Source: Sedimenticola sp. (GTDB taxonomy: Bacteria; Pseudomonadota; Gammaproteobacteria; Chromatiales; Chromatiaceae). Taken from it: 33,462 nt of DNA. The DNA lies in assembly GCA_026196475.1 (NCBI GenBank), contig JAPHTA010000087.1, positions 1 to 33,462 of the forward strand. Reading direction: 5' to 3'. A program made the translations under genes and the position numbers. Every line of letters starts with the position of its first letter. Position 1 is the first letter of the stretch. The notes below the pieces were generated by a model. The model was not told the origin of the DNA. It made no database searches and saw only the letters and a list, made by a program, of their open reading frames with translations. Below are positions 1 through 33,462 of the stretch, piece by piece.

Positions 1-276
1 TCAAATGAAAGTAACTTGCTGTTTTGTAAACCCCCTCATCCTGTCCTTCTCCCTGAGGGACCTCGGTGCCGCTTGACGGTAGAAGGGACTGCAGTTTCGC
101 GACTTTCATGTCCATGAAGCTATCGTTTCAGGGATGGGAATTGCCCCGGTTCCATCCCGGGTACCGTGATTTTATTTTATATTTGCGTGTATTCGCGTTC
201 ATTCGCGGCTTAATAATATTGTATTCGATAATAGCGAGCCTGCTGACGAATCAGGTTCGTTTAACGCCGAGGAGAA
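1..276. repeat. Left-edge non-coding region with short repeats
   Basis: I see no credible gene here. The 75-codon ORF at 66-293 has no recognisable domain and runs into the end of amiB on the other strand. Short repeated elements are visible: two 10-bp units at 185-204 (GCGTGTATTC then GCGTTCATTC) followed by GCGG, so ATTCGCG occurs twice with a 10-bp period; a pair CCCTCA...TGAGGG near 34-60; and an exact 11-bp direct repeat GAATCAGGTTC at 248-258 and 274-284, whose second copy overlaps the amiB stop codon. AT-rich patches alternate with GC-rich ones. It may be a decayed repeat. In related bacteria mutL usually follows amiB, but no mutL start is visible here. Confidence 0.45.
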
Positions 277-1578
277 TCAGGTTCCCGGAATGACCAGAAC
301 CTGGCCAACCCTGATTACGTCGCCGGAGAGCCCATTGGCGGACTTCAGGTTGGCCAGGCTGATATCGTAGCGGCTGGCGATTCCCCCCAGGGTATCGCCG
401 CGCTCTATGGTGTACTGGCGTGCACGCCGCTGGGCCAACAGCGTGCCGGGAGGAGGATTGCTGCCGAAGTGGCTTTTGAGGCCAGCCAGGATAGCGTTGG
501 CGATCTTTTGCTGGTGCCTGGAATCGAGCAGATTACGCTCCTCGTGCGGATTGGAGATAAAGGCGGTCTCCACCAGAATGGAGGGTACGTCGGGCGACTT
601 AAGCACCGCAAATCCGGCCTGCTGAACAGTCCGCTTGTGGGTTCGGCCAACCCGTTTCAGCTGTCCGAGTACCTTGCCCGCAATCTCGTGGCTGGCCTGA
701 CGAGTACCGGTCTGGGAGAGATCCAGCAACACCGATGCGAGAATATCGTCCTTGTCCTCCAGCTTGACGCCTCCTATCAGATCGGCGCTGTTCTCGCGCT
801 CCGCCAGCCAGCGGGCGGCTTCACTGGAGGCCCCCCGGTTGGACAGGGTATAGACCGAGGAGCCGCGGGCCCGGGAATCATGGAAGGAATCGGCGTGTAT
901 CGATATAAACAGATCGGCTCGCTTTGAGCGCGCCAGGTCCATGCGTTTGCGCAGGCCCAGGTAGTAGTCCCCGTCCCGTATCATCACCGGCCGCATCCCT
1001 TTTTCACGGTTGATCAGGGCCTCCAGCTTGCGCGCGATCGAAAGCACTACATCCTTCTCATGAGTGCCACGACGACCCACCGCACCTGGGTCCTCGCCTC
1101 CATGGCCCGCGTCGATCGCAATCACCACGTCCCTGAGTTCATTGCTGGCCAGCTGTTTGACCGGTTTTTGCGCCTTCTCCGCGGTGCTTTGACCCTCCGC
1201 CCCGTAGAGGTCCACAACCAGCCGGTGACCGTACTGGCGATTGGGTTTCAGGACGAAGCTTTTTGGCTTGGTGACGGTCTTGAGATCCAGAACCACGCGC
1301 AGGCTGCCATCCTTGCGCTGGGCACTGCGTACACGGCGAATGAGAGGGTTCGTCTCCAGTTCCGGCGTCTCGCCGGCGAAACGCGCGTTCTGCACGTCAA
1401 TGACCAGCCTGTCAGGCTGCTTCAGTGTGAACAGGTTGTGACTGACCGGGTGGCTGGTATCGAATACCAGGCGGGTGTGGTCCGGCGCCGCCCAGATACG
1501 CAGATTGTTGACCGACACCTGGCCGGCCAGCAGTGGCATACTGAGTAACAGAAGCAGAATTGTGGCTATCTTCTTCAT
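277..1578 (-). CDS. amiB: N-acetylmuramoyl-L-alanine amidase with AMIN and LysM domains
   Basis: This is a periplasmic zinc amidase that removes stem peptides from peptidoglycan during daughter-cell separation. I chose the ATG at 1578 rather than the ORF's upstream GTG because it begins a clean signal peptide (MKKIATILLLLLSMPLLAG), giving 433 residues. Domains in order are an N-terminal AMIN domain (about 20-120), a central Amidase_3 domain and a C-terminal LysM. Zinc and catalytic motifs are visible: DAGHGGEDPGA (His), HEKDVVLS (Glu), SIHADSF (His) and the late catalytic Glu in ILVETAFISN. The LysM (YTIERGDTLGGIASRYDI) ends at the stop. The AMIN-Amidase_3-LysM order and linkage to tsaE match the AmiB of pseudomonads; amiC is an alternative name. 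It follows tsaE after about 110 nt and may be co-transcribed. Confidence 0.92.
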   Translation of the reverse strand: MKKIATILLLLLSMPLLAGQVSVNNLRIWAAPDHTRLVFDTSHPVSHNLFTLKQPDRLVIDVQNARFAGETPELETNPLIRRVRSAQRKDGSLRVVLDLKTVTKPKSFVLKPNRQYGHRLVVDLYGAEGQSTAEKAQKPVKQLASNELRDVVIAIDAGHGGEDPGAVGRRGTHEKDVVLSIARKLEALINREKGMRPVMIRDGDYYLGLRKRMDLARSKRADLFISIHADSFHDSRARGSSVYTLSNRGASSEAARWLAERENSADLIGGVKLEDKDDILASVLLDLSQTGTRQASHEIAGKVLGQLKRVGRTHKRTVQQAGFAVLKSPDVPSILVETAFISNPHEERNLLDSRHQQKIANAILAGLKSHFGSNPPPGTLLAQRRARQYTIERGDTLGGIASRYDISLANLKSANGLSGDVIRVGQVLVIPGT

Positions 1579-1687
1579 ATCAGCATTTTTTCCGGGGCCC
1601 ACACAGTTTCTCTGCACGCAACTGAAAGATAGCACGCAGATTATATAAACTCCAGAAATATCTGATGGATAGAGTTACAACCTGCAT

Positions 1688-2167
1688 TCAACTATTAACT
1701 TTATCCCCGCATGCCGATTCCAACCACTCAAGTAACTCGCCACCCAGCGCGGTTTTTGCCTCCAACACCAGTTGTCGCCCACTCTCCCGGTAGCTGATGG
1801 TGATCCGGATATCGGGAACCGGTAGCGCATCGCCGCCCCGTTCCGGCCACTCTACGAGCAACAAGGCATCTCCCTGCAACAGGTCCCGGATCCCCAGAAA
1901 CTCAAGCTCATCCGGGTCGGCCAGCCGGTAGAGATCCAGGTGGTAACAGTGTCGTCCGGCTATCTCATAGGGCTCGATCAGGGTATAGGTGGGACTTTTT
2001 ACCGCGCCGGCATGGCCCAGACCCTGCAGCAAGCCCCGGGCAAATGTCGTCTTGCCGGCACCCAGATCACCCTCCAGGTAGATCAGGCAGCCGGTTGGAA
2101 TTCGCGCAGCCAGGGTAGCGGCGATCCGCTCCTGCTCCTGTTCTGATCGGGCAATCAGGCTCAGCAT
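1688..2167 (-). CDS. tsaE: tRNA threonylcarbamoyladenosine biosynthesis ATPase TsaE
   Basis: TsaE is the small P-loop ATPase that, with TsaB and TsaD, drives formation of N6-threonylcarbamoyladenosine at position 37 of ANN-decoding tRNAs. At 159 residues it has the usual length. The Walker A motif GDLGAGKT is at 33-40, followed by the family signature SPTYTL (58-63), HLDLYRL (76-82) and EWPERG (106-111). The start overlaps the end of the upstream nnr gene by 7 bp, so the two are translationally coupled. The order nnr-tsaE-amiB is conserved in many gammaproteobacteria. Confidence 0.95.
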   Translation of the reverse strand: MLSLIARSEQEQERIAATLAARIPTGCLIYLEGDLGAGKTTFARGLLQGLGHAGAVKSPTYTLIEPYEIAGRHCYHLDLYRLADPDELEFLGIRDLLQGDALLLVEWPERGGDALPVPDIRITISYRESGRQLVLEAKTALGGELLEWLESACGDKVNS

Positions 2168-3669
2168 GGACCGCCCTCCGGATTCAACAGGCGACGCAGG
2201 TTGGGTAGAAGATCAGTGGCCAACATTCCCCGCTCCCCTTCACGAGCCGCAAGATCCGCCGCCTGACCATGCAGGCAGACCCCCATCCTGGCGGCAGCCC
2301 CGGGGGATTCACCCTGGGCCATGAGGCCACCGATGATACCGGTCAACAGATCGCCCATGCCTCCGCTCGCCATGCCCGGATTACCCTCTACACAGACCCC
2401 GGGCAACCGGTCTGCTGCTTCCACCACCAGGGTGCCGGCACCCTTCAGCAGGACCACCCCGCCATAGCGCTGCTGTAGCGACCGGGCGGCCTGAAAACGA
2501 TCCGACTGGATCTCCGCCACGCTGCAGCCGAGAAGCCGTGCCGCTTCACCTGGATGGGGCGTTAACACCCAGTTGTCACGGCATGTCGGCTCCTGTGCAA
2601 GAAGATTCAGCGCATCCGCATCAACCACCATTGGCACTCCGGACTCAAGTACCCGCCCCAGCATGGCACGCCCCCAGGACCGCTGCCCAAGGCCCGGTCC
2701 TATCGCCACCACATCGGCACGCACCAGCAGCGGTGCCAGTTCGGTGGCCGACTCTACGCCGTGAGACATAAGCTCCGGGCGACGACTGCTGACCAGCGCC
2801 GCGTGCGCCGCGCGGGTCGCGAGACTCACCAGGCCGGCCCCGGTCCGTGCCGCGGCTTCTCCCGCCATCTGCAGGGCACCGGAGAAGCCGCTGTCTCCAC
2901 CCACCACGAGAAGATGGCCGCAGTTCCCCTTGTGCGCGGTACGCCGGCGGGGCTGTAATTTGCGGGCACAACCGGTCCAGGTCATGCGGTTCGCGGTCGC
3001 CTCGACCGCGTCATAAAGCCCCGCCGGCACCCCCAGGTCATCAAACATGATCTCGCCACAGAGATCCGGACCCTCACCGGTGAACAGCCCCTGCTTGAGG
3101 CCGATAAAGGTGACCGTGGCGTCGGCTTGCACTGCGCAGCCCATGACACAGCCGCTGTCGGAGTGCAGCCCGCTGGGCATATCCAGCGCCAGGACCGGCG
3201 CCGGATGCCGGTTGACCGCCCGTACCATTTCTCCCCAGGCACCTGTCACCTCCCGCTCCAGGCCGGTACCCAGAACCGCATCGACAACCAGGTCACACCC
3301 CTCCGGCACGCCCTGGAAGGGCTCCACCCGGCCTCCGCTCTGGCGGAATTCCCGGGCGCAGGCCAGGGCATCCCTGCTCAACCTGCCTCCATCCCCCATT
3401 TGCAGAAGCTGCACAGAGAGGCCGGCCTCGAGTGCAAGCCTGGCCACCACGTACCCATCCCCTCCGTTGTTGCCTGTGCCGCAGATCACAGCCAGCCGTT
3501 GCACCTCCGACCAGCGCTTTTGCAGGTAACCGAATGCCGTGGCGCCGGCCCGCTGCATGAGTGTCAATCCCGGAATACCGAATTGCTCTATCGCACAACG
3601 GTCGAGTCGATGCACCCGTTCGGCGGTGTAAAGTTTTTCTGGCAATCTGGATGGGCCGATCAAAGTCAT
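2161..3669 (-). CDS. nnr: Bifunctional NAD(P)HX epimerase / ADP-dependent NAD(P)HX dehydratase
   Basis: This cytoplasmic metabolite-repair enzyme (YjeF type) reconverts damaged hydrated NAD(P)H to NAD(P)H. The N-terminal YjeF_N epimerase half (about 1-215) shows GTGNNGGDG at 64-72. The C-terminal ribokinase-like dehydratase half shows LTPHPGEAARL and the signature GNPGMASGGMGD starting near residue 429. The length of 502 is typical for the fused bacterial enzyme. It is the first gene of the nnr-tsaE-amiB run and is divergent from queG across about 110 nt. The ATG at 3669 gives an N-terminus that runs straight into the conserved region, so the start seems right. Confidence 0.94.
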   Translation of the reverse strand: MTLIGPSRLPEKLYTAERVHRLDRCAIEQFGIPGLTLMQRAGATAFGYLQKRWSEVQRLAVICGTGNNGGDGYVVARLALEAGLSVQLLQMGDGGRLSRDALACAREFRQSGGRVEPFQGVPEGCDLVVDAVLGTGLEREVTGAWGEMVRAVNRHPAPVLALDMPSGLHSDSGCVMGCAVQADATVTFIGLKQGLFTGEGPDLCGEIMFDDLGVPAGLYDAVEATANRMTWTGCARKLQPRRRTAHKGNCGHLLVVGGDSGFSGALQMAGEAAARTGAGLVSLATRAAHAALVSSRRPELMSHGVESATELAPLLVRADVVAIGPGLGQRSWGRAMLGRVLESGVPMVVDADALNLLAQEPTCRDNWVLTPHPGEAARLLGCSVAEIQSDRFQAARSLQQRYGGVVLLKGAGTLVVEAADRLPGVCVEGNPGMASGGMGDLLTGIIGGLMAQGESPGAAARMGVCLHGQAADLAAREGERGMLATDLLPNLRRLLNPEGGPC

Positions 3670-3762
3670 CGTTCCGTGGATCCCGGTCGGTTTTTGCCTA
3701 TTGTAGGGCTTTATCCAGGGTTTTGTCCCTGCTGCGCCATGCTATTCTGGCCTGTCAGGGTG

Positions 3763-3768
3763 TATGAT
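3763..3768 (+). promoter_or_regulatory. Candidate -10 element of queG
   Basis: TATGAT lies 11 nt before the queG ATG in the nnr/queG divergent region. No good -35 hexamer sits at the expected distance, so this is weak. If real, the queG transcript would have an almost absent leader. Confidence 0.25.
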
Positions 3769-3779
3769 CGCATGCCACC

Positions 3780-4841
3780 ATGACGCGGACTACTTCAACA
3801 GACTATCAGGTTCTCGCCGAGCGGATTCGACACTGGGGACTGGAGCTCGGTTTTCAGCAGATCGGCATAGCTGATACCGACCTGACCCTGGCCGAACAAC
3901 ACCTCAACCGCTGGCTGGCGGAAGGGATGCAGGGCGAAATGGGGTACATGGCGCGCCACGGCAGCAAGCGCTCCCGCCCCGGGGAACTGGTTCCCGGGAC
4001 TCTGCGCATCATCTCGGTCCGCATGGACTACCTGCCGACAGATGACGATCCCCGGGCAGTCCTGGATGATCCGGAAAAGGGCTTCATTTCGCGCTATGCG
4101 CTGGGGCGCGATTACCACAAGCTGATGCGCAACCGGCTGCAGAAGCTGGCACACCTGATTGAAGCCGAAACAGGCCCCTTCGGATACCGGGCCTTCGTGG
4201 ATTCAGCACCGGTACTGGAGCGCGCCCTGGCCGACAAGGCGGGACTGGGCTGGACCGGAAAGCACAGCAACCTGGTAAACCGCCAGGCCGGCTCCTGGTT
4301 CTTTCTCGGAGAGCTCTACACCGACCTGCCACTGCCGGTGGACGAGCCTGAAGCAGACCACTGCGGCCGTTGTACCCGCTGCATCGAGGTCTGTCCGACA
4401 CAGGCCATTGTCGCTCCCTACCGGGTCGATGCCCGTCGCTGCATCTCCTACCTGACCATTGAACTGGAAGGGCCGATTCCGGAGCCGCTTCGTCCCCTGC
4501 TGGGCAACCGGATCTTCGGCTGCGATGACTGCCTCATGGTCTGCCCCTGGAACCGTTTTGCCCGTCCCGCAGCAGAAGATGACTTCACACCCCGCAACGG
4601 CCTCGACAACGCTACCCTGGAGAGCCTGTTCGCCTGGGACGAGGAAACCTTTCTGAAACGGCTGGAGGGCTCACCGATCCGCCGTATAGGGCACCTTCGC
4701 TGGCTACGCAATATTGCCGTCGCTCTGGGCAACGCACCAACCACAGACACAACCGTTGCAGCGTTGAAGAGCCACCTGGACCACCCTTCGGATCTGGTAA
4801 GGGAGCATGTCCACTGGGCCTTACGGCGACACAAAGCCTGA
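3780..4841 (+). CDS. queG: Epoxyqueuosine reductase QueG
   Basis: QueG performs the last step of queuosine synthesis, reducing epoxyqueuosine to queuosine in tRNA wobble positions. It uses cobalamin and two [4Fe-4S] clusters. The 353-residue protein has the catalytic Asp in FVDSAPVLER (D141) and a first cluster motif CGRCTRCIEVCP (C195, C198, C201, C205). It also has C221 in RRCISYLTIE and a second motif CDDCLMVCPW (C248, C251, C255). The C-terminal helical part (LVREHVHWALRRH) resembles the HEAT-like tail of the family. The gene is divergent from nnr, the classical arrangement. All key residues are present, so it should be active. Confidence 0.96.
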   Translation: MTRTTSTDYQVLAERIRHWGLELGFQQIGIADTDLTLAEQHLNRWLAEGMQGEMGYMARHGSKRSRPGELVPGTLRIISVRMDYLPTDDDPRAVLDDPEKGFISRYALGRDYHKLMRNRLQKLAHLIEAETGPFGYRAFVDSAPVLERALADKAGLGWTGKHSNLVNRQAGSWFFLGELYTDLPLPVDEPEADHCGRCTRCIEVCPTQAIVAPYRVDARRCISYLTIELEGPIPEPLRPLLGNRIFGCDDCLMVCPWNRFARPAAEDDFTPRNGLDNATLESLFAWDEETFLKRLEGSPIRRIGHLRWLRNIAVALGNAPTTDTTVAALKSHLDHPSDLVREHVHWALRRHKA

Positions 4842-4964
4842 CTCCGCGCACACTTCTGCAATCCGAACCCGGCCAGCGCGTGTAGAGAGGGCCGGTTCGG
4901 CTAGACTTATACGCAGAGACTACCGGGTGCCGTACTGCCCGTCATGACAGGCAAGGGTGTTGCA

Positions 4965-5546
4965 ATGGAGATAAGCCCCTCCACCAGTTCCAGGACGATG
5001 CAGACCAGCGTTTCAACTCCCGCAGGGGAAAGGCGGGGCTCGCCCGGACAAGGCAGCACGGCCGACTCTTCCGCCGGCAACGGGCCGGTCACCGGACAGC
5101 GTGAGAGCATCAAATCGGAGAGTGAACTGAAATCCCTGCAGTCCCTTGACCGGGCAGTCCGGGCCCATGAGCAGGCACACCTGGCAGTGGCCGGTCACTA
5201 TGCCACCAGTGGCGCCAATCTTCAGTATCGAAAGGGGCCGGACGGCCGGCAATACGCGGTGGCTGGCGAGGTCAGTATCGACACCAGCCCCGTGTCCGGG
5301 GATCCCGAGGCAACCATCCGCAAGGCCGAGGTGATACGGCGCGCCGCGCTGGCCCCCAGCAACCCCTCTGGCCAGGACAGGCGGGTCGCTGCCGAGGCAG
5401 TCAGGATGGCGCTGGAAGCACGGCTCGAACAGCAAAGGGAGAAAAGCGATACCAGTGAAACCGGCTCTCGCCTGGAGCAGCGCCTGGCTCGCGCTGCAAC
5501 TGATGATGGTGCCGGGATGCCGGCCCTGGTCGATCTGCTGGCCTGA
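4965..5546 (+). CDS. Putative metalloprotease of the SprA-related/CatB-like family
   Basis: The conserved core of this roughly 193-residue protein contains a zinc-peptidase-like HExxH: HEQAH, inside AHEQAHLAVAGHYATSG. It is followed by GPDGRQYAVAGEVSID and a segment of repeated Arg/Ala (IRKAEVIRRAALAP). These are the hallmarks of small proteins annotated as SprA-related or putative metalloprotease. Function and substrate are unknown. The N-terminal third is Ser/Thr/Gly-rich and probably disordered; no signal peptide or membrane segment is seen. I prefer the ATG at 4965, preceded by GCAAGGG, over the ORF start at 4944, which lacks a visible ribosome-binding site. It converges on orn with one base between the stops. 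Confidence 0.72.
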   Translation: MEISPSTSSRTMQTSVSTPAGERRGSPGQGSTADSSAGNGPVTGQRESIKSESELKSLQSLDRAVRAHEQAHLAVAGHYATSGANLQYRKGPDGRQYAVAGEVSIDTSPVSGDPEATIRKAEVIRRAALAPSNPSGQDRRVAAEAVRMALEARLEQQREKSDTSETGSRLEQRLARAATDDGAGMPALVDLLA

Positions 5547-5547
5547 A

Positions 5548-6120
5548 TCAGGGGGCCGGTTGTCCACCCCCATCCGCAACATTCAGGAATTCACTGCGGT
5601 AGTGCCGCAGCTCATTGATCGAGTCCCGGATATCGTCCATCGCCAGGTGCCGACCACTCTTGACCACACCCTTCGCCACCGCCGGCGCCCAGCGCCGGGC
5701 CAGCTCCTTGAGGGTGCTTACGTCGAGATTGCGGTAGTGAAACCAGGCCTCCAGCTCCGGCATGCAGCGAGCCAGGAATCGTCGATCCTGGCAGATGCTG
5801 TTGCCGCAGATGGGTGAGGTACCCTGCGGTACGTACTGCCGGATGAAGGCCAGGGTCTCCTGCTCGGCCTGTGATTCACTGTAGCGACTCTGCCGCACCC
5901 GCTCGGTCAGGCCGGACCCGGCATGCTGATTGGTGTTCCACTCGTCCATGGCAGCCATCACTTCCTCAGGCTGATGAATGGCAATCTCCGGACCCTCGGC
6001 CAGGATATTCAGGTCACCATCGGTGATGATGGTGGCGATCTCGATGATACGATCGTTCTGGGTATCCAGGCCGGTCATCTCCAGGTCGATCCAGATCAGG
6101 TTGTTGGAATCCAGTGTCAT
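5548..6120 (-). CDS. orn: Oligoribonuclease Orn
   Basis: Orn is a DEDDh 3'-5' exonuclease that degrades very short RNAs, especially dinucleotides including pGpG, the linear product of cyclic-di-GMP hydrolysis. The 190-residue length is typical. The first acidic pair is in [10 protein letters not shown] (D12, E14). Conserved [13 protein letters not shown] follows, with [15 protein letters not shown] near the C-terminus. It is divergent from the M48 peptidase gene. Because MshE, PilZ and DUF1631 proteins are encoded in the same window, Orn completes a c-di-GMP theme, although orn is a universal housekeeping gene in this class. Confidence 0.97.
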
Positions 6121-6197
6121 GCGTTCTCCCGGTCACAGCGGATGTCGTTGAACGGGGCATTCTAGCAGAACCCCCTGCAAGCCTGTATCCTTTGCCC

Positions 6198-7472
6198 ATG
6201 CACCCGTTCACCACACTCTTCATAAGTGCCATTGCCATCGGCGTTGCTCTGCAGCTCTGGCTCAAGTGGCGACACAAGCGGCACATCCTGCAACACCGCG
6301 CAGCCGTGCCGGAGGCATTTGCCGGCAAGGTGAGCCTGGCGGAACATCAGAAAGCCGCAGACTATACCGTTGCCAGGCTGGAGGCCGGTCATGTCGCCCT
6401 GCTGCTGGGTACTGCACTGCTTCTGTTCTGGACCCTGGGCGGCGGTATCAACCTGCTGCACGAACAGTGGCGGCAACTGCCGCTCGATCCTCTCTGGCGC
6501 GGAATCGGTCTGATCTTCAGCCTCACTTTTCTGAGCAGCCTGATCGAGCTGCCCCTTGGCATCTGGAACACCTTCGTCCTCGAAGAGCGCTTCGGATTCA
6601 ATCGCACCACCCCGGCCCGTTTCATCAAGGACATGCTGCTGCAGCTGCTGCTGGCGCTGCTTCTCGGGACCCCGCTGCTACTGGCCGTGTTATGGCTGAT
6701 GGAGCAGGCGGGAGACGGCTGGTGGCTGGCTGCATGGGGGGTCTGGATGGGATTCCTGCTACTGGTGATGTGGATCTATCCGACCCTGATCGCCCCCCTC
6801 TTCAACAAGTTCACGCCACTACAGGAAGGCGCACTGAAACAGCGTATCGAGCAGCTGCTGGAACGCTGCGGCTTTGCCAGCAAGGGGATCTTCATCATGG
6901 ACGGCTCGCGGCGCTCCGGCCATGGCAACGCCTACTTCACCGGGTTCGGCAGAAACAAGCGGATCGTCTTCTACGATACCCTGGCGGACAGCCTGGAGGT
7001 GGACGAGATGGAGGCAGTACTGGCTCATGAACTGGGTCACTTCAAGCACCGCCACATCCTCAAACACCTGGTATTCTCCAGTATAATGACCCTGCTCGGA
7101 TTTGCCCTGCTCGGCTGGCTGGCCGGCGAATCCTGGTTCTACCGGTCACTGGGTGTTCAGGGAGAGAGCAACGCCCTGGCACTGCTCCTATTCCTGTTGG
7201 TACTGCCGGTATTCACCCAGTTCCTGCAGCCCCTGATGGCCCTGCTCTCCCGACGTCACGAGTTCCAGGCCGACAATTTCGCCGTCGTCCAGAGCGGTGC
7301 GGAGCCGATGATCCGGGCCCTGGTCAAACTTTATCGCGAGAATGCCAACACCCTGACCCCGGACCCGCTCTACTCGGCGTTTCATGACAGCCACCCCCCG
7401 GCACCGGTACGCATTGCCCACTTATCATCTAAAATTCCCTCCGTACCCACGCATGAAGAGGTGACCCAATGA
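6198..7472 (+). CDS. M48 family (Ste24/HtpX-like) membrane zinc metallopeptidase
   Basis: This is an integral membrane zinc protease with several hydrophobic segments and the catalytic motif HELGH (277-281). The third zinc ligand is in HEFQADNFA (E355). DGSRRSGHGNAYFTGFG upstream of the HExxH is typical of the Ste24/CaaX-type branch. I moved the start from 6114 to the ATG at 6198, giving 424 residues; the first 28 ORF codons overlap orn and are hydrophilic, whereas MHPFTTLFISAIAIG starts a membrane helix. Bacterial members are presumed to take part in membrane-protein quality control; the substrate is unknown. Its stop overlaps the start of the cytochrome gene by 4 bp (ATGA). Confidence 0.88.
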   Translation: MHPFTTLFISAIAIGVALQLWLKWRHKRHILQHRAAVPEAFAGKVSLAEHQKAADYTVARLEAGHVALLLGTALLLFWTLGGGINLLHEQWRQLPLDPLWRGIGLIFSLTFLSSLIELPLGIWNTFVLEERFGFNRTTPARFIKDMLLQLLLALLLGTPLLLAVLWLMEQAGDGWWLAAWGVWMGFLLLVMWIYPTLIAPLFNKFTPLQEGALKQRIEQLLERCGFASKGIFIMDGSRRSGHGNAYFTGFGRNKRIVFYDTLADSLEVDEMEAVLAHELGHFKHRHILKHLVFSSIMTLLGFALLGWLAGESWFYRSLGVQGESNALALLLFLLVLPVFTQFLQPLMALLSRRHEFQADNFAVVQSGAEPMIRALVKLYRENANTLTPDPLYSAFHDSHPPAPVRIAHLSSKIPSVPTHEEVTQ

Positions 7473-7756
7473 ACATCCTCAGGATTCTGACCATTGCCGG
7501 TTCCGTGCTGGTGGCCACAACAGGCACCGGCCAGGCCGCCGACATCAGCGTCGGAGAACAGCAGCACCAGCAGTACTGCATCTCCTGTCACGGCAGTGAG
7601 GTCTACACCCGCCAGGATCGCCGGGTCCAGAGTCGCAACGGACTCAGCGCCCAGGTACAGCGCTGTCAGCTGGCCCTGGATCTGAACTGGTTTGACGACG
7701 AGGTGGAGAACACCGCCGAGTACCTCAACCGCGAGTACTACCACTTCAACAACTAG
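7469..7756 (+). CDS. Small periplasmic monoheme c-type cytochrome without a Met ligand
   Basis: This 95-residue precursor has a signal peptide of about 24 residues ending in GQAA and one heme-binding motif, CISCH (C37, C40, H41). The mature part is only about 71 residues. There is no methionine other than the initiator, so the usual His/Met coordination is impossible. Candidate sixth ligands are H33, H92 near the C-terminus, or the lone extra cysteine C66. The C-terminal stretch NWFDDEVENTAEYLN looks like the terminal helix of class I cytochromes. It is translationally coupled to the M48 peptidase (4-bp overlap) and is followed after 20 nt by rsgA. The role is unknown; electron transfer or heme sensing are both conceivable. 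Confidence 0.85.
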   Translation: MNILRILTIAGSVLVATTGTGQAADISVGEQQHQQYCISCHGSEVYTRQDRRVQSRNGLSAQVQRCQLALDLNWFDDEVENTAEYLNREYYHFNN

Positions 7757-7776
7757 CCCCGGACAATCCACCCAGC

Positions 7777-8784
7777 ATGGCCAAAAGGCGTCTGACCCGA
7801 CAGCAGCAGGAACGCATCAGCGCAATCCAGGAGCGACGCAGGAACAAGGCGCAGCAGCAGGCAGAGGCAGCTCTCGTAGCCAGCGACAGTGAATCTCACC
7901 TGGAGGGGACCGTGGTGGCTCGCCACGGCCAGAACCTGGTGATCACAGACCCGGATGGCCACTACGTGCACTGTCTGTCACGGCAGAACATCGGCCAGGT
8001 GGTTTGCGGTGACCAGGTGGTATGGCAGCCGACCCAGGACGACCAGGGCGTGGTGACTGCGATCCTGCCCCGACGGAGTGCCCTGGTCCGTCCCAACTTC
8101 AGCGGCGAGGCCCGGGCCCTGGCAGCCAATATCAGCCAGATCGTTATCGTGCTGGCACCGGAACCGCCCCCCAGCCCCTACCTGGTGGACCAGTACCTGG
8201 TGGCGGCGGAACAGATCGGGGTGCGGACCCTGATCGCCCTCAACAAGCGCGATCTGATGGACGACGGCCAGATGACCGCCTTCAACAATACCTTCGGACA
8301 CTATCCCGGAATCGGCTACCCGCTGATCAGGATCAGCGCCAAGTTTGAACACGGGCTTGACCCGCTGATCGACCGGCTGGTGGACCAGACCAGCATCCTG
8401 GTGGGACAGTCGGGCGTGGGAAAATCCTCCCTGGTCAAGGCACTGCTACCGGATATCGATATCCAGATCGGTCGCCTCTCCGAAGCATCCGGCCAGGGCC
8501 GGCATACCACCTCCGCCACCACCCTCTACCAGCTGCCCTCGGGTGGCAGGCTGATCGATTCCCCGGGGGTGCGCAGCTTCCGGCTCGGGGAGCTCTCCGG
8601 GGAGCAGCTGGCCAACGGGTTCATCGAGTTCCGGGAGTTCCTCGGCCACTGCCGCTTCAGCAACTGCAGTCACCGGCAGGAGCCGGGCTGCGCACTGCTG
8701 GCTGCCGTGCAGGCGGGACACATCCATCCGCAACGCCTCGCCAACTACCTGCACATGGCCGAAGGGCTCCCCAGCCAGCACTGA
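7777..8784 (+). CDS. rsgA: Ribosome small-subunit-dependent GTPase RsgA
   Basis: RsgA is a circularly permuted GTPase that checks late maturation of the 30S subunit. The 335 residues show an N-terminal OB-fold after a basic coiled start. The GTPase motifs come in permuted order: NKRD (G4) first, then GQSGVGKS (210-217, G1), then DSPG (G3). The C-terminal zinc-binding segment CRFSNCSHRQEPGC completes the family pattern. It is the third gene of the M48-cytochrome-rsgA unit and converges on gor with 12 bp between stops. rsgA and orn are neighbours in many gammaproteobacteria; here two genes sit between them. Confidence 0.96.
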   Translation: MAKRRLTRQQQERISAIQERRRNKAQQQAEAALVASDSESHLEGTVVARHGQNLVITDPDGHYVHCLSRQNIGQVVCGDQVVWQPTQDDQGVVTAILPRRSALVRPNFSGEARALAANISQIVIVLAPEPPPSPYLVDQYLVAAEQIGVRTLIALNKRDLMDDGQMTAFNNTFGHYPGIGYPLIRISAKFEHGLDPLIDRLVDQTSILVGQSGVGKSSLVKALLPDIDIQIGRLSEASGQGRHTTSATTLYQLPSGGRLIDSPGVRSFRLGELSGEQLANGFIEFREFLGHCRFSNCSHRQEPGCALLAAVQAGHIHPQRLANYLHMAEGLPSQH

Positions 8785-8796
8785 GCCTGCCCCCCC

Positions 8797-10149
8797 TCAA
8801 CGCATGGTGACCAGCTCCTCGGCCCCGGTGGGATGAATGGCGATGGTATCGTCGAAATCCCGCTTGGTCGCGCCCATACGGATGGCAACCGCGAATCCCT
8901 GCAGCATCTCGTCGGCGCCAAACCCGATCACGTGACAGCCCACCACCCTCTCCTGCGCACCGACGCAAACCAGCTTCATCGCCACCTGGCTCTGCCGTTC
9001 GGTGAAGGCGTGGTACATGGGTGTAAATCGGGTCTGGTACACCTTTACCGCCTCGCCGTGGCTGGCCCGGGCCTCATCCTCGGTCAGGCCAACGGTGGCG
9101 ATCGGCGGGTGCGAGAAGACCACGCTCGGGACCAGGGAGTGATCCAGGCGGCGATCCGCCATGCCTCCGAACAGCCGGTCGGAAAGCCTGCGGGCAGCAG
9201 CGATCGCCACCGGGGTCAGCTGCGGCGCGTCGGTCACATCGCCCAGCGCGTAGATACCGGGAATCGCCGTATTCTGAAACTCGTCGACCCGGATATAACC
9301 CTGCGAATCCCGCTCCACCGCGCAGTTCTCCAGGCCCAGGTTGTCACTATTCGGATTTCGCCCGATGGCCCAGATCAACTGATCGAAACCGCCCTGGAGC
9401 TGGCCGCTGGCGGCACAATAGAGCCCCAGCGTCCCGTCATCCGCCCGCTCCACCCGGTCGATGGCGGAGGAGGAGATGATATTCACCCCGTCATTCAGCA
9501 TCTCCTCCATCAGGCTCTCCCGCAACATGGAATCGAAACGTCGCAAAAGGTGTTCGCCACGCAGGAACATGGTCACCTCGCTGCCCAGTGCATTGAGCAT
9601 ACCGGCCAGCTCTACCGCGATATAGCCGCTGCCCACCACCGCCACCCGCCCGGGTTGTTGCTGCAGGGCAAAGAAGCCGTCCGAGGTAATCCCCAGTTCC
9701 GCACCCTCGATCTCCGGCACCACCGGGTAAGAGCCCGGCGCGATCACGATGTGATTGGCCCGGTACTCCACCCCGTTGACCTCCAGGGTCCGGTTGTCGA
9801 TGAAGCGGGCATGCCCCTGGATCTCGTCAATGCTGGAGTCAGCCAGGTAGGTGTGATACCAGTTGTTGATGTTGGCCACGTAGCGGTTGCGCTCGGCCAC
9901 CAGCCGGCCCCAATCAAATCCGTCTCGCTTTAGCGAAAAGCCGTAGGCCGGTGCATCATGCAGTGTGTGGGCGATGGAAGCGCCATACCACATGATCTTT
10001 TTCGGCACGCACCCAAGGTTGACACAGGTCCCACCCAGCTTTCCGGTCTCGATTACCGCCGCGCGGGCCCCGTACCTGGCCGCCCGCTCCGCCGCGGAGA
10101 GTCCGCCACTGCCGCCCCCGATGGCGATCAGGTCATAGGTTTCTGTCAT
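8797..10149 (-). CDS. gor: Glutathione-disulfide reductase
   Basis: This is a cytoplasmic FAD flavoenzyme that reduces oxidised glutathione with NADPH. I chose the ATG at 10149 (450 residues) over the ORF start at 10263 because AAGGAG lies just upstream and [16 protein letters not shown] begins the FAD-binding fold. The redox-active pair is in [12 protein letters not shown] (C42, C47). The NADPH Rossmann segment is [13 protein letters not shown], with Arg residues after it ([10 protein letters not shown]) that favour NADPH. The C-terminal active-site motif HPTGAEE is present (H439, E444). The length matches E. coli Gor. It is divergent from the DUF2333 gene with under 100 nt between the starts. 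Confidence 0.95.
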
Positions 10150-10246
10150 ACATGGCTCCTTCGAATATGGGATACTCGTCTTGGGATACGGGCGATTGTC
10201 CCAATATCCTGCTCTATCGGACAACCGGAACAGGGAACTATACCAA

Positions 10247-11314
10247 GTGAACAACGCCATCACCGCCGCCAGCAGTAAGCTCCGTCGACTGATCCACGGT
10301 ACCGCTCGCCTCTATCATCCGCAGACCCTGCGTGAGAAGGGGTGGCTATGGGCCTCCGGACTGGGTGCCGTAACCCTGCTCGTGGTGCTTTACGGGATCG
10401 GTGTCTACTGGAGTCTGGAGCCGGATGCCTTCGATATCCGGCAGAACACGGAACAGCAGCTCGGGGGCGCGGAGATGGTCACCGGCAGCCACACCACGGC
10501 GGCCCTGTTGCGGGTGGTGGAGACCCTGCTGGATAAGCCGGGTGGCTACCTGAGCAACGATGTGACCCCACCCAGCGTGCTGCTGGACAATATCCCCAAC
10601 TGGGAGTACGGCGCCCTGGTGCAGTCACGGGACCTGGCCCGTACGCTGCGCAACGACATCAGCCGTTCCCAGTCCCAGTCGACCGAGAACGAGGCGCTGG
10701 CCATTGCCGAGCCGCAGCTCAACTTCAGCAACGACTCCTGGATACTGCCCTCGTCCGAGGGCGAGTACCGGACCGGCATCAAGGCGCTGCGTCAATACCT
10801 CGATGATCTGGCATCGAGCGGCAACCAGAACACCCAGTTCTATGCCCGCGCGGACAATCTTCGGGACTGGCTGGCAGTGGTGGAGAAACGCCTCGGCAGC
10901 CTCTCCCAGCGACTCAGCGCCAGCGTTGGCCAGGAGCGAATCAACACCGACCTGGCGGGAGACCCGAATGCGGCCCAGTCGACCCGTTCGGCAGAACAGG
11001 TGGAAGTGCACACCCCCTGGCTGGAGATCGATGATGTGTTCTACGAGGCGCGCGGCTCAACCTGGGCCCTGACCCACTTCCTGCGCGCGGTGGAGATCGA
11101 CTTCCGGGACATCCTGGTAAAAAAGAATGCCCTGGTCAGCCTGCGCCAGATCATCCGCGAGCTGGAGGCGACGCAGCAGACGGTGATGAGCCCGATCGTG
11201 CTCAACGGCAGCGGTTTCGGCATCGTGACCAACCACTCCCTGGTGATGGCCTCCTATATCTCGCGCGCCAACGCGGCGGTAATCGACCTGCGCAACCTGT
11301 TGAGCGAGGGATAG
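10247..11314 (+). CDS. DUF2333 family inner-membrane protein
   Basis: This protein of unknown function has one N-terminal membrane helix ([19 protein letters not shown], about 34-54) after a short basic cytoplasmic tail. A large region predicted to be periplasmic follows, rich in helices ([20 protein letters not shown] and [19 protein letters not shown]). This matches DUF2333 proteins of gammaproteobacteria. I prefer the GTG start at 10247 ([12 protein letters not shown]), giving 355 residues; the longer ORF from 10181 would put an unlikely hydrophilic stretch overlapping the gor upstream region. It converges on mshG with only 5 bp between stops. A link to the pilus is possible from position alone but not shown. 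Confidence 0.8.
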
Positions 11315-11319
11315 CCGGA

Positions 11320-12543
11320 TCAGCGATTGTGCACCGCCGAGGAGAGGTCCCACATCGGCAGGAAGACACCCAGTGCCAGCACCAGCACCATAATGCCGAT
11401 AATCACGATAATGATCGGCTCGATAGCATCGGAGAGCCGGGCCAGGTCATACTTCACCTCCCGCTCGTAGTGTTCCGCCGTCTCCAGCAGCAGGTCGTCC
11501 ACCGCACCGGTCTCCTCGCCAATGGCTATCATCTGCAGCACCATGGGAGTGAACATGCCGGTGGCCGCCGCCGTGTTGGCAATCGAGTCCCCGCTCTCGA
11601 TGCCGTCCCGCATGCTCAGGATCCGTTCACTGACATAGGCGTTGTTGACCACCCCTGAGATGACCGTCAACCCGTGTACCAGCGGGACACCGGAACGCAG
11701 GGCAAGCGCCAGTGAACGGGAAAAGCGGCCCAGAATCGCCTTTTTCAGGATGTGCCCGATCAACGGGAAGCGGAGCAGCGTACGCGACCAGATGTAGCCA
11801 CCCTTCTCGCTGCGTATCCAGAAACCCAGGCCCAGCAGCACGAGAATGGTTACCACCATCATCGGCGCCCACCACTTGACCATGAAACCGGAGACCGCCA
11901 GGAGCAGCCGGGTGGCCAGGGGCAGCTGCGCATCGAAGCGGGCGAAGGCATCGGCAAACGCGGGTATCACCCAGATATTGATGATCACCATCGCCACCAC
12001 GATAGCCAGGATGACCGTCAGCGGGTAGCGGGTAGCGGACTTGATCCGGTTGCGGGTCTCCTTCTCCAGCTCCAGGTAACCGGCCAGCTGCAGGAAGGTC
12101 TCGTCCAGCCGACCGGTGCTCTCCCCGACCTTGACCAGGCTGATAAAGAGGGGCGAGAAGATATCCGGAAAGCGGGCCAGCGCCATGTGCAATTCACGGC
12201 CCGACTGGATATCCTCCGACACCCCCTTGAGTGCCGCCGCCAGGGTCGGGTTTCGGGTTGTCTCTGTCAGGCTGGCGAGGCTGCGCAGGATTGGCACCCC
12301 CGCTTTCTGCAGGGTGTAGAGCTGGCGACACAGCAGTACCAGCTCGTCCAGGGTCACCCTAGGCTTGAACCAGCCCAGCTTGATCTCCCTTCCCGCACCC
12401 CGCCTTTCCATCGGGGTGATCTCGATCGGTGTCAGGTTGGAGCGAAACAGCTGTTCCGCGACCGCTTCCGGCGTCTCTCCCTCCAGGGTGCCGGTCTGCG
12501 CCTCGCCACGCCGGTTTCGCGCCTTGAACTGGAATGCGCGCAT
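11320..12543 (-). CDS. mshG: MSHA biogenesis platform protein MshG (GspF/PilC family)
   Basis: MshG is the polytopic inner-membrane platform of type IV pilus/type II secretion machines, sitting above the MshE ATPase. The 407 residues contain two GspF domains; FCRQLYTLQKAG-type motifs appear as LLCRQLYTLQKAGVPILRSL in the first and FSRSLALALRSGVPLVHGL in the second. Hydrophobic segments occur near residue 170, at 210-235 and at the C-terminus (IIIVIIGIMVLVLALGVFLP). It is the last gene of the msh operon, 37 nt after mshE. In Vibrio the pilin genes would follow; here the next gene is the convergent DUF2333 gene. Confidence 0.92.
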   Translation of the reverse strand: MRAFQFKARNRRGEAQTGTLEGETPEAVAEQLFRSNLTPIEITPMERRGAGREIKLGWFKPRVTLDELVLLCRQLYTLQKAGVPILRSLASLTETTRNPTLAAALKGVSEDIQSGRELHMALARFPDIFSPLFISLVKVGESTGRLDETFLQLAGYLELEKETRNRIKSATRYPLTVILAIVVAMVIINIWVIPAFADAFARFDAQLPLATRLLLAVSGFMVKWWAPMMVVTILVLLGLGFWIRSEKGGYIWSRTLLRFPLIGHILKKAILGRFSRSLALALRSGVPLVHGLTVISGVVNNAYVSERILSMRDGIESGDSIANTAAATGMFTPMVLQMIAIGEETGAVDDLLLETAEHYEREVKYDLARLSDAIEPIIIVIIGIMVLVLALGVFLPMWDLSSAVHNR

Positions 12544-12580
12544 CAGTACTCTCCTGCTCCGGGGCCCGTCAGTTCAGTCA

Positions 12581-14329
12581 TCACTCCAGCTCCACGTCGC
12601 CGCTGATCCTGATCGCCTCGCTCAACGAGGTCACACCCTGTGCGGCGTAGGTCAGCACCGAATGCCAGAGTGGCCTGAACTTCCCGCTTTTCTGGGCGGC
12701 CCGGCTGAAGGCCTCATGATCATCCCGGCGCAGCGCGGCCGCCATCTCGCCGTTCAGCTCCAGCAGTTCGTAGACACCGACACGCCCCTGGTACCCGCTG
12801 TTGCCACAGCGATTACAGCCACGCCCGATACGCAATCCGTCCAGATCCAGTTCATGACGGACACCGTCCAGCCACGCCTGCTGGATGGGGTCCGGCTGGT
12901 AAGGCTCCGCGCAGTGGCTGCACACCCGCCTCACCAGGCGCTGCGCCACGATCGCCAGCAGGGAGGAGGCCAGCAGGTAGCCGGGGGCCCCCATGTCCAG
13001 CAACCGGCTGACGGTGCCGATGGCACTGTTGGTATGCACCGTGGAGAGAACGAAATGGCCGGTGATTGCGGCACGCAGCCCGATCTGCGCCGTCTCCAGG
13101 TCACGCATCTCGCCCACCAGCAGAATATCCGGGTCCTGACGCATGGCGGTGCGCAGGACACGGGCGAAACTGAGGCCGATCTGGTCGTGCACCTGCACCT
13201 GGTTGATTCGCGGCAGGCGGTACTCCACCGGATCCTCCACGGTGATGATCTTCTTCTCCGGGGTATTCAGTTCGCTCAGCGCCGAGTAGAGCGTGGTGGT
13301 CTTGCCGCTCCCGGTGGGGCCGGTGACCAGGACCATACCGTGGGGCTTCTGGATCAGCATGCGAAGTTGCTGCAGCATATCCGGATCCAGGCCCAGATCG
13401 TCGAGACTGAGAATGCCTGAACTCTGGTCCAGCAGCCGCATCACCACCGCCTCGCCGTTCTGCACCGGCATGGTGGAGAGTCGAACGTCGATCGAGTGGT
13501 TCTTTACAGAGATCTGGAAACGGCCATCCTGGGGCAGACGTTTCTCGGAGATGTCCAGGCTGGCAAGCAGTTTCAGGCGCTGCACCAGGGCCGGGGCGAT
13601 ACGCCGCTCGTTCATGATCTGCTCATGCAGGACCCCGTCGATACGCTGGCGAATCCGCAACACCTCCTCGTCCGGCTCGATGTGAATATCCGAAGCCTTG
13701 GCCTGCAGGGCGTCCTCGAACAGGGTCTGCAGCAGGCGGATCACCGGCGCATCCCCCGCCTCGGCGGTCTGCATCAGCTTGCCGAGATCCAGATCGCCCT
13801 GCTTCAGGTCCTCGTGCAGTTCACCGGCCAGCGAGGTCAACTCCTCGGAGCGGCGATACATGCGGTCAAGCGCTTCCAGCAGGTCGCTCTCCCGCACCAC
13901 CGCCTGCCGTACCCGTTTCTTCAGGGCATGGCCCAGCTCGTCGTAGGCAAACAGGTCGGTGGGATCGGCCATGCCCACCAGCACATCCTTCTCCCGCACC
14001 TCCAGCACGATCACCCGGTAGCGACGGGCGATGCTCTCGGAAAGACTCTTCACCTGGTCCGGCTTCAACGGGTAGGAGGTAAGATCGATAAACGGTATCT
14101 GCAGCTGCTGGGAGAGGAAATCGAGCAACCGCTGCTCGTCGATAAAGCCCAGCTCGATCAGGGTGTAGCCCAGCTTGTGCCCGGATTTTTTCTGCTCCGC
14201 CAGGGCCGCCTGCAGCTGGCCCTCCGAGATCACCCGGTTCTCGACCAGGAGGTCACCGATACGAATCTTTTTTCGACTGCGCAGGCCCTCGCCAGGACCA
14301 CCTGTGGATTCATCCGCCATATTCTTCAA
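12581..14329 (-). CDS. mshE: MSHA pilus extension ATPase MshE with MshEN c-di-GMP-binding domain
   Basis: This is a hexameric GspE/PilB-type ATPase that powers pilus extension (582 residues). The N-terminus contains two tandem MshEN-type motifs: RIGDLLVENRVISEGQL from residue 23 and KLGYTLIELGFIDEQRL from 52. In Vibrio MshE this fold binds cyclic-di-GMP, so direct c-di-GMP control is likely here. The first copy has Asn-Arg where Gly is common. Walker A GPTGSGKTTT is near 336 and the Asp/His box region DPDILLVGEMRD near 396. The tetracysteine zinc motif is CSHC (about 468) plus CNRCGNSGY (about 505). The start overlaps the mshN stop by 4 bp. Confidence 0.94.
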   Translation of the reverse strand: MKNMADESTGGPGEGLRSRKKIRIGDLLVENRVISEGQLQAALAEQKKSGHKLGYTLIELGFIDEQRLLDFLSQQLQIPFIDLTSYPLKPDQVKSLSESIARRYRVIVLEVREKDVLVGMADPTDLFAYDELGHALKKRVRQAVVRESDLLEALDRMYRRSEELTSLAGELHEDLKQGDLDLGKLMQTAEAGDAPVIRLLQTLFEDALQAKASDIHIEPDEEVLRIRQRIDGVLHEQIMNERRIAPALVQRLKLLASLDISEKRLPQDGRFQISVKNHSIDVRLSTMPVQNGEAVVMRLLDQSSGILSLDDLGLDPDMLQQLRMLIQKPHGMVLVTGPTGSGKTTTLYSALSELNTPEKKIITVEDPVEYRLPRINQVQVHDQIGLSFARVLRTAMRQDPDILLVGEMRDLETAQIGLRAAITGHFVLSTVHTNSAIGTVSRLLDMGAPGYLLASSLLAIVAQRLVRRVCSHCAEPYQPDPIQQAWLDGVRHELDLDGLRIGRGCNRCGNSGYQGRVGVYELLELNGEMAAALRRDDHEAFSRAAQKSGKFRPLWHSVLTYAAQGVTSLSEAIRISGDVELE

Positions 14330-15591
14330 TGCTCCGATGTGAGTGCAGCAACCCGTTGCCTGGCGTACTCGCCCACTGCCGCGGGCAGTTCACCGGCACC
14401 CAGGGCGGCACGGTAGCGGTCAAGGGCCTCTTTATGCTCGCCCCGGGCGTCCAGGGCAATGGCCAGGCCGGCCAGGACCCGGGCATCAGCCGGCCGCTCC
14501 ATCAACAGGCGACGATAGATGGCAGCGGCCCGCTCGAACTGTCCCCCCTGCTGGTAGACAGATCCCAGCAACGACAGCAGGTCCGGGTTGTCGCCGGTGA
14601 TTTTCAGATTCTGTTCCAGCAGCCGTCTCGCCTCGTCCGTAGCACCGGACTCGATCAGCATGCGCCCGAGCAATACCACGAAAGGGGCGTAGACAGGAGT
14701 AATCCGTATACCCTCGCGCAACAGCGCCTCCGCCTCCTGCCGGTCACCCTGCCGGTATCGCAACATGCTCAACAGGTGTCGTGCCGGGTGTTGTGCCGAA
14801 TCCAGCGTCAGGGCGTGTCGCAAGCCGCGCTCCGCCTCGTCGGGGTAACCGTCCTCGAACTGCTCCCGAGCCGCCCGGTAGGCGCCTTCCGCAGACTCAC
14901 GCGTCTCCTGCGAGCTGACCCGGGTGACGCGGATCGCAGGCGGCGTGACCACCTCGGATTCCGCTCCCGGCGTCCCGGTCTGCCGGGGCTGGGACACCCG
15001 CTCAACCCGCCCGGTTTCCACTACCGGCTCACCTGGAAGCACCTCATCCGCAACAGCCACCGGCGGCTCCTCTGCCTCTTCGGCGGGCGGCGCCGGAACT
15101 TCCACCCGGGACTCGGCGGTCCTTTCCCCCGAGCTGGCCATGGTGCTGCCTGGGGACTCCATCCGGGCCGTATCCCCCTCTATCCCTGGCAATGCCTCTT
15201 TCGGTGCGGTTTCCACTGGCAGTGATACTTCTGTCGGCGCTTCGGACACGATAGTCGTCGACTCTTCAGTGAGCAGCGTTGGCTGGCTTTCGGGTGCTGC
15301 AGACAATACCCGCACAACCTGGCCGGATGGGGCACCGCCCGGGTCCGGGGCCGGCGTCGGCCCGGGTGTTGCCAGCCAGCCGACCAGGCGCGACCTGGTG
15401 GCATCACCGGCCGGCGAGAACCAGAACAGCAGCGACAACGACACTGCAATCAGCAACAGCACTATCGCCTTGCGGCCTGTGCCGGCAGAGGCGGACGTTT
15501 TACCTGGCACTGCTGGCGGCATACTCGCCGCGCCCCTACGCCCGGCCTCCCGGCTGTCCAGGTCCCGCAGCATCTGGTTGATCAGGCTCAT
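14326..15591 (-). CDS. mshN: MSHA biogenesis TPR protein MshN
   Basis: This is a bitopic inner-membrane protein: a short cytoplasmic tail (MSLINQMLRDLDSRE), a membrane helix at about 41-58 (KAIVLLLIAVSLSLLFWF), a long Pro/Glu/Ser-rich periplasmic linker, then TPR repeats in the C-terminal half (ALTLDSAQHPARHLLSMLRY and VLLGRMLIESGATDEARRLL). MshN-type proteins are thought to organise the pilus assembly complex or secretin. I moved the start from 15642 to the ATG at 15591 (421 residues), which gives the conserved MSLINxMLxDL opening and a 4-bp overlap with mshM. It overlaps mshE by 4 bp at the other end. Confidence 0.86.
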   Translation of the reverse strand: MSLINQMLRDLDSREAGRRGAASMPPAVPGKTSASAGTGRKAIVLLLIAVSLSLLFWFSPAGDATRSRLVGWLATPGPTPAPDPGGAPSGQVVRVLSAAPESQPTLLTEESTTIVSEAPTEVSLPVETAPKEALPGIEGDTARMESPGSTMASSGERTAESRVEVPAPPAEEAEEPPVAVADEVLPGEPVVETGRVERVSQPRQTGTPGAESEVVTPPAIRVTRVSSQETRESAEGAYRAAREQFEDGYPDEAERGLRHALTLDSAQHPARHLLSMLRYRQGDRQEAEALLREGIRITPVYAPFVVLLGRMLIESGATDEARRLLEQNLKITGDNPDLLSLLGSVYQQGGQFERAAAIYRRLLMERPADARVLAGLAIALDARGEHKEALDRYRAALGAGELPAAVGEYARQRVAALTSEH

Positions 15592-16478
15592 GAGCCACCC
15601 CGCAGGGTCGCTGAGCCGGGTCTTCCGGAGAGGACTCGCCACAGCCGGAGCATCGGGCCGGGAGCAACCCAGGCCTCTTCCGTATCCTCGATCGCACGGC
15701 TGACATGAAGTCTGCCGACACGTTCCCGCCCTTGGCCATATGCCGCCATCAGGGATTTATGCGCCAGTATATTTATCAACCGGGGGATACCGCGACTCCC
15801 CCGATAGAGCCGCTGCAGCGCTTTCTCCCCAATCAGGCCGGGTGCGCCACCGGCGACCCCGATGCGATGCTCAAGGTAACCCTGGCACCCCTCCAGGCTC
15901 ATTGGTCGAAGGGTGTGCGAAAAGGTGATGCGCTGGCGCAACTGGCGGATCGAGCGCTGGGATAACACAAGGTCAAGCTCCGGCTGGCCGAACAGCACCA
16001 CCTGCAGCAGCTTGCTCTTCTCGGTCTCCAGGTTGGTCAACAGGCGGATCGCCTCCAGGGTCTCCAGGGGCAGGGCCTGGGCCTCGTCCAGCAGCAGTAC
16101 CACCTGGTGCCCGGATGACTTCAGTTCGATCAGACGGTGATTGATCAGCTGCAGCGCCCGGTGTCCCCCGATATTGCGCGGGCAGTCTACGCCCAATTCC
16201 TCGGCCAGGGAGTGGCGCAGCGCCGGCGGGGTCAGAAAGGGATTCGGAATGTAGGCAGTAACCATGCCCTCGTCCGCCAGCACATTCAATAGCTTGCGAC
16301 AAATAAGGGTCTTCCCGGTGCCTACCTCTCCGGTAATCTTGAGGAAGCCCTCCCCCATGCGCAGTGCCACCAGCAGCACATTCAGCGCCTCCTGGTGATC
16401 TGCATAGGAGAAGTAGAAATCTGTATCGGGGGTCAGATTAAACGGAAGTTCTTTGAGTCCAAAGTGCTTCTCGTACAT
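15588..16478 (-). CDS. mshM: MSHA-associated AAA ATPase MshM (ExeA/GspA family)
   Basis: This 296-residue ATPase of the ExeA/GspA family probably helps the secretin or assembly complex insert or organise. The N-terminus MYEKHFGLKELPFNLTPDT is the standard family opening. Walker A is GEVGTGKT (50-57) and Walker B LLLDEAQ (128-134). The C-terminal part (LIGEKALQRLYRGSRGIPRL) is a typical lid domain. Unlike full ExeA proteins it lacks a peptidoglycan-binding C-terminal domain, as expected for MshM. It begins 3 nt after the mshL stop and overlaps mshN by 4 bp. Confidence 0.92.
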   Translation of the reverse strand: MYEKHFGLKELPFNLTPDTDFYFSYADHQEALNVLLVALRMGEGFLKITGEVGTGKTLICRKLLNVLADEGMVTAYIPNPFLTPPALRHSLAEELGVDCPRNIGGHRALQLINHRLIELKSSGHQVVLLLDEAQALPLETLEAIRLLTNLETEKSKLLQVVLFGQPELDLVLSQRSIRQLRQRITFSHTLRPMSLEGCQGYLEHRIGVAGGAPGLIGEKALQRLYRGSRGIPRLINILAHKSLMAAYGQGRERVGRLHVSRAIEDTEEAWVAPGPMLRLWRVLSGRPGSATLRGGS

Positions 16479-16481
16479 GCG

Positions 16482-18227
16482 TCACTCGGTCTTCTCACCC
16501 TGGTTGCCAAAAATCTCCCCCCGGCTTCCATAGTGAAAGCCCCGGTCCAGATTCCGCAGGCGGTTGGCGGTATCGGAAACACGCGCACGCCAGGTTTCCG
16601 CACTCTCCACCACGGTGGGCCTTAACACGATAACCAGTTCGCTCTTCTTGGCTGCCTGCCGGGTATGACGGAACAGCTGCCCCACCAGTGGCAGATCTCC
16701 CAGAACCGGGGTCGAGGCGACCTCCTCTCCGCGACTGTCCTGCATCAGTCCGCCTATCACCACCAGTTGTCCGCTATGGGCATAGACCAGGCTGTCGGAC
16801 TCACGCACCGTGCTCTTTGCCAGCGGCAGGTTCTGGCTCTCGTTCCCCACCTGGATCACTTTCTGCTGGTCCGTCACCTGGCTCACCGAGGGATGGATAT
16901 GCAGGGTGATGCGGCCGTGCCGGTCGATCTGGGGAGTGACATCCAGGGCGATTCCGGAGAAGAACGGCGTAAGGGTGATATCGGGGGTGGTGGTGGTGGC
17001 GGTTCCCGTGGTGGTGGTACTGGAGACATCGGTAACAAAGAACTCGTCACTGCCGACCTTGATCACCGCCTTCTGGTTGTTCAGGGTGGAGATACGGGGA
17101 CTGGAGAGTACCTGCACGTTACCCTGCGACTCCAGCAGCTCGATAAACGCCATGAAGCTGCCGGTATTGAGCGCCGCACCAAACAGACCGCCAAAGGCCG
17201 AGAAGTTGGTAAAGCTGACCGGTGAGGCTTCAGTTGGCGAGGTGATGCCGCCACCCGGCAGCTCGACCCCGGCATCCCCGGGATTTGTGAAGAGGGATGA
17301 GCCGCCGGTCTGCCCCAGACTCAGGGTATTGCCGTCCACCGACATCATCTTGGCCCAGTTGATGCCCGACTGGAAACCATCGTTGAGTTCCACTTCGATC
17401 ACCTTGGCTTCGAGTATCACCTGCCGGTGCATCGCCTCCTGGGTAGTCTCCAGGAACATCTCCACCTCGCGCAGCTCGTGTGGCATGGCACGTACCACCA
17501 CGATGCCGGACTGGGGAGAGACCACGACCGAGCGACCATCATCGCTGCCGACGATCGAACCCAGGGCGGTGCTCAGCTCGCTCCAGAAATCGGTCTCCGA
17601 CGAGGTATTGATTTCGGTACCGGAGATCGCGCCACTGCCGCCGCTTTCAGACTCTCCACCGCTGTCATCGCTGCTCTCGGCAGACGAGACCTGGCCCGAG
17701 CTGACCCGGGTCTGGGAGCTGCCATTGCGTTTCATGTTCAGGTAGTTGACCTGGAAAATGCGCGACTGCAGCCTCGCCGGCAACACGTGAAAGCCGCTGC
17801 GGACACGCTGGTACTCGTATCCGTATACATCCCGCAACACCTCCATCACCTCGGGAATGGTGACCTGCTTGAGACTGAGCGAGAGGGTACCACTGACCTT
17901 CGGATGCACCACCATGTTGTAGTGCGTGCCCTCCACCAGGCCCATCAGGAATGTGGCAACCGGCACTTCGTTGACATTGACATCGAACCTCGCCTCCGAG
18001 GGGCCCTTCGATACACTGGCTGGAGGTAGCCCAACCGGTGGCATCAGGGCTGCCGCTACGGCGGGTGGCGGCACTGCGGGTGCGGACTTCGGTGGCTCCG
18101 GAACCTGAAGGTCTTCCTGTATCGCCGACATGGTGCCACCATCCTTTGGCGCCATGCTCTGACAGCCCGCCAGCAGCAGCGTCAGCACCAGCAGCGCTGG
18201 CCGGGTCATAGTACGAAACAGGCTCAT
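16482..18227 (-). CDS. mshL: MSHA outer-membrane secretin MshL
   Basis: This is the secretin lipoprotein (581 residues) forming the outer-membrane pore for the pilus. A signal peptide ends in the lipobox LLAGC (C22). N-terminal STN/N0-like and secretin_N regions follow (FDVNVNEVPVATFLMGLV and GTLSLSLKQVTIPEVMEVL). A Ser/Gly-rich linker at about 170-215 comes next, then the secretin beta domain with VQVLSSPRISTLNNQKAVIKVG and LVVIGGLMQDSRGE. The Thr-rich loop (SSTTTTGTATTTTPD) makes a GGT-rich run on the plus strand, which is coding and also common in MshL relatives. It overlaps mshK by 4 bp. Confidence 0.94.
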   Translation of the reverse strand: MSLFRTMTRPALLVLTLLLAGCQSMAPKDGGTMSAIQEDLQVPEPPKSAPAVPPPAVAAALMPPVGLPPASVSKGPSEARFDVNVNEVPVATFLMGLVEGTHYNMVVHPKVSGTLSLSLKQVTIPEVMEVLRDVYGYEYQRVRSGFHVLPARLQSRIFQVNYLNMKRNGSSQTRVSSGQVSSAESSDDSGGESESGGSGAISGTEINTSSETDFWSELSTALGSIVGSDDGRSVVVSPQSGIVVVRAMPHELREVEMFLETTQEAMHRQVILEAKVIEVELNDGFQSGINWAKMMSVDGNTLSLGQTGGSSLFTNPGDAGVELPGGGITSPTEASPVSFTNFSAFGGLFGAALNTGSFMAFIELLESQGNVQVLSSPRISTLNNQKAVIKVGSDEFFVTDVSSTTTTGTATTTTPDITLTPFFSGIALDVTPQIDRHGRITLHIHPSVSQVTDQQKVIQVGNESQNLPLAKSTVRESDSLVYAHSGQLVVIGGLMQDSRGEEVASTPVLGDLPLVGQLFRHTRQAAKKSELVIVLRPTVVESAETWRARVSDTANRLRNLDRGFHYGSRGEIFGNQGEKTE

Positions 18228-18595
18228 TTTCCCCCTCCGGATAAACCCTTTGACGGGGTTTTGACAGTTATCGGTAACAGTTCGAGTTTGATTTTTTTCC
18301 CCTGCATCTCCAGCTCCACGGAATAGCTGTCGATGTTCAGCAGGCTTGCTCCATCGATCTCGTCGCCCTCTTCGAGGTGTCGGTCGTTGATCACGGCCCG
18401 TTTTCCCCGTGGTCCGCAGAAGATGGCTGAGAGCCGGAACATATCCGGCTGCAGGGCCTGGCTCTGGGCATCCGGCGCACTCATCTGTTCTCCCGGTCGG
18501 TACCCGAACGGCTGCATCGGATCCCGGAATGCTGCCGATACCGGGCCGCCCATGATCAGCAGGGTCAGGACAAAGACAAACAGTCTAGACACCAA
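18224..18595 (-). CDS. mshK: MSHA biogenesis protein MshK (PilP-like)
   Basis: This 123-residue secreted protein has a signal peptide (MVSRLFVFVLTLLIMGGPVSA) and the mature start FRDPMQPFGYRPG, where DPMxP is typical of MshK/PilP-like and GspB-like proteins. The mature part is a small beta-rich domain (AVINDRHLEEGDEIDGASLLNIDSYSVEL) of the kind that links inner-membrane alignment proteins to the secretin. The start overlaps mshJ by 11 bp and the stop overlaps mshL by 4 bp. Assignment rests on position and the DPMxP opening. Confidence 0.84.
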   Translation of the reverse strand: MVSRLFVFVLTLLIMGGPVSAAFRDPMQPFGYRPGEQMSAPDAQSQALQPDMFRLSAIFCGPRGKRAVINDRHLEEGDEIDGASLLNIDSYSVELEMQGKKIKLELLPITVKTPSKGLSGGGK

Positions 18596-19280
18596 TCCAT
18601 CCCTCCGAGAGACTCAGGGTATGCAGTCTCAATTTAACCCTGATCAGCGGGTAGTCGCTGACCCCCAACTCCACGCCGTCCCAGAAGAAACTGGAGGGTA
18701 GGTCTTCCAGGGTTTTCAGGTAGTCGAGCACGGAATTGAACTCACCCTCGAACTCGATCAGGAAGCCGTGACGATAGATACTCTTGCTGGCTGCCTCCTT
18801 CACTGCACCGGTGACACCCTCCTCCACGGCGCCGGCTTCCGACGTGGTAACCAGGGGCTCGCTCCTGAGCGTATTGAGTCGAATCATCTCGATCCCGTTC
18901 TGACGCAGCAGCATCTGCTCCAGCAACCGTGACATCTCGCCCGGCGCCAACAGGCTGTCCGTGGTCCCCTTGATCTCCCCCTCCATTCGAGCAACCTGCT
19001 CACGGATACGCTCGAGCTCCAGCCGGATTTTGCGATTCGGGTCGTCCGTGGCCTGAACCACCATGCCCCTGAGCCGCACGTCCAGCAGCTGAATCTGCTC
19101 CCGGATCTGGTCGTTGCCCTCCAGCAGCTGTTTCTGATGCTGGGTGGCCGGATACCAGACCAGGTTGAGCCAGGCCCCACCCAGGGTCGCCAGTAACAGG
19201 AGTAGCAGCATCACCCGCTCGCGCAGGGTGAGGCTGTCAAACCGTTCCGAGAGGCCCTTGAATACCGTTGCGACGCTCAC
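18585..19280 (-). CDS. mshJ: MSHA biogenesis protein MshJ (GspM/PilO-like)
   Basis: This is a bitopic alignment-complex protein of 231 residues. It has a cytoplasmic N-terminal segment (SERFDSLTLRERVMLL), one membrane helix (about 23-43), a coiled-coil stretch (LEGNDQIREQIQLLDVRL and IRLELERIREQVARMEGEI) and a C-terminal periplasmic ferredoxin-like part (GFLIEFEGEFNSVLDYLKTLE). This layout is that of GspM/PilO proteins. It overlaps the PilN-like gene by 4 bp and mshK by 11 bp. Confidence 0.86.
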   Translation of the reverse strand: MSVATVFKGLSERFDSLTLRERVMLLLLLLATLGGAWLNLVWYPATQHQKQLLEGNDQIREQIQLLDVRLRGMVVQATDDPNRKIRLELERIREQVARMEGEIKGTTDSLLAPGEMSRLLEQMLLRQNGIEMIRLNTLRSEPLVTTSEAGAVEEGVTGAVKEAASKSIYRHGFLIEFEGEFNSVLDYLKTLEDLPSSFFWDGVELGVSDYPLIRVKLRLHTLSLSEGWIGV

Positions 19281-19894
19281 TCCTGCTCCTCCACGGCCAT
19301 TGTCTGCAGCTTGAACTCCAGTGCCGGGTCGAACTCGTCAAGACGCACCAGCTCCATCACCTGGAAACTCTTGCCGGCAAACGCCGCCTCCGATTGCAGC
19401 TGTTGAAGCAGCCTGGGTACCGCCTCCGGTTGCAGTGTCTTGCCGGCCAGCAACAGCGTCGCGCCGGCGTCGGCAACCTGGATTCGGGTCAGCCAGACTT
19501 CCGGACCCGACTGTCTTGCCAGCCCCTCGACGTAACCGGAGAATCCCTCAGGATTGCTCTCGATCCGGGTCTGCAGCATGTTGAGCAGATCGGCACCGGC
19601 CCTGCGACGATCGACAAGCTGCTGCAACTCCCGTTCCAGTAGCTTGTTGACTGTCGGTTTCGGGAGCTTCTGTGCCATCTCCGCCACCCGTTGCTCCAGT
19701 TCCTGGTGACGGGCCTCCAGCTCGGCCCGCTGCTGCTGCAGGTTCCCGGACTGCCACTGGGCAAAGCCGTAAAGTGCGCCCATCAGCAGCAGGGAAAGGA
19801 GCGACAACCCCAGTACCACATTCAGGGAAAAAGTGACCGCCTGTCGGCGAAACACCGGCTGGTAGAGATTGATCTGCTGTCGGCGCATGCTCAA
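19277..19894 (-). CDS. PilN-domain MSHA alignment protein
   Basis: This 205-residue bitopic protein starts MSMRRQQINLYQPVFRRQ; the INLYxP segment is the PilN/GspL peptide that docks onto the actin-like partner (here MshI). A membrane helix at about 20-45 (VVLGLSLLSLLLMGALYGF) is followed by a coiled coil (LQQQRAELEARHQELEQRVAEM) and a PilN fold with SGYVEGLARQSGPEVWLTRI. It is called MshI2 or PilN-like in related annotations. It overlaps mshI and mshJ by 4 bp each, so translation is coupled throughout. Confidence 0.88.
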   Translation of the reverse strand: MSMRRQQINLYQPVFRRQAVTFSLNVVLGLSLLSLLLMGALYGFAQWQSGNLQQQRAELEARHQELEQRVAEMAQKLPKPTVNKLLERELQQLVDRRRAGADLLNMLQTRIESNPEGFSGYVEGLARQSGPEVWLTRIQVADAGATLLLAGKTLQPEAVPRLLQQLQSEAAFAGKSFQVMELVRLDEFDPALEFKLQTMAVEEQE

Positions 19895-20817
19895 TCGTCC
19901 CTCAGGGCGGCGCCAATGGCGGGAAGAGAGCGGTAGAGCGTGGCCGGGTCAAGATCCCCGATGCCGCCCAGACATGGCGACAGGTCCAGTAGTTGAACCG
20001 GCGCTGCCAGTCCCTGGTCGGCCAGTGCCTGCAGTTGGGTCTTGCGGGATTCGGGGGCGATAATGGAGATACCGGAGACCGGCCCCAATCCGAAATGGCT
20101 CTCGTGGTAGTCGAGCGAGCGCTGAAGCTCCAGAACCAGGGTTTCAAGCTGCTCCTCGAGACCGAAACCTCCCTGCTCTTCCAGGTCGTTGCCGCTGATC
20201 TCGATTCGCCTGCTCAGGAAGATGGCGTCTCCCTGCACGATCTGGATCATGCCGTAGTGCGGCGGCAGATAGAGCAGGGCGTGAAACCCCTCCCCGGGGA
20301 GATTCGTGGCCATTACGTTTCGCAACGCCAGCTCTGTAATGTCGATAGCGCCTATATCCAGCCCCAGCGACTCCATCTGGTCGACGCAGCGCTGTATAAA
20401 AGCACGCCTGGATACCACCACGTAGATCATTCGTGGACCGCTGCGTCGCTCCGAGGTGGGCATGTCGAACAGGTCGATCACCGCATCGTCAATATGGAAG
20501 TCGAGCAGATCCTTGACCCGCCAGCGAATAGCACTGGCCAGCTCCTCCTGCTCAACCTCCGGCGCCTCGACCTGGAACAGCGAGTAGGCGCTGGGGCCCA
20601 GAACCGCGGTTACCCGTGCCCCCTTCAGTCCATGCCGGCGTACCGCCTGGACCAGTGACTCCGCGGGTTCGTCAGCGGGATCCTGGGAAGAGAAAACGCA
20701 TTGCAGGATACGCGGCTCGCTACCACTCCGGTCCATAGCAACCAGGGAGAGGCCATCGACATGAAATCCCAACCCAACGCTGTTTTTGTTCTGTTTACGC
20801 TTTTTCAGCAACCCCAT
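19891..20817 (-). CDS. mshI: MSHA biogenesis protein MshI (PilM-like actin fold)
   Basis: This cytoplasmic actin-like protein of 308 residues resembles PilM/GspL cytoplasmic domains. Family-typical segments are VGLGFHVDGLSLVAMDRSG at the N-terminus, AIRWRVKDLLDFHIDDAVIDLF in the middle and GLDIGAIDITELALRNV. It should bind the N-terminal peptide of the PilN-like partner encoded next. It is the first msh gene, 121 nt after the sensor kinase stop, in an intergenic region with an A10 tract. The start is ATG at 20817 with only a weak purine-rich ribosome-binding site. Confidence 0.9.
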   Translation of the reverse strand: MGLLKKRKQNKNSVGLGFHVDGLSLVAMDRSGSEPRILQCVFSSQDPADEPAESLVQAVRRHGLKGARVTAVLGPSAYSLFQVEAPEVEQEELASAIRWRVKDLLDFHIDDAVIDLFDMPTSERRSGPRMIYVVVSRRAFIQRCVDQMESLGLDIGAIDITELALRNVMATNLPGEGFHALLYLPPHYGMIQIVQGDAIFLSRRIEISGNDLEEQGGFGLEEQLETLVLELQRSLDYHESHFGLGPVSGISIIAPESRKTQLQALADQGLAAPVQLLDLSPCLGGIGDLDPATLYRSLPAIGAALRDD

Positions 20818-20938
20818 TTATCCCGAGCCCCAGTTCGGCATCTCCCGTCAAACCCATTTCGCGCGCGTATACGATCCAATATAACGACTGAAAAATCAAT
20901 GGGTTTTATTTTTTTTTTACAAAACAGGATCAACTTTT
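20818..20938 (-). promoter_or_regulatory. Upstream region of the msh operon: A10 tract, inverted repeat, candidate promoter
   Basis: Between the sensor kinase stop and mshI lies AT-rich DNA with a run of ten A on the coding (minus) strand. A 9-bp inverted repeat AAACCCATT / AATGGGTTT (20850-20858 and 20898-20906) encloses a perfect palindrome CGTATACG (20866-20873). On the minus strand TTTTCA-N17-TATACG is a weak sigma-70-like match. No clear terminator for the kinase operon is seen, so read-through into msh is possible. Confidence 0.4.
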
Positions 20939-22297
20939 TCAGGTACCATTCCGCGGCATCCAGAGTACGATCCGCGCGCCGCCCGATTCACTCCTGCCCA
21001 ACTCCAGCTCGCCCCCGTTCAGGTGCAGAACCTCGTTGGCGACGGCCAAGCCGATACCCTGCCCCGGATATCGCTGGTCTGCCCGTTCCCCCCGCCTGAC
21101 CACGCGCCTGCCCACCGCCTCGGGGATACCCGGGCCATCATCCTCCACACAGAGTCCGATTGCCCCCTCGCCGGCCGTTCTATCGCCCCTTTCAGTCATC
21201 GATACCACGATCCGGCTGCGAGCGTACTTGAAGCCATTCTCCAGTATATTCCCCAGTACTTCCAGCAGATCTCCCTGCTCCAGCGGAAAGCCTTGCTGCG
21301 CGGACACTTTGCAATCACAACGGACACCCCGCTCCCTGTATACCATTTGCAGGGTGTCTACCAGACGATCGGCCAGGGGACGCAGGCGGGTAGCCCGGGG
21401 AAGCCCTGCACGTCCCGCGACAGCAGCCGATTTCAACTGGTACTGCACAATCTCGTTCATCCTCGGCACCTGTTCCATCACCACCTTCTGCAGGCGCCCC
21501 GCTTCACCATCCTCGGCCGCTCCCTGAAGCACCGCCAACGGGGTCTTGAGACTATGTGCCAGGTCACCTAGGCTGTTCCGGTAGCGATCACGGCTCGCCG
21601 TGCTGTGCCTGATCATGGAGTTGATCGCCAGTGTCAGCTTGCGCAGCTCTTTCGGATAGGTTCCCTGAAGCTGTTCCTGCTCTCCGCGTTCGATCATCTG
21701 CAGGTCGGTCGCAACCGTGCGCAGGGGTTTAAGCCCCCAGCGCAGAACCACGCCCTGCATCAGTAGAAGCAGCAGCGCGGCACCGCCAAGCCATAGCATG
21801 ATGGTCTTGCGAAAAACTCCCAATTGCGCTTTCAACGCCGCATCACTTTCGGCCAGCACGAACTGGTAGGCGATTTCACGGCCGCTGTCGTCTTCCCACA
21901 AAAGCGCATACCTGAGCAGGTAGAGCGACTCGTTCTCCGACAGGTGGCTGAAGCGCGGCTCGCCGGGAGGCAGTTCTCCCTGCAGCGGCAGGGAGCGGCC
22001 CACGGTCGACGGAGACTGCCAGAGATACCCCCCCTCCTCCCCTGTCACCTGGGCATAGAGCCCGGAATCGGGATTGGAAAAGCGTGGGTCGGGAAGATTT
22101 TCCGGCAACCGCATTTTGCCCACGGGGTCGGTATCAGCGGCGGACAGAAGAGCGTACACCTGGCTCATCATCTGGGTCTGCAATGCGCGTTCGGCACTCT
22201 CCCGGTAGGCGCCATCGATTGCCAGCGCCCCCAGCCCGAGAAAAGCAGCCAGTACCAGGGATGCCGCCAGCAAAAGCCTGCCGTGAATTGATCGCAT
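20939..22297 (-). CDS. PhoQ-like sensor histidine kinase
   Basis: This membrane sensor kinase has 452 residues. TM1 is at about 7-28 and TM2 near 165-190 (IMLWLGGAALLLLLMQGVVL), bounding a periplasmic sensor domain with FSNPDSGLYAQVTGEEGGYL. A HAMP-like linker leads to the H-box LAHSLKTPLAVLQ with the phospho-accepting H248, an opening shared with the PhoQ branch. Catalytic boxes follow: NILENGFKYA (N), VEDDGPGIP (G1) and GQGIGLAVANEV (G2). Its start shares one base with the regulator's stop (TGATG). The ligand is unknown; the sensor domain does not show PhoQ's long acidic patch, so I avoid the name phoQ. Confidence 0.93.
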   Translation of the reverse strand: MRSIHGRLLLAASLVLAAFLGLGALAIDGAYRESAERALQTQMMSQVYALLSAADTDPVGKMRLPENLPDPRFSNPDSGLYAQVTGEEGGYLWQSPSTVGRSLPLQGELPPGEPRFSHLSENESLYLLRYALLWEDDSGREIAYQFVLAESDAALKAQLGVFRKTIMLWLGGAALLLLLMQGVVLRWGLKPLRTVATDLQMIERGEQEQLQGTYPKELRKLTLAINSMIRHSTASRDRYRNSLGDLAHSLKTPLAVLQGAAEDGEAGRLQKVVMEQVPRMNEIVQYQLKSAAVAGRAGLPRATRLRPLADRLVDTLQMVYRERGVRCDCKVSAQQGFPLEQGDLLEVLGNILENGFKYARSRIVVSMTERGDRTAGEGAIGLCVEDDGPGIPEAVGRRVVRRGERADQRYPGQGIGLAVANEVLHLNGGELELGRSESGGARIVLWMPRNGT

Positions 22298-22980
22298 CAG
22301 ACGGGTGGCCGCTTCTGGCTGAAACGGTACCCCCGGCCACGCAGGGTCTCGATCGGCTGCAGCGCACCATCCGGATCGAACTTGCGCCGCAGGCGACGTA
22401 TGAATACCTCCAGCACGTTCGAGTCGCGGTCAAAGTCCTGCTCGTAAATGTGCTCTGTCAGCTCGCTCTTTGAGATCACCTTGCCGGCATGCAGCATGAG
22501 GTACTCGAGAACCCGGTACTCGTAGGCGGTAAGCGACACCTCCTCGCCTGCCAGCGTTGCCGACTGGCGCGCGGTATCTATCTCGATCGGTCCCCAGCTG
22601 ATTACCGGTGAAGCATGCCCGGCGGAGCGCCGCAACAGGGCATTCAGACGTGCCAGCAACTCCTGCATGTTGAACGGCTTTACCAGGTAGTCGTCCGCTC
22701 CCGCCTCCAGTCCCTCCACCTTGTCCTGCCAGTTGTCCCGGGCGGTCAGGATCAGTATCGGTAGCCGTATCCCCTCCGCGCGCAACCGCTTGATCAGCTC
22801 GATACCGGAGATACCGGGCAGCCCCAGATCGATAATTGCGAGGTCGAACGGATACTCTCTGCCATAGTAAAGGCCCTCTTCTCCGTCCGCGGCCATATCC
22901 ACCGAGTACCCCTCCCGGCCCAAACGCCGTTTAAGGCGCTCTCTCAGATCCACGTCATCTTCCACTACCAGGGTTCGCAT
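22297..22980 (-). CDS. OmpR/PhoP-family response regulator
   Basis: This 227-residue DNA-binding regulator has a receiver domain at 1-120 with VVEDD, phospho-acceptor D51 (IIDLGLPGISG), T/S switch LTARD and the Lys of LVKPF near 101. A winged-helix effector domain follows (VLEYLMLHAGKVISKSELTEHIY and VLEVFIRRLRRKFD). Proteins of this family bind direct repeats with an 11-bp period. GAGGTGG lies shortly before the ATG. It sits between the PepSY gene (9 nt) and the kinase (1-bp overlap). Confidence 0.94.
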   Translation of the reverse strand: MRTLVVEDDVDLRERLKRRLGREGYSVDMAADGEEGLYYGREYPFDLAIIDLGLPGISGIELIKRLRAEGIRLPILILTARDNWQDKVEGLEAGADDYLVKPFNMQELLARLNALLRRSAGHASPVISWGPIEIDTARQSATLAGEEVSLTAYEYRVLEYLMLHAGKVISKSELTEHIYEQDFDRDSNVLEVFIRRLRRKFDPDGALQPIETLRGRGYRFSQKRPPV

Positions 22981-22989
22981 GCAACCACC

Positions 22990-23298
22990 TCAGCGTCGAT
23001 TGCCACCACGGGGCAGTTTTTCACCGGACCCCGCGTCCACCCGATAGCGCTTCACCTTGCCCCTGTCGGTGATAATCCGGACGTGATGCTCCCGCTGACC
23101 GTTCCTATCCCGGGTTTCCGCCTGCAGTACACGTCCGCCGGTCTCCCTGCGGATTTGCCGTACGGTGCTGTCCAGGTCGACACCACCTCCCCGGGAACCG
23201 CGATCCCTGGCGGACTGCTGTGCCGCCAGCGGCAGGGCCACGAGCAAACTGCAGCAGATGACACCTGCCGTCACCCAGCGTTGCAGCCTCACAACCAT
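22990..23298 (-). CDS. Small periplasmic PepSY-domain protein
   Basis: This 102-residue secreted protein has a signal peptide (MVVRLQRWVTAGVICCSLLVALPLAA), a short basic spacer and one PepSY-like unit (LDSTVRQIRRETGGRVLQAETRD...HHVRIITDRGKVKRYRVD). PepSY proteins of this size often sit beside PhoPQ-type systems and may modulate the sensor or a protease. AAGGAGG precedes the ATG. Gaps are 36 nt to the glycine-zipper gene and 9 nt to the regulator, so it is part of the same transcription unit. Confidence 0.85.
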   Translation of the reverse strand: MVVRLQRWVTAGVICCSLLVALPLAAQQSARDRGSRGGGVDLDSTVRQIRRETGGRVLQAETRDRNGQREHHVRIITDRGKVKRYRVDAGSGEKLPRGGNRR

Positions 23299-23334
23299 CT
23301 ATTCCTCCTTACCGGGCGCAGTCCGGTCAGATAA

Positions 23335-23874
23335 TCAGTCGTACTCCCGAAAGTCATAGCCATCACCACTTGGCGCGACCGACACCCTGACATTCAGATA
23401 GCGGCCAGGATCGTGCCGGGTACGGGTATGAAAGAGCTTTCCGTTGTAGCGGTATTTTACACGATAGCCGACCAGCTCTTCATGCTCACTGAAATTATCC
23501 ACCAATTCGCAGCGTCGCTCCGAGGTCACATAACCTCGCTCCGGTCGCTTTCCGAGATCATTACCGACTGATGCGCCGAGCAAGGCCCCGGCGACGGTCA
23601 TGGCATCTTTTCCACTGCCCTTGCCAAACTGGTTGCCCACCACGCCGCCGACAATGGCACCGGCAATTGTCGGTGTGTAGGAGCTGCTCCCCGGACGGCC
23701 ACGGTGGCGAACCCGTTCATTCCAGCATTGCTCCACCGGTTGATTGACCCGAACCGTCTCATACAGGGGTTCGCTACTGATTACCCGCGCCTGGTCGCTG
23801 AAACTGTTGTCCGCCAGCGCCGTGGACGTTACGCTGATCAGACCGAGGGCCAGAATGAGTGTTGATTTCTTCAT
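23335..23874 (-). CDS. Glycine-zipper 2TM-domain envelope protein
   Basis: This 179-residue secreted protein has a signal peptide (MKKSTLILALGLISVTSTALA), the conserved segment VNQPVEQCWNERV, a glycine zipper (AGAIVGGVVGNQFGKGSGKD and VAGALLGASVGNDLGK) and a C-terminal domain with CELVDNFSEHEELVGYRVKY. This matches the 17-kDa surface antigen-like/glycine-zipper family associated with the envelope. I chose the ATG at 23874, with GGAGGAA about 8 nt before it, over the GTG at 23880. It appears to lead the four-gene unit that ends with the sensor kinase. Confidence 0.88.
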   Translation of the reverse strand: MKKSTLILALGLISVTSTALADNSFSDQARVISSEPLYETVRVNQPVEQCWNERVRHRGRPGSSSYTPTIAGAIVGGVVGNQFGKGSGKDAMTVAGALLGASVGNDLGKRPERGYVTSERRCELVDNFSEHEELVGYRVKYRYNGKLFHTRTRHDPGRYLNVRVSVAPSGDGYDFREYD

Positions 23875-23900
23875 GATCACTTCCTCCGTATCGCTGTACC

Positions 23901-23920
23901 GTGAGGGGTTCTCCCCTCAC
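23901..23920 (-). promoter_or_regulatory. Perfect hairpin in the glycine-zipper gene leader
   Basis: GTGAGGGG-TTCT-CCCCTCAC is an exact 8-bp stem with a 4-nt loop, lying 26 nt before the glycine-zipper ATG and just upstream of its ribosome-binding site. No T-run follows on either strand, so it is more likely an mRNA leader structure or operator than a terminator. Confidence 0.5.
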
Positions 23921-23946
23921 CTTCAGCTTCAGGTTAAGCGGCCTTC

Positions 23947-23964
23947 GCTGAACCCCGGCTGAAC
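23947..23964 (-). promoter_or_regulatory. Candidate OmpR-type regulator box (direct repeat, 11-bp period)
   Basis: GCTGAAC occurs twice on the plus strand (23947-23953 and 23958-23964), i.e. GTTCAGC twice on the minus strand, with starts exactly 11 bp apart. OmpR/PhoP-family dimers recognise direct repeats of this period. It lies about 75-90 nt upstream of the first gene of the unit encoding such a regulator, so autoregulation is plausible. The link is an inference. Confidence 0.45.
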
Positions 23965-24083
23965 AGGCGCCCGGATGCCGGGCACTTGTCCGAAGTGTGG
24001 TACTGCCCCGCCCCCGGAATCCCGTCCGTGGCCCGGCACACTCAGGTACCAGCGGTGACAGCTATACTGTGCGCAGGGATCCA

Positions 24084-24187
24084 ATCCGGTCCGGTCTTGC
24101 GAAGCCACTCGATACGGGTAAAGATGGACCGGATATTGAGCTAAAGCGCCACCACGGGTGGCCGATAAACAGTCTGCACCCGGTGCA
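24084..24187 (+). promoter_or_regulatory. Inverted-repeat-rich leader of the DUF1631-PilZ operon
   Basis: Three exact inverted repeats follow one another: ATCCGGTCC (24084-24092) with GGACCGGAT (24126-24134); GCCACC-ACG-GGTGGC (24148-24162); and TGCACC-C-GGTGCA (24175-24187). The last ends shortly before the AAGGAAG ribosome-binding site. If transcribed, they could fold into a compact leader. I do not recognise a known riboswitch class. Confidence 0.4.
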
Positions 24188-24213
24188 ACGATAAAGACTC
24201 AAGGAAGTAGCGT

Positions 24214-26520
24214 ATGGAAGAGGTATCCAGCGACGCCCGGCCCGTCCCGGGAGGCAAAAGCCACCAGCAACTGATCAACGAGTGTCGTGACCAGGTGATG
24301 GTCTACCTGACTACCCAGCTGACCGAATTATTTGGGCAGGTAGAGCCGGCATTCATCGACTTCGCCAGAAAAGCCGAAAGCGATGTCATGCAGAACCGTT
24401 TCTTCGACTCAATCAACCAGATTCTCGACCAGAGGGAACAGATCGAGCAGGCATTCAAGGCATCGATCAACGACGGTTTTGTCGAGTTCACCCGGGGCGG
24501 ACATATTCGCTACCCGGACTCCCCGATCGAGGCCAGGGATGAATCGGAGCTGGGGATGGTGGACGACGATATTCTGGAACAGCACCTGGCGATACAGAGC
24601 CTGATTTCCAAGACACAGAACAGCTGTTACCAGGAGCTGTATGCCCTGGGCAAGCGCCTGGCCATCGTACGCGGGGGTAAAAAATTATCGGACGATGACA
24701 TCCCGGCCTGCCCGGCACATGTAGCCACCGCTTTCCAGGAAGCGGCCAGGTCGCTGGAGCTGGACAAACAGATCATGCTGATCATCTATTTCCTGTTCGG
24801 CAAGTATGTGCTGAACGATGTCCGCTCCATCTACCAGAGCCTGAATGACGAGCTGATCCAGGCCGGCATACTGCCGAACCTCAAGCTCAGCGGCCTGGTA
24901 CCGCCGTCCGACAGGTCCGGGAGCGCCGGGCAGCAGGAGCCCGACGCAACACAGTTGCCCGGTGAGGATGTCGGGGGTAATGAGCCGAGTGGCGGCTCAC
25001 CGGGCCCGGCGGCCGGCCTGGGAGAGGAGCTGTTCAAGTCCATTCATGACCTGCTGACGGCCAGGCGAGCAGCAGACCCTGCGTACCGCAACCATCCCGA
25101 GTTTTCCGGTCAGGATGGCGGGAGGGGACTGCTGAGCGCACCAAGCATTGCCCAGGCGATTCACTCGCTGCAACCCTCGAAACAGGCCGACTACCTGCCC
25201 GACCCCGACAGCGAGGACGGCATACCCCAGAGCATCGAACTGGACACCCAGCTGATCCAGAATGTGCGCCAGACGCTGGAGCGGGAGCAGCAGAAACTGC
25301 TAGATGAGCTGGACCGGGAGAAACTCCCGGCTGCCGACCTGGACACCATCGAGCTTGTCGGCATGCTGTTTGAACAGGTTCTGGACGAAGAGGGCCTGGC
25401 AAACATCGCCAAGGCCCTTATCAGCCACCTGCACACACCCTATCTCAAGGTAGCCATTCTGGATCGGCAGTTTCTCAAGGACGAAACCCATATTGCCCGC
25501 CGGCTGCTCAACCTGATGGTGGACGGCGGAAAGCGGTGGATCGACGAAGAGGACCTGAGACGCGGCGTCTATTACCCGATGCAGGAGATCGTCAAGACCA
25601 TTCTCTCCGAGTTCAAAAGCGAGCTTTCCCTGTTCGACGAGATGCTTTACAAGCTGGACAAACAGCTGAATGAACTGGAGCAGAGAGCGAGGGTTCTGGA
25701 AGAACGCAACCAGGAGGCGGCCAAGGGCCGTGAACGGTTGGAAACTGCCCGCACCCGGGCCCGTGAAATTATCCAGAAGCGCATTGCGGGACGTAAACTG
25801 CACCCGGTACTGGAGCGTTTTCTCAACCACGCCTGGCAGGATCGTCTGATTCTGATGCTGCTACGCAACCCGGAGATCGAAAAGAACAAGGAGTGGACCT
25901 CCGCCCTGGCGGTTATCGACAGCCTGGCCCGGGTGATGGAGGCGCGACACAACAGCAAGGTGAAGGAGTGGCTGGCGAAGAACCACGACAACCTGGTCCG
26001 GCATATCAAGGCCGGGCTCAACTCTCTTGGCAACTACCACCACCCGGATAGCAATGCCCTGTTCAAGCTGATCGAAAGCGTATTGCAGGAGCCGGTCACA
26101 CCAGAACCGATGGAGGATCCCGGCGCGGAGGCCATGGAGGTCGCGGAACCTGTAATCAGGAACCTGTCAAAGGAGCAGCCGGCACCCAGGGAGGAGGAGA
26201 CTCCGGCACTATCCGCGGAAGAAGACCAGATACTGCAGGAGCTGCGCAAGATGAAGTTTGGCACCTGGTTCGAACTGCTTGACGACAACCAGGTTCCGCG
26301 CCGGCTCAAGCTATCCTGGTTCAGCCCGATAACCCGCAAGTACATGTTCGTGGACCGTTTCGGAATGCAGGCCTATATTACACCTGCGGAGACACTGGCG
26401 ACCCAGCTCTGTTCGGGCAAGGCAAGGATCATCAAGAGCAACGGCATGCCTTTTGTCAGCCGGGCATTGAAAACCATTCACACAATCCTGAAAAAAACCA
26501 TTGGCATACAGTCGGCCTGA
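24214..26520 (+). CDS. Large DUF1631 family protein
   Basis: This 768-residue cytoplasmic protein of unknown function matches DUF1631 family organisation. It has a helical N-terminal part (LINECRDQVMVYLTTQLTEL and FFDSINQILDQREQIEQ), a Gly/Pro/Ser-rich linker around 230-275, and a long helical middle with QNVRQTLEREQQKLLDEL and IAKALISHLHTPYLKVAILD. A coiled coil comes next (LDKQLNELEQRARVLEERNQ), then a C-terminal beta-rich segment (FGTWFELLDD and RRLKLSWFSPITRKYMFVD) that resembles PilZ-like c-di-GMP effector folds. No signal peptide or membrane segment is seen. AAGGAAG precedes the ATG. The next gene, 24 nt on, is a true PilZ-domain protein, which supports a signalling role. Confidence 0.88.
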   Translation: MEEVSSDARPVPGGKSHQQLINECRDQVMVYLTTQLTELFGQVEPAFIDFARKAESDVMQNRFFDSINQILDQREQIEQAFKASINDGFVEFTRGGHIRYPDSPIEARDESELGMVDDDILEQHLAIQSLISKTQNSCYQELYALGKRLAIVRGGKKLSDDDIPACPAHVATAFQEAARSLELDKQIMLIIYFLFGKYVLNDVRSIYQSLNDELIQAGILPNLKLSGLVPPSDRSGSAGQQEPDATQLPGEDVGGNEPSGGSPGPAAGLGEELFKSIHDLLTARRAADPAYRNHPEFSGQDGGRGLLSAPSIAQAIHSLQPSKQADYLPDPDSEDGIPQSIELDTQLIQNVRQTLEREQQKLLDELDREKLPAADLDTIELVGMLFEQVLDEEGLANIAKALISHLHTPYLKVAILDRQFLKDETHIARRLLNLMVDGGKRWIDEEDLRRGVYYPMQEIVKTILSEFKSELSLFDEMLYKLDKQLNELEQRARVLEERNQEAAKGRERLETARTRAREIIQKRIAGRKLHPVLERFLNHAWQDRLILMLLRNPEIEKNKEWTSALAVIDSLARVMEARHNSKVKEWLAKNHDNLVRHIKAGLNSLGNYHHPDSNALFKLIESVLQEPVTPEPMEDPGAEAMEVAEPVIRNLSKEQPAPREEETPALSAEEDQILQELRKMKFGTWFELLDDNQVPRRLKLSWFSPITRKYMFVDRFGMQAYITPAETLATQLCSGKARIIKSNGMPFVSRALKTIHTILKKTIGIQSA

Positions 26521-26544
26521 ACAGGCTCCGTAAGGAATACCCAA

Positions 26545-26883
26545 ATGAGTGAAAAACGAACTCAACCCAGAAAAATCTGTGATAACCGGATTGATATTCT
26601 CGACGCCGAGTCAAACCAGGTGGTTGGTAACCTGGTCAATATCTCGCTCAGCGGGTTCATGATGATTACCAACAAAGCCCTTCCCGAAAACTACGTATTC
26701 CAGTTCGTAATCGTGTTCTCACCGGGCAGCACCGACAGTACCAGCATCCGGGTTGGCGCCGAGAGCCTGTGGCTGCAGGAGATCGAGGGTTCCAGCCAGT
26801 GCTGGATCGGCTTTCACATCATTGACATATCTGAGCAGGACCAGGCGCGGATCGGGGAACTGATTGGTAACTGGAGGGAGTAG
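26545..26883 (+). CDS. PilZ-domain protein
   Basis: This 112-residue single-domain protein has the PilZ pattern: an N-terminal Arg-containing region (RTQPRKICDNRIDIL) and the NxSxxG motif as NISLSG within LVNISLSGFMM. A later strand WIGFHIIDIS is typical of the barrel end. The usual RxxxR pair is not cleanly present; the Arg residues are spaced R-x5-R, so c-di-GMP affinity is uncertain. It is co-directional with DUF1631, with AAGGA before its ATG, and converges on the lytic transglycosylase gene (12 bp between stops). Confidence 0.86.
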   Translation: MSEKRTQPRKICDNRIDILDAESNQVVGNLVNISLSGFMMITNKALPENYVFQFVIVFSPGSTDSTSIRVGAESLWLQEIEGSSQCWIGFHIIDISEQDQARIGELIGNWRE

Positions 26884-26895
26884 AACCGGGCAACA

Positions 26896-27558
26896 TCAAA
26901 GTGCGGCAAAACGACCGGAAGTGCGGTTCTCCCGATAGTAGTCGAGTACTCGCGTCACATAGGCCCGGGTCTCCGGGTAGGGCGGAATCCGGTTCCCGTA
27001 CTTCCTGACCGCATTTTCTCCGGCATTGTAGGCCGCCAGAGCCAGCCGCAGGTCCTGGTCAAACATGACCAGCAGGTCCCTCAGGTAGGCGGCACCTCCG
27101 GTCAGATTGGAACGCGGGTCCCAGCTGTCCCGAACCCCGTAACGCCTGGCGGTACCCGGCATCAACTGCATCAGTCCCTGGGCCCCGGTACGGGACAAGG
27201 CCCGTGGATCATAGGCTGACTCGGCCCTGATCACGGCATGCAGCAACTCAGGCCGCAACCGAACCTTCTGTGCAATCTCGTCGATAAGCGGCGTAAAACG
27301 GTTACGGTTTTTTTCGCTGGATGCGATATCGATACGTGACCTGGAAGCGCGCTTGCTGTCGTTTCCCGAGCGCCATAGCAGGCGATAACCGCTGCCCTTC
27401 ATCGGTCTGTCGGTAAAGTGCAACCGCCCCTGCCGATCCGTGTACTTGTAGATTTCGGCACTAACCGCGTTGCTGCCCAGCAGCATTACGAGGGTGGTTA
27501 TGACAATCCGTATAGCCAATCCGCGACCCCACTTCGATAACAATCCCGACCAACCCAT
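26896..27558 (-). CDS. Lytic murein transglycosylase (DUF4124 plus SLT domain)
   Basis: This secreted peptidoglycan-cleaving enzyme is about 220 residues from the ATG at 27558. The signal peptide is LAIRIVITTLVMLLGSNAVSA. A DUF4124 domain follows (EIYKYTDRQGRLHFTDRP), then the SLT domain with catalytic Glu in AVIRAESAYDP (E113), the motif GAQGLMQLMPGTARRYG and AALAYNAGENAVRKYG-like ending (ALAAYNAGENAVRKYG). The ORF extends to 27807, but the extra 83 codons are Arg-rich, have no homology I recognise and precede a good signal peptide, so I reject them. The upstream ribosome-binding site is weak, so the start is less certain than the function. Confidence 0.87.
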   Translation of the reverse strand: MGWSGLLSKWGRGLAIRIVITTLVMLLGSNAVSAEIYKYTDRQGRLHFTDRPMKGSGYRLLWRSGNDSKRASRSRIDIASSEKNRNRFTPLIDEIAQKVRLRPELLHAVIRAESAYDPRALSRTGAQGLMQLMPGTARRYGVRDSWDPRSNLTGGAAYLRDLLVMFDQDLRLALAAYNAGENAVRKYGNRIPPYPETRAYVTRVLDYYRENRTSGRFAAL

Positions 27559-27949
27559 GATAGCGCGGATACCCGGTTGGGGACAGGCCACCGCCCGAAA
27601 CGCCCCCCGGATGTCGCCCCGGTCCCGTTTTGGAGGTGCATGGCGCACACTTCTCGACAGGCGATGCAGGCCGCCATGCTCCTGCGCAGATTTTGTGAAC
27701 CCCGGCACAACCCGTCCTCCCTTTCTGCCCCTAACATCAGTGTTGAAGGTTGATGGCAACGGCCTCCCTCCCGCGAACGAACCCGGGCCGTTGTCATTAA
27801 TCCTCACCCGCCAATACCGGTCACTTCCTGAAGACCATCGGCCGCAACAAGAGCAACTTGAGCGGCCCGGGCCGATTCAGGTTTGCGGCGCTCTCATCTA
27901 TACTCTGGTTAACCTCTACATTCAGAACCAATACGAGCCGTCCTTGCCG
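27559..27949. other. Divergent intergenic region, 391 nt, between lytic transglycosylase and GNAT genes
   Basis: I see no convincing gene. Visible structure: a near-perfect 11-bp inverted repeat TGGCAACGGCC (27754-27764) / GGCCGTTGTCA (27786-27796) with one mismatch, and an exact 12-bp palindrome CGGCCCGGGCCG (27863-27874). A TATACT at 27899-27904 with TTCAGG 17 bp before it is a weak promoter candidate for the GNAT gene. Long open frames on both strands cross this region but lack family features. Confidence 0.5.
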
Positions 27950-28408
27950 ATGTCAGAACTGGAGTTTAACGTTTCCCAGGTGCAGTGGGCGCAGTACAGG
28001 CCGCAACTGCGGGAGATTCGGCGCCAGGTTTTTATCATGGAGCAGAATGTGCCCCGGGAGCTGGAGTGGGATGACAAGGATGAGACGGCACTGCACGTGA
28101 TCGCTGTCGATTCCGAGGGAAATGGTATCGGCACGGGGAGGATCAGCAACCAGGGGCAGATCGGAAGAATGGCCGTGCTTCGTGAATGGCGGAACCGTGG
28201 CGTGGGCGGCACAATGTTGAGGAAATTACTGTGGATGGCCAGTCAGGCAGAGCTTCCGACGCTGTACCTGAACGCACAACAGAGTGCCATCCCTTTCTAC
28301 CGGCGGCACGGTTTTGTCCCGGTAGGTGACACTTTCATCGAGGCCGGCATTCCCCATCAACGCATGCAGCTGAGGCCGAATTCCACAACCGCGGCCCCGT
28401 CAACCTGA
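27950..28408 (+). CDS. GNAT family N-acetyltransferase
   Basis: This acetyl-CoA-dependent transferase of about 152 residues starts at ATG 27950 (MSELEFNVSQVQW); the upstream ORF extension has no domain features. The acetyl-CoA loop is visible as RMAVLREWRNRGVGGTML (R-x-x-G-x-G type), followed by LYLNAQQSAIPFYRRHGF, a standard GNAT C-terminal motif, and FIEAGIPHQRM, as in ElaA/YjcF-like members. The acceptor is unknown. It is followed after 11 nt by a DUF7931-type gene, a pairing I recall from other gammaproteobacteria. Confidence 0.88.
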   Translation: MSELEFNVSQVQWAQYRPQLREIRRQVFIMEQNVPRELEWDDKDETALHVIAVDSEGNGIGTGRISNQGQIGRMAVLREWRNRGVGGTMLRKLLWMASQAELPTLYLNAQQSAIPFYRRHGFVPVGDTFIEAGIPHQRMQLRPNSTTAAPST

Positions 28409-28419
28409 ATGGAGCAGAC

Positions 28420-28932
28420 ATGCCAGCGATCGAACAACAGAGACTTGGGGAAAGCAGGGAACGCCTGATTCTGCATCAGCGCAGTGAATTCCGCCAGGCC
28501 ATCGAGCTGATGGCGCAACAGGCCAGCCGCAGTATCGATATCCTGACCTACGATCTGGACAAACCGGTCTACGATCAGGCCGGTTTTCTGGAAGCGGTCA
28601 AACAGCTGGCCCTGCGTACCCCGGGGCTCTCCATCCGGATTCTCCTGCAACAGAGCGAAAAGGTTCAGAAAGAGGGCCACCGTCTGATCGACCTGGCCAG
28701 GCGTGTGACCAGCAGGATAGAGATCAGGCGTCCACACGCGGACTATATCGACCACCCGGAAAACTTCATCGTAGTGGACCGGACAGGCTATGTCCGCCGC
28801 TCCCAGCCGGATCGCTACGAAGGCGAGGCGAACTTCTGTCACCCCCTCGAATCGAAACTGCTGAGCGAGTTTTTTACCGAGGTCTGGGACAAGAGCGAAG
28901 TGGAAAGCACCCTGCGAAGGCTCTACCTGTGA
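28420..28932 (+). CDS. DUF7931-like protein with PLD-type fold, degenerate HKD
   Basis: This 170-residue cytoplasmic protein reads like a single phospholipase-D-like domain: ASRSIDILTYDLDKPVYD (first strand), LSIRILLQQSEKV (second strand) and HPENFIVVDRTGYVRR at the place where PLD enzymes have HxKxxxxD. The Lys of HKD is replaced by Glu and the Asp is one residue late, so catalysis by the PLD mechanism is unlikely. I assign it to the DUF7931 type from memory of its companionship with GNAT proteins; this needs a profile search. Its stop overlaps the next gene's GTG start (GTGA). Confidence 0.65.
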   Translation: MPAIEQQRLGESRERLILHQRSEFRQAIELMAQQASRSIDILTYDLDKPVYDQAGFLEAVKQLALRTPGLSIRILLQQSEKVQKEGHRLIDLARRVTSRIEIRRPHADYIDHPENFIVVDRTGYVRRSQPDRYEGEANFCHPLESKLLSEFFTEVWDKSEVESTLRRLYL

Positions 28933-29771
28933 CCGGTGAGAGAAAATTGAAAAGACTGTTCCTGATACTTGCCGTGTTGCTGTGCACACCCGCTCAGCTG
29001 CTTGCCGACTATCCACTGGAAATCATTGAACTGAAGAGTCGGCAGGTATCCGAAATGATCCCCCTTCTGCGGCCGTTCGTGGACGCGGATGGCTCGATTG
29101 CGGGCATGAACAATCAACTGATCATTCGCACCTCGCCAGAGAACCTGCGGGAGATACAGAAGATCCTGCAGCGACTCGACCAGCCACCGCGGCACCTGAT
29201 GATTTCCGTGAGGCAGGTGAGCGCAGCCAGTGTATCCCGCGATCGATCACAGGCCGACATCAATGCCATGATCGGTAACGGCAAGGTGATCGTGGGACGA
29301 CAGGGCACCCACCCGGGCGTGCGTTACAGACTCAAGGAGTCTTCCACCCGCAGCGACCGGGATATTACCCATCGCCTGCGGGTGACCGAGGGTTACCCGG
29401 CGTTTATCACCACCGGGCAGGCAATTCCGGTACCCGAGCAGACCACGGTTATCGATGGCCGTACCGTCTACCAGCAGCGAACGACCCGCTATCGCCAGGT
29501 CAGCAGCGGCTTCTACGTCACCCCCCGGCTCAACGGCGACCGGGTGATGCTGGATATTGGCCCCCGATTGGAGCGCCCCAGCGGGGAGCAGGACGTCTTT
29601 ACTAACCAGCAGGCCCACACCCGGCTCTCCGGGCCACTCGGTGAATGGATCACCATTGGCGGGGTTTCCCAACAGGCAGGGTCCAGTCAAGACGGGGTGT
29701 TGAATCACGCGAGAACAGCGAATGGAGACGACCGGCTGATCCAGGTACTGGTGCAGGAACTGACACAATAA
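28929..29771 (+). CDS. Small secretin-like periplasmic protein
   Basis: This 280-residue secreted protein has a signal peptide (KRLFLILAVLLCTPAQLLA). It then has a secretin N1-type domain (YPLEIIELKSRQVSEMIPLL...NNQLIIRTSPENLREIQKIL) with the LDxPPRHLMI exit strand as LDQPPRHLMISVRQV. The remaining 170 residues carry strands like the secretin beta domain (VTEGYPAFITTGQAIPVPE, SSGFYVTPRLNGDRVMLDIG and GPLGEWITIGGVSQQ). It is about half the size of a real secretin and lacks its N0 domain and the usual VxSxPxxxTxNN block. The start is GTG 28929, overlapping the previous stop. No pore should form alone; its role is unknown. Confidence 0.75.
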   Translation: MTGERKLKRLFLILAVLLCTPAQLLADYPLEIIELKSRQVSEMIPLLRPFVDADGSIAGMNNQLIIRTSPENLREIQKILQRLDQPPRHLMISVRQVSAASVSRDRSQADINAMIGNGKVIVGRQGTHPGVRYRLKESSTRSDRDITHRLRVTEGYPAFITTGQAIPVPEQTTVIDGRTVYQQRTTRYRQVSSGFYVTPRLNGDRVMLDIGPRLERPSGEQDVFTNQQAHTRLSGPLGEWITIGGVSQQAGSSQDGVLNHARTANGDDRLIQVLVQELTQ

Positions 29772-29792
29772 TTGACATTCAATCCGCTGACA

Positions 29793-29813
29793 TGAATCAG
29801 GTATTCTGATTCA
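29793..29813 (+). promoter_or_regulatory. Inverted repeat upstream of the MscS-family gene
   Basis: TGAATCAG-GTATT-CTGATTCA is an exact 8-bp inverted repeat with a 5-nt spacer between the secretin-like gene and the channel gene. TATTCT inside it could be a -10 element (TTCAAT 18 bp upstream as a poor -35). It could be an operator or a weak stem-loop; no T-run follows. Confidence 0.4.
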
Positions 29814-29852
29814 CTGGACGCCTTGATCAAAAATAAACAACAGGAGCTGGAA

Positions 29853-30671
29853 ATGCCTGAATTAACGGACCTCAACGCACTTATTTCGAACTTTGCCATT
29901 CCCTGGGGTATCAATATCTTACTGGCCCTGGCCACCTTTATCGTAGGCCGCTGGGTTGCCAGTATTCTGCTCAAGGTGGTTAAGAAGCTCCTCAACAAGA
30001 GTAAGATGGATCAGATCCTGGTCAATTTCATCACCGCCATCATCAACGCCGCCCTGCTGCTCTTCATCGTCATCGCAGCCATGGATCAACTGGGTGTCGA
30101 TACGACCTCCCTGATCGCCCTGCTCGGTGCCGCCGGCCTCGCTGTCGGCCTGGCGATGCAGAACTCGCTGCAAAACTTTGCCGCCGGTGTGATGCTGATC
30201 GTGTTCCGCCCCTTCAAGGCGGGAGACTACGTGGAGGCGGGCGGCACATCAGGAACCGTCGAGAACATCAGCATCTTCAGCACCATCATGCGGACCCCGG
30301 ACAACCGTGAAGTGATCGTTCCAAACGGCTCCATCTACAACGGCACCATCACCAACTATTCGGCACGGGAGACCCGGCGTGTGGATATGGTTTTCGGTAT
30401 TGGCTATGGAGATGACATCCGCAAGGCGAAACAGATCCTGACCGATATCCTGGAGGCAGACGAGCGGATACTTGCGGACCCGGAACCACTCATTGCCGTG
30501 GGTGAACTGGCCAACAGCAGCGTCAATTTTAATGTCCGCCCGTGGGTCAAGAGTGCGGATTACTGGGCTGTCAAATTCGACCTGACCGAGAGAATCAAGC
30601 TCGCCTTTGATGAAAACGGCATCTCCATCCCCTTCCCGCAGATGGACGTGCACCTCAACAAGAGTGAATAG
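29853..30671 (+). CDS. MscS-family mechanosensitive ion channel
   Basis: This small-conductance mechanosensitive channel of 272 residues is close to E. coli MscS in size and opens under membrane tension to release solutes. Three membrane helices are visible (INILLALATFIVGRWVASIL, FITAIINAALLLFIVIAAM and TTSLIALLGAAGLAVGLAM). The Gly/Ala-rich pore helix continues as QNSLQNFAAGVMLIVFRPFKAGD, followed by the beta domain with VIVPNGSIYNGTITNYS. The ATG at 29853 is preferred over the ORF's TTG because AGGAG lies 6 nt before it. It ends just before a strong hairpin. Confidence 0.94.
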   Translation: MPELTDLNALISNFAIPWGINILLALATFIVGRWVASILLKVVKKLLNKSKMDQILVNFITAIINAALLLFIVIAAMDQLGVDTTSLIALLGAAGLAVGLAMQNSLQNFAAGVMLIVFRPFKAGDYVEAGGTSGTVENISIFSTIMRTPDNREVIVPNGSIYNGTITNYSARETRRVDMVFGIGYGDDIRKAKQILTDILEADERILADPEPLIAVGELANSSVNFNVRPWVKSADYWAVKFDLTERIKLAFDENGISIPFPQMDVHLNKSE

Positions 30672-30676
30672 CCTTT

Positions 30677-30702
30677 CTGCCCACCCCGCAGGGGGTGGGC
30701 AG
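30677..30702 (+). terminator. Strong stem-loop after the MscS-family gene
   Basis: CTGCCCACCCC (30677-30687) pairs exactly with GGGGTGGGCAG (30692-30702) over an 11-bp stem with a 4-nt loop, starting 5 nt after the stop codon. No T-run follows, so it may end transcription with help or protect the 3' end. Confidence 0.55.
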
Positions 30703-30815
30703 CACTGCCGGCCAGCCGTAACCGCAGACAGATAGAAAAAACGCACCCGACCTGGCCCCTTTAGCGCCTCCCTTTGGACAAATCATTACCCCGGTATCCA
30801 TTTAAATTTTTTTGG

Positions 30816-30843
30816 TTGCATATAATTTATTATATATTATAAT
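30816..30843 (+). promoter_or_regulatory. AT-rich candidate promoter of the thioredoxin-fold gene
   Basis: The stretch from about 30800 to 30865 is almost purely A/T, unlike the GC-rich surroundings. It contains TATAAT twice (30821-30826 and 30838-30843); TTGCAT-N16-TATAAT is one possible pairing, although the -35 match is poor. TSS would be about 30850, giving a leader of roughly 28 nt before the GTG start. Confidence 0.45.
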
Positions 30844-30877
30844 TTCATAATATTTTGATTTTCAGGTTATCTCCATT

Positions 30878-31372
30878 GTGAAGCTGTTCGCACATACCCT
30901 GCTGCTGCTCCTTTCAACGCTCCCCGCACTCTCCACCGCCGCCCCGGCATTGGTACAGGACTGGTCCATGGAGGCGTCTCAGGCGCAGAGAAAGCACCAG
31001 CCCATAATGCTTCTGTTCACATCCCGGGACTGCCATTATTGCGACCGGCTTGAGCAGGAGGTTCTCCTGCCGTTGCGTAACGAAGGTACACTCCCTGCCC
31101 GTGTACACCTGCGTCAGTTCAACATTGACCGGGGTGGCAAACTGGTCGATTTTGACGGAGAAAAGATCCGTGCCAGGCTGTTTCTCAGTCGCTACCATGT
31201 ATACGCCACCCCGACCGTCGTCCTGCTCGACCACCAGGGCCGGCCTCTTGCCGAGCCAATCGTCGGCTACAACGGCGTGGCGCGCTACCTGCCGATTCTG
31301 CAACAGGCGATAGACCGAGCCACGGCCTACCCTCACCTTGAGGCCAGTGTCCGGCCACCCGCACACCGATAA
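30878..31372 (+). CDS. Secreted thioredoxin-fold protein (SoxW/DsbD-like)
   Basis: This 164-residue periplasmic protein has a signal peptide (MKLFAHTLLLLLSTLPALSTAA). A thioredoxin fold follows with the redox pair in FTSRDCHYCDRLEQ (C52, C55) and the cis-Pro loop YATPTVVLLD. The CHYC pair and the context resemble SoxW-like or thioredoxin_7-type reductants that keep periplasmic thiols reduced. Start codon GTG at 30878 with only a weak AGG upstream. It has its own AT-rich promoter region and probably forms a single-gene unit. A sulfur-oxidation role is possible but no sox genes lie nearby. Confidence 0.82.
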   Translation: MKLFAHTLLLLLSTLPALSTAAPALVQDWSMEASQAQRKHQPIMLLFTSRDCHYCDRLEQEVLLPLRNEGTLPARVHLRQFNIDRGGKLVDFDGEKIRARLFLSRYHVYATPTVVLLDHQGRPLAEPIVGYNGVARYLPILQQAIDRATAYPHLEASVRPPAHR

Positions 31373-31468
31373 GCTTTTCGTCGCGGACAATCAGGACACC
31401 TCCGCTGCCTTCAAACCGCCTACTGTTTGGAATAGAATAGCGGCCTAGTCATACAGCAGGTTGAGACC

Positions 31469-31840
31469 ATGAAATTGCACCCCAAATACCTCCCGTTCGT
31501 CGTTCTCCTGGCGCTCTTTTCCATCCCCCTTTACGCCGATCTGGATGCCGGCCTTAAGGCTTACGAACAGGGCGATCACGCCCTGGCGTTCAAGCACTAC
31601 CGGGAGGCAGCGGAAAACGGCAATCCGGATGCCTTTGGCAAGCTGGCCGGGATGTACCTGTACGGACTTGGTACCGAAACGGATTACAGCAATGCCTACG
31701 TCTGGTTCGGTCTGGCGGAGTACAGCGGCGACAAGTTTGCGGAAAAATTCAAGCGGACAGCCGCCTCCGTAATGACCCTCGAGCAGGTCAGGCAGGCGGA
31801 AGAAATTCTGGCGGAGAAGAAGGCCCGCCTGGAAGAGTAG
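31469..31840 (+). CDS. Secreted Sel1-repeat protein
   Basis: This 123-residue exported protein has a signal peptide (PFVVLLALFSIPLYA) and about two Sel1/TPR-like units (GLKAYEQGDHALAFKHYREA and GNPDAFGKLAGMYLYGLG...YSNAYVWFGLAEYSG). Such short Sel1 proteins act as protein-interaction modules in the envelope; the partner is unknown. The C-terminal QVRQAEEILAEKKARLEE is helical and charged. A well-formed terminator follows the stop. Confidence 0.82.
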   Translation: MKLHPKYLPFVVLLALFSIPLYADLDAGLKAYEQGDHALAFKHYREAAENGNPDAFGKLAGMYLYGLGTETDYSNAYVWFGLAEYSGDKFAEKFKRTAASVMTLEQVRQAEEILAEKKARLEE

Positions 31841-31865
31841 TCTCCCCGGCGGGCGGGGATTACGG

Positions 31866-31897
31866 AAGGGGGCGGTTTTGACCGCCCCTTTCCTTTT
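31866..31897. terminator. Probable bidirectional intrinsic terminator
   Basis: AAGGGGGCGGT (31866-31876) pairs with ACCGCCCCTTT (31881-31891) with one G-U pair and a TTTG loop, and a T-rich tail TCCTTTTCC follows on the plus strand. It lies between the convergent Sel1 and metY genes and could serve both, with the plus direction better supported. Confidence 0.75.
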
Positions 31898-31900
31898 CCA

Positions 31901-33175
31901 CTAACCGGCCGCGTTCAGTGCCTGGTCAAGATCGGCAATAATATCATCGACATGTTCGATTCCGATCGAGAGCCGAACCAGATCCTCGCTCACTCCCGCC
32001 CTGGCCAGTTCCTCCGGGTTGAGCTGGCGATGAGTGGTAGTGGCGGGGTGACAGGCCAGGGTTTTGGCATCACCAATATTCACCAGCCGCACCGCAAGCT
32101 GGAGTGCGTCGATAAACCGGGCACCCGCCTCCTTTCCACCCTTGATACCGAACGACATGATACTGGAGGCCCTGCCGCCCATGTACTTGTCGACCAGCGG
32201 CTTGTCCGGGCTGTCATCCAGACCGGCAAAGCGGACCCACTCCACCTTCGGGTGTGACTGAAGGTAGGTAGCAACTTTCAGAGCATTCTCGCAGTGTCGA
32301 TCCATTCTTACCGGCAATGTCTCCAGCCCCTGCAGTACCAGGAAGCTGTTGAACGGGGAGATCGCGGCGCCCATGTTCCTCAGCGGCACAACCCGCGCAC
32401 GACCGATGAATGCGGCTGGACCCAGGGCTTCGGTGTAGACCACGCCGTGGTAGGAGACATCCGGCTCATTGAGACGACGGAAGCGCTCCGCGTGCTCGGC
32501 CCAGGGGAACTTGCCCGAATCCACGATTATGCCGCCAATAGTAGTTCCGTGCCCTCCCATGTACTTGGTCAGGGCATGCACCACGATATCGGCACCGTGT
32601 TCAAACGGACGGCAGAGATAGGGCGAAGGAACCGTGTTGTCCACTACCAGCGGTACGCCGTGGCTGTGGGCCATATCCGCCATGGCAGCAAGATCAACGA
32701 CATTTCCCGCCGGGTTACCGATCGACTCGCAGAAGACCACCTTGGTCCGTTCGTCCACCAGATCACCCATGCCCTGCACGTCCTTTGGATCGGCAAAACG
32801 CGCCTCGATACCAAGTTGCGGCAGCGTATGCGCAAACAGGTTGTAGGTTCCGCCGTACAGGGTCGTGGTGGTGACGATATTGTCACCCGCCTCGCACAGT
32901 GTGAAGATGGTATTGGTGATCGCCGCCATGCCGGATGCGAGTGCCAGGGCACCCACACCCCCCTCCATCGCCGCCACCCGCTTCTCCAGTACATCGGTGG
33001 TGGGATTCATGATGCGGGTATAGATATTACCCTCCACCTTGAGATCGAACAGGTCCGCCCCGTGCTGGGTATCGTCAAAGGCATAGGACGTGGTCTGGTA
33101 AATGGGAACGGCTACCGCCTTGGTTGTGGGGTCCGGCTCGAAGCCGCCGTGTATCGCCACTGTTTCGATCTTCAT
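31901..33175 (-). CDS. metY: O-acetylhomoserine sulfhydrylase (aminocarboxypropyltransferase)
   Basis: This PLP enzyme makes homocysteine from O-acetylhomoserine and sulfide, the direct-sulfhydrylation route to methionine. The 424-residue length and the opening TVAIHGGFEPDPTTKAVAVPIYQTTSY fit MetY. The PLP lysine is in HALTKYMGGHGTT (K204), with LYGGTYNLF and SGMAAITNTI around the cofactor pocket. I chose ATG at 33175, with GAGGAG 7 nt upstream, over the ORF's TTG at 33178. It is a single-gene unit with a dyad and promoter-like hexamers upstream. Confidence 0.95.
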   Translation of the reverse strand: MKIETVAIHGGFEPDPTTKAVAVPIYQTTSYAFDDTQHGADLFDLKVEGNIYTRIMNPTTDVLEKRVAAMEGGVGALALASGMAAITNTIFTLCEAGDNIVTTTTLYGGTYNLFAHTLPQLGIEARFADPKDVQGMGDLVDERTKVVFCESIGNPAGNVVDLAAMADMAHSHGVPLVVDNTVPSPYLCRPFEHGADIVVHALTKYMGGHGTTIGGIIVDSGKFPWAEHAERFRRLNEPDVSYHGVVYTEALGPAAFIGRARVVPLRNMGAAISPFNSFLVLQGLETLPVRMDRHCENALKVATYLQSHPKVEWVRFAGLDDSPDKPLVDKYMGGRASSIMSFGIKGGKEAGARFIDALQLAVRLVNIGDAKTLACHPATTTHRQLNPEELARAGVSEDLVRLSIGIEHVDDIIADLDQALNAAG

Positions 33176-33228
33176 CAATAAACTCCTCTGGTTGTTTTTC
33201 CGGTTTCGCGGGGAAACCGTCGTTGCGC

Positions 33229-33258
33229 ATATTACTGGCTGCAGTCTGGCCGTGTCGA
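33229..33258 (-). promoter_or_regulatory. Candidate metY promoter
   Basis: On the minus strand TCGACA (33258-33253, five of six matches to TTGACA) is separated by 18 bp from TAATAT (33234-33229, four of six matches to TATAAT). A transcript would begin near 33222, leaving a leader of about 45 nt before the metY ATG. Confidence 0.5.
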
Positions 33259-33282
33259 ATAACTGAAAGTTGGTTCAGTTAT
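33259..33282. promoter_or_regulatory. 24-bp dyad abutting the metY -35 element
   Basis: ATAACTGAA (33259-33267) and TTCAGTTAT (33274-33282) form an exact 9-bp inverted repeat with a 6-nt spacer, immediately upstream of the candidate -35 hexamer. This is a typical activator position. The inner TGAA/TTCA half-sites resemble MetR sites, but the spacer is 6 rather than 5, so the regulator is uncertain. Confidence 0.5.
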
Positions 33283-33462
33283 ATTAGGGTCTGTTAACAC
33301 TAATTTGATTGCCGGCATTACGGCTAAATATGTGCCAATCAGGGTGCGCCAAGCGTGCTTTGTTGGCTCCAAAGGAGCGCGGCGCAAAGCTTACCGCTCC
33401 CTGCTCACGCACCTGACCTACATCCCTGTAGGCCACACAGAGTGGCGCTTTTTTAGCCGCAA
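33283..33462. repeat. Right-edge non-coding, probably repeat-derived sequence
   Basis: There is no gene here. The stretch begins near AGGGTCTGTTAACACTA, a wording typical of insertion-sequence or MITE ends. It contains GCCGGCATTACGGC, and a short exact stem CCTACA-TCCC-TGTAGG (33417-33432). It runs off the window, so its boundaries are unknown. Recognition as a dispersed repeat is from style only. Confidence 0.35.

Follow-up and report, generated by a model that had tools for sequence, protein, structure and literature searches.

A conserved operon pairing an acetyltransferase gene and a pseudo-PLD gene with a gene for a mini-secretin in Sedimenticola and related bacteria

The proteins described here each have known relatives. 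Secretins such as GspD/XcpQ, PilQ, InvG and phage pIV combine a signal peptide with an N1-type domain and a beta core that runs to an LGG-type strand. According to a structural study (PMC6532946), every secretin with a structure known so far has an amphipathic helical loop, thought to start the contact of secretins with the membrane. The FAM83 (DUF1669) family consists of pseudo-PLDs (PMC6008594); like TrmB/TrmBL2, its members have a PLD-like fold in which the catalytic HKD motif is incomplete. Acetyltransferases of the YjcF/ElaA type share the GNAT domain, and the mnmA-hflD-purB cluster of Gammaproteobacteria, in part with roxA, forms the usual surroundings of the genes examined here. Our literature searches found no paper naming DUF7931 and no description of a mini-secretin. 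We found that genes for a GNAT protein, a DUF7931 protein and a mini-secretin are a real, widely conserved operon unit, as seen from their order, tight spacing, repeated fusion, persistence away from purB and roxA, and predicted folds. Our preferred explanation, to which we give about an even chance, is that this operon couples an acetyltransferase and its non-catalytic pseudo-PLD partner to a periplasmic, non-classically inserted secretin-type ring, thereby linking a cytoplasmic step to an envelope machine.

The window, a stretch of 33,462 nucleotides from a Sedimenticola genome assembled in 399 contigs, contains all three genes on one strand (Table 1). An earlier note had read them as genes for an acetyltransferase, a catalytically degenerate PLD-like protein and an exported secretin-like protein, separated by an 11-nt gap and joined by a 4-bp overlap. 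We recovered the same coordinates from the sequence, with the 11 nt (28409-28419) lying between the GNAT stop and the DUF7931 start, and the descriptions of the proteins hold, with Pfam assigning GNAT, DUF7931, and Secretin_N plus a partial Secretin domain. Because the mini-secretin begins with GTG at 28929, the letters GTGA are common to its start and the DUF7931 stop. Among 82 homologous loci, the median distance from the DUF7931 stop to the mini-secretin start was 5.5 nt, and a 4-nt overlap was inferred in 26 of the 82, under a start rule that favours short distances for both values. The GTGA of the window is one instance of this recurrent predicted coupling, which at the level of sequence lends support to the earlier suggestion that the genes are co-translated. 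According to open reading frames and Pfam, the trio is flanked upstream by DUF1631, PilZ and an opposite-strand transglycosylase and downstream by mscS. The DUF1631 gene and the small PilZ-domain gene that follows it (24214-26883) also lie as a pair upstream of the trio in two Sedimenticola relatives (G002 and G004).

Table 1. Positions of the three genes and of their shared stop/start in the window
Feature	Position	Strand	Description	Basis
GNAT gene	27950..28408	+	ATG at 27950, 152 aa, stop end 28408	ORF reading + Pfam
DUF7931 gene	28420..28932	+	170 aa	ORF reading + Pfam
mini-secretin gene	28929..29771	+	GTG start, 280 aa, stop end 29771	ORF reading + Pfam
GTGA stop/start overlap, DUF7931 / mini-secretin	28929..28932	+	4 bp	

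Of 274 genomes drawn evenly across the class, 125 have DUF7931, 85 the mini-secretin and 76 both, a co-presence with a Fisher odds ratio of 24 that is uncorrected for ancestry, as are all presence/absence statistics given here. In 66 of the 76 genomes with both genes, these were adjacent on one strand with DUF7931 first, while in the remaining 10 they were on separate contigs of draft assemblies, such that some of these pairs may be adjacent too. Similarly, among 112 relatives, most genomes with both genes have DUF7931 beside the mini-secretin, often with GNAT directly upstream; in G011, G026, G035 and G060 the two are separated, being on different contigs or at a large distance on the same one. 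Given an adjacency this frequent, the linkage is non-accidental: the rare adjacency of homologues, which the earlier note had named as the mark of a chance arrangement, is the opposite of what we observed, and together with the odds ratio it led us to reject accidental linkage. Across the class, the operon occurs in many families.

The trio is, however, not obligatory. The genome collection was scanned with a narrower alignment, the broad one (A1) being too diverse for that scan. Roughly one in two named loci carries the mini-secretin without DUF7931, and most of these are from Betaproteobacteria, whose loci mostly have it without either GNAT or DUF7931; a protein that is so often solitary must have a function independent of the other two. 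The expectation of a conserved three-gene system thus stands for the DUF7931-mini-secretin pair and for the GNAT-DUF7931 connection, which recurs as gene fusions, and fails for the trio as a fixed set, since GNAT is an optional member of the module and the mini-secretin is found alone in many Betaproteobacteria. In three Rhodocyclales-type genomes (L137, L145 and L150), an AFG1/ZapE-type ATPase gene takes the place of DUF7931 just upstream of the mini-secretin. In a betaproteobacterial bin (L164:5654-6786), only a short remnant of DUF7931 is left and the mini-secretin behind it is broken into two frames, which may reflect either decay of this copy or a fault in the assembly. Two loci titled Bordetella parapertussis (L146) and Klebsiella pneumoniae (L165) come from metagenome bins, and the DUF7931 of L165 is nearly identical to that of an uncultured gammaproteobacterium (L167), so these species names are probably wrong.

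The first gene encodes a member of the GNAT superfamily, with an Acetyltransf_10 match in Pfam (3e-18) and the acetyl-CoA motif R-x-x-G-x-G, read directly from the sequence as RNRGVG. Its closest solved chains are those of YjcF/ElaA-type proteins (1q2y at 1.8e-21, SACOL1063, PA0115, and ElaA, 5z6n, at 2.3e-8), from which it differs in falling below the ElaA equivalog cut-off (45.9 vs 171 bits) and in its pairing with DUF7931. Across 60 DUF7931 loci of the class sample, GNAT immediately precedes DUF7931 in 26, the mini-secretin follows it in 43, and 18 loci have both. Furthermore, GNAT and DUF7931 share one uninterrupted open frame in 13 loci, two of which are one record, leaving 12 distinct fusions; on the DUF7931 tree, these correspond to 8 changes by parsimony, of which at least two are forced by well-supported branches. 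That the fusion occurs in several lineages is a good argument for a joint action of the two domains. In the genomes of L086, L095, L097 and L099, the mini-secretin is parted from DUF7931 and GNAT-DUF7931 is fused in all four; in L095 and L097 the mini-secretin lies beside a nudix (NudF-like) gene.

The most serious alternative is that the three genes are neighbours without a joint function, late members of an old purB operon that are kept together by shared transcription and slow rearrangement. The commonest gene order is mnmA-hflD-purB-roxA-GNAT-DUF7931-mini-secretin, in which roxA and GNAT are not part of every locus: among the same 60 loci, PurB was upstream in 50 and RoxA, identified by JmjC_2 and a ROXA-like winged helix, in 19. 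A nudix gene often follows the mini-secretin on the opposite strand, and acn is nearby in some loci. Our literature searches returned no description of this purB/hflD/mnmA cluster or of ycfD neighbours. The surroundings favour such an explanation, as does the solitary mini-secretin of Betaproteobacteria. Against it stand the GNAT-DUF7931 fusions on several branches, the correlated presence of DUF7931 and the mini-secretin, and the situation in Sedimenticola. While purB or roxA is usually the gene immediately upstream of the pair or trio, the trio of the window has left this cluster and lies between DUF1631-PilZ and mscS. In the Sedimenticola genome G004, which consists of 2 contigs, purB is at 1,058,182 and the trio at 1,190,982-1,192,796, about 131 kb away, and 5 of the 7 Sedimenticola genomes, G004 among them, yielded no RoxA. 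The Sedimenticola trio is thus separated from purB yet intact, and that its genes stay together in the absence of purB and roxA speaks against simple hitch-hiking. We judge a shared history without shared function to be unlikely, if far from negligible.

A narrower form of our preferred explanation assigns the operon to the type IVa pilus: the mini-secretin would stack on or help assemble PilQ, and GNAT-DUF7931 would modify a cytoplasmic pilus component. In line with this, the type IVa pilus marker PilP was present in 84 of the 85 mini-secretin genomes vs 140 of the 189 others, all 47 mini-secretin genomes tested had a Secretin-domain match, and a PilT/PilU-family ATPase gene adjoins the locus in three cases. 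The T2SS-L marker, by comparison, was absent from 27 of the 85, the genome of the window included, so a T2SS is not required, and we rejected dependence on it. However, of the 49 genomes that have DUF7931 but no mini-secretin, 48 also carry PilP, so that it does not separate the two groups, and the flagellar control FlgH was enriched as well (65 of 85 vs 82 of 189). Ancestry and genome size are confounders of the association with PilP, and the pilus link is therefore only a lead. In addition, almost all loci have the trio outside pil genes, with neighbours that are mostly purB/roxA. We regard a dedicated pilus accessory module as rather improbable. The window itself holds, on the minus strand at 11320-20817 and about 7 kb from the trio, a gene run like an MSHA-type pilus cluster, with GspF-like, GspE-like ATPase, TPR, AAA ATPase and further small genes that were named by eye, and a full-length MshL-like secretin (16482-18227, with PVLGDLPLVGQLF) that was identified by search.

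The mini-secretin is a secretin by predicted fold, with a reduced architecture. Its Secretin_N (1.4e-9) and partial Secretin (1e-7) matches in Pfam both exceed the curated cut-offs, and a profile built from 21 homologues matches XcpQ, PilQ, GspD, pIV and other secretins. Its structural model is of moderate confidence (pLDDT 76.5, with residues 102-143 at low confidence) and consists of one N1-type domain (about residues 30-83) followed by a short secretin beta core (about 89-277) with long beta strands. The first 40 Foldseek matches of this model were all secretins, with PilQ, InvG, pIV and GspD at about 1e-14 to 1e-10; for this moderate model, the best PDB matches reached E-values down to 4e-14 at TM scores of 0.4-0.5. 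The N1 domain of XcpQ aligned with the N1-type domain at 36% identity over 58 columns (rmsd 0.9). Comparison by hhalign with a single MshL gave nothing useful. The N-terminus looks, by eye, like a signal peptide, with a hydrophobic core and the letters LLA/DYP. The earlier reading as an exported secretin-like protein is thus borne out by model, Foldseek and alignment, with export predicted from the signal-peptide-like stretch. Unlike the secretins described above, however, the mini-secretin has a single N domain, with no N0 or further N domains in Pfam or the model, a shortened core and no amphipathic helical loop. The motif PxLGxIPxxGxLF, whose conserved LG-x-IP we take to be this loop, occurs in the window's own MshL-like secretin and in none of 64 mini-secretin homologues.

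Since this conserved loop is missing, we propose that the mini-secretin, once exported, would form a secretin-type ring in the periplasm that is not classically inserted in the outer membrane. The loss of the loop suggests another way of using the secretin fold. The protein could instead be a complete minimal secretin that enters the outer membrane without the usual loop, as its N1-type domain and long beta strands are kept in the model and phage pIV is matched by its profile over a single stretch. That loop, common to all structurally characterised secretins (PMC6532946), is nevertheless absent throughout the homologues, and in the protein from the window the tips of the hairpins seem polar on inspection, which makes a minimal outer-membrane secretin distinctly improbable.

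The DUF7931 protein scored 146.3 bits (7e-43) against DUF7931 (PF25559), far above the gathering cut-off of 27 bits, with a sub-threshold PLDc_2 match (0.029). We modelled DUF7931 alone with AlphaFold2; in the alignment of the GNAT-DUF7931 fusions (A4), the GNAT and DUF7931 rows are misaligned against each other. The confident model (pLDDT 90.6) retrieved PLD folds in Foldseek, led by human FAM83 (BJ-TSA-9) and followed by archaeal TrmBL2/TrmB, NucT, Nuc and Zucchini; a sequence search of the PDB gave no match. The protein thus has a PLD fold, as modelled, and lacks the catalytic HxK(x)4D: within the HKD motif, D120 was invariant in 72 of 72 sequences and the H and K positions were unconserved. 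This makes a catalytic PLD role unlikely and upholds the view of a catalytically degenerate PLD-like protein, for which a binding or scaffolding role appears plausible. Matches to NucT, Nuc and Zucchini might suggest an active PLD-type nuclease or lipase, but with a single HKD motif that conserves the aspartate alone, we rejected this role and give it next to no credence. DUF7931 differs from FAM83/DUF1669 and TrmB/TrmBL2 in being bacterial and in being partnered with or fused to GNAT.

In the coupling of a cytoplasmic step to an envelope machine that we favour, GNAT would be an active acetyltransferase, and DUF7931 would serve as its non-catalytic pseudo-PLD partner, with a role in placing the enzyme or in ligand sensing. 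Translational coupling would match the production of DUF7931 to that of the ring protein, and the module, as we propose, thereby links cytoplasmic modification or sensing to the envelope machine, with the type IVa pilus secretin as tentatively the most likely neighbouring machine. More broadly, the mini-secretins might represent a widespread class of the secretin fold: periplasmic rings, soluble or peripheral, that lack the membrane-inserting loop. Their synthesis would be tied by translational coupling to that of a cytoplasmic complex of acetyltransferase and pseudo-PLD, which would act by modification or sensing across the inner membrane. We consider this generalisation speculative and would assign it only a low probability.

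Overall, our findings describe a conserved, uncharacterised operon in many families, with two proteins, DUF7931 and the mini-secretin, for which the literature searches yielded no description. The GNAT-DUF7931 fusions provide a concrete, testable prediction of a partner for a domain of unknown function. If the mini-secretin works without the loop thought to start insertion, it would offer a direct test of what the loop is for, and it may represent an accessory ring that is added to pilus or envelope machines.
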